Made by a program: the position numbers and the translations under genes. DNA of 64,000 nucleotides, from contig NZ_CP102292.1 of NCBI RefSeq assembly GCF_025152405.1, positions 2,542,001 to 2,606,000 on the forward strand. Reading direction: 5' to 3'. How positions within the stretch are numbered: position 1 is the stretch's first letter; every line of letters starts with the position of its first letter. Below, piece by piece: positions 1-64,000 of the stretch. Below the pieces are notes generated by a model. It was not told where the DNA came from. It did no database searches and saw nothing but the letters and a program-made list of their open reading frames with translations. This DNA comes from [Ruminococcus] lactaris ATCC 29176 (GTDB taxonomy: Bacteria; Bacillota; Clostridia; Lachnospirales; Lachnospiraceae).

Positions 1-3000
1 GTAGCACTTACTTCTGTGCAGATCCCGGTCTACGCGACACCTCAGACGCAGGCGGCAGAACAGACCAGCCAACTAGTCAATATTGCCGGTGACTGCGAAA
101 TTACTGTCCCCAGTTCCCAGAGTGGCTATGGTGCGGAACGTATGACTGACGGAGACAGCAGCACAATGTGGATTCAGAACGATGGAACATGGCCGAGTAC
201 CGTGTCCTTAAAATTACCCGCCGATAATACAAAGCGGATCAAAAAAGTCGTATTAAAATTTGAATCCGGTCAGAGTGCGTGGGGAGTTGACGTAACGCTT
301 TCTCATGCACTGAACAACGTTACCAGTGACCTGGTTATAGATAATACTGCCACGGTCACATCTTTCGATGACGGTTATGAATTTACTTATGATACTGCCT
401 TAAGTTTTACGCATACCTTCATTGAACTGTCAAATCCGACTAACAATGGTGCTGCCGGAGGATTCTGGCCGGCACTTGCAGAGGTGGAGATCTGGGCTGA
501 AAATGAAAGTGGTGAGGAGTCTCTTACCAATGTAGCCCCTGCTGCAACGATCACCTCGGTTGGCGGAGATTACGGCACAAAAAGCAACCTCACAGATGAG
601 GACTATAGTTCTCTCTATGTATTTAATGGTGGTGGAATGTCCACTCTGCCAGACGGTGCATGGATCGAAATGGAACTGGATCGGGAATATCCTGTCAAAT
701 CCATGGAGGCTGCTTTTGAGCATCTGTCTTCTGACGAAAACAATTTCCAGTTTACCTTCGATATCTATGGGAAGAGTTCAACTGACACGGAATGGCAGAC
801 ACTCTTTGCCGGAGTGAATGCAACCCGTCTGGATGACGGCTATCTTCAGACACTGACACTGGATTCCATCAAAAATCTCAAATCGGTCCGCATCGTCATC
901 ACCAGCATTACCAATACAGCAGGTGATCCATGGCCGGCACTTGCGGAATTTAAAATTTTCGCTGATACAAGCGGTTCCGGTTCAGAGGATACGGAAAGTA
1001 TCGCCTATAAAAAGCCGGTTCATACAAATGCCGGAGGAGTTGTCTCCCGTATCAATGATGGTTCTACCATCAATACATGGACGGGTGAACGTTATCCGGC
1101 TTATGTAGATATTGATCTGGAGGCCAATTATAAGCTGGATGAGATTCAGGTTTATACTCCTTCTGCCGGTTATTCCCAGTATTCTGTCTATACTAGTATG
1201 GATGGACGGGATTTTGAGAAGTTAGCCGAAAAGTCTGACAAAGAAAACTGCCCTGCTAAGGGGGAATCTTATCAAGCAAATAAAAAAGAAGCACGAATCG
1301 TACGTGTCTATGTGGAATATCAGTCTGAATCCTCCAAAGCACTGATCAACGAGATCCGTGTGCTTGGAACTCCAAGTGGTACAGCTGTTCAGGAGACTCC
1401 TGCAGTACAGGTTGAAGATTTTAAAAACTCTGCATACAACGTAACTGTTACCGATCAGGATACGATCAATGAAGTAAAGGGAATTATTGAAAGAAGAATC
1501 GGTGCAGCTTATAAAGACTGGTTTACATTTGAACTTGCAGATGCTGCAAATGGATATGACTATTATGACCTTTCCCAGAGCAACGGAAAGATCCATATCA
1601 AGGGAAATAACGGTGTATCTCTTGCAACCGGTCTGAATTATTACCTGAAATATTACTGTAACGTCAATATTTCCCAGGTCGGCGATCAGGTCACCATGCC
1701 GAAAAGCATTATTCCGGTTGAAGAAACGGTACATAAAGAAACCAAATTCCCGGTTCGTTATTCTTATAACTACTGTACCCTCTCCTACTCTATGGCTTTC
1801 TGGGGCGAAGAGGAATGGAGAAATGAGTTAGACTGGCTTGCACTGAATGGTGTAAATGTAGTTCTTGATGCCACAGCTCAGGAAGAAGTCTGGAGACGTT
1901 TCCTTACAGAACTTGGTTATACTCATCAGGAAGCCAAAGATTTCATTGCCGGACCTGCCTACTATGCATGGGCCTATATGGCAAATCTTTCCGGTTATGG
2001 CGGCCCGGTTCATGATACCTGGTTCACTGAGAGAACGGAGCTCGCAAGAAAAAATCAGCTTATCATGAGAAAGCTCGGCATGCAGCCTGTCCTTCAGGGA
2101 TATAGCGGAATGGTGCCGGTAGATATTACTTCCAAAGATCCTTCGGCAGAAGTGATCAAGCAGGGAACCTGGTGTTCTTTCCAGCGGCCAAGTATGCTGA
2201 GGACAGACAGTGAGTCTTTCACAAAATATGCAGCACTCTTCTATAAAGTACAGAAAGAAGTTTATGGAGATTCCGCTCATTATTATGCAACAGACCCGTT
2301 CCATGAAGGTGGAAATACCGGTGGTATGGATTCCGCTGTTATTTCGCAGAAAGTCCTTGCAAGCATGATGACTGCTGATCCTCACGCAACCTGGGTGATC
2401 CAGTCCTGGCAGGGAAATCCGACAACGGCTCTGCTTCAGGGATTAGGTGACAACCGCGATCATGCTCTTGTTCTGGATCTCTATGCGGAAAAGACACCTC
2501 ACTGGAATGAGACCAACCCTGGTTACTACGGTGGTGCAGAAGGCGGCGGAGAATTTCTGAATACTCCGTGGGTTTACTGTATGCTGAACAACTTCGGTGG
2601 ACGTCTCGGACTCCATGGACATATTGATAATTATGTTGAAGGAATCGTAAATGCCTCTAAGCAGGCTGAACATATGGCAGGAATCGGTATCACACCGGAG
2701 GCATCTGTAAACAATCCGGTTCTCTACGATCTTTTCTTTGAAACGATCTGGGCTGATGACGGAAATAACTTACAGAAGATCAATCTTGATGAATGGTTTA
2801 AAAATTATGTAACAAGACGTTACGGTGCAGACAGTGACTCCGCTTATCAGGCAATGGAAATACTGCACGACACCGTATACAATCCTGCATACAATATGAA
2901 AGGACAGGGTGCTCCTGAGTCTGTTGTAAATGCCAGACCGGGACTGGATATCGGTGCAGCTTCTACATGGGGAAATGCTGTTGTTGATTATGATAAGAAA

Positions 3001-4908
3001 AAACTGGAAAAAGCAGCCGAGCTGCTCCTTGCAGACTATGATAAGCTGAAGAACAGTGCCGGCTATCAATATGACCTTGCCAATGTACTGGAACAGGTAT
3101 TGTCCAATACGGCTCAGGAATATCAGAAAAAGATGGCGGCAGCTTTCCGCTCTGGTGATGCGGAAGAATTTAGTACCCTTTCCGATAAATTCCTTTCTAT
3201 TATTGATATGGTAGAAAAAGTAACCGGAACACAGAAAGAATTTCTTGTCGGTACATGGATCAACGGTGCAAAGAAACTGGCAAAAAATTCCGATGATTTT
3301 ACAAAAGAACTTTACGAACTGAATGCCCGCAGTCTGATCACCACATGGGGAAGTTACGACCAGGCAATCAGCGGTGGACTGATCGATTATTCCAACCGTC
3401 AGTGGGCCGGTCTGACCAACGATTACTATAAAATGCGTTGGGAGAAATGGATCACTGAACGTAAAAAAGAACTTGCCGGAGAATCTTATACCAATTACTC
3501 TGCTCAGGACTGGTTTGAGATGGAATGGGCATGGGCAAGAGGTACAAATAAATATTCCGGTACTCCGAATGGTCTTGATCTTCAGGGACTCGGAACCGAT
3601 GTCCTTGCTAACTACTCACTCACCAATATGCCGAAAGATCCTGCCGAGGATGATTCCAGAGATCTTCCGCTTGAAGGCATGACTGCTACAGCAGGAAGTG
3701 AACAGGCAACGACCGGAAGTGAAGGACCGGCATCCGCTGTACTGGATCAGACTACAGGTACGATCTGGCACAGCAAATGGAGCGGTGATGCTCGTGAAAA
3801 TCTCTGGATCGATATCGCTCTTGGAGAGAGTAAGACGGTAACCGGACTGCGTATGCTTCCAAGATCCGGTGGTGGGAATGGAACTATCACTTCCTACCGC
3901 ATCGAGATCAGTAATGATCACGGCAAGACTTATCAGGAAGTTGCCACGGGTACATGGAACAGCAGTGACAGTTGGAAGATGGCAGAGTTCCATGCCATCC
4001 AGGCTACCAATGTACGCCTCTATGCGGTAGAATCTGTATCAGACACCAGCAATATTTTTGCATCAGCAGCCGAGATTCGTATCATGGGACCAGCTACTGC
4101 AATCGTTCCGGCAGAGGAAACTATAGTAAATATCGCAACTCCTTCTAAAGAAGCAGATCTGTCATCTGCACAGGCTGCAAAGGAGACTGATAAATACACC
4201 GTCTCTACAGTCTGGAAAGATGCAACCGGAACAACAGTAACGGCTATATCAAAGGATAAGAATGCGACTCATGACTATACGGCGAAGATTACTCTCACCC
4301 CTGTCACAGGATATTCCTTTGACAAAACCAGTGTACCGGATACATTGACATTGAAACTCAACGATCAAAGAACCGTTGAAGCTATTCCGGTCACAGACAG
4401 TGTTCTCAATGATGATGGAACTGTCACAATTACTTACCAGTTCAGCAATATGTTCCAGGGAGGCTCATTACGAATGGATCAGTCTTCTCCTGAAAAATCT
4501 ACGAACATGAGATTTGGATATGACTTTAAGTTACCGGAAGCTTCATCCGAAAAAGATGAGATTAGCTTTAAAGGCTGTACCTGGTATTATGGAGTAGCTG
4601 AGGATGACTTAAAGAATACCTTCTCTCCAGACAAAACAAACTTTATAACGAATCCTGATAAAAAAGGAGCTGAATACTACAGATCCAATATCGTATTCAC
4701 AAATCTTTCATCCGGTGCTTATAAACGCTCTGTATATGCCAGAATCCTGGTAAAATATACAGTAAATGGAAAAGAACGCAGTGTGATGGGAACATTTGTA
4801 GATTCAAGATCCGTCAGCATGATCGTTGAAGGAATCCTTGCCAATACGAACGCAGATCAGACGGAAAAAGATTATGCACAGAAAATCAAAGATGCAATTT
4901 TAAAGTAA
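1..4908 (+). CDS. secreted GH89 alpha-N-acetylglucosaminidase with CBM32 modules (5' partial)
   Basis: The frame is open from base 1, so the true start and most of the signal peptide lie upstream; the first in-window start-like codon is a GTG at 16, and VYA just before TPQTQ resembles a signal-peptidase site. Counting from that GTG: three discoidin/CBM32-like domains (about residues 22-160, 172-320, 329-455), a small NAGLU N-terminal domain (about 470-570), the GH89 barrel (about 575-925, with DPFHEGGNTGG near 760), a helical NAGLU C-terminal domain to about 1190, a fourth CBM32 (about 1217-1365) and two beta-rich tail modules. The family removes terminal alpha-linked GlcNAc from mucin O-glycans or heparan-type chains. 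There is no sorting motif or C-terminal membrane helix, so it is probably released or held by its binding modules. Strong family call; exact substrate inferred. Confidence 0.93.
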   Translation, partial: VALTSVQIPVYATPQTQAAEQTSQLVNIAGDCEITVPSSQSGYGAERMTDGDSSTMWIQNDGTWPSTVSLKLPADNTKRIKKVVLKFESGQSAWGVDVTLSHALNNVTSDLVIDNTATVTSFDDGYEFTYDTALSFTHTFIELSNPTNNGAAGGFWPALAEVEIWAENESGEESLTNVAPAATITSVGGDYGTKSNLTDEDYSSLYVFNGGGMSTLPDGAWIEMELDREYPVKSMEAAFEHLSSDENNFQFTFDIYGKSSTDTEWQTLFAGVNATRLDDGYLQTLTLDSIKNLKSVRIVITSITNTAGDPWPALAEFKIFADTSGSGSEDTESIAYKKPVHTNAGGVVSRINDGSTINTWTGERYPAYVDIDLEANYKLDEIQVYTPSAGYSQYSVYTSMDGRDFEKLAEKSDKENCPAKGESYQANKKEARIVRVYVEYQSESSKALINEIRVLGTPSGTAVQETPAVQVEDFKNSAYNVTVTDQDTINEVKGIIERRIGAAYKDWFTFELADAANGYDYYDLSQSNGKIHIKGNNGVSLATGLNYYLKYYCNVNISQVGDQVTMPKSIIPVEETVHKETKFPVRYSYNYCTLSYSMAFWGEEEWRNELDWLALNGVNVVLDATAQEEVWRRFLTELGYTHQEAKDFIAGPAYYAWAYMANLSGYGGPVHDTWFTERTELARKNQLIMRKLGMQPVLQGYSGMVPVDITSKDPSAEVIKQGTWCSFQRPSMLRTDSESFTKYAALFYKVQKEVYGDSAHYYATDPFHEGGNTGGMDSAVISQKVLASMMTADPHATWVIQSWQGNPTTALLQGLGDNRDHALVLDLYAEKTPHWNETNPGYYGGAEGGGEFLNTPWVYCMLNNFGGRLGLHGHIDNYVEGIVNASKQAEHMAGIGITPEASVNNPVLYDLFFETIWADDGNNLQKINLDEWFKNYVTRRYGADSDSAYQAMEILHDTVYNPAYNMKGQGAPESVVNARPGLDIGAASTWGNAVVDYDKKKLEKAAELLLADYDKLKNSAGYQYDLANVLEQVLSNTAQEYQKKMAAAFRSGDAEEFSTLSDKFLSIIDMVEKVTGTQKEFLVGTWINGAKKLAKNSDDFTKELYELNARSLITTWGSYDQAISGGLIDYSNRQWAGLTNDYYKMRWEKWITERKKELAGESYTNYSAQDWFEMEWAWARGTNKYSGTPNGLDLQGLGTDVLANYSLTNMPKDPAEDDSRDLPLEGMTATAGSEQATTGSEGPASAVLDQTTGTIWHSKWSGDARENLWIDIALGESKTVTGLRMLPRSGGGNGTITSYRIEISNDHGKTYQEVATGTWNSSDSWKMAEFHAIQATNVRLYAVESVSDTSNIFASAAEIRIMGPATAIVPAEETIVNIATPSKEADLSSAQAAKETDKYTVSTVWKDATGTTVTAISKDKNATHDYTAKITLTPVTGYSFDKTSVPDTLTLKLNDQRTVEAIPVTDSVLNDDGTVTITYQFSNMFQGGSLRMDQSSPEKSTNMRFGYDFKLPEASSEKDEISFKGCTWYYGVAEDDLKNTFSPDKTNFITNPDKKGAEYYRSNIVFTNLSSGAYKRSVYARILVKYTVNGKERSVMGTFVDSRSVSMIVEGILANTNADQTEKDYAQKIKDAILK

Positions 4909-4937
4909 TCATTTTTCTTCAATCATTAAAACAGGTG

Positions 4938-4963
4938 AAGCCGACGCATTTGCGTCGGCTTTA
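4938..4963 (+). terminator. intrinsic terminator of the GH89 gene
   Basis: Perfect 9-bp stem GCCGACGCA / TGCGTCGGC with a TT loop, followed by TTTAT, 30 nt after the stop codon. Confidence 0.85.
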
Positions 4964-5055
4964 TCTGACCTTATATCTTTTTTCAGAATTGACCATTTTT
5001 AACGGTTCACATTTGTTGTATAGTAGAGAGAGTTTGAAAGGAAAGAGGTTTAACT

Positions 5056-5598
5056 ATGAATACAACAACAAATTCAAAACTGAAAAAGATCGTTCTTACC
5101 GCATTGTTCGCAGCACTTTCCTGTGTTGCAACTATGTCGATCAAGCTTCCTACACCGGGAACCGGCGGATATATTCATCCGGGTGATGCAATGGTAATCC
5201 TCTCAGGTGTCGTTCTCGGACCATGGTGGGGACTTCTTGCAGGCGGAATTGGTTCTGCAATGGCAGATCTCCTTGGCGGATATTTCGTGTATGTTCCGAT
5301 CACTTTTGCGATCAAAGGACTGGTAGCTGTCTGTGCCGGACTCTTATATCAGAAGATCGGTCATACTTCCAAGTCACGTTATGCCGCTGTCATTCTCGGC
5401 GGTATAGCTGATATCATCCTCGTAGCCGGTGGCTACTGCTTCTGCGAATACTTTTTCCTGTATGGTTCAGGTGCATTCGCAAGCGTACCTGCCAACCTGA
5501 TCCAGGGACTCGGCGGACTCATCATTTCAGCAGTCCTTTATCCGATCCTTATGGCTGTCCCGGATGTAAGACAGACTGCCAATGCGGTAAATGAATAA
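5056..5598 (+). CDS. ECF transporter S component
   Basis: A 180-residue, very hydrophobic protein with about five to six membrane segments, preceded by a GAAAGGAAAGAGG ribosome site. The pattern IHPGDAMVIL followed by GPWWGLLAGGIGSAMADLLGG is typical of the PF07155-type substrate-binding S components of energy-coupling-factor vitamin transporters, which borrow a shared EcfAAT module encoded elsewhere. The vitamin carried (riboflavin-type, pantothenate-type or other) cannot be read from the sequence. It stands alone: terminators lie on both sides and I see no riboswitch in the short leader. The N terminus MNTTTNSKLKKIVLTALFAA is the usual cytosolic stretch before helix 1. Family call good, substrate open. 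Confidence 0.82.
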   Translation: MNTTTNSKLKKIVLTALFAALSCVATMSIKLPTPGTGGYIHPGDAMVILSGVVLGPWWGLLAGGIGSAMADLLGGYFVYVPITFAIKGLVAVCAGLLYQKIGHTSKSRYAAVILGGIADIILVAGGYCFCEYFFLYGSGAFASVPANLIQGLGGLIISAVLYPILMAVPDVRQTANAVNE

Positions 5599-5630
5599 GG
5601 AAACGAACAAGACTTAAAATTCCTGACAGC

Positions 5631-5674
5631 AAAAAGAACCAGTCATTTGCATAAGCAAATAGCTGGTTCTTTTT
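5631..5674. terminator. bidirectional terminator between convergent genes
   Basis: Nested stems AGAACCAG / CTGGTTCT and ATTTGC / GCAAAT with five A before and six T after, so it can end both the ECF gene (+) and the amylase gene (-). Confidence 0.88.
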
Positions 5675-5707
5675 TATATGCTCATTTCACTCCGTCCACA
5701 GTTTCGT

Positions 5708-7762
5708 TCATCTCAACGTCAGTGTATCGATCGGTTTCAATACGATCGCTGAGTATGCTCCCATATTCAGCATGATCTCTCCATCCTCTACAATGTACTC
5801 ATCATAAGCTGTTGTATATCCTTGCTCGTAGGTATAGATCAGACGCTTCATTCGCCCACTCATCTCCATTCCTGTCAGCCAGACAGGTACTGTTACTTCT
5901 TTCAGGATACTGCTGTTATTCACAATAATAACCAACTGCTCATCCTTTTCAAACCGTCCATATGCCAGCAGATTCTTCCCTGCGGCAAGCAGCTTGATTG
6001 AACCTTTTCTGAGCGGTTTTTCCGTCTTATGGATACGGATCATCTCTTTATGAAATGCAAGCAGCTCCTGATCTTCGTGCCCCCACGGATAAGTCCTTCT
6101 GTTATCCGGGTCAGTAAAACCACACAGTCCCACTTCATCTCCGTAATAAACCGTCGGTGCACCTACCCACGTCATCTGCATCACAACTGCTTCACGCATG
6201 ACCGCAAGGTTTACACCCTCTTCTGCTCCTTTTGTGCCATGCTGGCTTACCCGTCCGACTTTATGGTTCGTCCTTGTAAGGAACCGGGAATGATCGTGGT
6301 TGGATAATTCATTCATTGCCACCTGCAGAGACGGGGTCAGCATACTTGCCATAAAATGTCTCATTGCCCCGATAAAATTATCTGCATTGCCCCACAGATC
6401 CGTTCTACGCTCATCACTGTGCTTCTCCATACCGGTCAAAAACCAGGTCACCGGCTCCATAAATGCATCATAATTCATCACACTGTCCCACTCGTCTCCC
6501 TGAAGCCAGTCCTGTGGATCTCCATAATGCTCTGCAAGGATCAGTGCATCCGGGTTCACACTTTTGACCTCTTTACGGAAACGTTTCCAGAATAAATGAT
6601 TATATTCATTGCTGAATCCGAGATCCGCTGCGACATCCAGTCTCCAGCCGTCAATATTATAAGGTGCAGACACCCATTTCTTTCCGATCCGCATAATGTA
6701 ATCTTCCAGATCCGGTGACTCCTCATACGCCAGCTTCGGCAGTGTATCATGTCCCCACCAGCCATCATATGTCCCATTGTACGGCCATGCTGAATCCTGG
6801 TTATTATGGAACAAGAAAAAGCTGCGGTACGGACTTTGCGCACTCACATACGCCCCCTTCGGGTAATCCGGCTGCGGTTCATAGATTCTCTCTCTGTCCA
6901 TCCATTTATTAAAAGAACCGCAATGATTAAATACCCCATCCAGGATCACTTTCATTCCCCGCTGATGCATTGCATCCACCAGCTTTGCAAATAACTGGTT
7001 GCTGGCTTCCAGATTCCGCAGGTCTCCGGTTCTCTGCTGATACTTCGTTGCATGGATATTGTCCTTTGCACCCTTCGGAAGTACTTCTCCGTCATCCACT
7101 ACGATCTTTCCGTAATGAGGATCAATATAATCATAGTCCTGTATATCATACTTATGGTTCGACGGAGACACGAACAGAGGATTAAAGTAAATCACCTCGA
7201 TTCCAAGATCCTGCAGATAGTCCAGCTTATCTATGACTCCCTGCAGATCTCCGCCATAAAAGTTCCTGATATCCATGGATGCCGGAGCCTGACTCCAATC
7301 CTTAATTTTTTTACATGGAGCTCCGATATAAATATATTCATCATCTTCTACGTCATTTGTCGGATCTCCGTTATAGAAACGGTCTACAAAAATCTGATAC
7401 ATGACCGCCCCTTTTGCCCATTCCGGTGTGGAAAATCCCGGCTGGATAATAAAGGAATAGTACTCTTCTGCCCGGTAGGTCACACCATACCGGCTGAAAT
7501 AGCAGATCTCTGTTCCTTTCTTGATCTCAAAATAATAGCGGAACGGCTCAGTTCCCAACTGATATTCGATCTCATAAAAATCAAATTCACCAGTCGTCTG
7601 CATTTTCCATAAAGTATAGATCTGTTCTCCTGCATGGAGCTTCACCTCATCCACATCATTGTGGGCTGTACGAAAACGCAGAACCACCTTTTCATTTATC
7701 TCCGGTTCTGCCGGAATGACATAATCGCCTGTTCCATCACAAAATAATGCTTCTCTGTTCAT
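5708..7762 (-). CDS. intracellular GH13 amylase (neopullulanase / cyclomaltodextrinase type)
   Basis: About 684 residues with no signal peptide. An N-terminal beta domain (to about residue 115) precedes the GH13 barrel, the arrangement of the GH13_20 neopullulanase/cyclomaltodextrinase/maltogenic amylase group. Visible motifs in order: region I KVILDGVFNHCG, region II DGWRLDVAADLG (nucleophile Asp), region III ILAEHYGDPQDWL (acid/base Glu) and region IV ELSNHDHSRFL (third carboxylate). It should hydrolyse imported maltodextrins or cyclodextrins in the cytosol. A GTG lies six bases upstream, but the ATG at 7762 has the proper distance from GGAGGAGG and is preferred. Monocistronic, with terminators on both sides. 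Subfamily is inferred from domain order and size. Confidence 0.9.
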   Translation of the reverse strand: MNREALFCDGTGDYVIPAEPEINEKVVLRFRTAHNDVDEVKLHAGEQIYTLWKMQTTGEFDFYEIEYQLGTEPFRYYFEIKKGTEICYFSRYGVTYRAEEYYSFIIQPGFSTPEWAKGAVMYQIFVDRFYNGDPTNDVEDDEYIYIGAPCKKIKDWSQAPASMDIRNFYGGDLQGVIDKLDYLQDLGIEVIYFNPLFVSPSNHKYDIQDYDYIDPHYGKIVVDDGEVLPKGAKDNIHATKYQQRTGDLRNLEASNQLFAKLVDAMHQRGMKVILDGVFNHCGSFNKWMDRERIYEPQPDYPKGAYVSAQSPYRSFFLFHNNQDSAWPYNGTYDGWWGHDTLPKLAYEESPDLEDYIMRIGKKWVSAPYNIDGWRLDVAADLGFSNEYNHLFWKRFRKEVKSVNPDALILAEHYGDPQDWLQGDEWDSVMNYDAFMEPVTWFLTGMEKHSDERRTDLWGNADNFIGAMRHFMASMLTPSLQVAMNELSNHDHSRFLTRTNHKVGRVSQHGTKGAEEGVNLAVMREAVVMQMTWVGAPTVYYGDEVGLCGFTDPDNRRTYPWGHEDQELLAFHKEMIRIHKTEKPLRKGSIKLLAAGKNLLAYGRFEKDEQLVIIVNNSSILKEVTVPVWLTGMEMSGRMKRLIYTYEQGYTTAYDEYIVEDGEIMLNMGAYSAIVLKPIDTLTLR

Positions 7763-7854
7763 TCTCACCCTCCTCCGCTCCTTCGTATTCTGGATTCATA
7801 ACCTATGAGAGAACCTGACACTGGCAGTTTCTCCTGCATACTCTGCTATGTCAG

Positions 7855-7892
7855 AAAACCCCCGGCCGTCAGTTCCTTCTGACGACAGAGGG
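7855..7892 (-). terminator. terminator after ftsH
   Basis: On the minus strand CCCTCTGTCGTCAG pairs with CTGACGGCCGGGGG (14 positions, one mismatch and two wobbles) and is followed by TTTTCTG. Confidence 0.78.
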
Positions 7893-7909
7893 TATACAGT
7901 AAACCTTTT

Positions 7910-9748
7910 TCAGGCATCCGTCTCACTTTCCTCAAACAGTGCTTCAAATTCGCTTCTGGTTATCTTCTCTTTCTCAAGCAGCAGTTCTGCACACTTTTCC
8001 AATACAGGATGGTATTCCTGAATAATACTTCTTGCCTGTGCATAACACTCATCTATGATCCGCTTGACTTCTTCGTCGATCGTTCCGGCAATCTTTTCTC
8101 CGTAACCTCTTGAAGTATGACCAAAATCTCTTCCGATAAAGACTTCATCACTGTCATTGTCATAATTGATCAGTCCCAGTTTCTCAGACATACCAAACTT
8201 GGTGATCATTGATTTTGCAATCGCTGTCGCCTGCTTAATATCCTGTGATGCACCTGTTGTAATATCATCAAAAATCTCTTCTTCTGCGACACGTCCTCCA
8301 AGAGATACTGTGATCTCCTGAAGCATATGTCCCTTTGTATTGAACATATCATCTTTTTCCGGAAGCGGCATTGTATATCCGCCTGCTCCACCCGTTGGAA
8401 TGATGGATACACTGTATACCGGTCCTACATCCGGCAACACATGGAACAGGATCGCATGCCCTGCTTCATGATACGCTGTGATCCTTCGTTCCTTCTCTGA
8501 AACGATCCGGCTCTTCTTCTCCGGTCCGATCCCGACTTTTACAAATGCATGACGGATATCGGACTGCTGGATGAATACCCGGTTCTCCTTTGCTGCGAGG
8601 ATCGCAGCTTCATTGAGAAGGTTCTCAAGATCTGCTCCTGAAAATCCTGCCGTCGTCTGTGCGATCTGCTTCAGATCCACGTCATCCCCCAGCGGTTTAT
8701 TTCTTGCATGTACTTTCAGAATCTCTTCTCTTCCGCCCACATCCGGTCTGCCGACAATCACATCACGGTCAAACCTTCCCGGACGTAAGATCGCCGGATC
8801 AAGGATGTCTTTCCGGTTCGTTGCCGCCATCACGATGATGCCTTCATTTACACCAAATCCATCCATCTCTACGAGGAGCTGGTTCAATGTCTGCTCTCTC
8901 TCATCATGGCCACCGCCCAGACCGCTGCCGCGTCGTCTTGCAACAGCATCAATCTCATCAATAAACACGATACAAGGTGCATTTTTCTTCGCATCCTGGA
9001 ACAGATCCCTGACACGGGATGCACCGACTCCGACGAACATCTCCACGAAATCCGAACCCGAAATGCTGAAGAACGGAACTCCCGCTTCTCCTGCTACTGC
9101 CTTTGCAAGCAGCGTCTTACCCGTTCCCGGAGGTCCCTCCAGCAGAACTCCCTTCGGGATCCTTGCTCCAAGCTGGGTATATTTTCTCGGTGCCTTCAGG
9201 AAATCAACGATCTCCTCCAGCTCTTCTTTCTCTTCTTTCAGACCTGCAACATCTGCAAATGTCACCTTGATCTCATTCTGTGTACTCATTCTTGCACGGC
9301 TCTTTCCGAAATTCATCGCTTTTGAATTTGTTCCGCCATTCTGACGGTTCATCAGCATAAACAGTAAAAAGATACCGCATAAAGTAATCAGTGACGGAAG
9401 GACTGCTGACATGATGATGGACTCTTTCGGAACATCCTCAAGACTGTATTTCACATCATTTTCCTGCAGAAATTCTTCCACCTTCCCTACGTCCGAAACA
9501 TTCAGGCTTCTTACAGATGAATCATCTTTCAATGACAACGTCACCCGTCCGGTCGGCACAGCACTGTTCTGTCTGATATCTGCCGCCGTGACATTCCCCG
9601 CTTCTACTTCTTTTACAAAAGTAGAGTAGGAAATTTCCTGCTGGTGCATCTGCACCTTGTTCGCCATCCACAGGATGCCTCCTATGATAAGGATGAACAG
9701 CAGGATCGAGCCCCAGTTCACGCCTCTGTATTTCTTCTTGTTCTCCAA
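7910..9748 (-). CDS. ftsH: ATP-dependent zinc metalloprotease FtsH
   Basis: 612 residues with the full FtsH layout: N-terminal membrane helix (about 11-28), short extracytoplasmic domain, second helix (about 112-132), AAA+ ATPase with Walker A GPPGTGKT, Walker [10 protein letters not shown] and an arginine-finger region (RPGRFDRD), then the M41 protease domain with HEAGH zinc ligands. It degrades misfolded membrane proteins and regulators. The start is a TTG placed 11 nt after AGGAGG; no ATG fits better. It follows hpt by 16 nt and closes the tilS-hpt-ftsH operon, an order conserved in Firmicutes. Very secure. Confidence 0.98.
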
Positions 9749-9764
9749 GGCTTATAACTCCTCC

Positions 9765-10292
9765 TTATTCTACACCTTCCACAACTCCGATATACGGAAG
9801 GTTTCTATATTTCTGTGCGTAGTCCAGTCCATATCCGACTACAAATTCATCCGGGATCTCAAATCCCGTATAATCCACCTTTACATCCTTCACACGACGA
9901 TCCGGTTTGTCCAGAAGCGTGCAAAGATGAAGGCTTGCAGGCTTTCTTCTCTGAAGTACATCCATCAGATAATACAGCGTATTTCCTGAATCAATGATAT
10001 CTTCCACGATCAGCACGTCTTTTCCCTCGATGGACTCATCCAGATCCTTTGCAATACGCACTACACCGCTGGACTTTGTTCCGTCTCCGTAGCTTCCCAC
10101 GCACATAAAGTCCATGGAAACCGGTACCGTAATTCTCTTTGCCAGTTCACACATGAAAAAGACTCCGCCCTTCAGCACACAGATCAGATGAATCTGCTTT
10201 CCCTCATAATCTTTGCTGATCTGCTCTCCTAATGCTCTAATTCTTGCGTCAACTTCTTCTTCCGGAACTAATACTTTTATACTCTCTGCCAT
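9765..10292 (-). CDS. hpt: hypoxanthine phosphoribosyltransferase
   Basis: About 175 residues of the type I phosphoribosyltransferase fold; the PRPP loop is VLIVEDIIDSGNTL and the substrate hood includes DEFVVGYGLDY. It salvages hypoxanthine and guanine to IMP and GMP. The frame can be extended six codons upstream, but the ATG at 10292 (MAESIKVL) sits 9 nt behind GGAGGAA, a site buried in the last codons of tilS, so translation is probably coupled to tilS (4 nt between stop and start). In Bacillus this protein also works with TilS and FtsH, and the same three-gene order is present here. Confidence 0.97.
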   Translation of the reverse strand: MAESIKVLVPEEEVDARIRALGEQISKDYEGKQIHLICVLKGGVFFMCELAKRITVPVSMDFMCVGSYGDGTKSSGVVRIAKDLDESIEGKDVLIVEDIIDSGNTLYYLMDVLQRRKPASLHLCTLLDKPDRRVKDVKVDYTGFEIPDEFVVGYGLDYAQKYRNLPYIGVVEGVE

Positions 10293-10296
10293 GATC

Positions 10297-11793
10297 CTAT
10301 TCCTCCACAATCTTTATCTTAAGAATCTTTGTTGTCTGATCCCCAATCTGATATGCCGCACTCATCCGCATACCCGGGATCCATACGATCTGTTCTTCTT
10401 CCGCGATCAGAAGTATCCGGTCCCTTTTTTCCTTTGGGACTTTCTCATTAATAAAATAAGACTTCAGCTTCTGCCGCTTTCCCCGGCTGTCAATCACCAG
10501 CTCATCACCGGGTCTTCTGTATCTTATACAGAGTCCGCTTTTGATTATATCATAATCAAAGCATTTCGTGTAGCTTTTTTGTGGCAACTCTTTCCCTGAA
10601 ACTGCTTCTTCTCTTCCACAGATCTCACAGCAGACTTTCTGCCCCGTTCCCGGGAAATAAGTTTCCCCCGGAATCTTCAGTTCCACGCTCTGCTGCCCGG
10701 CACCTTCTTTTTCCTGAGCCTTTTTCTGATTCTTTTTCTGATCCCTGTCTTCAGATCTTCGCCGGATCTCAACTCCGGCATAGGTTCTGACCGCCCGGAG
10801 CTGATACGGAAGATCCCTGCTTTTTCCGACCTGCCTGCCAAATAACCCTCTTACTGCTTCCATATGCACTGCTTCAATATCTTTCTGTGCTTCTGCCATT
10901 TCACAGATACACCGACGGATCAGAAGAGACTTTAAAACGCCCGGAAGTTCTGCATATTCTTCCTCTTCAATCCTGAGTCCTGCCGGCTTTTCTTCCTTTT
11001 TCCCCTGCTGCTTTTCTTCCGGATTTTCCTCCGAAACATCCACCGGATGGACCATCTGTCTCCATGCCGCATCCGTCTGCAGGTTCAGATACTCCCATAT
11101 TTCTTCTGCCTGTAAACTCAGACGGTTGATATGCTCTACTGTCTGACGGTTGATCTCCTGTTCCATAACCGGAAGAATCTTGTGCCGGATCCGGTTGCGG
11201 GTATACTCATCTTCTTCGTTCGTCTCATCAGTACAATAGGAAATCTGCTCCTCTTCCAGCCACTCTTCAATCTCTTTCCTCGTCAGACAGAGCAGCGGAC
11301 GGATCCGGTTTCCGTAAACCGGACGAATCCCGCACATTCCCTGAAGCCCGCTTCCCCTCGCCAGATTCAGAAGTACTGTCTCTGCATTATCATTTTTATG
11401 ATGTGCCGTTGCGATCTTATTCGCACCGGACTCCCTGCATACAGTCTCAAAAGCATTGCTCCGTACGATACGGCCTGCTTCTTCAAGAGATTTTTTCCCA
11501 TTTTTTGCAATTAATTCCACATTTTCATGAAAAATCCTGCAGGGAACATCAAGTTTTCTGCACAGCTCTTTCACATAAGCCTCATCCTGCTCTGCCGCCT
11601 CTGCTCTCAACTGATGGTTCACATGGCAGACGATCACCTCAAACCCAAGCTTTTTCCGCAGTTCGCAAAGCACAAAAAGCAGGCATACCGAATCTGCTCC
11701 ACCCGATACACCTGTCACGATGCGGTCACCCCGCCCGATCATCTGATACTGTTCAATATACTGCTCTACTTTTTTTCTTTTTTTATCCATCAT
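10297..11793 (-). CDS. tilS: tRNA(Ile)-lysidine synthase
   Basis: 498 residues. The N-terminal PP-loop ATPase motif GVSGGADSVCLL and the HHKNDNAETVLLNLARGSGLQG block are diagnostic. The C-terminal part carries the TilS substrate-binding domain (FINEKVPKEKRDRILLIAEE). It converts the CAU anticodon wobble cytidine of tRNA-Ile2 to lysidine, so isoleucine AUA codons are read correctly. A Lys/Glu/Gln-rich insert lies at about residues 255-275 and another at about 355-370. The start has two successive ATG codons and no recognisable ribosome site, and the predicted transcription start falls on the first ATG (see the promoter entry). First gene of tilS-hpt-ftsH. Confidence 0.96.
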   Translation of the reverse strand: MMDKKRKKVEQYIEQYQMIGRGDRIVTGVSGGADSVCLLFVLCELRKKLGFEVIVCHVNHQLRAEAAEQDEAYVKELCRKLDVPCRIFHENVELIAKNGKKSLEEAGRIVRSNAFETVCRESGANKIATAHHKNDNAETVLLNLARGSGLQGMCGIRPVYGNRIRPLLCLTRKEIEEWLEEEQISYCTDETNEEDEYTRNRIRHKILPVMEQEINRQTVEHINRLSLQAEEIWEYLNLQTDAAWRQMVHPVDVSEENPEEKQQGKKEEKPAGLRIEEEEYAELPGVLKSLLIRRCICEMAEAQKDIEAVHMEAVRGLFGRQVGKSRDLPYQLRAVRTYAGVEIRRRSEDRDQKKNQKKAQEKEGAGQQSVELKIPGETYFPGTGQKVCCEICGREEAVSGKELPQKSYTKCFDYDIIKSGLCIRYRRPGDELVIDSRGKRQKLKSYFINEKVPKEKRDRILLIAEEEQIVWIPGMRMSAAYQIGDQTTKILKIKIVEE

Positions 11794-11828
11794 ATGTAAA
11801 CTATACCGAAATACTTTTTAATTGTAAA
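11793..11828 (-). promoter_or_regulatory. sigma-A promoter of tilS; predicted start at the ATG
   Basis: Minus-strand -35 TTTACA (11823-11828), 17-nt spacer, -10 TATAGT (11800-11805). Seven bases further is 11793, the A of the first tilS ATG, so the mRNA should be leaderless or nearly so. Confidence 0.68.
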
Positions 11829-11859
11829 TCCCTGCTGTTTAACTTTTCAGACTTTCCTG

Positions 11860-13257
11860 TCACGCTTTCCATATCCCGACTGCAAGGACTGTCATATCAT
11901 CCTCCGGTTCTCTTCCCGTCCAGCTCAGAACCTGCTGAAGAATATGATGTGCCAACTCCTTCGGATTGCTGATGGCAGTGCCTTTGATGATCGTCTCCAG
12001 GAGCAGATCCTGTTCTCCCACCGGCAGTGCATCCATCACACCATCCGTTACCATAATGATAAAATCTCCATCTTCCAGTTGCCGACGCACCGAATCGATT
12101 TCTATAGAATTGATCACTCCGATCGGAAGACTGGTGGAATTTAAATGTTCCACTCCGGCTTTGCTTCGGATAAATGTTGAAGATGCTCCCGCTTTGATGA
12201 TCTCACATTCCCCGTTGTACAGGTCAAAGATCGTCATGTCTACCGTCGAGTAATGGATTTCCTCACGCCCCATCACCAGAGTTGTATTAATCATCTGGAT
12301 TGCAGTCTTTTCCGGAAATCCCGCCTCCAGAAGTTCTTCTAAAAGCTCCACCACCAGGGTACTCTCCCTGCACGCGGTTTCACCTGAACCCATCCCATCA
12401 GAAAGCACCACGCCCTTTTTTCCACCCGGCAGCTCCATCATGGCAAAATTATCGCCTGAAATGCTGTTGCACCCCTTGCCGATCCGGGCAACTCCCGGAA
12501 TTGTATAATATGCCGGTCCTTCCCTGCAGATAACCGTCATATAATTCTGCCCGATCATCTGGGCACTGTCATTTTCTGCGACAAACCGTCGTCCTGTTGC
12601 GGCTGATACGCACCGCACCAGTTCCCGGACAGTCATTCTCTTTTTCTGCATCGCTCTCGCAGTCACATGAACTTCGTATTTTCCTTCCCGGTTCATGAAA
12701 AACTGCGTATACAGAACCTTGACGCCACGCTTTTTCAGCTGCCCGGAGATCCGCCGCTCCATCCGTTCATCCGTAAAAATACTTTCCTCCAGTTCCCTTG
12801 CACTGCTCTGAAGCATATCCGCAAAAGTATCCAGTTGGATCGCACATCCCTCTCTGCTTCTTGCGATCCGGTTGATCCAGATCATGTTCTGTCTTGCATC
12901 ATGAAATCCTTCCAGCATTTCCCTGAGAAACCGCGGTGCCATGATGCAACGCTGCATCAGTTTCCGCTTGGTTTCTGTATTCAGATCATTCCCGTAATGA
13001 TCCACCGCAGACAGGACTTCATATCCCATCTGATAGGTATGGATAAAATTTTCTCCCCAGCACCATTCACATTTCTCACATTTTGAGCAGACTTTTTCTT
13101 TCAGACGACGAAACATCATCTCGATCTCCTCATCCGAAAAGGCTTGCTTTTTTTCTTCCAGCCCAAGAAATATCTGTGAAAGCTGCTTTACAGAACCCGC
13201 AAAACGTTCGATCTGTTCCACATAGGGGCTATTATGCAATGTCTGCCCGTCGTTCAT
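11860..13257 (-). CDS. spoIIE: SpoIIE-type PP2C phosphatase lacking the membrane domain
   Basis: 465 residues. The C-terminal half is a PP2C/SpoIIE phosphatase: SGDNFAMMELPGGKKGVVLSDGMGSGETA is split by me into the metal loop SGDNF (about 270) and VLSDGMGSGE (about 287), then VTDGVMDA (about 405) and EDDMTVLAVG (about 455), so the metal-binding aspartates are kept. Upstream lies a cysteine cluster (CSKCEKCEWCW, about 57-67) of the SpoIIE central region. Known SpoIIE of Bacillus is over 800 residues with about ten N-terminal helices; here none is encoded, and a terminator sits only 36 nt before the start. In sporulating relatives it dephosphorylates SpoIIAA to free sigma-F. A soluble form is probably altered in role. 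Conserved position before tilS. Confidence 0.85.
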   Translation of the reverse strand: MNDGQTLHNSPYVEQIERFAGSVKQLSQIFLGLEEKKQAFSDEEIEMMFRRLKEKVCSKCEKCEWCWGENFIHTYQMGYEVLSAVDHYGNDLNTETKRKLMQRCIMAPRFLREMLEGFHDARQNMIWINRIARSREGCAIQLDTFADMLQSSARELEESIFTDERMERRISGQLKKRGVKVLYTQFFMNREGKYEVHVTARAMQKKRMTVRELVRCVSAATGRRFVAENDSAQMIGQNYMTVICREGPAYYTIPGVARIGKGCNSISGDNFAMMELPGGKKGVVLSDGMGSGETACRESTLVVELLEELLEAGFPEKTAIQMINTTLVMGREEIHYSTVDMTIFDLYNGECEIIKAGASSTFIRSKAGVEHLNSTSLPIGVINSIEIDSVRRQLEDGDFIIMVTDGVMDALPVGEQDLLLETIIKGTAISNPKELAHHILQQVLSWTGREPEDDMTVLAVGIWKA

Positions 13258-13287
13258 ATCCTGTATTCCGCTCCTTCCTGTCAGATG

Positions 13288-13320
13288 ATAAAAGCTCCGG
13301 GAGAACTTCTCTCCCGGAGC
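13288..13320 (-). terminator. terminator after divIC
   Basis: Perfect 11-bp stem GCTCCGGGAGA / TCTCCCGGAGC with a 5-nt loop, followed on the minus strand by TTTTATCA. It separates divIC from the spoIIE-like gene only 36 nt further on. Confidence 0.85.
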
Positions 13321-13363
13321 TATCTTTTGTATCTCTCTATGTAACTGACTCTTTTATGCCTGT

Positions 13364-13699
13364 CTACTTGATCGGCCTGAAAATAATCTCATTCGGATCT
13401 GCCAGGTGCAGCTTATCCTCTGCTGTCTCCCTGATATACTCATCTGTCTGAACATATGCCTCATATTCTTTAATCTCTTCTGAACGGGTCTCCTCAGCCT
13501 CAATCTGTGCCTGAAGCTCTGCTTCCTGTGCTTTATAGGCATTATTCCTGCTCCAGAGACTGACAGAACCTGCTGTAACCATTCCGCCTAAAAGTACGAT
13601 TACCAGCGTTGTCAGGACAATGCCCCTCTTATGCCAGCGAAGACCGCTGTTCTTACGGCTTTTCTGCCGTCTGTTCCTTACGTTCTTATTCTTTGCCAT
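13364..13699 (-). CDS. divIC: septum formation initiator family protein (DivIC/FtsB)
   Basis: 111 residues: a basic cytosolic tail (MAKNKNVRNRRQKSRKNS), one membrane helix (about 27-47) and an extracytoplasmic coiled coil rich in Glu/Ala (about 50-85), followed by the FtsB-type end RETAEDKLHLADPNEIIFRP. Known role: bitopic divisome protein that pairs with FtsL at the septum. Its place between yabQ and spoIIE matches the Bacillus order exactly. It ends at a strong terminator. Confidence 0.9.
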   Translation of the reverse strand: MAKNKNVRNRRQKSRKNSGLRWHKRGIVLTTLVIVLLGGMVTAGSVSLWSRNNAYKAQEAELQAQIEAEETRSEEIKEYEAYVQTDEYIRETAEDKLHLADPNEIIFRPIK

Positions 13700-13798
13700 C
13701 CAAGATTCACCCTGCTTATAAATGATACTCCAAACTGCTACGCTCCCTCAGATCCGAAAACTGCTTTCCCCTTCAGATTTTCGGACAACATAATTATT

Positions 13799-14128
13799 TT
13801 ATCTATTTTTTTTAAACTTTTCAAGGCTTTTTCTCAGATTTGATAACATTTTTTTCAACAATATTTTCACACTTTTCCAAAACAACATTCCCAGCAGGAT
13901 TCCGGCTATAAAATACCATCGGATACTGCCATAAGTCGTCACATAAAGCTGACGGAAAAGGTAGATACTGACTGCGACAGAATAAAGAATATCTTCCACT
14001 CCGACCAGGAAATCGTGATGCCGGATGATCCGCCTGAACCACCGCAATACATCATAACCGGCCAGAACGGTCAGACCGGAAAGTCCTGCATATAGAAAGA
14101 TCATTGCCTCTGCTCCAAGTCCCGGCAT
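13799..14128 (-). CDS. yabQ: spore cortex biosynthesis protein YabQ
   Basis: 109 residues with about three membrane helices (AMIFLYAGLSGLTVLAGY, LYSVAVSIYLFRQLY, YFIAGILLGMLFW) and a basic C terminus (LSNLRKSLEKFKKNR). The helix pattern with YDVLRWFRR and the position directly behind yabP identify YabQ, a mother-cell membrane protein needed for cortex formation in Bacillus. It starts 9 nt after the yabP stop, so the two are one operon, probably under the sigma-E-like promoter upstream of yabP. Confidence 0.85.
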   Translation of the reverse strand: MPGLGAEAMIFLYAGLSGLTVLAGYDVLRWFRRIIRHHDFLVGVEDILYSVAVSIYLFRQLYVTTYGSIRWYFIAGILLGMLFWKSVKILLKKMLSNLRKSLEKFKKNR

Positions 14129-14137
14129 CTTTCCCTC

Positions 14138-14422
14138 CTACCGGAACAGCCGGGACAGGAAATTTTCTCCTGCTTTCTCTGCCGGAGTGGAACTGGAATA
14201 AGCAATGCTGTCGATATTTCCCGACAGATCAACCTCTCCCTTTTCCACACTGAGCCGATTTACATGCAGATCCGTTCCCTTGACCATCAACATTCCCTGC
14301 TCTGTTTCCAGAAGAATCTCATTGAGGTCAAAGGAAAGAACATCCAGAACCCCGGTCACCATACTCGTCTTCCGATTATTCACCACAAGCTTATGTGCTT
14401 TGGCGATCCTCTGCTCTTCCAT
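14138..14422 (-). CDS. yabP: sporulation protein YabP
   Basis: 94 residues, soluble, mostly beta strands. The stretch NRKTSMVTGVLDVLSFDL followed by ILLETEQGMLMVKGTDLHV is the YabP/YqfC family core. In Bacillus the family acts in the mother cell at the forespore membrane during cortex and coat assembly. Start ATG follows AGGGAGG closely. It is first in a yabP-yabQ pair, and a sigma-E-like promoter lies about 40-70 nt upstream. Together with YabQ it shows that this lineage retains part of the mother-cell programme although its SpoIIE is reduced. Confidence 0.88.
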   Translation of the reverse strand: MEEQRIAKAHKLVVNNRKTSMVTGVLDVLSFDLNEILLETEQGMLMVKGTDLHVNRLSVEKGEVDLSGNIDSIAYSSSTPAEKAGENFLSRLFR

Positions 14423-14463
14423 CTGCGTACCTCCCTTTTTAGTCCAACACTCTGCACATCTGA

Positions 14464-14493
14464 TATATATGACGGGTTGTACGCTTTTATGAC
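14464..14493 (-). promoter_or_regulatory. sigma-E-like promoter upstream of yabP
   Basis: Minus strand GTCATAA (14487-14493), 15-nt spacer, CATATATA (14464-14471). This resembles the mother-cell sigma-E pattern (-35 ending in ATA, -10 CATAnnnT-like) and no good sigma-A site is nearby. Tentative. Confidence 0.4.
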
Positions 14494-14558
14494 TGTAAAG
14501 TGAGAAGACAGCTTCAGATCACAGTACACTTTCCGGTCTTCCCGATCAATGAAACCGG

Positions 14559-14798
14559 TTAAATATAACGGAACAGCTCTTTTGCCTCTTCTTTCTTCGT
14601 TGTCTCCTGAAGATCAAGAACTTCCACTTTCACCGTTCTCGTTCCAAACTGGATCTCAATGACATCCCCCGGCTTTACCTTTACAGATGCTTTTGCAGTC
14701 TTTCCGTTCACAAGGACTCTTCCTGCATCACATGCTTCATTTGCCACGGTTCTTCTTTTAATCAGCCTGGATACTTTTAAAAATTTGTCTAATCTCAT
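14559..14798 (-). CDS. rqcP: S4-domain RNA-binding protein RqcP (YabO/Hsp15-like)
   Basis: 79 residues that form a single S4 RNA-binding domain: MRLDKFLKVSRLIKRRTVANEACDAGRVLVNG is the classic S4 start (key residues RLDKFL, RTVA, GRV-VNG). Known role of RqcP in Firmicutes: it binds obstructed 50S subunits and helps RqcH add alanine tails to stalled nascent chains. It follows the zinc-ribbon membrane gene by 15 nt and lies next to yabP as in Bacillus. Length is normal for the family. Confidence 0.92.
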   Translation of the reverse strand: MRLDKFLKVSRLIKRRTVANEACDAGRVLVNGKTAKASVKVKPGDVIEIQFGTRTVKVEVLDLQETTKKEEAKELFRYI

Positions 14799-14813
14799 CT
14801 TTTCTGATTCCTT

Positions 14814-15746
14814 TTAGTGCTTTTTCATTGTATAACTTCCATTGCTTGCCCGGAATGCATGAATGATATACCTCGCCCCACATACAAAGGACAGAACATA
14901 TCCGATCGTCAGATCTGTATAATAATCACCTGCAAGACCTGTCTGATCCAGAATCTCTCCCAGATACTGGTAACTGTCAAAAAATGTGAATCCCTGATCT
15001 TTCAATGCATCATATGCATCCCAGCTCCATGCGATCCGGTTTCCAAAATAGATCATCACAACCATGATCACCGAGGAAATGACCACTCCCTTTTTATCAA
15101 GATGGCCGCCAAGCATCTCATATCCTTTCATCGCACAGATTCCGATCACTGCTCCTGCGATTCCTGCAATATAGCCCAGCTTATAGATCAGGATCCACAG
15201 AATGCATCCGATCAGAGAACCAAGTACCGCACCCACGATCCCTTCTGCCACGCGGCTCTTCTTCGCCTGGACTTCCTGCTGGTTCTGCTGCAGATTCTGA
15301 CCGATCTGCCCTGCACAATTTTCACATACCAGATGATGCATTCCATTGATCTCATAATCTGAAACCGGTACATTCTCTGACTTGCAGTACTCGCATCCGC
15401 TGGAATATCTTCCCATCGTCAGGTACTGGATCACCGGCATCACTGCCTCATTGATCGCTGCCGGACACTTTGAACCAAATGCAGGCATCTTCACATTCAT
15501 CAGAAGTGCTGTCGGACTGATCTTCGCATCCAGAACACCTTTTACCTTCGTCTTATGTTCTGCAAGAAAAGCAGCCAGCTTCTGATTATTCACATCATCA
15601 TCAGAATGGGCATTAATACAGATCTGATAGAATCCATTCATCTGGTTCACCATGATCTCATATCCTCTGTAACTTCCGCAGAGGCATTTTCCCTTATCTG
15701 TCAGTTTCCCCTCTAAGATCTGCACCCGTACTTTTTCCTTAAACAT
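14814..15746 (-). CDS. zinc-ribbon membrane protein of unknown function
   Basis: About 310 residues from the ATG at 15746 (MFKEKVRVQ), which has AGGGAGAAAGG in front; a longer frame to 15902 exists but reads through the HU terminator, so I reject it. The N-terminal 130 residues form a soluble domain. A zinc ribbon follows (CEYCKSE then CENCAGQ, about 145-175 of this start), then four to five membrane segments (AVLGSLIGCILWILIY, AGIAGAVIGICAMKG, VISSVIMVVMIYFGNRI, YVLSFVCGARYII). It is cotranscribed with rqcP. I do not recognise a named family; layout suggests a metal-binding sensor or membrane organiser, but this is a guess. Confidence 0.75.
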   Translation of the reverse strand: MFKEKVRVQILEGKLTDKGKCLCGSYRGYEIMVNQMNGFYQICINAHSDDDVNNQKLAAFLAEHKTKVKGVLDAKISPTALLMNVKMPAFGSKCPAAINEAVMPVIQYLTMGRYSSGCEYCKSENVPVSDYEINGMHHLVCENCAGQIGQNLQQNQQEVQAKKSRVAEGIVGAVLGSLIGCILWILIYKLGYIAGIAGAVIGICAMKGYEMLGGHLDKKGVVISSVIMVVMIYFGNRIAWSWDAYDALKDQGFTFFDSYQYLGEILDQTGLAGDYYTDLTIGYVLSFVCGARYIIHAFRASNGSYTMKKH

Positions 15747-15842
15747 AACCTTTCTCCCTTCGTATCTCACATAAAATAATGCTGCGTCAGTTGCCGGTGT
15801 CCTGTGCCTGTATAGCCACAGGCTCCGGCTCATTGCCCGCAG

Positions 15843-15891
15843 AAAAAAAACAGACAGGCACTGCAACCATTTCCTTGCAAAAACCTGTCTG
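15843..15891 (-). terminator. terminator of the HU gene
   Basis: Stem CAGACAGG / CCTGTCTG with an inner TTGCA / TGCAA pair, followed on the minus strand by eight T. Confidence 0.9.
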
Positions 15892-15926
15892 ATCCGATTC
15901 ATTTCATCCGCTCTTTCTGCAGAAGA

Positions 15927-16199
15927 TTAGTTGATTGCATCCTTTAATGCTTTACCGGCTTTGAACTTCGGAGCTTTACATGCTGCGATCGTCATTGTCT
16001 CACCTGTCTGAGGATTTCTTCCCTCTCTTGCTGCTCTCTCGCTTACTTCAAATGTTCCGAATCCAACGAGCTGCACTTTATCTCCTGCCTTAAGCTGTTC
16101 AGCAACTACATCAACAAAAGCCTTCAGTGCTTTTTCTGAATCTTTCTTGGAAATCTCTGCTTTCTCTGCTACTGCTGCAATAAATTCTGTCTTGTTCAT
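15927..16199 (-). CDS. hup: DNA-binding protein HU
   Basis: 90 residues, the standard HU length. Visible landmarks: [20 protein letters not shown] (helix 1), VGFGTFEV, the DNA-intercalating arm [10 protein letters not shown] and the end [12 protein letters not shown] is an abundant dimeric nucleoid protein that bends DNA. It is monocistronic, with a near-consensus promoter upstream and a strong terminator after it, as expected for a highly expressed gene. Ribosome site AAGGAGG. Confidence 0.98.
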
Positions 16200-16301
16200 G
16201 GATTATTTCCTCCTTCATTGTACTTAAATACAATTTCATACTTATTTTTTCAAAGGCTCCATGTCCACTCGTCCGTCCACATGGATGCACCCTTATGTAC
16301 T

Positions 16302-16330
16302 GTTATAACGGTTCAGTCCTTATTTGTCAA
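16302..16330 (-). promoter_or_regulatory. promoter of hup
   Basis: Minus strand -35 TTGACA (16325-16330), 17-nt spacer, -10 TATAAC (16302-16307). The leader to the HU start is about 95 nt. Confidence 0.85.
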
Positions 16331-16360
16331 GGAATTTCCGTTTATTCCACCTTTTTCAAA

Positions 16361-17530
16361 TTACAGGTGTATCCCGAAAATAGTTTTCAGAAAATTCGTC
16401 TTTTCTTCTTCCTGATTCACCGCAAGTTCCAGCTTCTCCACACTTTTCTCAGGCAGCCATGCCTTATTCGACCTGCAATAACTGCTGGCAGTCTTCCAGA
16501 ACTTCTCAGGATAGGCAAGCTGAAGCCCCAGATACTCCCATTCTCCCGGCTCCAGCCGGCGTTGTCTTTCATACGCCCGGATGATCCCAACCCCCAGTTT
16601 CTGTTTCCAACGATATTTTTCCATTGCTTTTCTCAGAAAATAATACAGATCCTGCACCTGGATTCCAATCCGCATATGTTCAAAATTGGTGATCGCAGTA
16701 TCTCCCGGCAGGATCAGAATATTATGATAATTATAATCTCCATGCATCATCCGGTTTTCCGCAACGTTTTTTTCATAAATCTGCATACAGCCTGACTGTT
16801 CCATCGCTGCGGTGATCGCACAGGCCTTCTCATACATCGCTTCAAAATGCTTCAGATACAACGCTTCAAACTCATTTTTTACAACCCTTTTTCTGATAAA
16901 CGAACGGACTTTTTTCATTTCCCGGTTATGCCGCAGCATTTCATCCAGCGGACTGCGTGCAGCAGGCGGGCAGACCTGAAACTCCTCTTCCGGGAATTGT
17001 TGCTGTGGCACAGGCTCTTTCTCCTTCTTTTCTGATACTGCTCCATTTCCCGATACCGCTGCATTTTCTGACACTGCTCCACTTTCCGATACCGCTGCAT
17101 CTTCTGATCGCACTGCATACTTGCAAAGCAGCGTTTCCAGCTCCCCTGCTGTCGGTTCCTGCCACTTCAGATGCGTATGCAGAATCCCGAGTTTCTCAGC
17201 GGCAAGCAGGAGTTCCTGTTCCTTTTTCATATCACATTCCCGCCCGGAGTACCACTTTTTCATCATATAACGGGTCCCGTCCCTGGCAGCAACGATCAGC
17301 TTTCCATCCCTTGAAAAAACCGGTGCATCTACTTTTAATTTTCCCGTCTTCTCAAGCCGGTTCAATGTCAGATAAAGCAATGCCGCTCTTTTTTCAGAAG
17401 CAAGGGTTTCTTTCATCAAGAATACTTCTGTATCTGCATTGCCAACGCAAAAAAACGCACCCCTTGTCCGACGGGTGCTTTTAATCTCTATCTCGTACTG
17501 TTCCCGCACTTCCTGTTCATACTCTCTCAT
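16361..17530 (-). CDS. CotS-like spore coat kinase-fold protein
   Basis: 389 residues of the aminoglycoside-phosphotransferase/CotS fold. Landmarks: a start rich in charged residues, KETLASEKRAALLYLTLNRL, and the Brenner-type motif MHGDYNYHNILILPGD. The metal-binding position usually written IDF-E is ITNFEH here (Asp to Asn), so catalytic activity is doubtful, as in several coat-associated members. Known relatives (CotS, YutH, YtaA) are assembled on the spore surface. Residues about 140-167 are a low-complexity Ala-Val-Ser-Glu repeat absent from the fold core. It stands between HU and cca and has its own AGGGGGA ribosome site. Confidence 0.78.
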   Translation of the reverse strand: MREYEQEVREQYEIEIKSTRRTRGAFFCVGNADTEVFLMKETLASEKRAALLYLTLNRLEKTGKLKVDAPVFSRDGKLIVAARDGTRYMMKKWYSGRECDMKKEQELLLAAEKLGILHTHLKWQEPTAGELETLLCKYAVRSEDAAVSESGAVSENAAVSGNGAVSEKKEKEPVPQQQFPEEEFQVCPPAARSPLDEMLRHNREMKKVRSFIRKRVVKNEFEALYLKHFEAMYEKACAITAAMEQSGCMQIYEKNVAENRMMHGDYNYHNILILPGDTAITNFEHMRIGIQVQDLYYFLRKAMEKYRWKQKLGVGIIRAYERQRRLEPGEWEYLGLQLAYPEKFWKTASSYCRSNKAWLPEKSVEKLELAVNQEEEKTNFLKTIFGIHL

Positions 17531-17642
17531 GACATCCCCCTGTTCCCGTGTGCGGACGCTCTTTTAACGCCCGCACCTCTATTCAAGTTCTTTCTAATCT
17601 ATGAACAGGTTCTGCCAAGTATGCCTGAAAGCTGCGATCAAC

Positions 17643-18977
17643 TTAGAGGTTCAATTTATTTTTTACATATGCACAAAGGATTTCCTTATCGTTTCTTGCA
17701 GGATCATCCAGTACATATTCCAGTAATTCACTGAGCATACTGCCCAGCTCACGCCCCGGCTTCATTCCGAGATCCATCAGTTCACGACCTCCGACCGCAA
17801 GCTGTCTGAGCGTCACACACTCCTGCTTCTTTATGATCTCCTGATACAGCCGACGCATTTCTACGATATTTTCAATCTTTTCCCTTTTCTGATACGGACT
17901 CTGTGCCTTTACATCCGCAAGACGCGCTGCCAGATAATACGGGAACAGCTCCACACCGATCCGGTTCATGGCTCTCCGCACATTCTTTGGTGTTGCCTCC
18001 ACCCGGTAATCATGATAGCAGACCAGCTTCGTAACCGTTCGGATCGTCTCATTGTCAAACTTCAATCTGTGCATGATACTTCTTGCCAGTTCCTCACTGA
18101 CCAGTGCATGTCCACGGAAATGATCCCGACCATTCTCATCGGTGGTCTTCATCATCGGTTTTCCCATATCATGAAACAGCATCGTAAGCCGGAGAATCTT
18201 GTCACGTTTCACATTTTTCAATGCCCGCAGTGTATGCTCTGCCACATCATATTTATGATGCGGTGTATTCTGTGCCACACCTTCCATTGCATCCCACTCC
18301 GGCAGAATCACCTTCGTCAGTCCCAGTTCGTATGCATCACGGATTCGCTCCGGGTGAGGTGATACCAAAAGTTTCACCAGCTCCGCCTGAATCCTTTCCG
18401 CACTGATATTCTGCAGATTCGGAGCAAGTTTGCGGATGGCATCCGCTGTAGCCGACTCGATCGGGAAATTCAACTGTGCCGAAAAACGTACCGCACGAAG
18501 AATCCTCAGTGCGTCTTCCGAAAAACGCTCCTCAGGATCTCCCACACACCGGATCAGATGATGGTTCAGATCCTGCATTCCGCCAAATACATCCACCAGA
18601 CGCACCTGGTCATTATACGCCATGGCATTGATCGTAAAATCTCTTCTCCTCAGATCCTCTTCCAGCCGGTTGGTAAACTGTACCTCCTTTGGATGTCTGC
18701 TGTCCTCATATGCACCATCGATCCTGTAGGTCGTCACCTCAAAGCTGTCCTTACCGAAAAGAACCGTAACCGTTCCATGCTCGATCCCTGTATCAATCGT
18801 CCTGCGGAACAGCTTTTTTATCTCTTCCGGCTTTGCCGAAGTCGTAATATCCCAGTCCTGTGGCCGTCTTGCAAGGATCGAATCTCTCACGCAGCCCCCT
18901 ACCGCAAATGCCTCATACCCATGAAGCTGCAGATTATTGATTATAAATAAAACTTTTTTTGGCAGTTCTATTTTCAT
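17643..18977 (-). CDS. cca: CCA-adding tRNA nucleotidyltransferase
   Basis: 444 residues. Class II nucleotidyltransferase head: YEAFAVGGCVRDSILARRPQDWDITTSA carries GG and DxD; the RRDFTINAMAYN block and the EDALRILRAVRFSAQL block follow; an HD domain is visible as FHDMGKP near residue 265. It builds or repairs the 3' CCA of tRNAs. The tRNA-Cys gene in this window has no encoded CCA, so it depends on this enzyme. It precedes the YhaN/YhaO-like pair by orientation but is separated by 25 nt from it. Confidence 0.96.
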   Translation of the reverse strand: MKIELPKKVLFIINNLQLHGYEAFAVGGCVRDSILARRPQDWDITTSAKPEEIKKLFRRTIDTGIEHGTVTVLFGKDSFEVTTYRIDGAYEDSRHPKEVQFTNRLEEDLRRRDFTINAMAYNDQVRLVDVFGGMQDLNHHLIRCVGDPEERFSEDALRILRAVRFSAQLNFPIESATADAIRKLAPNLQNISAERIQAELVKLLVSPHPERIRDAYELGLTKVILPEWDAMEGVAQNTPHHKYDVAEHTLRALKNVKRDKILRLTMLFHDMGKPMMKTTDENGRDHFRGHALVSEELARSIMHRLKFDNETIRTVTKLVCYHDYRVEATPKNVRRAMNRIGVELFPYYLAARLADVKAQSPYQKREKIENIVEMRRLYQEIIKKQECVTLRQLAVGGRELMDLGMKPGRELGSMLSELLEYVLDDPARNDKEILCAYVKNKLNL

Positions 18978-19002
18978 GTATCTATCTTCCTTCCTGAAAA
19001 CG

Positions 19003-20649
19003 TCAGCATCTTCTCAAAAATTCCATTTCTCTTCTCTGACAGCTTAATATTATAACTTGTCTTTCCTGCTGACTCAACCATTTTAGTACAGATTGCAGTC
19101 TTTTATCATCATAAAATGCAAAGGTTTCATCCAGGATCACCGGAAGTTCTTCCTCCTGAAGCATTTCGGCTGCCGCCATCCTCAGGGCAAAATAAATCTG
19201 CTCCACCGTTCCTCTGCTCAGCCGGTATGCCGGAATCCGCCTCGTTCCGTCCCATACAGAAATTTCCAGTCTGTCACTGATATTGACTCCCGGATATTTT
19301 CCCTCCGTAATTTCGGAAAAAATCTCAGACACTCTCCGGTTCAGTCCTGCTGCTGTCCGCTCTCCAAGATGCTCTGCCGCCTTTTTCATCGTCTCTTCTG
19401 CCAGTTCCAGTGCCTCTCTCCTCTCATAGAGTCTTTCCTCTGCTTCATCCGGCTGCAGTTCTCTTTGCTGCTCCTTCAAATTCTCGTACCGGAGCTTCTT
19501 TTCTTTCCACTCTTCCCGGATCTGTTCCTGCTGCCACTGAAGCTTCTGTTCCTCAGGATCGTTCTGCTCCCGCCAGACTTTCTCACCATTCTGCTCCGGC
19601 TGTCCGGTCTGAACCTTCTCTTTTTCCTGCACTGTGCGGGTTCCGCTGGATTTTTCTGTTTCTTTTATTATTTTTTTCTGTTCTGCCTGCTTACGGATTC
19701 CCACAACAAACAGCACACAGCCCGCGATCACTAAAAGTACTGCCAGCAGTACAAACGCGGAAGACCGCTCCAAAAGTACGTCAACTCCGGATTTATCTCT
19801 TAAAAATATCCCCCACAAAAGCCCTGCCAGTCCGGCAATGATTCCTAAAAAGCCACCAATGATCATTCCACGGCTGTTCTCTTCCGGTTGTTCAGAAGCA
19901 GATTCCGTTTCACCCGGATGCAAATCCGTTTCTTTTGAATCATTTTCCTTCTGTCTTTGTTGCAGCAAACGGATTCTCTGCTGATTTTCTTCATACTGTG
20001 CCTGAAACTTTCTCATATCTTTTTCCAGATAGGTACATTCCTGCTCCATGGAAAGATACTTTTTTTCTCTCTGTTCTCTTGCAGATCTGCACTGTTGCTC
20101 TACTGCTTTTTTCCGTTCTTTCAGATCTGAAATCGCACCGCTTAAATCCAGTTCCCCGCCACCGGTCTCATAATAATTTGCCGCATAATTTTTCAGACTT
20201 TCCGCCAGTTCCTGTCCAGGTCTGCTCTGAAACTGTCCGATCGAAACCGTATTGTCATACATCCCCGGAGTAATCCCTCCCAGCAGCATATCCAGATCCC
20301 CATGCTCTACCGAAAGCTCTTCTCCATCATCTTCACAAACCAGTGAAACCTGCTTTAAGATCCGGTCAAAACTCCGTTCCAGCCGGAAATTCCTGTTACC
20401 ACAGCGAAACCGCATTACTCCGGCATAATAATTCGGATTTTCCCACGGCTGGTACTTACTGAAATCATCCTTTGCCGCAGCTTTTCCTCTTCCCCGCTCC
20501 ATTCCGAACAGCATCGCCCTGATAAATGCCTGCAATGTAGATTTTCCATACTCATTTTCTCCGTAAATGACCTGAACACCATCCTTGATATAGAAATGCT
20601 GCTCTGAAAATCTGCCAAAATTTTTGATATATAATTCCGTTATCTTCAT
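19003..20649 (-). CDS. YhaN/SbcC-like AAA ATPase with two membrane helices
   Basis: 548 residues. N terminus: MKITELYIKNFGRFSEQHF then Walker A GENEYGKST. C terminus: signature LSRGTVEQIYFALRMAAAEM, Walker B LPVILDETFAFYDD. Between them are a coiled coil (about 155-245) and an unusual pair of membrane helices (about 262-284 and 297-317), then a second Glu/Gln-rich coiled coil. Bacillus YhaN is roughly twice as long, so this is a short form of the Rad50/SbcC-like family. It starts 6 nt after the metallophosphoesterase gene, the partner expected for a Mre11-Rad50-like nuclease-ATPase complex. Role in DNA end or membrane-associated DNA processing is inferred. Confidence 0.82.
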   Translation of the reverse strand: MKITELYIKNFGRFSEQHFYIKDGVQVIYGENEYGKSTLQAFIRAMLFGMERGRGKAAAKDDFSKYQPWENPNYYAGVMRFRCGNRNFRLERSFDRILKQVSLVCEDDGEELSVEHGDLDMLLGGITPGMYDNTVSIGQFQSRPGQELAESLKNYAANYYETGGGELDLSGAISDLKERKKAVEQQCRSAREQREKKYLSMEQECTYLEKDMRKFQAQYEENQQRIRLLQQRQKENDSKETDLHPGETESASEQPEENSRGMIIGGFLGIIAGLAGLLWGIFLRDKSGVDVLLERSSAFVLLAVLLVIAGCVLFVVGIRKQAEQKKIIKETEKSSGTRTVQEKEKVQTGQPEQNGEKVWREQNDPEEQKLQWQQEQIREEWKEKKLRYENLKEQQRELQPDEAEERLYERREALELAEETMKKAAEHLGERTAAGLNRRVSEIFSEITEGKYPGVNISDRLEISVWDGTRRIPAYRLSRGTVEQIYFALRMAAAEMLQEEELPVILDETFAFYDDKRLQSVLKWLSQQERQVIILSCQRREMEFLRRC

Positions 20650-20655
20650 TTTCCG

Positions 20656-21708
20656 TCACCCCTTATTCTTAAGGAGTACTTCAACTCCCTCATACAATGC
20701 CTGATATTCTCTGCTGTCCTTTTCGCAGTCTTTAAACCGACGGATATACTCTCCCAGCAGATTTCCTTCATTTTCCTGCAACAATTCTTCCATATCATAC
20801 TGCGGAGCGGTCTCATCGATCACTTCCAGAAGATTCCCGTCCCGGTCCATTCGCTCTGTATCAAACCGCAGATCCGGATCCCGATATCCCGTAAGAATGA
20901 TCTTATACATATTTTCTGCTCCATAGTCCTTCACGGCCTCCAGAATCTTTTTCCGCACGCTCCCCATTGTATCTTCCGTATTAACCGGAACTTCCAGATG
21001 AATATAGGATCTCATTGCACACGGAATCCACTGCGTATGAACCCCGGCTTCCGTAATCTCTCCCTTTACATAGCCGTGCGGCCCTACATCATTCCGGTCA
21101 ATGGGTTCTAACGCTCCCGCATAAATGATCCGGTCTTTCATCAGTGCCTGCGGTCTGTGGATATGTCCCAGTGCAATATAATCAAATCCTGACTCTTCCA
21201 GCTTTTTCACCCGGAACGGACAATGCTTCTCATCTCCACCATGAGCGAGAAGAATCTCATACTCCTGGATTCCTCCCGCAAACGCCGATTCATACAGAGG
21301 CTCTCTGATCTCCCTGCTGTAATAACTCAGACCATACACTGCCGTCCTCAGTTCCGGGAACTCCACATATTCCAGTTCCCGCCCGAATAAAGGGATTACA
21401 TTCTCATTCCACTGAAACGTTCTGTAATAAGAATCCTTTCTTATATAATCATGGTTGCCAGCGATCAAGACTACTTTTGTATGCGTCAGCTCTGCAAAAT
21501 AATAATTCAGCTCTTTTAATTCCCTGCGAAGCGGCTGCCCGTGAAAAATGTCTCCTGCGATCAGCAGAAGGTCTGTCTGCTCTTCCTCGCAAACCTCAAG
21601 AACCGACTGTAGTGTCTCCCACAATTCCTGTGACCGGTTCTGACTGTATGCTCTGCCTGCATCCGGCTCTGCGCCAAGATGAAGGTCTGCTATATGAATA
21701 AATTTCAT
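20656..21708 (-). CDS. YhaO/SbcD-like metallophosphoesterase (DNA repair exonuclease)
   Basis: About 350 residues. Phosphoesterase motifs in order: FIHIADLHLGAEP (D-x-H), LLLIAGDIFHGQP (GD), LIAGNHDYI (GNHD), EILLAHGGDEKH and YIALGHIHRPQ (GH-x-H). This is the catalytic set of the Mre11/SbcD/YhaO family. A TTG two codons upstream is possible, but the ATG at 21708 lies 8-9 nt behind AGGAG and fits better. It is 6 nt from the YhaN-like ATPase gene, so the two probably form one complex. Confidence 0.9.
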   Translation of the reverse strand: MKFIHIADLHLGAEPDAGRAYSQNRSQELWETLQSVLEVCEEEQTDLLLIAGDIFHGQPLRRELKELNYYFAELTHTKVVLIAGNHDYIRKDSYYRTFQWNENVIPLFGRELEYVEFPELRTAVYGLSYYSREIREPLYESAFAGGIQEYEILLAHGGDEKHCPFRVKKLEESGFDYIALGHIHRPQALMKDRIIYAGALEPIDRNDVGPHGYVKGEITEAGVHTQWIPCAMRSYIHLEVPVNTEDTMGSVRKKILEAVKDYGAENMYKIILTGYRDPDLRFDTERMDRDGNLLEVIDETAPQYDMEELLQENEGNLLGEYIRRFKDCEKDSREYQALYEGVEVLLKNKG

Positions 21709-21848
21709 TTCCAATTCTCCTGCTTTCGTATGATAACCTGATAACTTTTACTTCTTGTTGCTCAGCGTCTATAGATATGGAAGTCATTTCACATCTGATA
21801 GAATCTGATACTCTATACTATAAGGCATTTTCTGAGCTTTTGGCAATC

Positions 21849-21904
21849 AAAAAAACAGACCACCGGCTCACGCACACAGAAATGTGCATCAAACGGCAGT
21901 CTGT
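21849..21904 (-). terminator. terminator serving asnS, beyond repeat copy A
   Basis: ACAGAC / GTCTGT outer stem with inner CCG / CGG and GCACA / TGTGC pairs; on the minus strand it ends in seven T. It lies some 240 nt after the asnS stop; repeat copy A occupies the space between. Confidence 0.72.
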
Positions 21905-21914
21905 CTTTATTTAT

Positions 21915-22108
21915 GATGCCAGGGTCAAAAGGTCTAAGCCCACATGAGCTTGCTCATAGGTGGATGAAAGACCTTAGGACCCGCCTCGATATGAGCATAA
22001 AAGTGGGGCGTAAGCACCATGATATGCGAATAGCGGGTAGGATTGTGGGAGTGCGTAGCATGAAACAATCCGTAGGCATCAAAGTCGGGGGCTTTTGACC
22101 CCGACATC
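21915..22108 (+). repeat. structured dispersed element, copy A (full, 194 bp)
   Basis: Begins GATGCCAGGGTCAAAAG and ends in hairpin GTCGGGG / CCCCGAC plus ATC; the two ends are imperfect inverted repeats. Inside are stems AAGGTCT / AGACCTT around ATGAGC-TT-GCTCAT, GTGG-GC / GC-CCAT, GGATTGT / ACAATCC with inner GTGC / GCAT. Exact 7-bp direct repeats TATTTAT flank it (21908-21914 and 22109-22115). Same length as copy C at 44399. It sits in the 3' untranslated region of asnS. Non-coding; a 61-codon open frame inside is not conserved in the other copies. Confidence 0.85.
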
Positions 22109-22141
22109 TATTTATTTATAAGCTCAAAAGGATCCATTCTA

Positions 22142-23533
22142 TTACAGTTCACAGTTATTTACAGTTCTCGGGAACGGGATCACGTCACGGATATTCGACA
22201 TTCCTGTCAGATACATTACGCAACGCTCAAATCCAAGTCCGAACCCTGCATGTCTTGTAGAACCATATTTTCTGAGATCAAGGTAGAAACCATAATCTTC
22301 CTCTTTCAGACCCAGCTCCTGCATTCTTGCAAGAAGCTTTTCATAGTCATCCTCTCTCTGACTTCCTCCAATGATCTCACCGATTCCCGGAACAAGACAG
22401 TCAACAGCGGCAACTGTCTTTCCGTCCCCATTCAGTTTCATATAGAACGCTTTAATCTCCTTCGGATAATCCGTTACAAAGACCGGCTTCTTATAAATCT
22501 CTTCCGTCAGATAACGCTCATGCTCTGTCTGAAGATCGCATCCCCATGAAACCTTATAGTCAAACTTGTCATTATTTTTCTCAAGAATCTCGATTGCTTC
22601 TGTATAAGTCACACGTGCAAAGTCAGAATTTACTACATTATGAAGTCTGTCCAAAAGTCCTTTATCTACAAAGGAATTAAAGAAGTTCATCTCTTCCGGT
22701 GCATTCTCAAGCACATAGTTGATGACATATTTCAGCATGGCCTCTGCCAGCTCCATATCATCTTCCAGATCTGCAAATGCAATCTCCGGCTCGATCATCC
22801 AGAACTCAGCCGCATGTCTTGTCGTATTGGAATTTTCGGCACGGAATGTCGGTCCAAATGTATAGATGCTGCGGAATGCCTGTGCATAAGTCTCGCCATT
22901 GAGCTGTCCACTTACAGTAAGGCTTGTCTCTTTTCCAAAGAAATCCTGTGTATAGTCTACTGTTCCATCTTCATTCTTCGGAAGATTCTCCATATCCATC
23001 GTGGTCACACGGAACATCTCTCCCGCACCTTCACAGTCACTTCCTGTGATCAGCGGAGTATGCACATATACAAAGCCTCTCTCCTGGAAAAACTTATGGA
23101 TCGCATACGCTGCGAGTGAGCGGACTCTGAATACAGCCTGAAATGTATTCGTTCGCGGACGCAGATGGGAGATCGTTCTCAGATACTCAAAACTATGACG
23201 CTTCTTCTGAAGCGGATAATCCGGGGCACTTGCACCCTCCACTACAACTTCATCTGCCTGGATCTCGAACGGCTGCTTTGCCTGCGGTGTCGCTACGAGC
23301 GTTCCCTTTACGACTACTGCTGCACCTACATTTAATTTGGAGATCTCTGCAAAATTCTCCATCTTATCGTGATATACTACCTGAAGCGTCTCAAAATAAG
23401 ATCCATCATTTAACACGATAAATCCAAATGTCTTAGAATCACGAATACTTCGGATCCAGCCCCCAACTGTCACCTGCTTGTCCAGATATTCTTCTCTGTT
23501 CTTAAATAACTCACGAATTGTTGTCAGTTCCAT
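22142..23533 (-). CDS. asnS: asparaginyl-tRNA synthetase
   Basis: 463 residues, class IIb aaRS. OB-fold anticodon domain at the start ([25 protein letters not shown]), then motif 2 region [26 protein letters not shown] and motif 3 at the end [15 protein letters not shown]. The ending [16 protein letters not shown] is typical of AsnRS rather than AspRS. It charges tRNA-Asn. A sigma-A promoter lies about 110 nt upstream. The transcript should pass through repeat copy A before its terminator. No T-box core sequence is visible in the leader. Confidence 0.97.
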
Positions 23534-23639
23534 ACCATTAAAACTCCTTCAAAAATTGTCTGCCAGACGCCGTACCTCTCATACTGCGATGGTTCTCTCA
23601 TTCTGCCGTCCTTCTCTTCTTTGGACAGCCTTACAGACA

Positions 23640-23668
23640 ATTATACCACTCTTATCCTCAGGAGTAAA
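23640..23668 (-). promoter_or_regulatory. promoter of asnS
   Basis: Minus strand -35 TTTACT (23663-23668), 17-nt spacer, -10 TATAAT (23640-23645). The first leader bases ATTGTCTG are repeated in inverted form just before the ribosome site (CAGACAATTTTT), so the leader could fold back on itself. Confidence 0.75.
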
Positions 23669-23697
23669 TATAATGTTGCCCTTGAGTTTCCGCAGTT

Positions 23698-23738
23698 TTA
23701 TCCACAGACCTCTGATTTTGCTCCATTCATTATCCACA
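23698..23738 (+). other. two consensus DnaA boxes
   Basis: TTATCCACA occurs perfectly at 23698-23706 and 23730-23738, 32 bp start to start (about three helical turns), in the spacer between the asnS promoter and a transposase remnant. No dnaA, dnaN or origin genes are near, so this is not oriC; a titration or regulatory site is possible. Confidence 0.45.
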
Positions 23739-23825
23739 ACTTTATGAAAGTGTCCAAAATATAAGGAATCTGACTTCTTTTTGATGTAAAATTAAGCTAC
23801 TAAACAAAAAAGAAGGAGATTCCCT

Positions 23826-24210
23826 ATGGCTAATTTTACATCAAATACTTACACTTTGAAACGAAAAATTTTAACTTTTTCAAATAAAATTTCAAAACAG
23901 CTTTCCAAGCCTGATCGTAAATTTACAGCAGATATCACTTATGGTATGTTAGCTTCCCAAAGTTGCCTTTTAACAGATGTCGTTGACCAACTTCACGAGG
24001 ACTCTAAAAAAATAAATATTGTTGACCGTCTTTCCAGACATCTTGATAAAGGTACCCCTGCAAAAGCTGCGGTTTCCTATCTTCAGATGCTAAAAAAGTG
24101 GATTCCTTCTGAACCGGTCATTCACATTGATGATAGCGATGTTGTAAACCCAGATGGTTATAAATTTGAATCTCTTGGCATTGTCAGAGACGGCTCTGAG
24201 AGTACATCCA
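23826..24210 (+). pseudogene. truncated DDE transposase
   Basis: The first about 128 residues of an IS transposase: a start with basic helical residues (LTFSNKISKQLSKPDRKFTA), YGMLASQSCLLTDV, the N-terminal region before a DDE core, then HIDDSDVVNP with the first acidic residues. The homology-like reading stops near DGSESTST at about 24205, where the sequence joins the 3' end of an unrelated minus-strand gene, so the catalytic core is mostly lost. Good ribosome site AGAAGGAG before the ATG. I recognise the style of the family but not the exact IS name. Confidence 0.7.
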
Positions 24211-24318
24211 CAGACCATGCTCCACCTTGAACAATAGATGCACTTGCAATCAACCAACCTGTTCCACCAATAATTCCACACAAAGCATTAAGATGCAGCC
24301 AAAAATCAACTTTTTCAT
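24204..24318 (-). pseudogene. broken small membrane-protein gene
   Basis: Starts MKKLIFGCILMLC at 24318 behind GGAGTGTGATTG. After codon 13 a GT dinucleotide is doubled (TGTGTG); skipping it restores a hydrophobic reading GIIGGTGWLIASASIVQGGAWSV, so the gene carries a 2-nt frameshift. It is then cut at about 24205 by the transposase remnant. Same strand and style as the three downstream small genes. Confidence 0.6.
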
Positions 24319-24332
24319 ACAATCACACTCCT

Positions 24333-24740
24333 TTACTCAATTCGCACTTCGACACCCTCGACTTCGACATAGAAGGTTATATCCTCATCAGTGTCATTGT
24401 TCATAGATATACCAATTTTGAACCAAGCACCTTTTTCAACATCCATTTCTACTGGCATACCAGGAGTAAGATATGTGCGTTCATACGCATTCTCTTCCTT
24501 GACTTCAATCGGCTTCAATACAACTTCCGTATCTGGTAATCCTTCAACGGAAGAAACGGTAATTGTATCACCAATCGGAGATATTTCTTCGTCGGAATAA
24601 ATAAAGTCCTCTATATAGGTAAACTCACCTGCAGTACCTGCAGGAACTGTAATGCTTATTTTATAAGTGTCATTCTTCCCACAACCCGATAAAGAGAATA
24701 TGCATACTAAAATCAAAACTATTGATACCAATCTTTTCAT
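24333..24740 (-). CDS. small lipoprotein of unknown function
   Basis: 135 residues. Type II signal peptide MKRLVSIVLILVCIFSLSGC with lipobox LSGC, so Cys20 is lipidated and the protein is displayed on the outer face of the membrane. The mature part is an acidic beta-rich domain (ISITVPAGTAGEFTYIEDF, DTITVSSVEGLPDTEVVL, DEDITFYVEVEGVEVRIE) of fibronectin/immunoglobulin-like look. No family recognised. It is part of a run of small minus-strand membrane genes (24.2-25.3 kb) between a transposase remnant and an IS-split rhuM gene. Confidence 0.75.
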   Translation of the reverse strand: MKRLVSIVLILVCIFSLSGCGKNDTYKISITVPAGTAGEFTYIEDFIYSDEEISPIGDTITVSSVEGLPDTEVVLKPIEVKEENAYERTYLTPGMPVEMDVEKGAWFKIGISMNNDTDEDITFYVEVEGVEVRIE

Positions 24741-24772
24741 ACCATCACGCTCCTTATCAAACTGCTTTTGCC

Positions 24773-24943
24773 TTATTTTTTGTCTTGGTTATCCAACACA
24801 TAGATAATGCAGGCGATACCAGAAATCAAAACACCAAGGATACCTCCACCAATAGCATTGTTAAGCGTGGCTCCAAGGAACAATCCTGCCACTCCGCACA
24901 AAATCATTATAATTACGGCCACAACCGTTCTAAACTTGCTCAT
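24773..24943 (-). CDS. small two-helix membrane protein
   Basis: 56 residues, start ATG at 24943 behind GGAGGGGCGAAT. Two hydrophobic stretches, VVAVIIMILCGVAGLFLGA and GGILGVLISGIACIIYVL, joined by TLNNAIGG, ending DNQDKK. It lies 13 nt after the next upstream membrane gene and is in one row with the lipoprotein. Unknown function; repetition of very similar small helices in this cluster suggests duplicated genes. Confidence 0.65.
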   Translation of the reverse strand: MSKFRTVVAVIIMILCGVAGLFLGATLNNAIGGGILGVLISGIACIIYVLDNQDKK

Positions 24944-24956
24944 ATTCGCCCCTCCA

Positions 24957-25298
24957 TTAAAGGTCTTGTTTCTTCTGTTTGTTTCGCTTCTTGTTAAACA
25001 ACGAACCTATCAGCATACCGATTGCAGAAATTATTGCACCACCTACAATCATTCCCCAATCCGGTGCATTCAGTTTGTCAAAAGCAATGTTGTTTGCCAT
25101 TTTGAATGTTCCGTATTCAGCAAGCATATACATTACTCCGAAGAAAAGGGTAAATGCCCATTTTCCTTTTTCCCAAAAGTCATTTTTGCCGATAACAATG
25201 GACACAACGAATGTAGTTACAGGAAGAATAATCCAAAGGAACATCAAACTATAACCCATAGCATCACTTCCGCTTGTAAAGAACCAGAACACAATCAT
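24957..25298 (-). CDS. multi-helix membrane protein, probably 5'-truncated
   Basis: 113 residues from the first ATG, with four membrane segments (GYSLMFLWIILPVTTFVVSIVIG, split here, then FTLFFGVMYMLAEYG and GMIVGGAIISAIGMLIGSLF) and a basic tail NKKRNKQKKQ. The same frame stays open upstream as VLSENHRYLFITILSYLL, a further helix, without a start codon and overlapping the end of the rhuM frame. So the 5' end was probably removed when the two genes were joined. No family recognised. Confidence 0.6.
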   Translation of the reverse strand: MIVFWFFTSGSDAMGYSLMFLWIILPVTTFVVSIVIGKNDFWEKGKWAFTLFFGVMYMLAEYGTFKMANNIAFDKLNAPDWGMIVGGAIISAIGMLIGSLFNKKRNKQKKQDL

Positions 25299-25803
25299 GG
25301 CAACCGCCCAGATCAGCAGATAGGACAGTATTGTAATGAATAAATATCTGTGATTTTCTGATAGAACTTTCTTTCGCTTGCACGGATTTCCCGGATGCGT
25401 TCTAACTGCTCATCGAAATACTTGTCCGTAAGATAAGTACCTCGTTTCAGACGCTCATCATCCATAACCCAGCCCTTGATGGTGTAGTCCTTTACGATAC
25501 CGTTTGCCCACTTACGGAACTGCACGGCACGTTCATTGTTTACCTTGAAGCCGACAGCCATAATCATCTGCAGGTTATAATGGTTCACTTCTCTCTGAAC
25601 CTGGCGAGAACCCTCGGTTTGAACTATCCGAAATTTTCGGATAGTTGCCGTTTCTTCCAACTCGCTATCTGAATACACCTTTTTGATATGGTCACTAATT
25701 GTACGCACATCAACATCATAAAGCGTAGCCTGGTGCTAGAATATAAATAGTACAAGTCAAAATGAGAAGTTCCAAATATATATAAGCATGGTACAATAGA
25801 AAC

Positions 25804-26109
25804 ATGCTGAAGGAGGATCTCATTATGGCAAAGCAACATGACAAACAGTTTAAACTTGATGCAGTCCAGTACTACCAGGATCATAAAGAGTTAGGAGTAC
25901 GTGGATGTGCAGAAAACCTCGGAATCGGATACAGCACATTAACAAAGTGGCTGAAGGATTTCCGGGAATCTGGTGATATCCCTGTTCGCGGATCTGGCAA
26001 TTATGCATCCGATGAGCAAAAAGAAATCGCCCAGCTCAAACGCGAATTGCGTGATGCCAAAGATGCACTTGATGTATTAAAAAAAGCAATCAACATTCTG
26101 GGAAAATGA
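25804..26109 (+). CDS. IS3-family transposase OrfA
   Basis: 101 residues: an N-terminal helix-turn-helix that binds the inverted repeats (FKLDAVQYYQDHKELGVRGC, then GIGYSTLTKWLKDF) and a C-terminal leucine-zipper-like coil (QLKRELRDAKDALDVLKKAI). A run of seven A followed by G at about 26079-26086 lies in the overlap upstream of OrfB and fits a -1 frameshift site; OrfB is in the -1 frame and is open back to that point, so an OrfAB fusion transposase can be made. Confidence 0.93.
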   Translation: MLKEDLIMAKQHDKQFKLDAVQYYQDHKELGVRGCAENLGIGYSTLTKWLKDFRESGDIPVRGSGNYASDEQKEIAQLKRELRDAKDALDVLKKAINILGK

Positions 26110-27020
26110 CAGAAGCCATTTATCTCGAGGTGTCTGAGAAGACGGAAGCTGCCAAAAAGGCTGGACGCCGGGTTTCCGTCTCCGGAATGTTGAAACTTCT
26201 AGGTGTCTCACGCTCAGGATATCAAGCATGGCTCCACCACATACCTTCCAATACGGAAAAACGTCGTGAAGCTGTAAAATCAAAGATAAAGGATATTTAT
26301 GAAAACTCCAGGCAGAACTACGGTGCCCCAAAAATCACTGTAGAACTGCGAAAAACCGGTGAAGTTATTTCAGAAAGAACCGTTGGTACATATATGCACC
26401 AAATGGGAATCCGTGCTCAATGGAGCAAGCCTTGGACAATTACCACAAAAGATTCTGATTTCAGCACCGAATTACAAAATATCCTTGATGAACAGTTTAA
26501 TCCTGACCGTCCGAATGCTGTCTGGTGTTCGGATATCACCTATATCTGGACGATAGATGGATTTGTCTATCTGACCAGCATTATGGATTTATTTTCCAGA
26601 AAAATCATTGCATGGACACTTTCAGAAACACTGGAGGTATCCTGTGTGATTGATACTATAAATAAAGCTAAAGCCCGCCGAAATATCGATCAGCCACTTA
26701 TTATTCACTCTGATCGTGGCAGCCAGTACGTTGCAAAAGAATATATAAAAGCAACAGAGCATATGAAACGTAGTTATTCAAAGAAAGCATTTCCATGGGA
26801 TAATGCATGCATTGAATCCTTTCATTCTATTATCAAGCGTGAATGGCTCAATCGCTTTAAAATCCGCGATCACAAGCAAGCATACCGGTTGATTTTCGAA
26901 TATCTGGAAGCTTTTTACAACACGAAACGAATTCACAGTCATTGCGACTACATGTCACCGGATGAATTCGAGCGGGTGTATGAAAGAACACATACGGAGG
27001 CGGAACTTCTGGCAGGTTAA
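26106..27020 (+). CDS. IS3-family transposase OrfB (DDE integrase core)
   Basis: 304 residues. HTH_21-like N-terminal region (MLKLLGVSRSGYQAWL), then the rve integrase core with the DDE triad: Asp in WCSDITYI, Asp in IIHSDRGSQY, Glu in NACIESFHS. The ending YNTKRIHSHCDYMSPDEFE is the usual IS3 tail (YN-xR-H-x-MTP). It overlaps OrfA by four bases (ATGA). All catalytic residues are present, so the element is probably active or was until recently. Confidence 0.95.
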   Translation: MTEAIYLEVSEKTEAAKKAGRRVSVSGMLKLLGVSRSGYQAWLHHIPSNTEKRREAVKSKIKDIYENSRQNYGAPKITVELRKTGEVISERTVGTYMHQMGIRAQWSKPWTITTKDSDFSTELQNILDEQFNPDRPNAVWCSDITYIWTIDGFVYLTSIMDLFSRKIIAWTLSETLEVSCVIDTINKAKARRNIDQPLIIHSDRGSQYVAKEYIKATEHMKRSYSKKAFPWDNACIESFHSIIKREWLNRFKIRDHKQAYRLIFEYLEAFYNTKRIHSHCDYMSPDEFERVYERTHTEAELLAG

Positions 27021-27241
27021 AATGGGTAGAAATTTCTCATTTTAACTTGTACTAAATCTTGACATAGGACCAGCCATCATCTTCTGTGTCAGCCATATAT
27101 TTTCATCTTCGTAGTGCATTTCAATGCTATCTTCCTGCTCTCCGACAGAAGCAACGTAGGTAAGATATTCTGCTGCACTTGAACGAATGCTTATTTCATT
27201 TTTCTTTTTTGCCAACGCAACCACCTCCGATTATTTAGATT

Positions 27242-27260
27242 GTGTCACCACTGGTGACAC
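27242..27260. promoter_or_regulatory. 19-bp palindrome upstream of rhuM
   Basis: GTGTCACCA-C-TGGTGACAC, perfect 9-bp arms, about 27 nt before the rhuM start; on the plus strand it is followed by TTTTT. Either an operator in the rhuM promoter or a terminator for plus-strand transcription. Confidence 0.5.
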
Positions 27261-27295
27261 TTTTTAATACTAAATCACGAGTAAAAACTGGAAAC

Positions 27296-27486
27296 TTATA
27301 TCCCTAAAATATAAAATCCGTTATATGTTATAGCTTCTTCCATCCATGCAACCAGTTCTTCGTAATCCCTTGTTTTTTCAGAAATTACACGTTCCCTAAT
27401 GCCTTTTGCCAATGATGGACTATAGTAGTTGATACCATAGATATCTACAACACCTGTTTGTAAATTATTATAGATTGCGTCACATT
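27296..27486 (-). pseudogene. start-less open frame after the XRE gene
   Basis: A 62-residue frame with sensible amino-acid use (VDIYGINYYSPSLAKGIRER, then TRDYEELVAWMEEAITYNGF) begins right after the XRE stop but has no start codon; an overlapping ATG is followed at once by TGA. It looks like a gene whose start was frameshifted. Family not recognised; position suggests a partner of the XRE protein. Confidence 0.4.
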
Positions 27487-27699
27487 CTACACTTCACGTT
27501 TCACATAGGTCAGTTCAATATCGTATCCAAGAGCCTCCATCATTTTAATGAAAGTATTATTGACCACACCGTCCTGCTTTTTGATGATACGATTCACATA
27601 TGATTTGGTGGTCTGGATATCTTCCGCTATCTGTGCTTGAGTGGTGCCGTTCTCTATACACTTTACTTTTACATCTAACTCAATATTGTTTTTTACCAT
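27487..27699 (-). CDS. small XRE-type helix-turn-helix protein
   Basis: About 70 residues from the ATG at 27699 (MVKNNIELDVKVKC), which is 8 nt behind GAGAGG; a GTG three codons earlier is too close to that site. The core TTQAQIAEDIQTTKSYVNRIIKKQ is a Cro/CI-type helix-turn-helix, followed by FIKMMEALGYDIELTYVKRE. Such small regulators occur on mobile islands and in toxin-antitoxin-like pairs. It faces the PucR gene's 3' side and belongs to the scarred 23.7-27.8 kb segment. Confidence 0.75.
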   Translation of the reverse strand: MVKNNIELDVKVKCIENGTTQAQIAEDIQTTKSYVNRIIKKQDGVVNNTFIKMMEALGYDIELTYVKREV

Positions 27700-27814
27700 A
27701 CAGTCCACCTCTCCGTAACTTGTTTCACTTTTTAGATAACTTATTGTACTGCAAAATCCTCCGAATTACAATAGGTGTGCATAAACTGCCTATGAACTGT
27801 TAATTTATTTTCCT

Positions 27815-29032
27815 CTATATCTCCTCTATGTAAATATTGATCGCAAGATGTATAAACATATGATATTCCCGCAGATCGACGCCGGTAATCTCTTCAATTT
27901 TATTGATTCGATATAAAAATGAATTACGATGGATATGCAGTTGAGCCGCACTGTCAGACGTACTACATAAATTTCGGATATATACTTTCAATGTATCCAG
28001 AAAATCCGTTGAATGCTTTTTATCATATTCCCTGAGTTTTTCGATAACCGGAGATATGTAATTATTTCGCGGCATTTCATTTATCCGCGGCATCAAAATA
28101 GCCGGAAGATAATAATCTTTATAAAAATGGATTCGGCTATGCACGTCTAGTCTTTTTCCGATACACATAGCGTCTGCCGCCTGTATTTTATAATCTCCGA
28201 TATCAAGCAGATTTTCAAACGAGTTGCTGACACCACAGTGAGCGTTAAATTTGCACAAAAAAATATATAATTCATTAGAAGCCATCTGCGTCATTTTCGG
28301 AAGAAGACTATACTGTAATATATAAAGCACACGATCTTGGATCAAAAGCATCTGGTCGGAAAATAAGTTTTGAAAATATTTACTGATGTAAGACAGCACG
28401 TTCTTCTCAGAAGATGAATTCGTATTTACTGTAATAATGCGGTAAGGAGGTTTCGGAAAGAAACGACAGTTCTTCCGCCACAAGTCTAACTGTTTCTCCG
28501 ATACGATCCTACCGTTAAACAATTCATTGATAAATGTTTTAAGATAAACCGATTCCATGCTGTTTTCCGAAGTTTTCCCCTTTAACATAAGACTGCACGC
28601 TTCCTGGATAATGCTCATCGCCTTCATCCGTTCCTCCGTGATCTCCCCCTTTTTACATTGCATGACAACATAACCTTCTACGATATTGTTAATCTTTATA
28701 ACCCCTAAAATCTTCGGAAATTCTTCTGTCGCCGCTCCCCAGTCAACTATATAAGGTGCTTCCTTTTCATTTACCGACTGCATAATTCCATCAGTATATA
28801 ACTGCACGGTCATGTCCATATCATATCTTTTATGCTCTACAAGATAATCCCAGTAATAGTCACCTGTTTTATTTTTCGGAACAGCTCCGAGAAGATTGTA
28901 TGCAATATCCACGGCAAGGATCGGAACTCCCGTGATCTCATAAGATACATCCATTAATTCTTGCATCTTTCCGTGTGAAAGTGTCTGAAATAATCTCTGA
29001 TACAATGCCAAAAAATCAATTTTCTTTTCCAT
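27815..29032 (-). CDS. PucR/CdaR-type transcriptional regulator
   Basis: 405 residues. The C terminus carries the PucR helix-turn-helix: LKVYIRNLCSTSDSAAQLHI then HRNSFLYRINKIEEITGVDL. The N-terminal and central parts resemble a ligand-sensing GAF-like region (GVIKINNIVEGYVVMQCKKG) found in PucR/CdaR regulators of purine, sugar-diacid and aromatic catabolism. It is divergent from the SDR-OYE operon across a 297-bp spacer that holds a 16-bp palindrome, so it is the likely regulator of that operon, responding to its substrate. Confidence 0.85.
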   Translation of the reverse strand: MEKKIDFLALYQRLFQTLSHGKMQELMDVSYEITGVPILAVDIAYNLLGAVPKNKTGDYYWDYLVEHKRYDMDMTVQLYTDGIMQSVNEKEAPYIVDWGAATEEFPKILGVIKINNIVEGYVVMQCKKGEITEERMKAMSIIQEACSLMLKGKTSENSMESVYLKTFINELFNGRIVSEKQLDLWRKNCRFFPKPPYRIITVNTNSSSEKNVLSYISKYFQNLFSDQMLLIQDRVLYILQYSLLPKMTQMASNELYIFLCKFNAHCGVSNSFENLLDIGDYKIQAADAMCIGKRLDVHSRIHFYKDYYLPAILMPRINEMPRNNYISPVIEKLREYDKKHSTDFLDTLKVYIRNLCSTSDSAAQLHIHRNSFLYRINKIEEITGVDLREYHMFIHLAINIYIEEI

Positions 29033-29197
29033 GATGTCTTACTCCCTGTCAAAATGTATCGTCATTATAAACGTACGTTAAAACCGGATATCCCATTATC
29101 TCAATTCGTCAAGTTTACGGTTTCCTTATACGAACAAGCATATTATACTGCAAAATCAGGTAAAAAGCCTCGAATTTTGAGATTATTTTTTATATTA

Positions 29198-29213
29198 TTG
29201 TGCATTTGCACAA
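29198..29213. promoter_or_regulatory. palindrome between pucR-like gene and SDR operon
   Basis: TTGTGCA-TT-TGCACAA, perfect 7-bp arms, 165 nt before the regulator start and 117 nt before the SDR start. A shorter palindrome AACGTACGTT lies at 29070-29079. Candidate binding sites for the divergent regulator. Confidence 0.45.
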
Positions 29214-29329
29214 AAACCACTCTGCAATTTCAGGCAAGGATCTGATGAAAAGATTGTTAAAAAACTATACAATCAAGCTATAAAACAGACACGAAAGAAA
29301 TGTCATCGAAAATGAATAAGGAGGACAAA

Positions 29330-30100
29330 ATGAAAAATTACTTTGATTTAACAGGACAAACAGCTGTGGTAACAGGTGCATCCACAGGATTAGGCGTTCA
29401 GATGGCAAAGGCATTCGCAAGTCAGGGAGCAAATCTTGTATTGATCGCAAGACGTCAAAATCTGCTTGAAGAAAATGCAGCAGCCATCGAAGCAGAATTT
29501 GGTGTAGAGGTTCTTCCGTATACATGCGACATTACGGATACCGAGAAAGTAAAAGCAGCAGTGGCAGCCACTATGGAAAGATTCGGACGGGTAGATATAT
29601 TAGTCAATAACGCAGGAACAGGTGCGGTCGCTCCGGCAGTAGATATCACAGACGAACAATTCAACAACGAATTAAAAATCGATCTTTTCGGTTCATTCAT
29701 CTGTGCTCGTGAATATGCAAAAGAAATGATCAAAGCTCACTACGGACGTATTATCAATATTGCCTCTATGTACGGTCTTGTGGGAAATATGGCAGCAACA
29801 TGCGTGCCTTATCATGCTGCAAAAGGCGGCGTTGTCAATATGACAAGAGCTCTTGCTGCAGAATGGGGCAAGGAAGGAATCACAGTGAACTCTATCTGCC
29901 CGGGATATTTCATAACTCCGCTTACAAAAGAAACTCTTGACTCCGACTGGTTTACAGCATATGCAAAAGGGGCAATCCCTGTAGGGCGTTATGGAAATGA
30001 AGGAGAATTGGATACTTGTGCTCTGTTTCTTGCTTCTTCCGCTTCCTCATACGTAAACGGACAAAACATTGCTGTAGACGGAGGATATACAGCTATTTAA
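29330..30100 (+). CDS. short-chain dehydrogenase/reductase
   Basis: About 256 residues from the ATG at 29330, 5 nt behind AAGGAGG; an earlier in-frame ATG at 29300 lacks a site. Classical SDR: cofactor loop VVTGASTGLGVQMA, NNAG (VDILVNNAGTG), Ser in IINIASMYG, YHAAKGG catalytic Tyr-Lys, and the end VNGQNIAVDGGYTAI. The Arg after the second strand (ARRQ) favours NADP. Closest in style to gluconate 5-dehydrogenase/hydroxysteroid dehydrogenase-type SDRs. It is 72 nt upstream of an OYE-type reductase, so it probably oxidises or reduces a carbonyl in the same pathway. Confidence 0.88.
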   Translation: MKNYFDLTGQTAVVTGASTGLGVQMAKAFASQGANLVLIARRQNLLEENAAAIEAEFGVEVLPYTCDITDTEKVKAAVAATMERFGRVDILVNNAGTGAVAPAVDITDEQFNNELKIDLFGSFICAREYAKEMIKAHYGRIINIASMYGLVGNMAATCVPYHAAKGGVVNMTRALAAEWGKEGITVNSICPGYFITPLTKETLDSDWFTAYAKGAIPVGRYGNEGELDTCALFLASSASSYVNGQNIAVDGGYTAI

Positions 30101-30172
30101 TTATTTTTCGATCTTATACCGTTAAAAAAAACAGATATTTACAAAAAACATTTTAAAAAGGAGAAAACTACT

Positions 30173-32113
30173 ATGGGGTATGAAAGTTTATTTACACCTT
30201 TTAAAATCGGAAACATGGAAGTAAAAAACCGTATCGGTCTGTCTCCGATGGGAACAAACTCAGCATTTACTAACGGAAGAAAAGACGCCCAGGAAATCGA
30301 TTATTTCATTGAAAGAGCAAAAGGAGGAACCGGTATCCTTTATATGGGATGTCAAATGTTAAACGAGCAGATCGCACAAGGTTCTATGGAAGGTTATCTT
30401 GATACATATACAGTCCTTCCTTCTCTGACATCTGTGTGCGACGGATGCCACAGATACGGTGCTAAAATTGTTTGTCAGATCAGCCCTGGTACAGGACGAA
30501 ACGCATTTCCTGATACATTCGGAAACCCTCCGATCTCTGCATCAGCGCTTCCGTCTGTATTCAATCCCGACGTAATCTGCCACGCACTGACAAAAGAAGA
30601 AATCGCTCAGATGATGGAAGGATTCAAATTTGCCGCAGGCGTTGCAAGCGATGCCGGGTTTGACGCTATCGAAATCCATGCACACGCCGGATATCTGATC
30701 GATCAGTTTATGTCTCCTGTATGGAATAAAAGAACAGACGAATACGGCGGTTCTCCTGAAAATTGTGCACGCTTCCCGAAGGAAATCGTAGAAGCGATCA
30801 AAAGCGTAGTCGGTGACAGTATGCCTGTCATCTTCCGAATTTCTCTTGATCACAGATTTGAAGGCGGACGTACGTTGGAAGACAGCATGAAACTTTTAAA
30901 AGTTTTAGAAGCTGCAGGCGTAGATGCCTTTGACATCGACGCCGGATGTTATGAGACTTTGGATTATATCTTCCCTCCGTCTTATTTAGGAGAATCCTGT
31001 ATGTCTTATGTATGCGCAGAAGCAAGAAAAGCTGTCAGCGTACCGCTTATTAATGCCGGATCTCATAATCCTGATTCCGCAGTTGAATTGATCGAAAGCG
31101 GAAATGTTGACTTTGTAAACATGGGACGTGCATTGATTGCCGATCCGTATCTTCCTAACAAACTGATGACAGGACATCCCGAAGATGTCAGACCTTGCCT
31201 TCGCTGCAACGAATATTGTATCGGGCGCATTTGGAATAAACATACAAAACTTAGCTGTGCGATCAATCCACAGGCAATGGAAGAAGTTCGGTTTGAGATC
31301 AAAAAGACAGACTCCCCGAAAAATGTTGTCGTAATCGGCGGAGGTCCGGGCGGAATGGAAGCAGCCAGAGTTGCCGCAATAGAAGGGCACAAAGTGACCC
31401 TGTTCGAGAAAAACTCAAAACTCGGGGGAGTTATGGGGGATATCTGTACTGCAAAATTTAAAAATAATATTAAAAAACTCACAAAATGGTACACCGTACA
31501 GTTAGAAAAACTAGGCGTAGACGTCCGTCTAAATACAGAAATAACAGGCGATGAATCAATCCTTGAAGAATGCGACAACATCATTATCGGATGCGGTGCC
31601 GTTCCTGTTACTCCTCCTATTCCGGGAATTGACGGAAACAATGTCATATCGATCTTAGACGCACACCGAGATCCTTCCCTCATAAAAGGTGAAAAGATCG
31701 TAATCTGCGGCGGAGGAGCTTCCGGTCTTGACGGAGCACTCGAAATCGCTTCTGAAATGGGCAAGAAAGTAACAGTCGTAGAGATGCTGCCGGAATGTGG
31801 AAAAGACGTATTCTTTATTAATAAAATCACATTGTTTACCAAACTTGCTGAAAACGGCGTTGAACTTATGACTAACACAAAAGTCGTATCCATTGAAGAG
31901 AATGGTCTGACCGTCGAAAAGCAGGACAAAACAACAGAGACAGTTCTCGCCGACACAGTCATTTCCGCATTCGGAATGAAACCTGTTCTTACAACAGTAG
32001 ATGCTGTCAAAGCAAAATATCATCTCAAAACGAGAGTTGTCGGAGACAGCAATAAATTAGGTAAAATAGGCGAAGCTGTACGCGACGGTTTCTATGCGGC
32101 TACAAGTTTATAA
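30173..32113 (+). CDS. Old Yellow Enzyme / 2,4-dienoyl-CoA reductase family Fe-S flavoprotein
   Basis: 646 residues in the three-part layout of DCR, BaiCD and BaiH. FMN barrel (about 1-345, with EIHAHAGYLIDQFMSP and TDEYGGS), a [4Fe-4S] cysteine set C-x2-C-x3-C-x12-C (about 343-363, starting RPCLRC), then a Rossmann FAD/NAD domain with VVVIGGGPGGMEAA and VICGGGASGLDGALE. Known relatives reduce carbon-carbon double bonds conjugated to a carbonyl, including bile-acid and steroid enones. It shares an operon with the SDR and a divergent PucR-type regulator. The family call is strong; substrate (enoate, flavonoid, steroid or bile acid) is open. Confidence 0.9.
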   Translation: MGYESLFTPFKIGNMEVKNRIGLSPMGTNSAFTNGRKDAQEIDYFIERAKGGTGILYMGCQMLNEQIAQGSMEGYLDTYTVLPSLTSVCDGCHRYGAKIVCQISPGTGRNAFPDTFGNPPISASALPSVFNPDVICHALTKEEIAQMMEGFKFAAGVASDAGFDAIEIHAHAGYLIDQFMSPVWNKRTDEYGGSPENCARFPKEIVEAIKSVVGDSMPVIFRISLDHRFEGGRTLEDSMKLLKVLEAAGVDAFDIDAGCYETLDYIFPPSYLGESCMSYVCAEARKAVSVPLINAGSHNPDSAVELIESGNVDFVNMGRALIADPYLPNKLMTGHPEDVRPCLRCNEYCIGRIWNKHTKLSCAINPQAMEEVRFEIKKTDSPKNVVVIGGGPGGMEAARVAAIEGHKVTLFEKNSKLGGVMGDICTAKFKNNIKKLTKWYTVQLEKLGVDVRLNTEITGDESILEECDNIIIGCGAVPVTPPIPGIDGNNVISILDAHRDPSLIKGEKIVICGGGASGLDGALEIASEMGKKVTVVEMLPECGKDVFFINKITLFTKLAENGVELMTNTKVVSIEENGLTVEKQDKTTETVLADTVISAFGMKPVLTTVDAVKAKYHLKTRVVGDSNKLGKIGEAVRDGFYAATSL

Positions 32114-32189
32114 AAATCATAAATTTTTAAGGTAATCGTAAAATTTTAAACTGATCATGATTTTTTAAGATGATCGTAAATTCTTAATC

Positions 32190-32253
32190 TGTGGCAAGAA
32201 AAACACCCACACAGGAGCATTTCTACTCTTGCGTGGGTGTTCTTCTTGCCACA
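32190..32253. terminator. long hairpin after the OYE gene
   Basis: TGTGGCAAGAA / TTCTTGCCACA (11 bp) with inner AAACACCCAC / GTGGGTGTT. It lacks a T run, so it may be a processed or structural end, or the remnant of an inserted inverted repeat. Confidence 0.5.
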
Positions 32254-32373
32254 CTCTTTGAAGGTGTCACTCAAAAATTCTCGTTTTACGAAAATCCCTT
32301 TGTTGCACCGCCAAAAGCGAGGCTTTTCTACTGTCTGTGGGGTTTATTACAACCCTCTGTTCTTCTTTTCTGA

Positions 32374-35313
32374 TTATCTATTGTACTTTTTCTTCTTATT
32401 TATAACCATTGAGCCGCCACTGACAACCAGCAGAGCCATCCACAAAGCAAGATTTGCTGTATCGCTGGTCTTCGGACTCCTGGCAGACGTTCCAGCCTTG
32501 GTGCTGCTATTCGTTGTTGTATTTGGCTTTGTATTTCCCGGCTTGGTATTTCCTGGCTTTGTATTGCCCGGCTTCGTATCACCCGGTTTTGTATCTCCAG
32601 GTTTTGTATCTCCGTTGTTATCTTTAGCTTTTTCCCAAACAGCTACATAAGTAACATCTCCTGTTACTTTTTCAGCAACAGCCGGCTTCCAGCCTTTGAA
32701 GACATATCCTTCTCTTGTCGGTGTTCCCTTGAAAGCAGGTGTATCGACTCCCGACAAAAGATTTCCGTATACCTGATCTGCAAAGATTACTTCTTCATCC
32801 ACTCCGTCCGTATATCTGACGGTGTATTTGGTCTCCTCATCGTCTGCGATACCATTATTATTTTTATCTTCTCCCCACGTTGCTACATAGGTAACATCTC
32901 CTGTTACTTTTTCAGCAACAGCCGGCTTCCAGCCTTTGAAGACATATCCTTCTCTTGTCGGTGTTCCCTCAAATGCAGGTGTAGCCACTCCTGACAGAAG
33001 ATTTCCGTATACCTGATCCGCAAAGACTTCTCCGTCTACTCCGTCCGTATACGTAACCGTATATTTCGTTTCTTCGTTGTCGTCAATGCCGTTATTATTT
33101 TTATCTTCTCCCCACGTTGCTGCATAGGTCGCATCTCCTGTTACTTTTTCAGCAACAGCCGGCTCCCAGCCTTTGAAGACATATTCTTCTCTTGTCGGTG
33201 TTCCCTCAAATGCAGGTGTAGCCACTCCTGACAGAAGATTTCCGTATACCTGATCCGCAAAGACTTCTCCGTCTACTCCGTCTGTATACGTAACCGTATA
33301 TTTCGTTTCTTCGTTGTCATCAATGCCATTATTATTTTTATCTTTTCCCCACGTTGCTACATAGGTAACATCTCCTGTTACTTTTTCAGCAACAGACGGA
33401 TTCCAGTCTTTGAAGACATATCCTTCTCTTTTTGGTGTGCCCTTGAATGCAGGTGTATCGACTCCCGACAAAAGATTTCCGTATACCTGATCTGCAAAGA
33501 TTACTCCATCATTCACTCCGTCCGTATATCTGACGGTGTATTTGGTCTCCTCATCGTCTGCGATACCATTATTATTTTTATCTTCTCCCCATCTTGCTAC
33601 ATAGATCGCATTTCCTGTTACTGTTGCAGCAACAGCCGGATTCCAGCCTTTGAAGACATAGCCTGTTCTTGTCGGCGTTCCCTCAAATGCAGGTGTAGCC
33701 ACTCCTGACAGAAGATTTCCGTATACCTGATCTGCAAAGACTTCTTCTCCGTCTACTCCGTCTGTATACGTAACCGTATATTTCGTTTCTTCGTTGTCGT
33801 CAATGCCGTTATTATTTTTATCTTCTCCCCACGTTGCTACATAGGTCACATTTCCTGTTACTGTTGTGGCAACTTCCGGATTCCAGCCTTTGAAGACATA
33901 TCCTTCTCTTGTCGGCGTTCCCTCAAATGCAGGTGTAGCCACTCCTGACAGAAGATTTCCGTATACCTGATCCGCAAAGACTTCTTTTCCGTCTACTCCG
34001 TCCGTATATCTGACGGTGTATTTGGTCTCCTCATCGTCTGCGATACCATTATTATTTTTATCTTCTCCCCATCTTGCTACATAGGTCGCATTTCCTGTTA
34101 CTGTTGCAGCAACAGCCGGATTCCAGCCTTTGAAGACATATCCTTCTCTTGTCGGTGTTCCCTTGAAAGCAGGTGTATCGACTCCCGGCAAAAGATTTCC
34201 GTATACCTGATCTGCAAAGACTTCTTCTCCGTCTACTCCGTCTGTATACGTAACCGTATATTTCGTTTCTTCGTTATCGTCAATGCCATTATTATTTTTA
34301 TCTTCTCCCCACGTTGCTACATAGGTCGCATTTCCTGTTACTGTTGCAGCAACAGCCGGATTCCAGCCTTTAAATACATAACCTGTTCTTGTCGGTGTTC
34401 CGCCACTGAATGCCGGGGTAGCCACTCCTGACAGAAGATTTCCATGTACATCATCTGCGAAGACTTCTCCGTCTACTCCGTCCTTATACGTAACCGTATA
34501 TTTCGTTTCTTCGTTGTCGTCAATGCCATTATTATTTTTATCTTCTCCCCACGTTGCTACATAGGTCGCATTTCCTGTTACTGTTGCGGCGACTTCCGGA
34601 TTCCAGCCTTTGAAGACATAGCCTGTTCTTGTCGGTGTTCCGCCACTGAATGCCGGGGTAGCCACTCCTGACGAAAGATTTTCGTGTACATCATCTGCGA
34701 AGACTTCTTCGTCCTCAACTCCATCTGTGTAAGTAACAGTATAAGTAGTACTTTCATCCACGGTCTGAGTGATAGTAAAATGCAGAGTACGCCCCCCCCA
34801 ATTACTGGTATAGTTCCAGCCTATGGACGAATTTAATCTACTGAACTGATAGGCCAGATCAATATCAAACGTAGCTGTTCCGTTCGTCACACCATCGGTT
34901 GTCACCACCGTCTGATAACATTTATACGTTCCCGGCCAGCCCGAAAGCGTGCTTGATCCTTCACTACCTTCAATCCCCTCAAGGATATTGTTGGGATCGT
35001 TAATATTGCAAACGTAATATTTATAGGCTGAAGGAATGATCTGATAGGTATTATTGCCATACTGCCACTGGATAAGTGGTAACACCGTATGCGTCAACCT
35101 GGTTTTACTTTCTGTTGCACTACCGTTGACATTAACTTCACCGTAGTAAAGATTATCAGCACACGTTGGTTCCTCATACACTCTGTCAACTGTTACCTTG
35201 CCACTAACATCAATATTTGCTGCCAATGCAGTTGTTGGAAACATGGAAATTATCATACACAACAACACGAACAGCGAAAGGAATTGCTTTTTCATCTTCT
35301 TCATCTTCTTCAT
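32374..35313 (-). CDS. InlB-repeat cell-wall surface protein
   Basis: 979 residues from the ATG at 35313, which follows GGAGG by 7 nt (an earlier ATG lies inside that ribosome site region). Signal peptide: KKQFLSLFVLLCMIISMF up to TALAA. A unique N-terminal domain (about 35-195) precedes nine tandem units of about 79-81 residues, each an InlB/Listeria-Bacteroides-type beta repeat (KYTVTYTDGV ... GYVFKGW) ending in a calcium-loop-like DKNNNGIDDNEE. A KPG(D/N)T spacer repeated six times, then a sorting signal SPKTSD, a helix and KKKKYNR follow. It is therefore anchored by sortase, although the motif has Ser where Gly is usual. Probable adhesin or matrix protein. Confidence 0.88.
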   Translation of the reverse strand: MKKMKKMKKQFLSLFVLLCMIISMFPTTALAANIDVSGKVTVDRVYEEPTCADNLYYGEVNVNGSATESKTRLTHTVLPLIQWQYGNNTYQIIPSAYKYYVCNINDPNNILEGIEGSEGSSTLSGWPGTYKCYQTVVTTDGVTNGTATFDIDLAYQFSRLNSSIGWNYTSNWGGRTLHFTITQTVDESTTYTVTYTDGVEDEEVFADDVHENLSSGVATPAFSGGTPTRTGYVFKGWNPEVAATVTGNATYVATWGEDKNNNGIDDNEETKYTVTYKDGVDGEVFADDVHGNLLSGVATPAFSGGTPTRTGYVFKGWNPAVAATVTGNATYVATWGEDKNNNGIDDNEETKYTVTYTDGVDGEEVFADQVYGNLLPGVDTPAFKGTPTREGYVFKGWNPAVAATVTGNATYVARWGEDKNNNGIADDEETKYTVRYTDGVDGKEVFADQVYGNLLSGVATPAFEGTPTREGYVFKGWNPEVATTVTGNVTYVATWGEDKNNNGIDDNEETKYTVTYTDGVDGEEVFADQVYGNLLSGVATPAFEGTPTRTGYVFKGWNPAVAATVTGNAIYVARWGEDKNNNGIADDEETKYTVRYTDGVNDGVIFADQVYGNLLSGVDTPAFKGTPKREGYVFKDWNPSVAEKVTGDVTYVATWGKDKNNNGIDDNEETKYTVTYTDGVDGEVFADQVYGNLLSGVATPAFEGTPTREEYVFKGWEPAVAEKVTGDATYAATWGEDKNNNGIDDNEETKYTVTYTDGVDGEVFADQVYGNLLSGVATPAFEGTPTREGYVFKGWKPAVAEKVTGDVTYVATWGEDKNNNGIADDEETKYTVRYTDGVDEEVIFADQVYGNLLSGVDTPAFKGTPTREGYVFKGWKPAVAEKVTGDVTYVAVWEKAKDNNGDTKPGDTKPGDTKPGNTKPGNTKPGNTKPNTTTNSSTKAGTSARSPKTSDTANLALWMALLVVSGGSMVINKKKKYNR
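32637..34745. repeat. nine tandem ~240-bp coding repeats
   Basis: Nine units of about 237-243 bp in the surface protein gene, many over 85 percent alike by eye; some neighbouring units share long identical stretches. Copy number can change by recombination. Variation is concentrated at GEV/EEV/VIF and the N/K/E-P-A/E-V site. Confidence 0.9.
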
Positions 35314-35511
35314 AAGAAAAACCTCCATATTCAAATTTACAGGTTAAAGATGGCCCTGTATAGCCAGTAAAAAGTTACTTCAGACCAATGGTCTGAATGG
35401 AAAGCATGCTCAACAAATTCACTTCAAAAACTTCAAAAACTTGCGTTTCATCTCTCCTTTCACATCAAATTATACTTCCCCTCAAAACGAACTTATCACT
35501 ACACATTATAT

Positions 35512-35540
35512 ATTTTATGCCAAAAAACGTAATTTTTCAA
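35512..35540 (-). promoter_or_regulatory. promoter of the surface protein gene
   Basis: Minus strand -35 TTGAAA (35535-35540), 17-nt spacer, -10 TAAAAT (35512-35517). The leader is about 190 nt and contains the palindrome CAGACC-AAT-GGTCTG at 35381-35395, a possible regulatory hairpin. Confidence 0.65.
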
Positions 35541-35637
35541 TAGAATCGGTCAAAATTTGACAAAAATCTAAATATATAACATACAAAAACACAAAAAACT
35601 TTTCATTGTATCTATAAAAAAACATCTCCCCTTACAC

Positions 35638-35666
35638 TTGAAATCCATACTCTTCTAGTATAAAAT
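35638..35666 (+). promoter_or_regulatory. promoter of the formate/nitrite channel gene
   Basis: -35 TTGAAA (35638-35643), 17-nt spacer, -10 TAAAAT (35661-35666); same boxes as the divergent surface-protein promoter about 100 bp away. The spacer between the two is AT-rich and otherwise empty. Confidence 0.7.
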
Positions 35667-35714
35667 AATTGCGTTAATTATTTAACAGAATACACAGGAA
35701 TGAGGAATTTACAT

Positions 35715-36551
35715 ATGGAAAACCATTTTAATACTCCGGCTGAAGTAGTAGATCTGAGTATCAAAGCATGTGAGAACAAAACAAAACTCCCTGTCGGGAA
35801 AATGATCCTTCTCGGTATTATGGCAGGGGTTTTTATCGCACTGGGCGGTGCTACAAGCAGCACAGCGGCACACGCAGTAGAAAATGTCGGAGTGGCAAGA
35901 GCATTGGCAGGTGTGATCTTTCCGGTCGGATTGATGCTGATCGTATTCTTAGGTGGAGAACTTTTTACCGGAAACTGTCTGATCATTATGGACGTATTTG
36001 ACAAACGGGTAACCTGGGCCGGACTGTTCCGTGACCTTTTCATCGTATTTTTCAGCAATTTGATCGGTGCCCTCTGCGTGGACGTACTGATCGTTTTCAG
36101 CGGAAACTTAAATTACTCCGGTGGTCTTCTCGGTGCTTATACGATCAAAGTTGCTGTCAGCAAGATCGCGATCTCACCGGTACAGGGCATCACCTCCGGT
36201 ATTTTGTGTAACATTCTTGTCTGCCTTGCAGTACTGATGGCGACTTCTGCACGTGATATTGCCGGAAAGGTATGGGCGATCTTCTTCCCGATCTGTGCTT
36301 TCGTTGTAGGCGGTTTTGAACACTGCGTTGCCAATATGTTCTATATTCCTGCCGGTATCATGGCTGCCATGAACCCGGATTATGTGGCAAAAGCAAAGGA
36401 CGCTTACGGACTGACCGTAGAACAGATTGCTACACTGACACCTCTGCACAGCCTGCAGAATTTTATCCCGGTTACTTTGGGAAATATGATCGGTGGTATG
36501 TTGTGCGTCGGACTTCCGCTCTACCTGATCTACAAGAAAAAATGGAATTAA
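35715..36551 (+). CDS. formate/nitrite channel of the FocA/NirC family
   Basis: About 278 residues from the ATG at 35715 (MENHFNTPAEVV), 9 nt behind GAGG; an ATG five codons earlier overlaps that site. Six membrane helices; family landmarks are GGATSSTAAHAV, LVIFLGGELFTGN-like VFLGGELFTGNCLI, and GGFEHCVANMFYIPAG. FNT proteins are pentameric channels for formate, nitrite or hydrosulfide. In a fermenting Lachnospiraceae formate export or import is most likely, but no pfl or nitrite gene is adjacent to decide. It has its own promoter and terminator. Confidence 0.92.
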   Translation: MENHFNTPAEVVDLSIKACENKTKLPVGKMILLGIMAGVFIALGGATSSTAAHAVENVGVARALAGVIFPVGLMLIVFLGGELFTGNCLIIMDVFDKRVTWAGLFRDLFIVFFSNLIGALCVDVLIVFSGNLNYSGGLLGAYTIKVAVSKIAISPVQGITSGILCNILVCLAVLMATSARDIAGKVWAIFFPICAFVVGGFEHCVANMFYIPAGIMAAMNPDYVAKAKDAYGLTVEQIATLTPLHSLQNFIPVTLGNMIGGMLCVGLPLYLIYKKKWN

Positions 36552-36587
36552 TTTAGAAATAAATTACTGGATTTAGAAATAGAAATG

Positions 36588-36637
36588 GAAAAGGAGAATC
36601 TCTCACGAAACCCTTGTGAGCAGATTCTCCTTTTCTG
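36588..36637 (+). terminator. terminator of the FocA/NirC gene
   Basis: GAAAAGGAGAATCT pairs with AGATTCTCCTTTTC, with inner TCAC / GTGA and a short loop; the T-rich 3' arm completes the signal. Confidence 0.85.
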
Positions 36638-36686
36638 TTGCACGATATTGAGCAGGCTGTCATCTGCTCAATTTGTATTCATCCCT

Positions 36687-36808
36687 TTACAGTCCGAACA
36701 GTTTCAATAACTTCTCCATGAAATTCAATTTTTCTCCGATACAAAAGACTCCGTCATCCAGACTTACGATTCCTTCATACAGATCCGAAGTTCCTTTCGT
36801 GTGCAAAT
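36687..36808 (-). pseudogene. C-terminal gene remnant
   Basis: A 39-residue reading, TSDLYEGIVSLDDGVFCIGE then KLNFMEKLLKLFGL and stop, looks like the end of a real protein but has no start or upstream continuation; it ends beside repeat fragment E. Family not recognised. The rest of 36638-36854 shows nothing else. Confidence 0.4.
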
Positions 36809-36854
36809 ACGGACAAATCTTTCAATTTGATGGTCAAATATGGTATAATAAAAT

Positions 36855-36889
36855 GATATCGGGGTCAAACCCCCCCGACTTTGATGCCT
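36855..36889 (-). repeat. structured dispersed element, fragment E (3' hairpin only)
   Basis: On the minus strand: AGGCATCAAAGTCGGGG..., hairpin with loop TTTGA-like, CCCCGATATC. It matches the last about 35 nt of copies A-D. On the plus strand it lies just after a TATAAT (36844-36849) and before the GT2 gene, so it would fold in the 5' leader of that mRNA. Confidence 0.7.
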
Positions 36890-36996
36890 TTACGTTTGTG
36901 ATCGATTATGTAGAGGAGAATGCATTCTTTCTCTGTAATTTTTATTATTACTCTGAATATTTTGCTCCCCGCAGTACTTACTGCTGAAAGGTTATA

Positions 36997-38007
36997 ATGG
37001 AAAAAATCAGTATTATCGTACCAATATACAACGTTGCACCTTATTTACCGGCATGTTTAGATTCTATTATTCATCAGACTTATCTTAACCTTGAAATTAT
37101 TTTAGTTGATGACGGATCAACCGATTCCAGTAATAAGATCTGCGAACAATACAAGACTGTCGATCCAAGGATTCAGGTGATCCATCAGAAAAATCAGGGA
37201 GTCTCCACTGCACGAAATGCCGGATTGGCTCTTGCCGCAGGCCATTATATTACTTTTGCAGATGCTGATGACTTGCTTGAGCCATCCCTGCTGGCTGAAT
37301 GTATAAAAGCAATAGAGACCGGACAGACGGATGTACTGTATCATGGATTTAAAAAGGATGTCTGGAAAAGCGGAAAAGTTTCCTCTTCTCTCAAGGGGAT
37401 TCCGTCCTTTGAAGGAGTTCTTTCTAAAAATCAGATGAAAGACTACATCCTGGCACAAAAAGGAAATCTGAACGTCAATGTATTCAGCTATATTTTTACC
37501 AGAGAATTGATTGCAGATCTCCGGTTCAATCCAGATCTTCCCTATGCAGAGGATGCGGTATTCGTTATGCAGGCACTTTCAAAAGCCCAGACTTATTACT
37601 TTTCTGCAAATTGTGATTACCACTATAATGTCCGTGCCGGCTCTGCCGCATACCGCTGGCAGCCGAAACTGGTCGAATGCTACCGGAACAATTTCATGGA
37701 GACTCGTCATTTTCTGGAATCTCTGGAACTGACCTCGCGGGAGATGGAAGAGATTATGTCTCAAAAATATGTAGATGGGTATGCCTCTCTGGTCTATAAC
37801 CTGTGTCTCCCTACCTGTACTCTTTCTTTAAAAGAAAAATACCGGATTTTACAGTCTGCCAGAACGGAGTTCCGGATCGATCATTATAAACGTTTTTATA
37901 GGCTGAAAGAAGCCGGACTTTTTCAAAAAGCAAAGACATTTCTTATTTTCCGGCATTTTGAAATATTTTTAATTTTATTTGGAACACTCTATTGTAAGAA
38001 GGGATAA
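36997..38007 (+). CDS. GT2-family glycosyltransferase
   Basis: 336 residues. N-terminal GT-A domain: KISIIVPIYNVAPYLPACLD, LVDDGSTDSSN, NQGVSTARNAGLALAAG and the DxD-like ADADDLLE, all typical of EpsJ/WaaB-type GT2 enzymes. The C-terminal third is helical and ends in a hydrophobic stretch (FEIFLILFGTLYCKKG), so it is probably membrane-attached. It transfers a sugar from a nucleotide donor to a surface glycopolymer. It is 3 nt upstream of the Stealth gene, so the two act together on one polymer. Other biosynthesis genes are not in the window. Confidence 0.9.
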   Translation: MEKISIIVPIYNVAPYLPACLDSIIHQTYLNLEIILVDDGSTDSSNKICEQYKTVDPRIQVIHQKNQGVSTARNAGLALAAGHYITFADADDLLEPSLLAECIKAIETGQTDVLYHGFKKDVWKSGKVSSSLKGIPSFEGVLSKNQMKDYILAQKGNLNVNVFSYIFTRELIADLRFNPDLPYAEDAVFVMQALSKAQTYYFSANCDYHYNVRAGSAAYRWQPKLVECYRNNFMETRHFLESLELTSREMEEIMSQKYVDGYASLVYNLCLPTCTLSLKEKYRILQSARTEFRIDHYKRFYRLKEAGLFQKAKTFLIFRHFEIFLILFGTLYCKKG

Positions 38008-38010
38008 ATC

Positions 38011-39030
38011 ATGAAGACTGAAGAAATTGATATTGTATTGGCCTGGGTAGACGGCTCTGACCCTGTATGGCGCGAAAAGAAAAAGGAACGTATGAGACAG
38101 CAGGGATTATCCGTCAAAAGTGATGACCGGGAAGAACGCTACCGGGACTGGGATCTGATGCATTACTGGTTCCGAAGCATTGAAAACTTTGCTCCATGGG
38201 TTCGTAAAATCCATTTTGTGACCTTTGGACATCTGCCTGAATGGCTGGATTCCAGTAATCCGAAATTACATATTGTAAACCATGAAGACTTTATTCCGGC
38301 GAAATACCTGCCTACCTTTAGCAGTCATCCCATCGAATGGAATTTCCATCGTATTGAAGGCTTATCGGAAAATTTTATCTATTTCAATGATGATATGCTC
38401 CTGTTAAAACCAGTGAAGCCGACGGATTTTTTCAAAAATGGAAAACCCGTTGATATGCTTGCACTGCAGCCCGATGTAACTAATGTGGACGACACAACTA
38501 TGCCATATATCTACCTGAACAATGCCATGCTTCTGGCTAAATATTTTGACAAGCGGCAGAATATGAAAAAGCAGCCTGGGTCTTATTTTCACATTGGTTA
38601 TCCTGCGATGTACTTTTTCTATAATTTTTTGGAGATCATGTTTCCACGGTTTACAGGATTTTATACCGTACATGGACCATCTCCGTTAAAAAAGAGTACT
38701 TATGAAACTCTTTGGAATCTGGAGGGAGAGTATCTGGATCAGGTATGCTCTCATCCTTTCCGTCACAGAGAAGACGTCAGTCAGTACGTTATCCGGGAAT
38801 ATCAGAAATTAAGCGGAAATTTTATCCCGAAAAATGTAAGAAAACTTTGCCGGTACTTTAATCTGGCAGAGACGAATCCTACTTTGACTGATACCATTAT
38901 CCATCAGAAAAGTCCTGTTGTCTGTATGAATGACAGCAATCAGGAAATCCCTTATCTGAAAGTAAAGGAAGAGATTCAAAGAGCCTGTGAACAGATTTTA
39001 CCGGATCGTTCTTCTTTTGAACGTTACTGA
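38011..39030 (+). CDS. Stealth-family sugar-phosphate transferase
   Basis: 339 residues with the conserved Stealth regions: CR1 IDIVLAWVDGSDPVW near the start, CR2 YRDWDLMHYWFRSIENFAPW then IHFVTFGHLPEWL, CR3 GLSENFIYFNDDMLL, and CR4 toward the C terminus. The family transfers hexose-1-phosphate (or similar) to build phosphodiester-linked capsular or cell-wall polysaccharides. Ribosome site AGAAGGGAT lies in the end of the GT2 gene, so the genes are translationally linked. It implies a phosphoglycan on the cell surface. Confidence 0.9.
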   Translation: MKTEEIDIVLAWVDGSDPVWREKKKERMRQQGLSVKSDDREERYRDWDLMHYWFRSIENFAPWVRKIHFVTFGHLPEWLDSSNPKLHIVNHEDFIPAKYLPTFSSHPIEWNFHRIEGLSENFIYFNDDMLLLKPVKPTDFFKNGKPVDMLALQPDVTNVDDTTMPYIYLNNAMLLAKYFDKRQNMKKQPGSYFHIGYPAMYFFYNFLEIMFPRFTGFYTVHGPSPLKKSTYETLWNLEGEYLDQVCSHPFRHREDVSQYVIREYQKLSGNFIPKNVRKLCRYFNLAETNPTLTDTIIHQKSPVVCMNDSNQEIPYLKVKEEIQRACEQILPDRSSFERY

Positions 39031-39105
39031 GATCACTCAGCGTTTATGCGGTGACTAAAATATTACTAAAAAATCTCCTGATTTTTCCCGTATATCTGGC
39101 AACGC

Positions 39106-39138
39106 AAAAATTCCCGGAAACAAACCGTTTCCGGGAAT
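39106..39138 (-). terminator. terminator of tRNA-Cys
   Basis: ATTCCCGGAAAC / GTTTCCGGGAAT, perfect 12-bp stem with a 5-nt loop, followed on the minus strand by TTTTTG; 12 nt after the tRNA. Confidence 0.9.
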
Positions 39139-39150
39139 CTTCTTTTAAGA

Positions 39151-39221
39151 GGCGCAGACCGGATTTGAACCGGTGCATCAGGGTGTTGCAGACCCACGCC
39201 TTACCGCTTGGCTACTGCGCC
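39151..39221 (-). tRNA. tRNA-Cys (GCA)
   Basis: 71 nt on the minus strand. Acceptor stem GGCGCAG / CTGCGCC, D-arm AGCCAAGCGGTAAGGC, anticodon arm GTGGGT-CTGCAAC-ACCC with anticodon GCA, T-arm CCGGTTCAAATCCGG. No CCA is encoded. It has its own promoter, a hairpin leader and a terminator, so it is transcribed alone. Confidence 0.96.
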
Positions 39222-39224
39222 TTA

Positions 39225-39278
39225 CAGATGTTGCACCTGCAACATCTGTATTATAGCAAAATATATTTTTCAAGTCAA
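39225..39278 (-). promoter_or_regulatory. strong promoter and hairpin leader of tRNA-Cys
   Basis: Minus strand -35 TTGACT (39273-39278), 17-nt spacer, -10 TATAAT (39250-39255). Directly after it comes a perfect inverted repeat CAGATGTTGCA / TGCAACATCTG (39225-39248, 2-nt loop), ending three bases before the mature tRNA. Confidence 0.85.
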
Positions 39279-39395
39279 GATTTTCTGATCCTTTGATGTT
39301 GTCTTTTGTAACTTTTGTGCAAATGCTATTGACAAGTAAACTTGGCGTTAATATAATTAAAATATGCAAAGAAAACTTGGAATGGAGGTGCTTTT

Positions 39396-39725
39396 ATGAA
39401 AAAAGATGAAATCTTAAACGCAAGTAGAAAAGAACATCAAAATAAAGACTTGGCGGAAATGGAAGTGCTATATTTGGCAGGAAGTCACGCAAGTAGGGTG
39501 GGTGCTTTTGTATGTTGTCTACTTTCTTTGCTATCCTCTATGCTTGCCCATACTAAGATTTACAGTCCTTGGGTTATATGCTTCAGTATTTTTGCTACAC
39601 AATGGTTAGTTCGTTTTATCAAAATGAAACGAAAGAGCGATTTGCTATTGACCATTATGTTTTTCATTCTTTCCGTTTTGGAATTTGTTGGATTTGTTCG
39701 CCGAATTTTAGAGGTGAGCGTATGA
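39396..39725 (+). CDS. DUF6442-like small membrane protein
   Basis: 109 residues: a charged N terminus (MKKDEILNASRKEHQNKDL) and three membrane helices (VGAFVCCLLSLLSSMLA, PWVICFSIFATQWLVRF, LLLTIMFFILSVLEFVGF). Proteins of this form are usually encoded next to a small XRE regulator, as here, where its stop overlaps the XRE start (ATGA). Function unknown; possibly a membrane partner controlled by the regulator. AT-rich compared with the housekeeping genes. Confidence 0.75.
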   Translation: MKKDEILNASRKEHQNKDLAEMEVLYLAGSHASRVGAFVCCLLSLLSSMLAHTKIYSPWVICFSIFATQWLVRFIKMKRKSDLLLTIMFFILSVLEFVGFVRRILEVSV

Positions 39726-39928
39726 AAGAACAATTACATCTGAAAAATCACTTAAAGGAAGTTCGTACAGCGGCAAATCTTTCTCAAGCTCAGCTTGCAG
39801 AAATGGTAGGAGTTTCAAGAAATACCATTAGTTCTATTGAAACTGGACAGTTCAACCCAACAGCAAAGTTGGCATTGATTTTATGTATTGCTTTAGACAA
39901 GAAATTTGAAGAACTGTTCTATTTTTAG
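39722..39928 (+). CDS. XRE-family transcriptional regulator
   Basis: 68 residues made of one Cro/CI-type helix-turn-helix: HLKEVRTAANLSQAQLAEMV and GVSRNTISSIETGQFNPTAK, then LALILCIALDKKFEELFYF. This is the widespread small regulator paired with DUF6442-like membrane proteins. It overlaps the preceding gene by four bases and probably controls the small operon 39.4-40.7 kb. Confidence 0.9.
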   Translation: MKEQLHLKNHLKEVRTAANLSQAQLAEMVGVSRNTISSIETGQFNPTAKLALILCIALDKKFEELFYF

Positions 39929-39937
39929 GAGGTAATT

Positions 39938-40240
39938 ATGGAGAACATTATGTTGTTGATTTTAGGAGTGTTCATATCTGTTATGGGAATCGTAAATATT
40001 AAAGGCAATATCAGTACAATTCATTCTTACAATAGGCGAAAAGTAAAAGAAGAAGATGTACCAAAATACGGAAAAGCCGTTGGTACTGGAACGCTGATTA
40101 TAGGAATATCGCTTGTGTTGAGGTTTATAGTTTCATTTTGGAGTGAAAAAATTATGGGATTTGTCATTCTGCCAGCAGTTGTTGTCGGATTATGCTTTAT
40201 GTTGTATGGACAAATTAAATATAATAAAGGGATTTTTTAA
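39938..40240 (+). CDS. small membrane protein (DUF3784-like)
   Basis: 100 residues with three membrane helices (IMLLILGVFISVMGIVNI, GTGTLIIGISLVLRFIVSFW, GFVILPAVVVGLCFMLYG) and a short loop with YNRRKVKEEDVPKYGKAVG, the pattern of DUF3784/DUF3899-type proteins. It follows the XRE gene by 9 nt with an AGGAGG ribosome site. Function unknown; member of the small operon beside tRNA-Cys. Confidence 0.72.
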   Translation: MENIMLLILGVFISVMGIVNIKGNISTIHSYNRRKVKEEDVPKYGKAVGTGTLIIGISLVLRFIVSFWSEKIMGFVILPAVVVGLCFMLYGQIKYNKGIF

Positions 40241-40275
40241 GGAACGAAAACTTTGAAGTTGTGGAGGTAAATTTT

Positions 40276-40653
40276 ATGGGATTGTTTGGTAAAAGTAAAA
40301 AGGAACGAGAAAAAGAATATATGAGTAGAATAGATGTCCCGTCTTGCTTGAAAGAGAATTTTACTTTAACGGTAGATGAGATTTTTACGATTATAGGTGT
40401 AGGCACAGTGGTTACAGGGAATGTTGAAACTGGTATATGTAGAACCGGAGATAAGGCTTATATCAATAAAGCAAATGGAGAGATTTTGGAAACTGCAATT
40501 ACTTCAATTGATGTGCACACAAAAGAACGAAGACCAAATGGTAGTGGCTACAAAACAGAACATATTGGAATTGGTTTGCGAGGAATTTATAAGGAACAAT
40601 TAGATAAGGGTGATAAAATAATGGTAAAAAATGCCAATATGTATGGAATGTAA
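40276..40653 (+). CDS. stand-alone EF-Tu domain II-like protein
   Basis: 125 residues from the ATG at 40276, 8 nt behind GTGGAGG; an earlier GTG/ATG at 40261 has no site. After a basic start (MGLFGKSKKEREKEYM) the chain reads FTLTVDEIFTIIGVGTVVTG then NVETGICRTGDKAYI, and later GIGLRGIYKEQLDKGD: the beta-barrel of EF-Tu/EF-1A domain II, normally the tRNA-contacting domain. No GTPase domain is present. Function unknown; a mimic or decoy of translation factors or a regulatory barrel are possibilities. Confidence 0.8.
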   Translation: MGLFGKSKKEREKEYMSRIDVPSCLKENFTLTVDEIFTIIGVGTVVTGNVETGICRTGDKAYINKANGEILETAITSIDVHTKERRPNGSGYKTEHIGIGLRGIYKEQLDKGDKIMVKNANMYGM

Positions 40654-40725
40654 CTATAAATCCCAGTTTGTCGAACCGGGGAATTTGAAGTTACCAAGCG
40701 GAACTGTAAATGGAGGAGAGTGTAA

Positions 40726-41139
40726 ATGAAAACAAATGGGATAGTTTTGCTCACGTTCATTTTTCTGACAAGTACATTGTTCGGATGTGGAAAACAAGAT
40801 GCGAGTGTGGGCTTGGAGAGTATTGATGTGCCGGAAATCGAAAAAATTGAACATACAGGAACTACAGGCGGGAAAGACGGTAATTATTCGTATTCTTTTT
40901 CAGATGATGAAGTTATCGAGTTTATAAATTTGTTGAATCAAGTAAAACTTGGTGACGAAGTAGACGAAAGCAAAGCAGTATCAAGTGGAGCTGTTTCTTA
41001 TTATACTATTTATCTTGTGACAGATGAAACACTGACAATTAGTCCTGGTAAATATTTTAAAGTTGCGGACAGATATTATGAGTTTGATAATTATGATGAA
41101 TTGTGGGATGAATTTATAGTATTTAACAGTATAAAGTGA
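40726..41139 (+). CDS. small lipoprotein of unknown function
   Basis: 137 residues with a type II signal peptide (MKTNGIVLLTFIFLTSTLFGC, lipobox LFGC). The mature part is acidic and holds SYSFSDDEVIEFINLLNQVK and AVSYYTIYLVTDETLTISPG, a compact alpha/beta domain seen in several Firmicute lipoproteins of unknown role. Start behind GGAGGAG. Its end overlaps by four bases with a cut-off ATPase gene. Confidence 0.72.
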   Translation: MKTNGIVLLTFIFLTSTLFGCGKQDASVGLESIDVPEIEKIEHTGTTGGKDGNYSYSFSDDEVIEFINLLNQVKLGDEVDESKAVSSGAVSYYTIYLVTDETLTISPGKYFKVADRYYEFDNYDELWDEFIVFNSIK

Positions 41140-41300
41140 AATGGCTGTGGTATCCGTATATTCCTTTCGGCAGGGTTACGCTGTTGCAGGGCGATCCGGG
41201 CGACGGGAAAAGCAAGTTAATGCTTTCCGTTGCCGCCTTGCTCTCTAAGGGAGAAGCCTTGCCTTTTACAGATGAAGATAGAGAACCAACCGTATTACGG
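41136..41300 (+). pseudogene. N-terminally and C-terminally cut AAA ATPase (RepA-like) fragment
   Basis: About 55 residues of a plasmid/ICE-type ATPase: WLWYPYIPFGRVTLLQGDPG and DGKSKLMLSVAALLSKGE, including Walker A GDPGDGKS, then the sequence changes to unrelated coding. Remnant of a mobile element next to tRNA-Cys. Confidence 0.7.
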
Positions 41301-41318
41301 CTTTCAATATACTCAATT

Positions 41319-41513
41319 TCAGGAAGATGGATCCGCCTGTGCAGTCTCCTCATATACCTCCAGCACTTCCTCCGCTGATCCATACTCCATAACCTCCGGC
41401 ATCACATCCACCGGTGCATGCTCACATACCGGTTTCTTTAACTTTGCCCTGTCCCGCTCATAAGCATCACATAAAATGATCTTCCATTCAAAAAACCGTT
41501 GTGCTGCCCGCTG
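41319..41513 (-). pseudogene. C-terminal gene remnant of mobile-element type
   Basis: A 64-residue frame on the minus strand (RFFEWKIILCDAYERDRAKL, later VMEYGSAEEVLEVYEETAQA and stop) with no start codon and a stop just upstream. It looks like the end of a real protein; I do not recognise it. Confidence 0.45.
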
Positions 41514-41568
41514 TCATTCGTGCTATACTGATTCTTATGAAGTGATGATTATGCTCTTATAAAATTAT

Positions 41569-41627
41569 GATGTCGGGGGCAAAAGCCCCCGACTTTGATG
41601 CCTACGGATTGCTCCGTGCTACGCACA
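41569..41627 (-). repeat. structured dispersed element, fragment D (5'-truncated)
   Basis: Minus strand GTGCGTAGCACGGAGCAATC, CGTAGGCATCAAAG and hairpin GTCGGGGGC / GCCCCCGAC plus ATC: the last about 60 nt of copy C with a fully paired end hairpin. A 10-bp direct repeat TTATAAAATT lies on both sides (41557-41566 and 41631-41640). It is just upstream of the M18 peptidase gene. Confidence 0.8.
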
Positions 41628-41660
41628 TACTTATAAAATTTGTAAAGGAGTTGTTGAGCT

Positions 41661-42950
41661 ATGAACCATAGAATCCCGGAAGAATTAATCGAATTTATCA
41701 AGGAAAGCCCTACTGCTTTTCATGCAGTCAGTGCCATGGCTGCCCGGCTTACAGAGTCCGGCTTTATCAGACTGGAAGAGGGAATGCACTGGAATCTTAA
41801 GCAGGGCGGTTCTTACTATGTGACCCGCAATGATTCCTCCCTGATCGCATTTACCATACCGGAGCATCCTTTTCAGGGAATGCGGATCATGGCAAGCCAC
41901 AGTGACTCCCCGTCCTTTAAGATCAAGGAAAATCCTGAAATGGAATCCGAGGGGCATTATATCCGGCTGAATGTAGAACGCTACGGTGGAATGCTCTTTG
42001 CCCCCTGGTTTGACCGTCCACTTTCCGTTGCAGGAAGGGTGATCGTAAAAGATCCTTCCACAGACGGAAAGCCTTCTGCCTGCTTTCTGTCAAAGCTGGT
42101 CAATATTGACAGGGATCTTCTCATGATCCCTAATCTTGCCATCCACATGGATCGTGATGCAAATAACGGGCATAAATACAATGCTCAGAAAGATATGCTC
42201 CCTCTTTACGGTGATCTTACAGCAAAGAATACCTTTTTTCAGACCATCGCAGAGGCAGCCAATGTAACTGAAGATGAAATCCTTGGTCATGACCTCTTCT
42301 TATATAACCGACAGGAACCTTGTATCTGGGGTGCATCCCGGGAATTTCTTTCTGCTCCCCGGCTCGACGATCTCCAGTGTGCCTTTGCCTCCCTGAAAGG
42401 CTTTCTTTCCGGAGCAAAGGAAGATTATCTGGCTCTTCACTGCGTTTTTGATAACGAAGAAGTCGGAAGTGGAACAAAGCAGGGTGCAGCTTCTACCTTT
42501 CTAAAAGATACACTGACAAGAATCCACAGAAACCTTGGATATAATGAAGAGGATTTTCTTGTGCATCTTGCCAACAGTCTCATGGTCTCTGCTGACAATG
42601 CTCACGCAGTTCATCCTAATTATACAGAAAAGGCCGATCCAACGAACCGACCTTACCTGAATGAGGGAATTGTCATTAAATACAATGCCAATCAGAAATA
42701 TTGTACTGATGCCGTTTCTGCAGCCATGTTCAAGGATATCTGCCATACCGCTAGTGTCCCGGTTCAGACTTTTACCAACCGTTCCGATATGGCAGGCGGA
42801 TCCACACTTGGCAATATTTCCAACACGCAGGTTGCACTGAACACCGTCGATATCGGACTGCCGCAATTTGCCATGCATTCGCCTTACGAGACCATCGGTG
42901 TCGAAGATACAGAATATCTGATCCGTGCCGCCACAGAATTTTTTGCTTAA
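41661..42950 (+). CDS. M18-family aminopeptidase
   Basis: 429 residues. Zinc-peptidase landmarks of the M18 (ApeB/LAP4) family: ASHSDSPSFKIKENPE (first metal His-Asp pair region), APRLDDLQCAFASLKG, FDNEEVGSGTKQGA (catalytic Glu), NSLMVSADNAHAVHPNY, and NRSDMAGGSTLGNI. It removes N-terminal amino acids, preferring acidic residues, in the cytosol as a large tetrahedral or similar assembly. Good ribosome site AAAGGAG. It is bracketed by repeat D upstream and repeat B downstream. Confidence 0.96.
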   Translation: MNHRIPEELIEFIKESPTAFHAVSAMAARLTESGFIRLEEGMHWNLKQGGSYYVTRNDSSLIAFTIPEHPFQGMRIMASHSDSPSFKIKENPEMESEGHYIRLNVERYGGMLFAPWFDRPLSVAGRVIVKDPSTDGKPSACFLSKLVNIDRDLLMIPNLAIHMDRDANNGHKYNAQKDMLPLYGDLTAKNTFFQTIAEAANVTEDEILGHDLFLYNRQEPCIWGASREFLSAPRLDDLQCAFASLKGFLSGAKEDYLALHCVFDNEEVGSGTKQGAASTFLKDTLTRIHRNLGYNEEDFLVHLANSLMVSADNAHAVHPNYTEKADPTNRPYLNEGIVIKYNANQKYCTDAVSAAMFKDICHTASVPVQTFTNRSDMAGGSTLGNISNTQVALNTVDIGLPQFAMHSPYETIGVEDTEYLIRAATEFFA

Positions 42951-42960
42951 TCCTATTTCA

Positions 42961-43095
42961 GATACCAGGGTCACAATATGAGCATAAAAGTGGGGCGTAA
43001 GCACCACGATATGTGAATCTTGGGTAGGATTGTGGGAGCACGTAGTGCGTAACAATCCGTAGGTATCATAGTCGGGGGCTTTTGACCCCGACATC
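42961..43095 (+). repeat. structured dispersed element, copy B (135 bp, lacks the 5' domain)
   Basis: Keeps the start GATACCAGGGTCA and the whole 3' two-thirds of copy A but lacks 59 bp that hold exactly the 5' hairpin domain. Flanked by exact direct repeats TATTTCA (42954-42960 and 43096-43102). Its last base touches the stop codon of the next minus-strand gene. Helix GCAC / GTGC here corresponds to GTGC / GCAC in copy C. Confidence 0.85.
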
Positions 43096-43904
43096 TATTT
43101 CAGAGATGCCGCACTATCATCTGTTGCAGATGAGGGTACGGCATTTTCTTTTATACCCGCATTTTTTCCTGCCTCTGTGCGAACCGGTGTATAAACTGCA
43201 TTGATCTCCAGCGTATCCTCCGTATGTGCCATCCACAAGGTGTAATCTCTGATACTCTTTTTTGTATACTGTTCCTGAACACAATACAGTTCCATCGTCT
43301 CAAAATCTATCAGTACCAGGTCGACAGGCTCCGGTTCTTTTCCCTCCTCACATTTTACCTCCATCGCTTCAGACAGCTTTTCCAGACAGGACTGACACAA
43401 AATCTGCGATGCCTTTTCCATGGAAAGTACTCTGTCCTCTCCATAATCTACTACGATTTCCGAAATACCCCGGAGACTTTCTGAACTACGCTCCAGAACT
43501 CTTCCATTTTTCCCAACCGTTGTCCTTGTCGTATTCTTTCCTTCTGTATCTTCCGGCATATTTCCTTTCTCATTTCCACTTTTGATCTTCAGATCCATAA
43601 TGTACCAGTCATTCACACTGATGATACCAATCGCATCTTTTCCGCTGAACATCCCCGTCATACTTTCTTTTCTGCTGCCGCACAAAGCACATTCTTCCTG
43701 ATCTGTCAGCTTTGTCTCAGGCACTTTGGGCTTTTGGAATGACCAGTCTGCTTCTCTCTTTGCAGAAACATCTTCTTTCTCTGATGCATTTGACCAGAAC
43801 TGTATATATGCCCACCACAAAACACATACTATCACTGCGATCCCTCCCAGGATCAGCCATACCGTTCTTTTCTTCATACTACGATCATTCATGGATTTTT
43901 TCAT
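43095..43904 (-). CDS. membrane-anchored protein with two CxxC pairs, unknown
   Basis: 269 residues: basic start, one membrane helix (TVWLILGGIAVIVCVLWWAYI), then an extracellular domain. Two cysteine pairs, CALCGSRK (about 72) and CQSCLEKL (about 170), could bind zinc or form disulfides. The segments AIGIISVNDWYIMDLKI and PVDLVLIDFETMELYCVQEQ suggest a compact alpha/beta domain. The C terminus (AVPSSATDDSAASLK) is low-complexity and its stop overlaps the end of repeat B. No named family recognised. Divergent from the XRE gene at 44042. Confidence 0.65.
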   Translation of the reverse strand: MKKSMNDRSMKKRTVWLILGGIAVIVCVLWWAYIQFWSNASEKEDVSAKREADWSFQKPKVPETKLTDQEECALCGSRKESMTGMFSGKDAIGIISVNDWYIMDLKIKSGNEKGNMPEDTEGKNTTRTTVGKNGRVLERSSESLRGISEIVVDYGEDRVLSMEKASQILCQSCLEKLSEAMEVKCEEGKEPEPVDLVLIDFETMELYCVQEQYTKKSIRDYTLWMAHTEDTLEINAVYTPVRTEAGKNAGIKENAVPSSATDDSAASLK

Positions 43905-44041
43905 TTTTCTTCATTATCTACCTCTCTTTATCCGGGTGCGTTGCACTCCTTATTTGTGGCGGTTTCGTTCATGGTCAGTGTGTGGAACTATCCTTATTTA
44001 TGAATTATCATAAAAGATATATCAGGAGGAGGAGCAAAAGA

Positions 44042-44377
44042 ATGGACTTACTTAATAGTAAAAGCATAGGAAGAACACTGAAAGAGCGTAGACTCCAACT
44101 GGGTTATACTCAGGAACTCGCCGCCGAGAAATCAGGAATCTCTTACTCCTACTATACCAAAATTGAACGAGGAGAACAACTTCCTTCTATAGAAATTTGT
44201 GTTCAGCTTGCACAGACCTTTCATCTCTCGCTGGATTACTGGCTGCTTGGTACATCTTCTGATGCGGAAATATCCTCTGAATTGATCGATCTTGCTTATT
44301 CTCTCAGGGAGATTGACCTGAATTCTTTAAGAAAAGTAGAGAAGCTTCTGCAAAAAGCAGAATTGCTTACAAAATAA
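44042..44377 (+). CDS. XRE-family transcriptional regulator
   Basis: 111 residues from the ATG at 44042, behind a strong AGGAGGAGG; an open frame upstream to 43712 is without homology-like composition and is not used. N-terminal helix-turn-helix: SIGRTLKERRLQLGYTQELA, AEKSGISYSYYTKIERGEQL. The C-terminal helix ELIDLAYSLREIDLNSLRKV with a leucine pattern suggests dimerisation. Divergent from the anchored protein; target unknown. Confidence 0.88.
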   Translation: MDLLNSKSIGRTLKERRLQLGYTQELAAEKSGISYSYYTKIERGEQLPSIEICVQLAQTFHLSLDYWLLGTSSDAEISSELIDLAYSLREIDLNSLRKVEKLLQKAELLTK

Positions 44378-44398
44378 TTTTTCTTTGCATTATTTTAT

Positions 44399-44592
44399 GA
44401 TGCCAGGGTCAAAAGGTCTAAGCCCACATGAGCTTGCTCATAGGTAGGTGAAAGACCTTAGGACCCGCCCCGATATGAGCATAAAAGTGGGATGATAATC
44501 CCACGATATGCGAATATTGGGTAGGATTGTAGGAGTGCGTAGCACGGAGCAATCCGTAGGCATCAAAGTCGGGGGCTTTTGACCCCGACATC
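44399..44592 (+). repeat. structured dispersed element, copy C (full, 194 bp)
   Basis: Same 194-bp length as copy A, about 88 percent identical by eye. Hairpin GTGGGAT-gata-ATCCCAC is fully paired here. Inner stem GTGC / GCAC. No target duplication is visible at its ends (ATTTTAT left, ATAAGAT right). It follows the XRE gene and precedes a cut-off dehydrogenase gene. Confidence 0.85.
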
Positions 44593-44603
44593 ATAAGATA
44601 TAG

Positions 44604-44637
44604 AAAAAGACGTTCCGGTGACAGAGTCACCAAAACG
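44604..44637 (-). terminator. terminator joined to a truncated gene
   Basis: Minus strand CGTT-tt-GGTGAC-tct-GTCACC-gg-AACG followed by TCTTTTTC. It overlaps the last codons of the dehydrogenase fragment. Confidence 0.75.
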
Positions 44638-44806
44638 CCTTTTCAAGGGGCTGTTCATAATTCCAGTGCTTCATATCTGCTCCACAGATTGCAGCCGCTT
44701 TGATCTCAAGGATGATATCCTCCGGTCCGCATGTTGGATACGGTACTTCTACCAATTTGTAGCTTCCAAATTCTTTACCAAATCTTGCGATTGCCTTCAT
44801 TTTCAT
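44627..44806 (-). pseudogene. N-terminal fragment of a zinc-dependent alcohol dehydrogenase
   Basis: 59 codons: MKMKAIARFGKEFGSYKLVE, VPYPTCGPEDIILEIKAAAI, CGADMKHWNYEQ, the start of the MDR/threonine-dehydrogenase-type family with the first catalytic zinc Cys. The gene then reads into a terminator hairpin and stops. Start behind GAGGAG. The remaining about 280 residues are missing, so it is inactive. Confidence 0.8.
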
Positions 44807-44970
44807 AGTTCATTTCTCCTCGTCTGAATTTTGTTCTTAATGTTACATTTACTTTTTTCTTTTTCGGCCGAAATCATTTGTTTTTTCTATGGTTGTATTT
44901 TACCGCTTTTCTTTGTTTCAAAGAAAATAAGGGTATGGATTCTGGTTTTCAAATCCCAAATCCATACCCT

Positions 44971-45009
44971 AAAAAAACTGCCGGAATATTTCTCAGAATA
45001 TCCCGACAG
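44971..45009 (-). terminator. terminator of the AAA-ATPase-like gene
   Basis: Minus strand CTGTCGGGATATT / AATATTCCGGCAG with a short loop, followed by seven T. A second inverted repeat GGGTATGGATT / AATCCATACCC lies at about 44931-44968, just beyond it. Confidence 0.85.
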
Positions 45010-45022
45010 TCTTCTGTCATTC

Positions 45023-46600
45023 TCATTTGTCTTTCTTTAATTCCTCTATCACACATTCATGGGCTTTGGTTCTGATATTATAATTAATCCCGACCAAAAG
45101 TATATTTCCCTGATATTCTTTTAAACTCTCAAAATATTCTTTCTGCCGGATCTGCTCAATCGCTCCCCTGGCACTTTTATCCCACTTTAGTTCTACAATC
45201 AACGCTGGTTTTTCCTGAAATTTCTTTCTTGGTACAAATACAAGATCAGCAAATCCTTTTCCGCCTGCCAGTTCCCGGTGTACGGTATAAAAATTTCTTG
45301 CTGCATATAATGCCAGTGAAATTGTATAACTTAATGCATTTTCGTCATTGTATTGTATATGTGCTGTTTCAAAATGTGCCTGCCTGATTCCCTCTGCTAC
45401 CTGCAAAGGTCGTTTCTGCCAGATTGCATTTAATGTATCTGCAGAATTTTTCAACGCAGTCGACACTTCTCCCCATTCTGATACAGCTACACTGCTCACA
45501 TATTCTCCCCGTATTTCGTTATTAGGGATTCTTACGGTCTTATTTTCATAATCATATGCCAGGTACCCAAGGTGGATCAGCAGGGTCAGCACATCATCTT
45601 CCGTCCTGAATGTAGCCATATCATTGATAAAACTACCAGTATTTACAGGAACTGATTCTCCTGCCATCATGCTCAGTACATCTTCCCGCAATCCATCAAA
45701 ATTCATATCAATATAAATCTTCAACGCTTCAAACGTCTCCGTCTGATTCCAGTAATTTCCGATTTTACCAAATCTCATACAACTGACAACCGATCTTGGA
45801 CTGTAAACAGCCGGAACTTTATCAAAAGAATACCCGTCATACCAGCATTTTACTTCTTCTCCGTCCATCTTATATTCTTCGCACAATGAAGCAACTTCTT
45901 CTTCCGTAAATCCAACATACTCTGCCATCGGTCCGGGATCAATCATTGAAAATTCATCAAACATATTCAAAGCTGAATGAGTCCCATATTTTTTTATAGG
46001 AAGAATCCCCGTCATATATGCAAGATGGATACACGGCTTATCTTTCAACATATCTCTCAGAAAATCAAGATAAATCGCCTGTGCTTCTTTGTCTTCTTTA
46101 TACTCCCGAAAAATGCAGTCCCATTCATCAATAATGACAACAAACGGTCGTCTTGTCTCTTCATATACATCCTGCATTGCCTCGATCAGATCATTTTCAT
46201 CAAAATAATCCACATCCGGGTACTCTCTTTTCATATCGCGAAACACCAGTTTTTTCATCCGCTCCAGCAAATCGTATACATCCCTGCTTCTGCTCAGAAA
46301 TTCCTGCATATTAAGAGAAATCGTATTATAATGATTCAAATATTTTTCAAAATCTTTGTCTTTTGCAATTTTGAATCCCGAAAAAAGTGCTTTGGAATCA
46401 CACCCACAGCTATAATATGCTGTAAGCATATTTGCCGCTGTCGATTTTCCAAATCTTCTCGGACGGCTAACGCAAAGATATCCCTGCATTGTATTCAGTA
46501 CCTGATTCGTATAGCTCAGCATACTCGTTTTGTCCACATAAATTTCAGAATTAACAATCTTACCAAATCCATCTGCATTGGAATTTAAATATCTGCCCAC
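45023..46600 (-). CDS. AAA-ATPase-like / PD-(D/E)XK nuclease family protein
   Basis: 525 residues. N-terminal PF09820-type ATPase-like region: RYLNSNADGFGKIVNSEIYV, DKTSML, then PRRFGKSTAANMLTAYY (Walker A-like RRFGKST) and VVIIDEWDCIF (Walker B). C-terminal PF08011-type nuclease-like domain: KGFADLVFVPRKK, PALIVELKWDKSARGAIEQI with the D-x(n)-E-x-K pattern. Start is GTG, 8 nt behind AGGAGG. These proteins are very common in gut Firmicutes and Bacteroidetes; role unknown, possibly mobile or defence-linked. Confidence 0.88.
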   Translation of the reverse strand: MGRYLNSNADGFGKIVNSEIYVDKTSMLSYTNQVLNTMQGYLCVSRPRRFGKSTAANMLTAYYSCGCDSKALFSGFKIAKDKDFEKYLNHYNTISLNMQEFLSRSRDVYDLLERMKKLVFRDMKREYPDVDYFDENDLIEAMQDVYEETRRPFVVIIDEWDCIFREYKEDKEAQAIYLDFLRDMLKDKPCIHLAYMTGILPIKKYGTHSALNMFDEFSMIDPGPMAEYVGFTEEEVASLCEEYKMDGEEVKCWYDGYSFDKVPAVYSPRSVVSCMRFGKIGNYWNQTETFEALKIYIDMNFDGLREDVLSMMAGESVPVNTGSFINDMATFRTEDDVLTLLIHLGYLAYDYENKTVRIPNNEIRGEYVSSVAVSEWGEVSTALKNSADTLNAIWQKRPLQVAEGIRQAHFETAHIQYNDENALSYTISLALYAARNFYTVHRELAGGKGFADLVFVPRKKFQEKPALIVELKWDKSARGAIEQIRQKEYFESLKEYQGNILLVGINYNIRTKAHECVIEELKKDK

Positions 46601-46643
46601 GCATCTTCCTCCTGATTTTCTTTTTGCATACTATTTTTATTAT

Positions 46644-46659
46644 ACACCATATTCGGTGT
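46644..46659. promoter_or_regulatory. inverted repeat in the promoter of the ATPase/nuclease gene
   Basis: ACACC-ATATTC-GGTGT overlaps a minus-strand TATAAT (46639-46644), 40 nt before the start codon. Candidate operator. Confidence 0.45.
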
Positions 46660-46660
46660 T

Positions 46661-47035
46661 ATTTTCTATTTTTTCAGCAAATCCTGTTCGTTTTCATAAT
46701 ATCCTGCTTTCTTTCATGATACACCGCTTTCTTTATACAACGTGCTGTATTTTCAGCGATTTTTTCCTATTTCCATGAGAATTTGCACTCTTTTTGATCA
46801 TTTTCACAAGAATTTTTTCAATTCTTTTGTTGAAAATCTTAATTTTTTTATTTTTCAAGGTATTTTTCAGAGAAAAATTCTTAATTTTTCAACCTGTCTG
46901 ATTCTTCTGTTTTTTCCTTCCCTTGACATCCGGTGCTATAGTGTAACTGTAGCAAAGAAAAAGCACTTAACAATACCTACTTGTACAGAAAGTTGAAGGC
47001 TGCTAAGCGGATTCAGAATTTGGAGGAAAAGATAA
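46661..47035 (+). other. AT-rich intergenic spacer with rplY leader
   Basis: No gene. Mostly T-rich sequence with short repeats (CTTAATTTTT twice, TTTTTCA several times). A TTGACA at 46923-46928 with TATAGT eight bases later and GTAACT further on marks the likely rplY promoter region; GGAGG precedes the rplY ATG. Confidence 0.5.
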
Positions 47036-47635
47036 ATGAATACTTTAAAAGCTGAAAAAAGAGACATGTCAATCAAAGCCAAAAAACTTAGACGCGAAGG
47101 ATTTGTTACCGGTTGTATTTTCGGCCGTGAAATGAAAGAGAGCATTCCACTTAAAATGGAAAAAGCAGATGTTGAAAAACTTCTGAAAGTTGAGAACAAA
47201 GGTGGACAGGTAATGCTCGAAGTTGATGGTCAGACTTATGATGCACTGATTAAAGAAGTTGACTACAATCCATTAAAGGGTTATGTTGATGAGATTGATT
47301 TTCAGGCACTTGTAAGCAATGAGAAAGTTCATTCTGTTGCTGAGATTCATCTTGTCAACCTTGATAAACTTGCCGCTGGTGTACCACAGCAGATGTTACA
47401 GGAGATTTCTTTCAAGGCTCTTCCTGCTGCACTGGTAGAAAAAGTTGAAGTAGATGTCGGAGATCTCAAGGTTGGTGATACCATCCGTGTGGCTGATCTT
47501 CCGATCGCCAAAGACAAAGACGTTGATCTTATGACCGATGTTGATGCTACGGTTGTAACGATCACGGAAGTTCATGTAAAAGCTTCTGACCTTGAAGCTG
47601 AAGATACCAACGCAGACGAAGCAGCTGAAGCATAA
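47036..47635 (+). CDS. rplY: 50S ribosomal protein L25/Ctc
   Basis: 199 residues, the long CTC-type L25. The N-terminal L25 domain binds 5S rRNA (LKAEKRDMSIKAKKLRREGF, VTGCIFGREM); the C-terminal TL5 domain is beta-rich (LVNLDKLAAGVPQQMLQEIS, VDVGDLKVGDTIRVADLPIA). The end is acidic and low-complexity (EAEDTNADEAAEA). Known role: 5S rRNA binding and general stress. Single gene with its own terminator. Confidence 0.95.
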   Translation: MNTLKAEKRDMSIKAKKLRREGFVTGCIFGREMKESIPLKMEKADVEKLLKVENKGGQVMLEVDGQTYDALIKEVDYNPLKGYVDEIDFQALVSNEKVHSVAEIHLVNLDKLAAGVPQQMLQEISFKALPAALVEKVEVDVGDLKVGDTIRVADLPIAKDKDVDLMTDVDATVVTITEVHVKASDLEAEDTNADEAAEA

Positions 47636-47703
47636 AGTTATTGTTGCAGTCGCCAGAGTCTTGTACAGACGCCTCTTTTGGTTCGCTGCTTACATGGATT
47701 TTT

Positions 47704-47750
47704 AAAATACGGGTGATGGAACAGAAATTCCACCGCCTGTATTTTTTTCT
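47704..47750 (+). terminator. terminator of rplY
   Basis: AATACGGG-tg-ATGGAA stem with TTCCA-cc-GCCTGTATT, followed by seven T. Confidence 0.85.
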
Positions 47751-47778
47751 GTAGTATGCAGGGAAAACCACTATATAT

Positions 47779-47809
47779 AAAAGAGAACCCGCCGCCTGCA
47801 GATTCTCTT
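47779..47809 (-). terminator. terminator of the large exported protein gene
   Basis: Minus strand AAGAGAATCTGC / GCGGGTTCTCTT (12 pairs, two wobbles) with loop AGGCG, followed by TTTTATAT. Confidence 0.75.
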
Positions 47810-47831
47810 CTCTTTCATCACTTCTCTTCTA

Positions 47832-50279
47832 TTACTTAATATACCCGATAAAGGTATTTCCACTTCCCGCCACCATAGCATTCATCTCATCCATAGTCAC
47901 AGTCTGCGATGCCCCTGTATCCGGGTCAGAATACGTGATATCCGTCTTAGAATATCCGGTCATCAGGATCGCATGATCTGCACTTGTCAGAGCGATCACT
48001 GGGCAGCCTTTATTGATCACATACAATACCTGATCCAGCGTACAGCCCGTAAGATCTGTCTTCTCCGCCTCATACGATTTCATATACCGTTCACATGCTT
48101 CCAGTGAACTTTCTCCGCTCTCCTTTGTCACTACAACATTTTCAATAGAATACACCAGATCCCGGTTTCCTTTTTCCCATACATAAGCCTGTTCCGACGA
48201 GATCACAACACCGGAAATCTTCTCCGCCTTCTGGATCGCATAGCCGGCTTTATCGTAGATTCCGACCAGTTCACCCATACCATACACATAATATTTTACA
48301 CGATCATCTTTTCCTTTCAGAACAATCGTCAGTGCATTTTCAGCTACCTGCTGATCCGGCTGGAGCAGCTTCACCTCCGTCTTTTCGATTCCCTCTGCAA
48401 AAGTAAACCGGTACTGCTTTCCCAGCTTCTCCGAACTGTAGGAGGTAAGAGAAATCTTCGTATTTTTCTTTTCTACATTATTTGTAATATATTCCTGTGA
48501 AGTAACATTATAGATCTCTCCCGCTTTCGCAAGACGGTTCAGTGTCACCATATTTCCCTCGATCAAAATATCAGAAATATAGATCCCCTGATCTTCAAAG
48601 GAATACTCTGCTATTTTTTTATTTTTCGAATCATGGATCTCAAGCTGATACATCGGAGTTGTCTTCTCACCGGATGCCGTCTTTCCGGCATCGGAAGTCC
48701 GCAAAATTCCATAAATAAAATCTCCATTCAGGAATCCCAGCGGGCGAACGGCTTCATTCTTTGCCGCTTTCACACTATATTCATCCCCGCTGGAAAGATC
48801 CATCACCCGGATCTCCTTTGCCGCATCTTTCTCTCCGTCTGTCTGATAAGCAAGCTGATGTCCGTCATCAGAAACTGCATACTTTCCGGCTTCCAGACCT
48901 TTTGCAAGCACTTCCTGCTGGTTCTTATCAAGATCGATCCTGTAGAGGACCTGATCTGCAAGCACATACAGCAGCTCCTGTGCATGATTATAATAAACCA
49001 TCTTTCCCAGTTCATCTTCTGCAATGGCAAAAGATTTTGTACTCGGAATAAAGCCTTTCTCCTGAATCAGATTGCTGTCCACATTAAAATAATAAATACC
49101 GACACCAACTTCTCCTTCATGCTCTCCCCGGTTCATATATCCATAAACCGCAAAGGCAATATTCCCATGATCGTCCATACTGATGATCCGTACCGCATGC
49201 TGATCATTCAGGCTCCTCACATCCTGTGTATCTTCCTCCGCAAAGCTGAAAACTTTCGTCAGCTCCTCATTTTTCTTATTATACATCCACAGAGTACGGT
49301 TCTGCACAAAGGCAAGGATCGAATCCTTTTTATTTGTCTCATAAGGCACATCTTCTGGCACGATTCCAAGCAGGATACCCTTTTGATCCATCACACTTCT
49401 ACTGCTGCTGAACACTTCCTGAAGATCCCGGTTATAATCCAGCAGGTAGATCGTATCTCCCACCGACCGGATCCTGAAAAATTCTTTCACATTATACCGT
49501 GCCGTTTCCTCTTTATCATCCTGACAACGCACCTGATATTTTGCAAGAATGGATGTATAAACACTGTTGCTTTCTTTCAGACTCCACTGCACATCGCCCA
49601 CGATCTCCGGGTTCAGGTCTCCCCACTGGATATGAGTAATATCTGAGTGGATATTGACGGTCTGGTAAGTCGTATTATCACTCTCTTCTCCCGGCTCAAG
49701 ATACATACTCAGTGTATCTTCATCACTCTGGTCCAATGCCTTTGCATGAAAATCTTTTGCAAATGTAAGACATTTCCACGCAGTAATCTCATCCGGCTTC
49801 TCGATCCGGGTGAAATAATTCACCTTTTTCTGTGCTTCACCACTTCCCAGTGTCAGAGTCAGCTTCAGCACCGCCTCCTGTGCTGACTGATCCAGGGCAG
49901 TCCCCAGTTCCAGCGTAACTTTCCCATCCTCTTCTTTGACTTTTCCTTCTGCGTAAGTATCTGCTCCATCCAGTGAATAAACTTTATAGCTGATCTTACT
50001 GATCTTATTTCCATTCTCTGCGATCTCAGCCTGAAGCGTTCCATTGCTCTCCAGCGGAGTGATCGTATCACGCATGGCAGTGACATCCATCTGGTCTACA
50101 TACCCGGACAGAAGATTGATCTCCTGACCACTCACGGTAAAAGAAACTACCGGGAGCGTCGGCTCGCCCATTGTCATAATCTTATCGTCCGTCCCACGGT
50201 TCATCACATAATTACTTATCAACAATGCTCCGGCAAAAAATACCGCCAGCACGATTCCCTTTATTATTCTTTTTATCAT
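47832..50279 (-). CDS. large membrane-anchored exported protein with propeller-like and C39-like regions
   Basis: 815 residues. One N-terminal membrane helix (GIVLAVFFAGALLISNYVM) and an outside portion. Residues about 40-260 are beta-rich with repeated SG/NGT turns; about 270-600 has strand-turn units ending in YLLDYNRDL, LWMYNKKNEEL, LYRIDLDKNQQE, IRVMDLSSGDEY, which look like a beta-propeller. The last 100 residues (TLDQVLYVINKGCPVIALTS, ADHAILMTGYSKTDI) resemble a C39-type papain-like fold with the His-x5-GY and Asp elements, but a clear catalytic Cys box is not visible. No named function; likely envelope-associated and conserved in the family. Confidence 0.72.
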   Translation of the reverse strand: MIKRIIKGIVLAVFFAGALLISNYVMNRGTDDKIMTMGEPTLPVVSFTVSGQEINLLSGYVDQMDVTAMRDTITPLESNGTLQAEIAENGNKISKISYKVYSLDGADTYAEGKVKEEDGKVTLELGTALDQSAQEAVLKLTLTLGSGEAQKKVNYFTRIEKPDEITAWKCLTFAKDFHAKALDQSDEDTLSMYLEPGEESDNTTYQTVNIHSDITHIQWGDLNPEIVGDVQWSLKESNSVYTSILAKYQVRCQDDKEETARYNVKEFFRIRSVGDTIYLLDYNRDLQEVFSSSRSVMDQKGILLGIVPEDVPYETNKKDSILAFVQNRTLWMYNKKNEELTKVFSFAEEDTQDVRSLNDQHAVRIISMDDHGNIAFAVYGYMNRGEHEGEVGVGIYYFNVDSNLIQEKGFIPSTKSFAIAEDELGKMVYYNHAQELLYVLADQVLYRIDLDKNQQEVLAKGLEAGKYAVSDDGHQLAYQTDGEKDAAKEIRVMDLSSGDEYSVKAAKNEAVRPLGFLNGDFIYGILRTSDAGKTASGEKTTPMYQLEIHDSKNKKIAEYSFEDQGIYISDILIEGNMVTLNRLAKAGEIYNVTSQEYITNNVEKKNTKISLTSYSSEKLGKQYRFTFAEGIEKTEVKLLQPDQQVAENALTIVLKGKDDRVKYYVYGMGELVGIYDKAGYAIQKAEKISGVVISSEQAYVWEKGNRDLVYSIENVVVTKESGESSLEACERYMKSYEAEKTDLTGCTLDQVLYVINKGCPVIALTSADHAILMTGYSKTDITYSDPDTGASQTVTMDEMNAMVAGSGNTFIGYIK

Positions 50280-50359
50280 TATTTATTCTCCCTGAAATCC
50301 CGTCGCCAGTGCTTATCCTTTTCTATGATCCTTTTCTATGATCCCTTTCTAAAATCCCG

Positions 50360-51583
50360 TCACCGATGCCTGCTCTTTTCTGAAAGAAGCCTGCCCAGTG
50401 TCGGCTGGATATTCAGAAATGCTTCACACTCTTCCAGCTTCTTTCTGCTCTCCGCTTCTATTGCCCCATCAGTCTTCCCCCTCCTGACTGCACGCAGCAG
50501 AATATTCTTCGGTGTATGTTCCATATCAATAAATTCCAGTACCTGGGTTTCATATCCCTCGCTTTCCAGATACTTTGCCCTCAGTCCATCTGTCACCAGT
50601 GCTGCGAACCGCTCTCTTAACAGACCATACTCCATCACCGTAGCAAGTACCTCCGGGGTCTCCCCCGCTTCAAACTGCTCATTGATCTCATGCTGGCAGC
50701 ATGGAACGGAAAGGATCACTTTTGCATTCCAGCCAACTGCCTTCGCCAGTGCATAGTCCGTTGCCGTATTGCAGGCATGCAACGTCACCACCATGTCCAC
50801 ACGGTTTACTCCTTCATAATCTGCAATATCTCCCTCTAAAAACTGAAGCTTTTCATATCCGTACTTCTCTGCCAGCTCATTGCAGTGCCGGATCACCTCA
50901 CTCTTCAGATCCAGTCCTATAATGCGTATGTCATATTTTTTCAATTCATGCAGATAATAATACATCGCAAAAGTAAGATACGACTTCCCACAGCCAAAAT
51001 CCAGGATCGTCAGCTCTCTTCCCCTGTCAAGCTGCGGCAGGATATCTTCGATAAATTCCAGGAATCGGTTGATCTGCCGGAACTTATCAAATCTTGTATG
51101 CACGATTTTCCCGTCCTGCGTCATAACTCCAAGATCCTGCAGAAACGGAACTTTCACTCCTTCTTCCAGAATATACCGCTTTTTGCGGTTATGGAACAGG
51201 TCTGCCGCCTTTGCTCTGATCTTTTTCTGCTTTCTGCGGATCGTCACCTTTCCCTTTTTACTGATCAGCACTGTACAGTCCTGACTCACCGTTTCCAGTT
51301 GCATCTGTCCAAAACGCTCCATCACTACAGCCAGGATCTCACCCGCCGCTTCGGGATTTAAATTTCGATGAAATGCCTGCGTCTTCGTAAACGCTTCTAA
51401 TTGGAACATCAATTCCCCTCTTTTTTCCAGCGGACGTACTTTTATCTTCAAAATCCCCTGAACCGGTTCTGTTCCACACTCCAGCAGCACCGCAGTTCCT
51501 TCTTTTTCCTTTGGACTGCTGATAACTGCACGTATAAATTCTCTATTTAAAACTTCCTTCAGAAGCTTTTTTATTTCTTCCAT
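50360..51583 (-). CDS. class I SAM-dependent methyltransferase (Methyltransf_32 type)
   Basis: 407 residues. The N-terminal 150 residues are a separate alpha/beta domain; SAM motif I is LTILDFGCGKSYLTFAMYYY, motif II IIGLDLKS, motif III QFLEGDIADYEG, and the region MVVTLHACNTATDYALAKAV then ILSVPCCQHEINEQ is the GSTCD/Methyltransf_32 signature (LHAC, PCCQ). Relatives methylate RNA or protein in eukaryotes; the bacterial role is not settled. It lies between the niaR terminator and the exported protein gene and appears to be transcribed with the latter (80 nt apart). Confidence 0.85.
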   Translation of the reverse strand: MEEIKKLLKEVLNREFIRAVISSPKEKEGTAVLLECGTEPVQGILKIKVRPLEKRGELMFQLEAFTKTQAFHRNLNPEAAGEILAVVMERFGQMQLETVSQDCTVLISKKGKVTIRRKQKKIRAKAADLFHNRKKRYILEEGVKVPFLQDLGVMTQDGKIVHTRFDKFRQINRFLEFIEDILPQLDRGRELTILDFGCGKSYLTFAMYYYLHELKKYDIRIIGLDLKSEVIRHCNELAEKYGYEKLQFLEGDIADYEGVNRVDMVVTLHACNTATDYALAKAVGWNAKVILSVPCCQHEINEQFEAGETPEVLATVMEYGLLRERFAALVTDGLRAKYLESEGYETQVLEFIDMEHTPKNILLRAVRRGKTDGAIEAESRKKLEECEAFLNIQPTLGRLLSEKSRHR

Positions 51584-51677
51584 ATATATAACTCCATCCT
51601 GTCGTATGATACGACGGAAAATCTCTTTTCTTTCACTTTATCAATTCTTATTTTGCAGAATATTCCCGAAGATGTCA

Positions 51678-51712
51678 AGAGGTCAGACACCGGTTCCTGA
51701 TGTCTGACCTCT
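51678..51712 (-). terminator. hairpin ending the nad operon
   Basis: Perfect 12-bp stem AGAGGTCAGACA / TGTCTGACCTCT with an 11-nt loop, just after the niaR stop. The minus-strand tail is poor in T (TGACATC); the plus-strand tail is CTTTCTTTC. Confidence 0.65.
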
Positions 51713-51722
51713 CTTTCTTTCG

Positions 51723-52265
51723 TTATACGTAATACTGCTTTTTTTCCCATTCTTCCTGTTCCAGAAGAAATCCTTTCTCCCGGAGTGCAGCCTCGATCAT
51801 ATCCAGGGTTTCCTCACTGTCAGCCTCCACTACATGGTAATGATAATCTGAGGTAATATTCTTTAACGGACTGGATTTTCCCGTCTTGATATCATCTAAA
51901 AATTCCGCTGCCTTACGCCTGGAAGTAATATTCAGCTCCGCTTCCATATGTCCATAGACCCTGTGGTTTACCATGACATTTTTTACACTTCCTCCAAGAT
52001 CCACAATAGAATATAATTCTTCTTCTACCTGGGCATCCGTATGCTTTACCTTAAATGTCCGCTGTACGGATGCATCCTCATTGAGAAGATAGCCCCTGTT
52101 AGTGGAAATGATCTCATGTCCTGCAGCACGGATCAGTGCAATATCCTGCACGATCACCTGACGGCTCACTGCATACTGTGCTGCCAGTGCTTTCCCGGAT
52201 ACAGGGACGGTGCTGTTCTTTATCTGATTTATAATGGCAGTTCTTCGTTCTGATCCTGTCATCAT
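51723..52265 (-). CDS. niaR: NAD biosynthesis repressor NiaR
   Basis: 180 residues. N-terminal winged helix (ERRTAIINQIKNSTVPVSGK, ALAAQYAVSRQVIVQDI, then RAAGHEIISTNRGYLL) and C-terminal 3H domain with conserved histidines (FKVKHTDAQVEEELYSIVDL, MVNHRVYGHMEAELNI, YHYHVVEA). In Firmicutes NiaR/YrxA represses niacin uptake and nadABC genes when nicotinate is present. It is the last gene of nadA-nadB-nadC-niaR, so it is probably autoregulated with the pathway. Confidence 0.93.
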   Translation of the reverse strand: MMTGSERRTAIINQIKNSTVPVSGKALAAQYAVSRQVIVQDIALIRAAGHEIISTNRGYLLNEDASVQRTFKVKHTDAQVEEELYSIVDLGGSVKNVMVNHRVYGHMEAELNITSRRKAAEFLDDIKTGKSSPLKNITSDYHYHVVEADSEETLDMIEAALREKGFLLEQEEWEKKQYYV

Positions 52266-52298
52266 ACCTCTTCCTTTCTACTACTGTGGTTTCTCTTC

Positions 52299-53153
52299 TT
52301 AATTTATAGCATGAAGATTTTTCATGGAAATGTCAAGTATCGGTGCAGAATGCGTCAATGCTCCACTGGAAATATAATCAACTCCAAGTGCTGTCAGTCT
52401 GCCGATATTTTCCTTTGTCACATTTCCTGAACACTCTGTCTCTGCTCTTCCGTCAATGATCCGGATTGCCTCGCTCATATCTTCCGTTGACATATTATCC
52501 AGCATAATGATGTCTGCTCCTGCCTCTGCTGCCTCTTTTACCATTGCCAGATTTTCAACCTCGATCTCAATCTTTCGGACAAACGGTGCATATTCCTTTG
52601 CCATTTTGACTGCTGCCGTAACACTGCCTGCTGCACCGATGTGATTGTCCTTCAGAAGTACTCCGTCTGAAAGATTATACCGATGATTGTAACCGCCACC
52701 GACACGGACTGCATATTTTTCAAAAATCCTCATGTTCGGTGTTGTCTTTCTTGTATCAAGAAGTTTTGTCTTACTTCCTTCCAGCAGAGCCGCTACGGAG
52801 TGTGTATAGGTTGCAATTCCGCTCATTCTCTGCAAATAGTTCAGAGCCACACGCTCTCCTGAAAGGAGAACCCGGATATCACCGGTCACCTTGCCCATCA
52901 ACTGACCATTTTTGACTTCATCGCCGTCTTTACAGTAAAATTCTGTCTCCGTCTTATCATCCAGCAATTCAAAGACCCTGCGATATACATCCAGTCCTGC
53001 AATAATACCGTCCTGCTTGCAGATCAGTTCTACTTCTCCTTTGACATACTCCTTCATCACCGCATTCGTACTAACGTCCTCACTGGAAATATCTTCTTTT
53101 AAAGCCTCCAGGATCAGATGATCTGCCTGAAGTGTCATTGTAATTGTATTCAT
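52299..53153 (-). CDS. nadC: nicotinate-nucleotide pyrophosphorylase (quinolinate PRT)
   Basis: 284 residues. Landmarks: EDISSEDVSTNAVM at the start, NYLQRMSGIATYT, LLDTRKTTPNMRIFEKYAVR, GGGYNHRYNLSDGVLLKDNH and IEIEVENLAMVKEAAEAGAD, ending YISSGALTHSAPILDISM. It makes nicotinate mononucleotide from quinolinate and PRPP. Start overlaps the end of nadB by four bases (ATGA), so the two are translationally coupled. Confidence 0.97.
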   Translation of the reverse strand: MNTITMTLQADHLILEALKEDISSEDVSTNAVMKEYVKGEVELICKQDGIIAGLDVYRRVFELLDDKTETEFYCKDGDEVKNGQLMGKVTGDIRVLLSGERVALNYLQRMSGIATYTHSVAALLEGSKTKLLDTRKTTPNMRIFEKYAVRVGGGYNHRYNLSDGVLLKDNHIGAAGSVTAAVKMAKEYAPFVRKIEIEVENLAMVKEAAEAGADIIMLDNMSTEDMSEAIRIIDGRAETECSGNVTKENIGRLTALGVDYISSGALTHSAPILDISMKNLHAIN

Positions 53154-54394
53154 ACCTGTTCTCCTCCAATTTTCTTTGCCGCACGCTTCGCAAACACCAG
53201 ACTCTCCAACAGCGAATTGCTTGCCAGCCGGTTTGCTCCATGCACTCCGTTACAGCTTGTCTCTCCCACAGCAAAAAGATGATCCATCGAAGTCTTACTG
53301 TCAGAATCAACCCATACTCCTCCCATAAAATAATGCTGTGCAGGAACAACCGGGATACATTCCTTCGTCACATCATATCCTTCTTCCAGACAATGATGGT
53401 AAATATTCGGGAAATGATTCAGTATTGTATCTTTATCGATCCGTTCCATGGAAAGCCATACATGATCTGTTCCGTCTTTCTTCATCTGTCTCCGGATCTC
53501 TTCTGTTACCACATCACGCGGAAGAAGTTCATTTACAAATCGTTCTTTATTCTTATCTAAAAGGATCGCACCCTCTCCCCGGACGGATTCCGAAATCAGG
53601 AAACGTCTTCCCGGCTTTGTGGAATACAGTGTTGTCGGGTGGATCTGCACATAATCCAGATGCTCCAGACGGATTCCATGCTTTTCAGAAATATCCAGTG
53701 CATCCCCTGTCAGATGTGGGAAATTGGTAGAATGCTGATATCTTCCTCCAATTCCACCGCTTGCCCAGATCGTATTATCTGCATAAATCTCCAGTTCCTG
53801 ACCGTTCTGATCCTTTGCGTAAATTCCCCTGCAGACTCCATCTTCCACAATAATGTCTGTCATTGTAGTATATTCGTAAATTTCCACATTCGCAAGCTTC
53901 TTCACCTGTGCAAGCAGCTTACTTGTAATTTCTTTTCCTGTAACATCCTCATGGAAAAGGATTCTCGGTCTGGAATGGGCCCCTTCTCTTGTAAATGCAT
54001 AGATTTCTTCCAACGGCTTATCTGTTTCCGGCTCTCTTCCTTTTTCCTGATTTCCTTCTTCAGCAGAATTACCTTCCGGAACATCTGACTCTTTCTGAAA
54101 TTCAACACCATATCCGATCAGATCCTGAATGATCTCTCTGGAACTGCGGATCATAATATCTACTGATTCTTTCCTGTTCTCATAATGTCCCGCTTTCATT
54201 GTATCTTCAAAATAACTGTCGTAATCATCCTCATCATGAAGCATACAGATTCCACCCTGTGCAAGAAATGAATCACTGCTCTCTAAATCTGACTTTGTGA
54301 TCATGATGATCTTTTTATCTCTGGGAAGATTCAACGCACTGAAAAGTCCTCCCACACCTGTTCCTACGATCACTGCATCTGCTTTCATTTTCAT
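53150..54394 (-). CDS. nadB: L-aspartate oxidase
   Basis: About 414 residues from the ATG at 54394, 6 nt behind GGAG; an ATG four codons earlier has a weaker site. FAD-binding start ADAVIVGTGVGGLFSALNL, then FLAQGGICMLHDEDD, TREGAHSRPRILFHEDVTGK, FVNELLPRDVVTEEIRRQM, and the catalytic end AQHYFMGGVWVDSDSKTSMD, ETSCNGVHGANRLASNSLLE. It oxidises aspartate to iminoaspartate. E. coli NadB has a further C-terminal helical domain of about 100 residues, which is missing here, as in many Clostridia. A Glu/Lys-rich insert lies at about 118-135. Confidence 0.95.
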   Translation of the reverse strand: MKMKADAVIVGTGVGGLFSALNLPRDKKIIMITKSDLESSDSFLAQGGICMLHDEDDYDSYFEDTMKAGHYENRKESVDIMIRSSREIIQDLIGYGVEFQKESDVPEGNSAEEGNQEKGREPETDKPLEEIYAFTREGAHSRPRILFHEDVTGKEITSKLLAQVKKLANVEIYEYTTMTDIIVEDGVCRGIYAKDQNGQELEIYADNTIWASGGIGGRYQHSTNFPHLTGDALDISEKHGIRLEHLDYVQIHPTTLYSTKPGRRFLISESVRGEGAILLDKNKERFVNELLPRDVVTEEIRRQMKKDGTDHVWLSMERIDKDTILNHFPNIYHHCLEEGYDVTKECIPVVPAQHYFMGGVWVDSDSKTSMDHLFAVGETSCNGVHGANRLASNSLLESLVFAKRAAKKIGGEQV

Positions 54395-54417
54395 AACAAA
54401 CTCCATTCTTCCGGCTC

Positions 54418-55323
54418 TTATTTTGCCAGTTCTAACATTCTCTCCAAAGGTTTTTTGGATTCTTCCCGAAGTGCATCATCCACAAAAACTTCATTTTCCC
54501 CGGTCTTTAAGACATGAAGAATCTTTTCCAACGTCACTTTTTTCATATTTCTGCATACAGGAAGCGTTTCTGTAAAATAGAATTTCTTTTCAGGATACCG
54601 TTTCTCCAGTTCATACAGGACACCACTCTCCGTACAGATGATCATCTCCTGTGCATCCGTCTCTCCCGCATAATTGATGATTCCGGTTGTACTTCCGATA
54701 TAATCTGCCAGTTCCAGAACTGCCTGCGGACATTCCGGGTGTGCCAGCACTTCTGCATCCGGGTGTGCTTTCTTCGCATCCTGAATTTCTTCTACTTCCA
54801 TATACTCATGTACGATGCAGAATCCTTCATTATAAATAAAATGCTTTTCCGGTACAAGTCCTGCAATATAATGTGCCAGGTTGCGATCCGGGATAAAGAA
54901 AATATTTTTATTCGGAAGGTTCTTTACGATCTTTACTGCATTTGCAGAAGTAACGCATACATCAGAATGACGTTTCAATTCTGCAGTTGAATTAATATAA
55001 CAGACTACCGCAAGATCATCATACTCCGCACGCACTTTCTCGATCGTTTCAGGGGATGCCATATGTGCCATCGGGCAATCTGCTGCCATATCTGGCATCA
55101 GAACCGTCTTTTCCGGGTTCAGGATCTTGGCACTCTCACCCATAAAGGAAACTCCGCAAAATACAATCGTCTTTTCTTTCAGGCCTACTGCCACCTTGCT
55201 CAGATAAAAGGAATCTCCTATGTAATCCGCTATCTCCTGGATCTCAGGTCTTACATAATAATGAGCCAGGATCACCGCATCTTTTTCTTTCTTTAACTGC
55301 TCTATCTCTTCTTTGATCGTCAT
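54418..55323 (-). CDS. nadA: quinolinate synthase A
   Basis: About 301 residues from the ATG at 55323 (MTIKEEIEQLKKEK), which is 7 nt behind AGAGG; an upstream ATG at 55380 has no site. Landmarks: VILAHYYVRPEIQEIADYIG, VFCGVSFMGESAKIL, CYINSTAELKRHSDVCVTSANA split across strands, FIPDRNLAHYI, HPECP and CRNMKKVTLEKIL; the cysteines hold a [4Fe-4S] cluster. It condenses iminoaspartate and dihydroxyacetone phosphate to quinolinate. First gene of the nadABC-niaR operon, 23 nt before nadB. Confidence 0.96.
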   Translation of the reverse strand: MTIKEEIEQLKKEKDAVILAHYYVRPEIQEIADYIGDSFYLSKVAVGLKEKTIVFCGVSFMGESAKILNPEKTVLMPDMAADCPMAHMASPETIEKVRAEYDDLAVVCYINSTAELKRHSDVCVTSANAVKIVKNLPNKNIFFIPDRNLAHYIAGLVPEKHFIYNEGFCIVHEYMEVEEIQDAKKAHPDAEVLAHPECPQAVLELADYIGSTTGIINYAGETDAQEMIICTESGVLYELEKRYPEKKFYFTETLPVCRNMKKVTLEKILHVLKTGENEVFVDDALREESKKPLERMLELAK

Positions 55324-55398
55324 ATCTGCACCTCTCTGTTTTTTTTCAAACTTTACTTTTCTGTGGGTTTTATTTTTCATAAGTATTGATCAGCGTAA

Positions 55399-55435
55399 AT
55401 TATAGCACCGCAGTTTACAGGTGACAAGACAGATG
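55399..55435 (-). promoter_or_regulatory. promoter of nadABC-niaR with overlapping NiaR-like operator
   Basis: Minus strand -35 TTGTCA (55422-55427), 17-nt spacer, -10 TATAAT (55399-55404). Direct repeats CATCTGT (55429-55435) and CACCTGT (55417-55423), 12 bp apart, overlap the -35 box, as expected for a repressor site of the NiaR type. Confidence 0.7.
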
Positions 55436-55512
55436 TTTTGACAAAAAATAGTACAGAAAAGTTAAATGTTTGTGAAAAATGCCACAATGCCTTTACTTTA
55501 TTACGTTTTTAT

Positions 55513-55555
55513 AAAAAAATAGCCGCCAAGAAGAAAATTTCCCCTTAACGACTAT
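55513..55555 (-). terminator. terminator of the MATE gene
   Basis: Minus strand ATAGTCGTTAAGGGGAA pairs with TTCTTCTTGGCGGCTAT (several G-U wobbles) and is followed by seven T. Confidence 0.8.
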
Positions 55556-55560
55556 ATAAA

Positions 55561-56922
55561 CTACGATTCAATCTTGTTCATCGCTTTCCTAAACTGGAAA
55601 TAAAACAAAATTGCAGTAAAGGTTACTGCTATGAAATCTGCTACCGGCTCTGCAAGGTAAACACCCATGGTTTTGTCTGAAACCATATGCGGCATAATAT
55701 AAATCAATGGTAACAGCAGAATAAATTTTCTTGTAACTGCCACAATGATAGAACTTATCGCATTGCCAAGAGCTGTAAAGGTCATCTGGCATGCAATCTG
55801 AATACCAAATAAAAACATGACTGCCATATAGATACGCAGAGCTTTTGATGCAAACTCGATCATAGCTGTCTCCGGAGTAAAAATACTTACAAAGAATTGT
55901 GGCAAAAGCATTACCGCCAGCCAAAGTGTGACAGAATAAATCAGGCTTACTGTTAACAAAACACGAAAGGTCTTTTTTACACGTTCCGTATTGTTTGCTC
56001 CATAATTATAGCTTGTAATTGGCTGCGCTCCCTGTGCAATTCCCTGTAAAGGAAGCATTGCAAACTGCATGACACTGGTAAGAATCGTCATTGCACCTAC
56101 CGCAATATCTCCGCCATATTTCAGCAGGGAAGAATTAAAGCATACGGATATAACGCTTTCACTCGCCTGCATAATAAATGCTGCAGTTCCAAGTGCAATG
56201 CACGGGAACACAACTTTGGGCTTTATATTCAGATTCTTACGTTTCAGTCTAAGTATTGATTTCTTACTGCACAAAAATGTCACAACGACGATACATGAAA
56301 CCGCCTGCGAAATAACAGTTGCCAAAGCAGCACCACGCACACCCATATTTAATCCAAAAATCATAATCGGATCAAGCACAATGTTTAGAGTTGCTCCGAT
56401 AGCAACGGATACCATGGATATCTTTGTAAACCCTTCAGCAGTTACAAATGCATTCATGCCCAATGTCAGCTGCACAAACAATGTTCCAAACGCATATATG
56501 TTCAAATAGGAAACAGCATATTCAATCGTATTTTCACTGGCTCCAAAAGCTAACAGCAAATTTTCTCCAAACAGTAAAAGTACCACTGTCAGAACGATTG
56601 AAACAATTACCTGTAAAAGAAAACATCCACCAAGCGTTTGCTCTGCACTGTCCATATCTCCTTTTCCCATCGAAATAGAAGCACGTGGCGCACCTCCTGA
56701 ACTTACAAGTCCTGCAAATGCCGACACAATCATAATAATAGGCATGGTCACACCGACACCCGTCAGAGCAAGACTGCCTGCATCCGGTATATGACCGATA
56801 AAGATCCTATCAACAATGTTATACAACATATTGATCAACTGTGCTATCACCGTAGGAATTGCCAACTTAAAAAGCAATTTTCCAACGGGCTGCGTACCTA
56901 AAAAATCCTTGTTATTTTCCAC
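55561..56922 (-). CDS. MATE-family multidrug/cation efflux transporter
   Basis: 453 residues with twelve membrane segments in two halves. Landmarks: LGTQPVGKLLFKLAIPTVIA, QLINMLYNIVDRIFIGHI, GVGVTMPIIMI near the start and QGIAQGAQPITSYNYGA at the start of the second half. The family exports drugs or organic cations by sodium or proton antiport. It is cotranscribed with the MarR gene (12 nt apart), so it is probably induced when the regulator binds a ligand. Confidence 0.94.
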   Translation of the reverse strand: MENNKDFLGTQPVGKLLFKLAIPTVIAQLINMLYNIVDRIFIGHIPDAGSLALTGVGVTMPIIMIVSAFAGLVSSGGAPRASISMGKGDMDSAEQTLGGCFLLQVIVSIVLTVVLLLFGENLLLAFGASENTIEYAVSYLNIYAFGTLFVQLTLGMNAFVTAEGFTKISMVSVAIGATLNIVLDPIMIFGLNMGVRGAALATVISQAVSCIVVVTFLCSKKSILRLKRKNLNIKPKVVFPCIALGTAAFIMQASESVISVCFNSSLLKYGGDIAVGAMTILTSVMQFAMLPLQGIAQGAQPITSYNYGANNTERVKKTFRVLLTVSLIYSVTLWLAVMLLPQFFVSIFTPETAMIEFASKALRIYMAVMFLFGIQIACQMTFTALGNAISSIIVAVTRKFILLLPLIYIMPHMVSDKTMGVYLAEPVADFIAVTFTAILFYFQFRKAMNKIES

Positions 56923-56934
56923 GATAAACCTCTC

Positions 56935-57381
56935 CTAATCATTCAAATATTCTTTGATATTTCTGTTTACTTGCTCTGTAAACCTATGTAGGGCTTCTAT
57001 TTCTTCTTTTGAAAATCCTGCGAATACTATTTCACAAAATTTGCCTTGTGCCACACGCCCGGCTGCAATTATGTCCCTTGCTTTATCCGCCACACTTAAG
57101 TGAATGGTTCTGTGATTTCCTCCCTTATGTTCCCCTAAAATCAATCCTCGTTCCTGTAAGGAACGAATAGAAATAGATACATGAGATTTTGCAAGATGAC
57201 GGTATTTTACAATCTGAGTAGCTGTATCATATTGCGGATTATTTGTTAAAAACATAAGAACTGTAAACTCCATATAAGTCAATTCGTATTTTTCACAAAC
57301 AGGAGATACCATATTTTCATACAATTCTTCTACATCAACACAATGTGCAAAATAATTTTTCACAAACGCACCTTCTTTCAT
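56935..57381 (-). CDS. MarR-family transcriptional regulator
   Basis: 148 residues. Winged helix: YELTYMEFTVLMFLTNNPQY, DTATQIVKYRHLAKSHVSIS, IRSLQERGLILGEHKGGNHR with the usual RTIHLSVADKA wing. The ATG at 57381 lies only about 20 nt after the predicted transcription start and has no ribosome site; a GTG at 57363 follows GAAGG by 7 nt and may be the real start (protein of 142 residues). Upstream partner of the MATE pump and probably its repressor, with a repeat operator at its own start. Confidence 0.92.
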   Translation of the reverse strand: MKEGAFVKNYFAHCVDVEELYENMVSPVCEKYELTYMEFTVLMFLTNNPQYDTATQIVKYRHLAKSHVSISIRSLQERGLILGEHKGGNHRTIHLSVADKARDIIAAGRVAQGKFCEIVFAGFSKEEIEALHRFTEQVNRNIKEYLND

Positions 57382-57438
57382 TTTGAACTGTTCGTTTTTG
57401 AACTTTTTTAATATACATCTCTAACTATTCTTTGTCAA
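57381..57438 (-). promoter_or_regulatory. marR-MATE promoter with repeated operator motif
   Basis: Minus strand -35 TTGACA (57433-57438), 17-nt spacer, -10 TATATT (57410-57415). AGTTCAAAA is repeated at 57396-57404 and 57381-57389 (15-bp phase), and GAACAGTTC is palindromic; this covers the transcription start, a good repressor position. Confidence 0.75.
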
Positions 57439-57494
57439 GAAAATGCTTACGAAAAAATTACACGATATGCGATTCTTGACGGACAGTATTCTAA

Positions 57495-57866
57495 AGAACA
57501 GAAAGGATTGTGGTTCATGAGCGTGACCGCAAAAGAAGCATTGAGACAACTCAGGAAGTGGAAATCTATTTTAATTTTATTGGAAAATATTTACCACCAC
57601 ATTTCGGTGAGGTGGAAATGACACCAGAAGAAATTGAAGAAATGAAGAAGCGGGAAGCCAGAAAAGACAGGCTTCATCAGAATTACTTGAAAAGGAAAGC
57701 AAATGGCAAGCAGCAAGAATACTATGAACGGACAAAGGCAAAAAAGAAAGCGGAGATGGATGCAAAAAAAGAGGAAATCCGTCAGGAAGATATTGCAAAG
57801 GGTGTGTTCGTGCCGGTATCACTGCTTCCACCAGCAGAACCGAAGAAAGGAGTTGCATCAGCATGA
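57495..57866 (+). pseudogene. C-terminal remnant of a TnpX-like serine recombinase (DUF4368)
   Basis: The last about 120 residues: ERIVVHERDRKRSIETTQEV, EIYFNFIGKYLPPHFGEVEM, then a charged helix KKREARKDRLHQNYLKRKAN and VFVPVSLLPPAEPKK. This is the tail of the large serine recombinases of Tn4451/Tn1549-type elements. A stop codon lies just upstream in frame and the catalytic domain is gone. Overlaps the TnpV start by four bases. Confidence 0.75.
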
Positions 57867-58246
57867 GCGAATTAGAAAGAAGCATTCACGATGACAGCAA
57901 CGATCTGGATTATATCCTTGTCGGGGAAATCTATCTGCCACTGATCGCTGTACCGGAAGAAAAGCGTGATATTGGCTTTTATGGAAGCCTTCACAGAAAC
58001 TATCTGAAGGACTACAAAAGTGGCTTATATTCCTATCTGACATTGACTGGAAAGCTTTGGACTTACCTTGCAGACTTAAATGAGCAGTGCGTAGAACGCA
58101 GAGATTTTCTCATGAATCAGATTATGAAACAGGAAGGCATTTCGGAAGAATTGAAAACCAGAGATCAAATGGAATGGATCCGCCAGGCAAACAATGTGAG
58201 AAGCCGGGTAGATGAAATCATTTTGAACGAATTGGTCTATGTATAG
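57863..58246 (+). CDS. TnpV-type transposon-encoded protein
   Basis: 127 residues: DYILVGEIYLPLIAVPEEKR, IGFYGSLHRNYLKDYKSGLY, SYLTLTGKLWTYLADLNEQC, a charged helical tail. The pattern matches TnpV proteins of Tn4451-family mobilisable transposons, whose function is unknown. Start ATG overlaps the recombinase remnant end; ribosome site AAAGGAG. It is intact but its recombinase is not. Confidence 0.8.
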   Translation: MSELERSIHDDSNDLDYILVGEIYLPLIAVPEEKRDIGFYGSLHRNYLKDYKSGLYSYLTLTGKLWTYLADLNEQCVERRDFLMNQIMKQEGISEELKTRDQMEWIRQANNVRSRVDEIILNELVYV

Positions 58247-58255
58247 GAGGAGCTT

Positions 58256-58435
58256 ATGAGATACCGAATTGAATATGCAGACGGAAGATGCTGTAATTTT
58301 GCAAACAGTAGAAAAGATTTGTTAGATTGGCTGAAAGCATTGAAAGATGAAAAAGTTGTTGATATCCGAAAAGTGTACAAAAACGGTGTTACAGATTCTG
58401 TGATAGACAGCTATCGCAGTTATCTGAAACAGTGA
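58256..58435 (+). CDS. small conserved-looking protein of the mobile-element debris
   Basis: 59 residues from the ATG at 58256, 3 nt behind AGGAGGAG: MRYRIEYADGRCCNFANSRK, DLLDWLKALKDEKVVDIRKV, YKNGVTDSVIDSYRSYLKQ. Small, charged, one alpha/beta unit. It follows TnpV by 9 nt. Proteins like this accompany Tn4451-like elements; function unknown. Confidence 0.7.
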   Translation: MRYRIEYADGRCCNFANSRKDLLDWLKALKDEKVVDIRKVYKNGVTDSVIDSYRSYLKQ

Positions 58436-58450
58436 AAGGGGTGGACAGTC

Positions 58451-58633
58451 ATGGTAATTGTAAAACTCATTATAAGGATCCTGTTATTGCCAGTGCGTAT
58501 AAGTCTGACAATCGTACAACTGGTGGTCATGTTCATTACATGGCTGTCCGCAACTGTATTTCATATCCTGTCAGGGATTATCTGTATCACAGCTATATTA
58601 GGGTATGGATTCGGGCAGGAAATTAAGCAATGA
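58451..58633 (+). CDS. small membrane protein of the mobile-element debris
   Basis: 60 residues, almost fully hydrophobic: IVKLIIRILLLPVRISLTIV, QLVVMFITWLSATVFHILSG, IICITAILGYGFG, two to three helices. Start behind AAAGGGG with the previous gene's stop 15 nt before. A typical accessory membrane peptide of Lachnospiraceae transposons; function unknown. Confidence 0.65.
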   Translation: MVIVKLIIRILLLPVRISLTIVQLVVMFITWLSATVFHILSGIICITAILGYGFGQEIKQ

Positions 58634-58732
58634 CGATAATGTATGAAAGAAATAAATTGAGTATTATAGCAATAAAATAAGAGCAGTAGGGAGTCGTGCC
58701 AATTTTGTGACGGTTTCCTTTTTAATTGTTGG

Positions 58733-58921
58733 ATGATTGAGAAAAGCTTGTTAAGTCAGGAAGCATTTGCACAGGCAGTAGGTGTTTCTTTTACAACTGT
58801 CACTCGGTGGGAATCAGGAAAATGCAAACCGACTTTTAAGACTATGAAATTGATAGATGATTTTTGTAAAGCTCAAGGAATTGATTTTAATATCAGTGAT
58901 GAGTTGATCGATAAAGAGTAG
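58733..58921 (+). CDS. XRE-type regulator, possibly 5'-shortened
   Basis: 62 residues: LLSQEAFAQAVGVSFTTVTR, WESGKCKPTFKTMKLIDDFC, a helix-turn-helix of the kind placed before DNA methyltransferase genes as a controller. The first helix is shorter than usual and no ribosome site stands before the ATG, so the 5' end may be lost. It lies 34 nt before the truncated methyltransferase. Confidence 0.65.
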   Translation: MIEKSLLSQEAFAQAVGVSFTTVTRWESGKCKPTFKTMKLIDDFCKAQGIDFNISDELIDKE

Positions 58922-58955
58922 GATCAGACCTAAAAAATAAAAACGGAGAGATTAT

Positions 58956-59360
58956 ATGTTTACAACGATTGAATTATTTGCAGGTGCAGGTGGTCTTGCA
59001 TTGGGAATAGAGAAAGCAGGTTTTAAAACACTGGCATTAAATGAGTTCAACGCAGATGCTTGTGCAACATTGAGAAAGAATAGACCAAATTGGAATGTTA
59101 TTGAAGGTGATGTGGCAGAAATATCTGGTCTTGATTTAGAGGAATATTTTTCTGTTAGAAAAGGTGAATTAGATTTATTATCCGGTGGAGCACCTTGTCA
59201 AGCTTTTTCCTATGCCGGTAAAAAACTTGGATTGGAAGATGCAAGAGGAACGTTATTTTATCATTATGCAACGTTTTTGGAAAAACTACAGCCCAAGATG
59301 TTTTTATTTGAAAATGTATGGTGCAATTGTTTTTATAAAATGATAAGTGCTTTAAAATAG
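58956..59360 (+). pseudogene. truncated DNA (cytosine-5) methyltransferase
   Basis: Motif I IELFAGAGGLALGIEKAG, motif IV LDLLSGGAPCQAFSYAGKK with the catalytic Pro-Cys, then EDARGTLFYHYATFLEKLQP and motif VI FENV are intact; after about 59318 the reading becomes unrelated and stops. The target-recognition domain and motifs VIII-X are missing (normal length over 300 residues). Good ribosome site before the ATG. Remnant of a restriction-modification or orphan methylase, cut by the joining of an Rpn gene fragment. Confidence 0.88.
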
Positions 59361-59536
59361 GTATCATACAGAAGTTTCAGTCCCCTGACCCCAGTGCAGA
59401 CATCCAGGTATTCCTGCTGGTATTCTTCTTTCCAACTGCAAAAAATTCCCCAGAGCTTTTTATTATTTTTTATCGCTTCAAGTGCTTCTCCTTTCGTCCG
59501 AATCATCGGAAAATGTTTTTGTAATTTATTCTTCAT
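59351..59536 (-). pseudogene. N-terminal fragment of an Rpn / PD-(D/E)XK transposase-like protein
   Basis: MKNKLQKHFPMIRTKGEALE, AIKNNKKLWGIFCSWKEEYQ, QEYLDVCTGVRGLKLLYDTY, the standard start of Rpn-family (PF12784) recombination-promoting nucleases. It stops at the junction with the methyltransferase remnant, before the nuclease core. Start behind AGAGG. Confidence 0.75.
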
Positions 59537-59737
59537 AGGCAATCCTCTCTTGTTTTTTGTCCATAACTCGACTTTTTTGTCGATGAGTTGTGGATAATTT
59601 TTTATGCTCTACTAAGGTAATAACAGTTTTTCCGGCACGATTTTGATAGAAATATGCAGAACTGTCATAGTTATCACGGACGGATTACGTTATAATGATA
59701 AAGAAGAAGAATAACATTCATAATACAGGAGAATTTT

Positions 59738-60514
59738 ATGGGAAAAATTAAGATCATTTTCTTTGATATTGACGGTACACTGCTCAGACTGCGGGCGAAA
59801 GAACTTTCTGAAAAGACAGTTGAAGCACTGAACCGCCTGAAAGCAAACGGAATCAGGCTCTGCATTGCAACCGGGCGAACCCCGGTCAGCCTTCCCCATT
59901 TCAGTGGGATTGAATTTGATACATTCCTGACTTTCAATGGTTCTCTGTGCTACAACGACACAGAAACGATCTTCAGCAATCCGATCAGCCCGGATGATGT
60001 TCAAAAGCTCATCCGCAATGCCGACAGTCTCGGACGTCCGGTCTCTGTTGCCACTAAAAGCCGGCTGGCTGCCAATGGATTTGACATTGATCTGTCGGAT
60101 TATTACTCGATTGCTCATTTACAATTAACAGTTGCGAAAGATTTTGAGCAGGTTTCCAACGAAGAAGTTTATCAGCTTCTGCTCGGTTGTCGCGAAACCG
60201 ACTATTCTGCCATTTTAAAAGACGTAGATGGTGCAAAGATTGCTGCCTGGTGGGATCGTGCAGTTGATATCATTCCCGCCAATGGCGGTAAGGGCATCGG
60301 CATCCAGAAAGTACTGGAATACTACCATTTAGACAAATCCGAAGCCCTCGCCTTTGGTGACGGGAACAATGATATTGAAATGCTCCTCTCTGTAGGAACA
60401 GGTGTTGCCATGGGAAATGCTTCCCCTCAGCTAAAAGAAGTTGCCGATGAAATCTGCAAGGATGTTGCCGAGGATGGCATTTACGATTATTGCCTGACCC
60501 ATGGACTGATCTGA
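59738..60514 (+). CDS. Cof-type HAD hydrolase
   Basis: 258 residues. HAD motif I FFDIDGTLL, motif II IATGRTP, motif III Lys in a KGIGIQKVLEYY block, motif IV FGDGNNDIEMLLSVGTGVAM; the large cap of the Cof/IIB subfamily lies in the middle. These are sugar- or cofactor-phosphate phosphatases of broad specificity. Ribosome site AGGAG. A TATAAT lies at about 59690-59695 with a weak -35. Housekeeping-like island between two decayed stretches. Confidence 0.92.
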   Translation: MGKIKIIFFDIDGTLLRLRAKELSEKTVEALNRLKANGIRLCIATGRTPVSLPHFSGIEFDTFLTFNGSLCYNDTETIFSNPISPDDVQKLIRNADSLGRPVSVATKSRLAANGFDIDLSDYYSIAHLQLTVAKDFEQVSNEEVYQLLLGCRETDYSAILKDVDGAKIAAWWDRAVDIIPANGGKGIGIQKVLEYYHLDKSEALAFGDGNNDIEMLLSVGTGVAMGNASPQLKEVADEICKDVAEDGIYDYCLTHGLI

Positions 60515-60571
60515 GGATTCTATATATAAGATTACATTTACTAAGTAATGAACAGATTGGAGGAACAGAGA

Positions 60572-61215
60572 ATGAAAAATCTGTTTGAACACACAAGTGC
60601 CCTTTGAGTAAAATATAGCAGCTATGAATATCGCACTGCTGATGATCGCACTTTATATATAGTAGTTTCAGGAAATGCAAAACCTCAGATGTACCGCCCA
60701 ATGCAGGATGCCAATGCACTTGTCCTTGATGCGGTTAATATTGATCTTATGACTATGCATAAAGCAGATAATGATATATTGCAACAGATGGTTCTTGATT
60801 TTGTATCTGCTTATGGATTCCTTGGTTTTATGACAGCACTGCCGACAACGGTACAGTTTGTTACATATGAATCCGTATATCTTCCTAAAAACCACTTTAT
60901 AAAAGAAGAAACTCTTTCAACAGAGGATTATCTTACTTACTTCTACCCTTTTGAAAAGCTTGATTTTCACAAGAAAGGTACGGAATCCGGATGGTCTGTT
61001 GCAGATAAAGATGAAATTGCTGTTGTGATGGCAATGGGTAACAGATGTGCTTTTCTTTTATGCTGACTGATGAAAGCTGTGAAATGAAATTGTGTAAGCA
61101 CTGTGGTAAAGCATTTATCGCAAGCCGAAAGGGAAATGAGTTCTGCTCTCCGAAATGTAAAAATCAATATAATGTGTATAAGACAAGAGCTAAAAAGAAT
61201 AATACTGATGAATAA
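60572..61215 (+). pseudogene. broken zinc-finger protein gene (DUF6076-like)
   Basis: Start MKNLFEHTSAL behind GGAGG is followed by an in-frame TGA at 60605-60607; the frame continues (NAKPQMYRPMQDANALVLDA, later NHFIKEETLSTEDYLTYFYP) to about 61060, where a frameshift is needed to join the C-terminal zinc motif CKHCGKAFIASRKGNEFCSP with C-x2-C-x13-C-x3-C. Two independent lesions, so inactive. The family is seen near mobile islands; function unknown. Confidence 0.75.
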
Positions 61216-61250
61216 AATCGTTTTTATAATGTTCAGGAGGTTTGCACGCA

Positions 61251-62318
61251 ATGAGTGAAATCATTAAAACTAATACAGAATATTCAAAGTGGATTAAAGA
61301 AGTTTCTTTAAGATTCCGCAACAGCCAGATAAAAGCTGCAACAAAAGTTAATAGAGAAATGCTGTTATTTTACTGGTCTATCGGGCATGATATATCAGAG
61401 AATTACAATGAAGTCAAATACGGAAAATCTTTTTTCAAAAATCTTAGTCTTGATTTGCAGGATGCACTACCTGATGTAAAATCATTTTCTGTAACTAATT
61501 TAAAATATATGAAATATTTTTACGATTTATACAACAATTCAAATCGTCAACAACTTGTTGACGATTCAGACACACGAATATGTCAACAAGCTGTTGATGA
61601 TTGTATTTTTATGATTCCGTGGGGACATCATATTCAGATAATTAATAAATGTAAGGGTAATTTAGATAAGGCTTTGTTTTTTGTTAAAAAGACATATGAA
61701 AACAACTGGTCAAGAGCCGTCCTTTTAAATTTTCTCGATACAAACTTGTATGAAAGAGAAGGTAAAGCCATTACAAATTTTGAAAAGCTGCTTCCTGATA
61801 TTGGCAGCGATCTTGCCAGAGAAATCACAAAAGACCCATATAATTTTGATTTTCTAACTCTTAGAGAAGGGTATGACGAAAAAGAATTGAAAGATGCACT
61901 CATGGATAATATCCAGAAATTTCTTCTTGAACTAGGTCGTGGATTTGCTTTTGTCGGTAGAGAATACCGGCTTGTTGTCGGAGATACTGAACAATTTATT
62001 GATATGCTGTTCTACAACATACAAAAACACTGTTATGTTGTAATTGAAATAAAGACAAGGACATTTGATCCCGGAGATATGGGGCAATTAGGAACTTACA
62101 TTGCAGCAACAGACGGAATACTACGTGCAGATAACGATAATCCTACAATTGGCTTACTTATATGCAAAACAAAAGATAATGTTCTGGCTCAATATGCTAC
62201 CAGTGCAGTGAATGTTCCTGTTGGAATTTCCGAATATGAAATTAATAATCTTATTCCTGATGACTATAAAAGTTCCATGCCTACTATTGAAGAAATAGAA
62301 CGAGAACTGAAAGACTAA
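61251..62318 (+). CDS. YhcG/DUF1016 PD-(D/E)XK nuclease
   Basis: About 355 residues from the ATG at 61251, 10 nt behind GGAGG (an upstream TTG touches that site). N-terminal DUF1016 region: AATKVNREMLLFYWSIGHDI, FSVTNLKYMKYFYDLY, IPWGHHIQIINKC. C-terminal nuclease: AFVGREYRLVVGDTEQFIDM, LFYNIQKHCYVVIEIKTRTF with D-x(n)-E-x-K, then MGQLGTYIAATDG. The family is a restriction-type or Holliday-junction-like nuclease. A 25-bp palindrome lies in the coding frame at 61542. Confidence 0.92.
   Translation: MSEIIKTNTEYSKWIKEVSLRFRNSQIKAATKVNREMLLFYWSIGHDISENYNEVKYGKSFFKNLSLDLQDALPDVKSFSVTNLKYMKYFYDLYNNSNRQQLVDDSDTRICQQAVDDCIFMIPWGHHIQIINKCKGNLDKALFFVKKTYENNWSRAVLLNFLDTNLYEREGKAITNFEKLLPDIGSDLAREITKDPYNFDFLTLREGYDEKELKDALMDNIQKFLLELGRGFAFVGREYRLVVGDTEQFIDMLFYNIQKHCYVVIEIKTRTFDPGDMGQLGTYIAATDGILRADNDNPTIGLLICKTKDNVLAQYATSAVNVPVGISEYEINNLIPDDYKSSMPTIEEIERELKD
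61542..61566. repeat. perfect 25-bp palindrome inside yhcG
   Basis: 12-bp arms AATCGTCAACAA and TTGTTGACGATT around a central C. A second, weaker palindrome (TCAACA / TGTTGA) follows at about 61582-61597. The coding product is RQQLVDDSDT and CQQAVDD, i.e. a repeated Q-Q-(L/A)-V-D-D motif. Confidence 0.9.
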
Positions 62319-62450
62319 TTCCATACGCAACTGCCTCCTTTGTGTTATGATATACAGGTAAGAAAAAATTTTCAGACTACAGTAAATCATTGTCCACAAA
62401 AAGGAAAAATATTTCTGCATGACTTACCCAGTGAAAAGGAGGATATTTTT

Positions 62451-63068
62451 ATGAACGATCAGTGGTTAGACTTTGCAATCCGTATTCAGAGTATCGCACA
62501 GGCGGGACTCCAGTACGGAAAAGATAAATATGATAAAGAACGTTACAACGAATTAAGAAAAATTGCTGCTGAAATGATGGCTGCAAAGACGGATCTCCCC
62601 GTCGAAAAAGTATACGGGTTATTCTGCAATGAAAGCGGCTATCAGACCCCGAAAATTGATACCCGTGCGGCAGTTTTTATTGATGGGAAAATCCTTCTTG
62701 TCCATGAAAATAACGGAACCTGGTCTCTCCCCGGTGGATGGTGCGATGTGGATCAGTCCATCGCATCCAACACCGAGAAGGAAGTTTTTGAAGAAACCGG
62801 CTGTACGGTACACTCCAAAAAACTGATCGCCGTTCAGGACTGGCGAAAGCATAATGTCATGAACCATGCCTACGGAGTTATAAAAACCTTTATGCTCTGC
62901 CAGTATGAAAGTGGAACATTTAAATCAAATATCGAGACTACAGAAATCGGACTTTTTGACCGTACATCCCTCCCCAACGACCTGGCGATTGAAAAGACCA
63001 CGAAAGATCAGATCCTGATGTGCTTTGATTTTTATGAGAAACCGGATGCCTCGACATTATTTGACTGA
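62451..63068 (+). CDS. NUDIX hydrolase
   Basis: About 205 residues from the ATG at 62451, behind AAAAGGAGG; an ATG-less longer frame to 62340 is ignored. A helical N-terminal domain (FAIRIQSIAQAGLQYGKDKY) of the Nudix_N type precedes the hydrolase. The Nudix box is GGWCDVDQSIASNTEKEVFE then ETG: the catalytic EV-EE core is kept, but the first Glu of the box is Gln and the Arg is Lys. Likely a nucleotide-sugar or ADP-ribose pyrophosphatase. Stands alone. Confidence 0.9.
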   Translation: MNDQWLDFAIRIQSIAQAGLQYGKDKYDKERYNELRKIAAEMMAAKTDLPVEKVYGLFCNESGYQTPKIDTRAAVFIDGKILLVHENNGTWSLPGGWCDVDQSIASNTEKEVFEETGCTVHSKKLIAVQDWRKHNVMNHAYGVIKTFMLCQYESGTFKSNIETTEIGLFDRTSLPNDLAIEKTTKDQILMCFDFYEKPDASTLFD

Positions 63069-63194
63069 CTGACCGGGCAGTGAAAAAGAAATATGACAAA
63101 AGGACTGGGGAATCTCTTGAGGTGACCCCATATCCGGAGGTTTTCCGATAACTATTATAAAACTTATACCATCAGCCACTCTCACCCTATAGCA

Positions 63195-64000
63195 CTAAAT
63201 TTCCAGCTCCATAGCTTTGCTAATACATTCTTCAATATATCTTTCATCCATAGCTGTATTAAATGTAAGGTCAACATTTGCCGCTGATCCCCACACCCGT
63301 CCTGTATAGTAACGGTAATTATCTGCACGGCGTCTGTCTTCTTTCCGGATCACCTGCTCAGCTTCTTTCTTACTGATATTCAGACGCTCCATAATCCGTT
63401 TTGCCCTTACTTCCAATGGTGCAGCGAAGAACAGTTTTAAAGTCTTCTCATTTTCACACAATACATAATCCGAACATCTTCCAATGATCACACATTTTCC
63501 TTTGGCCGCCAGCTCCCTGATTACTTTTGATTCTGCTTCAAAAATCTTATCTTTCGGAGCCTCTTCCTCTTCCTTTCCATAAAGATACATCTGATTTACA
63601 AAATCATACAACAGACTGTTGGTCATGGACTCTTCTTTCTGACGGATAAACTCGGATGTCATACCCGTTGTACCGGCGATCATCTGAATGATTTCCTGAT
63701 CGTAAAATTCATAACCGAATTTTTCTGCCAGTTTCTTTCCTATGTCATGTCCTCCACATCCGTACTGTCTTCCGATCACAATCACATTCTTATGAATACC
63801 CTCTGCTTCCTGCTTTTCTGCCAATTTTCCCGTTATACCATCTGCCACCGGAGCATTTTCTGCATTTTCTGCATCTGCTGCAGAAGCCAGTGCCTGTCCG
63901 CCTTCTCCGTTCTCTTCCGGGAACAGATATGATTTGATAAACTCCAGCCTTTTTCCAAGCAGTCTGGCAATAAATCCAACCAGCAATGCTGCAATGATCG
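63195..64000 (-). CDS. membrane-anchored cytidylate-kinase-like protein (5' beyond the window)
   Basis: The frame runs off the right end of the window, starting IIAALLVGFIARLLGKRLEF, the last helix of a membrane domain. A low-complexity linker (ASAADAENAENAPVADG) follows, then a P-loop domain NVIVIGRQYGCGGHDIGKKL, AEKFGYEFYDQEIIQ, with YVLCENEKTLKLFFAAPLEV and the lid RRRADNYRYYTG, typical of the cytidylate-kinase-like AAA_26 family. The combination with a YczE-like membrane region is known in Lachnospiraceae. Phosphoacceptor unknown. A low-T hairpin may lie beyond 63120. Confidence 0.85.
   Translation of the reverse strand, partial: IIAALLVGFIARLLGKRLEFIKSYLFPEENGEGGQALASAADAENAENAPVADGITGKLAEKQEAEGIHKNVIVIGRQYGCGGHDIGKKLAEKFGYEFYDQEIIQMIAGTTGMTSEFIRQKEESMTNSLLYDFVNQMYLYGKEEEEAPKDKIFEAESKVIRELAAKGKCVIIGRCSDYVLCENEKTLKLFFAAPLEVRAKRIMERLNISKKEAEQVIRKEDRRRADNYRYYTGRVWGSAANVDLTFNTAMDERYIEECISKAMELEI

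Follow-up and report, generated by a model that had tools for sequence, protein, structure and literature searches.

The repeat that occurs in three copies in the 64,000-nucleotide stretch of the [Ruminococcus] lactaris ATCC 29176 genome analyzed here (referred to below as the window) is a miniature non-autonomous transposon (MITE) whose body is the structured RNA family RF01699. We favor the explanation, to which we assign a probability of roughly 0.85, that this MITE is moved in trans by an IS1182-related transposase and that its fold is kept at the level of the family, as that of a probable transcribed RNA. An orphan Rfam family would thereby gain a concrete identity, as mobile DNA with ends matching an identifiable transposase group.

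The element and its copies in the window

Copies A, B and C all match RF01699 (Clostridiales-1 in Rfam), with covariance-model scores of 136.5, 76 and 149.1 bits, respectively, each above the gathering cut-off of 48 bits. Weinberg et al. (2010, PMC2864571) classed Clostridiales-1 among probable RNAs and not as cis-regulatory. RF01699 is an orphan structured RNA family of unexplained function, and in the literature searched we found no mention of its mobility.

Copies A (21915-22108, plus strand; Rfam match at 21914-22081) and C (44399-44592, plus strand; Rfam match at 44398-44565) are full-length elements of 194 bp, and copy B (42961-43095, plus strand) is a 135-bp element without the 5' arm. 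Reading of the sequence places copy A between target-site duplications TATTTAT (21908-21914 and 22109-22115) and copy B between duplications TATTTCA (42954-42960 and 43096-43102); the flanks of copy C, ATTTTAT and ATAAGAT, form no exact duplication. The left terminal inverted repeat of copy C, GATGCCAGGGTCAAAAG (44399-44415, plus strand), contributes its first 6 nt as the 5' side of helix P1, and the right one, GATGTCGGGGTCAAAAG (44576-44592, minus strand), lies inside a 3' tail hairpin. The part of copy C that makes up the RNA fold, closing helix P1 and three arms, occupies 44399-44565 (plus strand) and corresponds to the Rfam model, which has the same fold as the window copies yet stops short of the 3' tail with the right inverted repeat. 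Two truncated copies are found on the minus strand, one holding only the 3' end (41569-41626; genome 2583569-2583626) and the other the last 35 nt (36855-36889; genome 2578855-2578889). Separately, positions 32550-34763 contain a unit of 237-240 nt, in multiples of three, nine times in tandem; these are probably repeats in a large protein gene.

Anatomy of a mini-transposon

In the 2.73-Mb genome, about 109 places in the stretches examined match the element, and 71 of these are full-length at approximately 194 bp; congeners have 0-11 copies, versus the roughly 70 full-length copies here. The copies end in GATGCCAGGGTCAAAAG and its imperfect inverted repeat GATGTCGGGGTCAAAAG, as expected for the terminal inverted repeats of a MITE. 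Exact duplications of 7-8 bp, the constant length expected of MITE insertion, flank 62 of the 92 copies with both ends, against about 1.5 with shuffled flanks. No direct repeat of at least 3 bp lies beside the ends of 27 of the 92, some being one base off, and some copies without direct repeats may be rearranged. Paralogous empty sites point the same way: several filled copies of another dispersed repeat read TTTACTA-element-TTTACTA, and in seven empty copies of that host repeat a single heptamer (exactly TTTACTA in five of the seven) is read straight through. This host repeat (..GATATTGTATTTACTATTTGACTAATCATT..) has been a target of repeated insertion at the same heptamer (505568, 845525, 1239404, 1414033, 1525676 and others in genome coordinates; empty copies at 884138, 1048042 and 1221256). 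None of the 71 full-length copies is inside an ORF.

Shortened derivatives have also spread. Six 113-nt copies share one internal junction, several 75-nt copies consist of the 5' arm only and copies of 73-81 nt consist of the last arm plus tail only; they lie at separate sites, duplications flank many of them, and the 113-nt and 75-nt derivatives are fold-less. Because these deletion forms spread, with duplications, the fold is dispensable for movement.

Full-length copies are oriented head-on to replication in a ratio of 58:13 (p 6e-8; dnaA at 1.1 kb) and are mostly antisense to neighboring genes. The head-on bias is also seen where the neighboring genes are divergent or convergent (25:5) and is therefore not a matter of gene orientation only. 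Target-site composition as the sole cause would give 1.2:1 and was rejected.

Candidate mobilizing elements

Three types of terminal repeat match the ends of three IS in related species, all with IS1182-like DDE transposases. In another species of the genus (locus L153), a 978-bp IS with inverted repeats matching at 16/17 positions and the duplication ATGCCAT has a right end identical over 19 nt to the MITE right end; this IS is truncated and holds a transposase fragment with DDE_Tnp_1_6. In genome G008, MITE ends GATGTGAGTGTCAAAAGT match at 17/18 positions the ends GATGTGGGTGTCAAAAGT of an IS whose transposase belongs to the same group. In the third type of MITE (loci L254 and L266), the right end reads GAGTTGCCCGACAAATGGGCA or a close version of it; at L266 it matches at 21/21 nt the ends of an IS of 1.85 kb (L160) that has a 535-aa frame and the 7-bp duplication ATATAAT. 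The sharing of ends between MITE and IS is thus seen in relatives, for three end types. The transposases in these relatives pass the Pfam cut-offs for DUF772 and DDE_Tnp_1_6. Against the IS1182 model (NCBIfam NF033551) they score 139.8 and 107.2 bits, below its cut-off of 270, and they are therefore placed on a side branch of IS1182.

A profile search found no DDE_Tnp_1_6 (PF13751) transposase in the window's own genome; the element is therefore an orphan there, and its probable mobilizer is represented by the IS of relatives. We considered single inverted-repeat matches at 615.8, 623.8, 640.5 and 2329.9 kb of this genome as possible autonomous IS and rejected them, as only host genes lie beside them; the same was the case at 142.5 and 259.2 kb. 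The plasmids searched gave no match, and the 'phage' matches, which are short unannotated contigs from human feces, are no evidence of phage carriage. In genome G036, five contigs (C20, C33, C50, C57 and C62) stop about 127 bp inside an element that starts GATGCTAGGGTCAAAAGCCC, which points to an IS whose several copies were collapsed during assembly.

In the explanation that we favor, the element, a 194-bp non-autonomous DNA transposon with an RF01699 body, would be recognized at its terminal inverted repeats by a DDE transposase of an IS1182-related IS supplied in trans, and would be inserted into AT-rich intergenic sites with duplication of 7 bp. The in-trans step is backed by the anatomy of the copies and by the IS of relatives, from which transposition itself is inferred.

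The fold and its covariation

The structure predicted for copy C (-97 kcal/mol, z -11) is consistent with that in Rfam: P1 pairs the first and near-last bases and encloses three arms, and the 3' tail hairpin lies beyond the Rfam model. It had originally been predicted that compensatory changes among the window copies mark selection on structure, and the changes named are present. In the inner helix, copy B has GCAC (43038-43041)-GTA-GTGC (43045-43048), some 4-8 nt lower than first placed, and copy C has GTGC (44535-44538)-GTA-GCAC (44542-44545), such that the second and third pairs change on both sides, from C-G to U-A and from A-U to G-C. In the second hairpin, which is GTGGGAT-GATA-ATCCCAC in copy C and GTGGGGC-GTAA-GCACCA(T/C) in copies A and B, the loop-closing pair is U-A in C versus C-G in A and B, as claimed; the pair next to it also differs on both sides (A-U versus G-C), and a G.A mismatch that had gone unrecorded occurs in A and B where C has G-C. 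Within the window's genome, such two-sided differences are subfamily-diagnostic: among 65 unique copies, pair 94-101 is G-C in 32 and A-T in 32, and pair 95-100 is C-G in 32 and T-A in 32. Since the base changes mark subfamilies, the three window copies alone represent few events and are thin evidence.

The wider family tells much more. With 14 close copies as input, a covariance model recovered 81 matches, which lie in named genomes of Lachnospiraceae and their allies. Muricomes intestini DSM 29489 and Eubacterium ramulus ATCC 29099 are examples of cultured carriers. These loci were fetched by an exact motif in one helix, so the conservation of that helix is not evidence; helices other than this one are unaffected by the fetch bias. 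In the alignment of the 81 homologues, which was fitted to the model, 93.7% of cells are paired, versus 32-40% with slid structures, and changes on both sides occur at 52 of 58 pairs. Double-change cells number 966 versus 258 in shuffles, and covariation is 0.438 versus 0.119. The fold is thus overwhelmingly supported across the wide alignment, far beyond chance. These results also carry a warning, in that a family with covariation and many copies can turn out to be a transposon.

Strand and level of selection

Across the wide alignment, and across genera, G.U pairs exceed A.C pairs 93:24, and the excess is significant separately in copies with 3' tails (29:6) and in copies without them (64:18). 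From this excess it follows that the plus strand, single-stranded, is the selected folding strand. Mutation bias is ruled out as its source, because, in the tree of copies from the window's genome, changes at paired sites on terminal branches show strand symmetry (C>T 33, G>A 31). On these branches, G.U and A.C number 33 and 22, which differs from 93:24 (Fisher p 0.01), and the rate of change is similar for paired (108/132) and unpaired (65/62) sites. On internal branches, where counts are small, there are 13 double changes, with 9 to G.U and 2 to A.C. Since copy-private mutations occur without structural constraint, selection acts on the propagating family and not on each copy. Our reading is that the plus strand is selected as a single strand in the propagating lineage and that individual insertions drift. 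The wide-alignment covariation and the G.U excess uphold the claim of selection on structure in the original prediction.

This leaves the puzzle of a mini-transposon that keeps a strand-specific RNA fold not required for its movement. An unlikely alternative is that the element is an ordinary MITE whose fold lacks any RNA function and is a by-product of its inverted repeats, through template switching or correction of palindromes at the cruciform level. The ends and arms are indeed palindromic, both strands fold stably, individual copies drift without structural constraint and fold-less derivatives spread. However, symmetric DNA processes predict equal numbers of G.U and A.C, not the 93:24 observed across genera; the copy-private mutations are symmetric, unlike the G.U excess; and the same fold, with freely changing helix sequences, is present in a class of copies lacking both tail and inverted repeats. 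A second alternative, by our estimate as improbable as the first, is that a family of free-standing small RNA genes has been amplified in genomes and acquired its terminal repeats and duplications secondarily. Its publication as a probable RNA (PMC2864571), the sense orientation of the tail-less class relative to flanking genes (18:3 in tandem gene pairs) and possible sigma-70-like boxes, spotted by eye ahead of L145 and L177, would fit this account, but nearly all full copies in the window's genome have MITE ends, most with duplications, the copies do not evolve like individually selected genes, and their orientation is head-on to replication and, for the most part, antisense to neighboring genes.

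The original prediction had also raised two possibilities: that the element may be transcribed and act as an RNA, which is plausible, or that it needs folded single strands to move, which our results do not support. A transposon of the IS200/IS605 or REP kind would account for the hairpins and for the marked preference for the head-on orientation to replication (58 copies, with 13 in the other direction). The 7-bp duplications, the inverted terminal repeats and the matching DDE IS contradict it, as does the dispensability of the folded arms; forms without the conserved fold carry duplications and the signatures are of the DDE type. We consider such a transposon very improbable. Under the explanation that we favor, a MITE carrying a probable RNA, the fold of P1 and three arms, conserved on the plus strand and unneeded for movement, would be upheld in the family as it propagates, with constraint relaxed in single copies, most likely because the body is a transcribed RNA with a role of its own.

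A tail-less class and a possible RNA role

By inspection, we assigned the members of the family to two classes. One class has a tail of 20-32 nt together with inverted repeats and duplications. In the other, that of the tail-less copies, the element stops at P1, the sequence of which is free, and tandem arrangement is common. Among tail-less copies duplications were found at 0/31, and inverted repeats are absent too, so the MITE description fits only part of RF01699. In tandem gene pairs the tail-less copies are in sense orientation 18:3, frequently a few bases past the upstream stop codon, and the class keeps the same fold while its helix sequences change freely. Among distant homologues, L144, L145, L146 and L177 (genome G057) and L147 (G052) consist of whole units in tandem; L177 additionally repeats its third arm by itself (GATTGCGGGAG..CGGAGCAATC), an instance of modular growth. 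Possible -10/-35 boxes, picked out by eye, lie directly upstream of the tail-less L145 (TTGTCA-17 nt-TAAAAT), L177 and L181.

We infer that the RNA proper is the tail-less form, which follows stop codons directly and in the sense direction; this form is probably also the parental one, mobilized more than once by IS1182-type ends, of which three different terminal repeats are seen. Its role would most likely be that of a 3'-UTR or intercistronic RNA module, a suggestion that we make tentatively. With slightly less reserve, at a little under even odds, we propose that, in Lachnospiraceae and relatives, RF01699 may be an RNA module that is transcribed and functional and that has been repeatedly captured between different IS1182-type ends; the left inverted repeat would then serve as both transposase site and closing helix, and the module would spread as mobile DNA with its fold kept by selection on the RNA.

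Comparison with known systems

IS1182-type IS and their MITEs likewise combine DUF772 and DDE_Tnp_1_6 domains, 7-bp AT-rich duplications and matching ends; the difference here is that no such transposase is present in the window's own genome. To our knowledge, IS200/IS605 elements make no target-site duplications, whereas the present element has them. ERIC, BOX and RUP are short, palindromic, intergenic, high-copy structured repeats, some of them modular, and an IS acting in trans is the presumed mobilizer of RUP. The element resembles them in being short, palindromic, intergenic and high-copy, a likeness drawn from their general description. By the same description, it is distinct from ERIC, BOX and RUP in its strand-specific four-helix fold, which it has in common with the tail-less tandem class.
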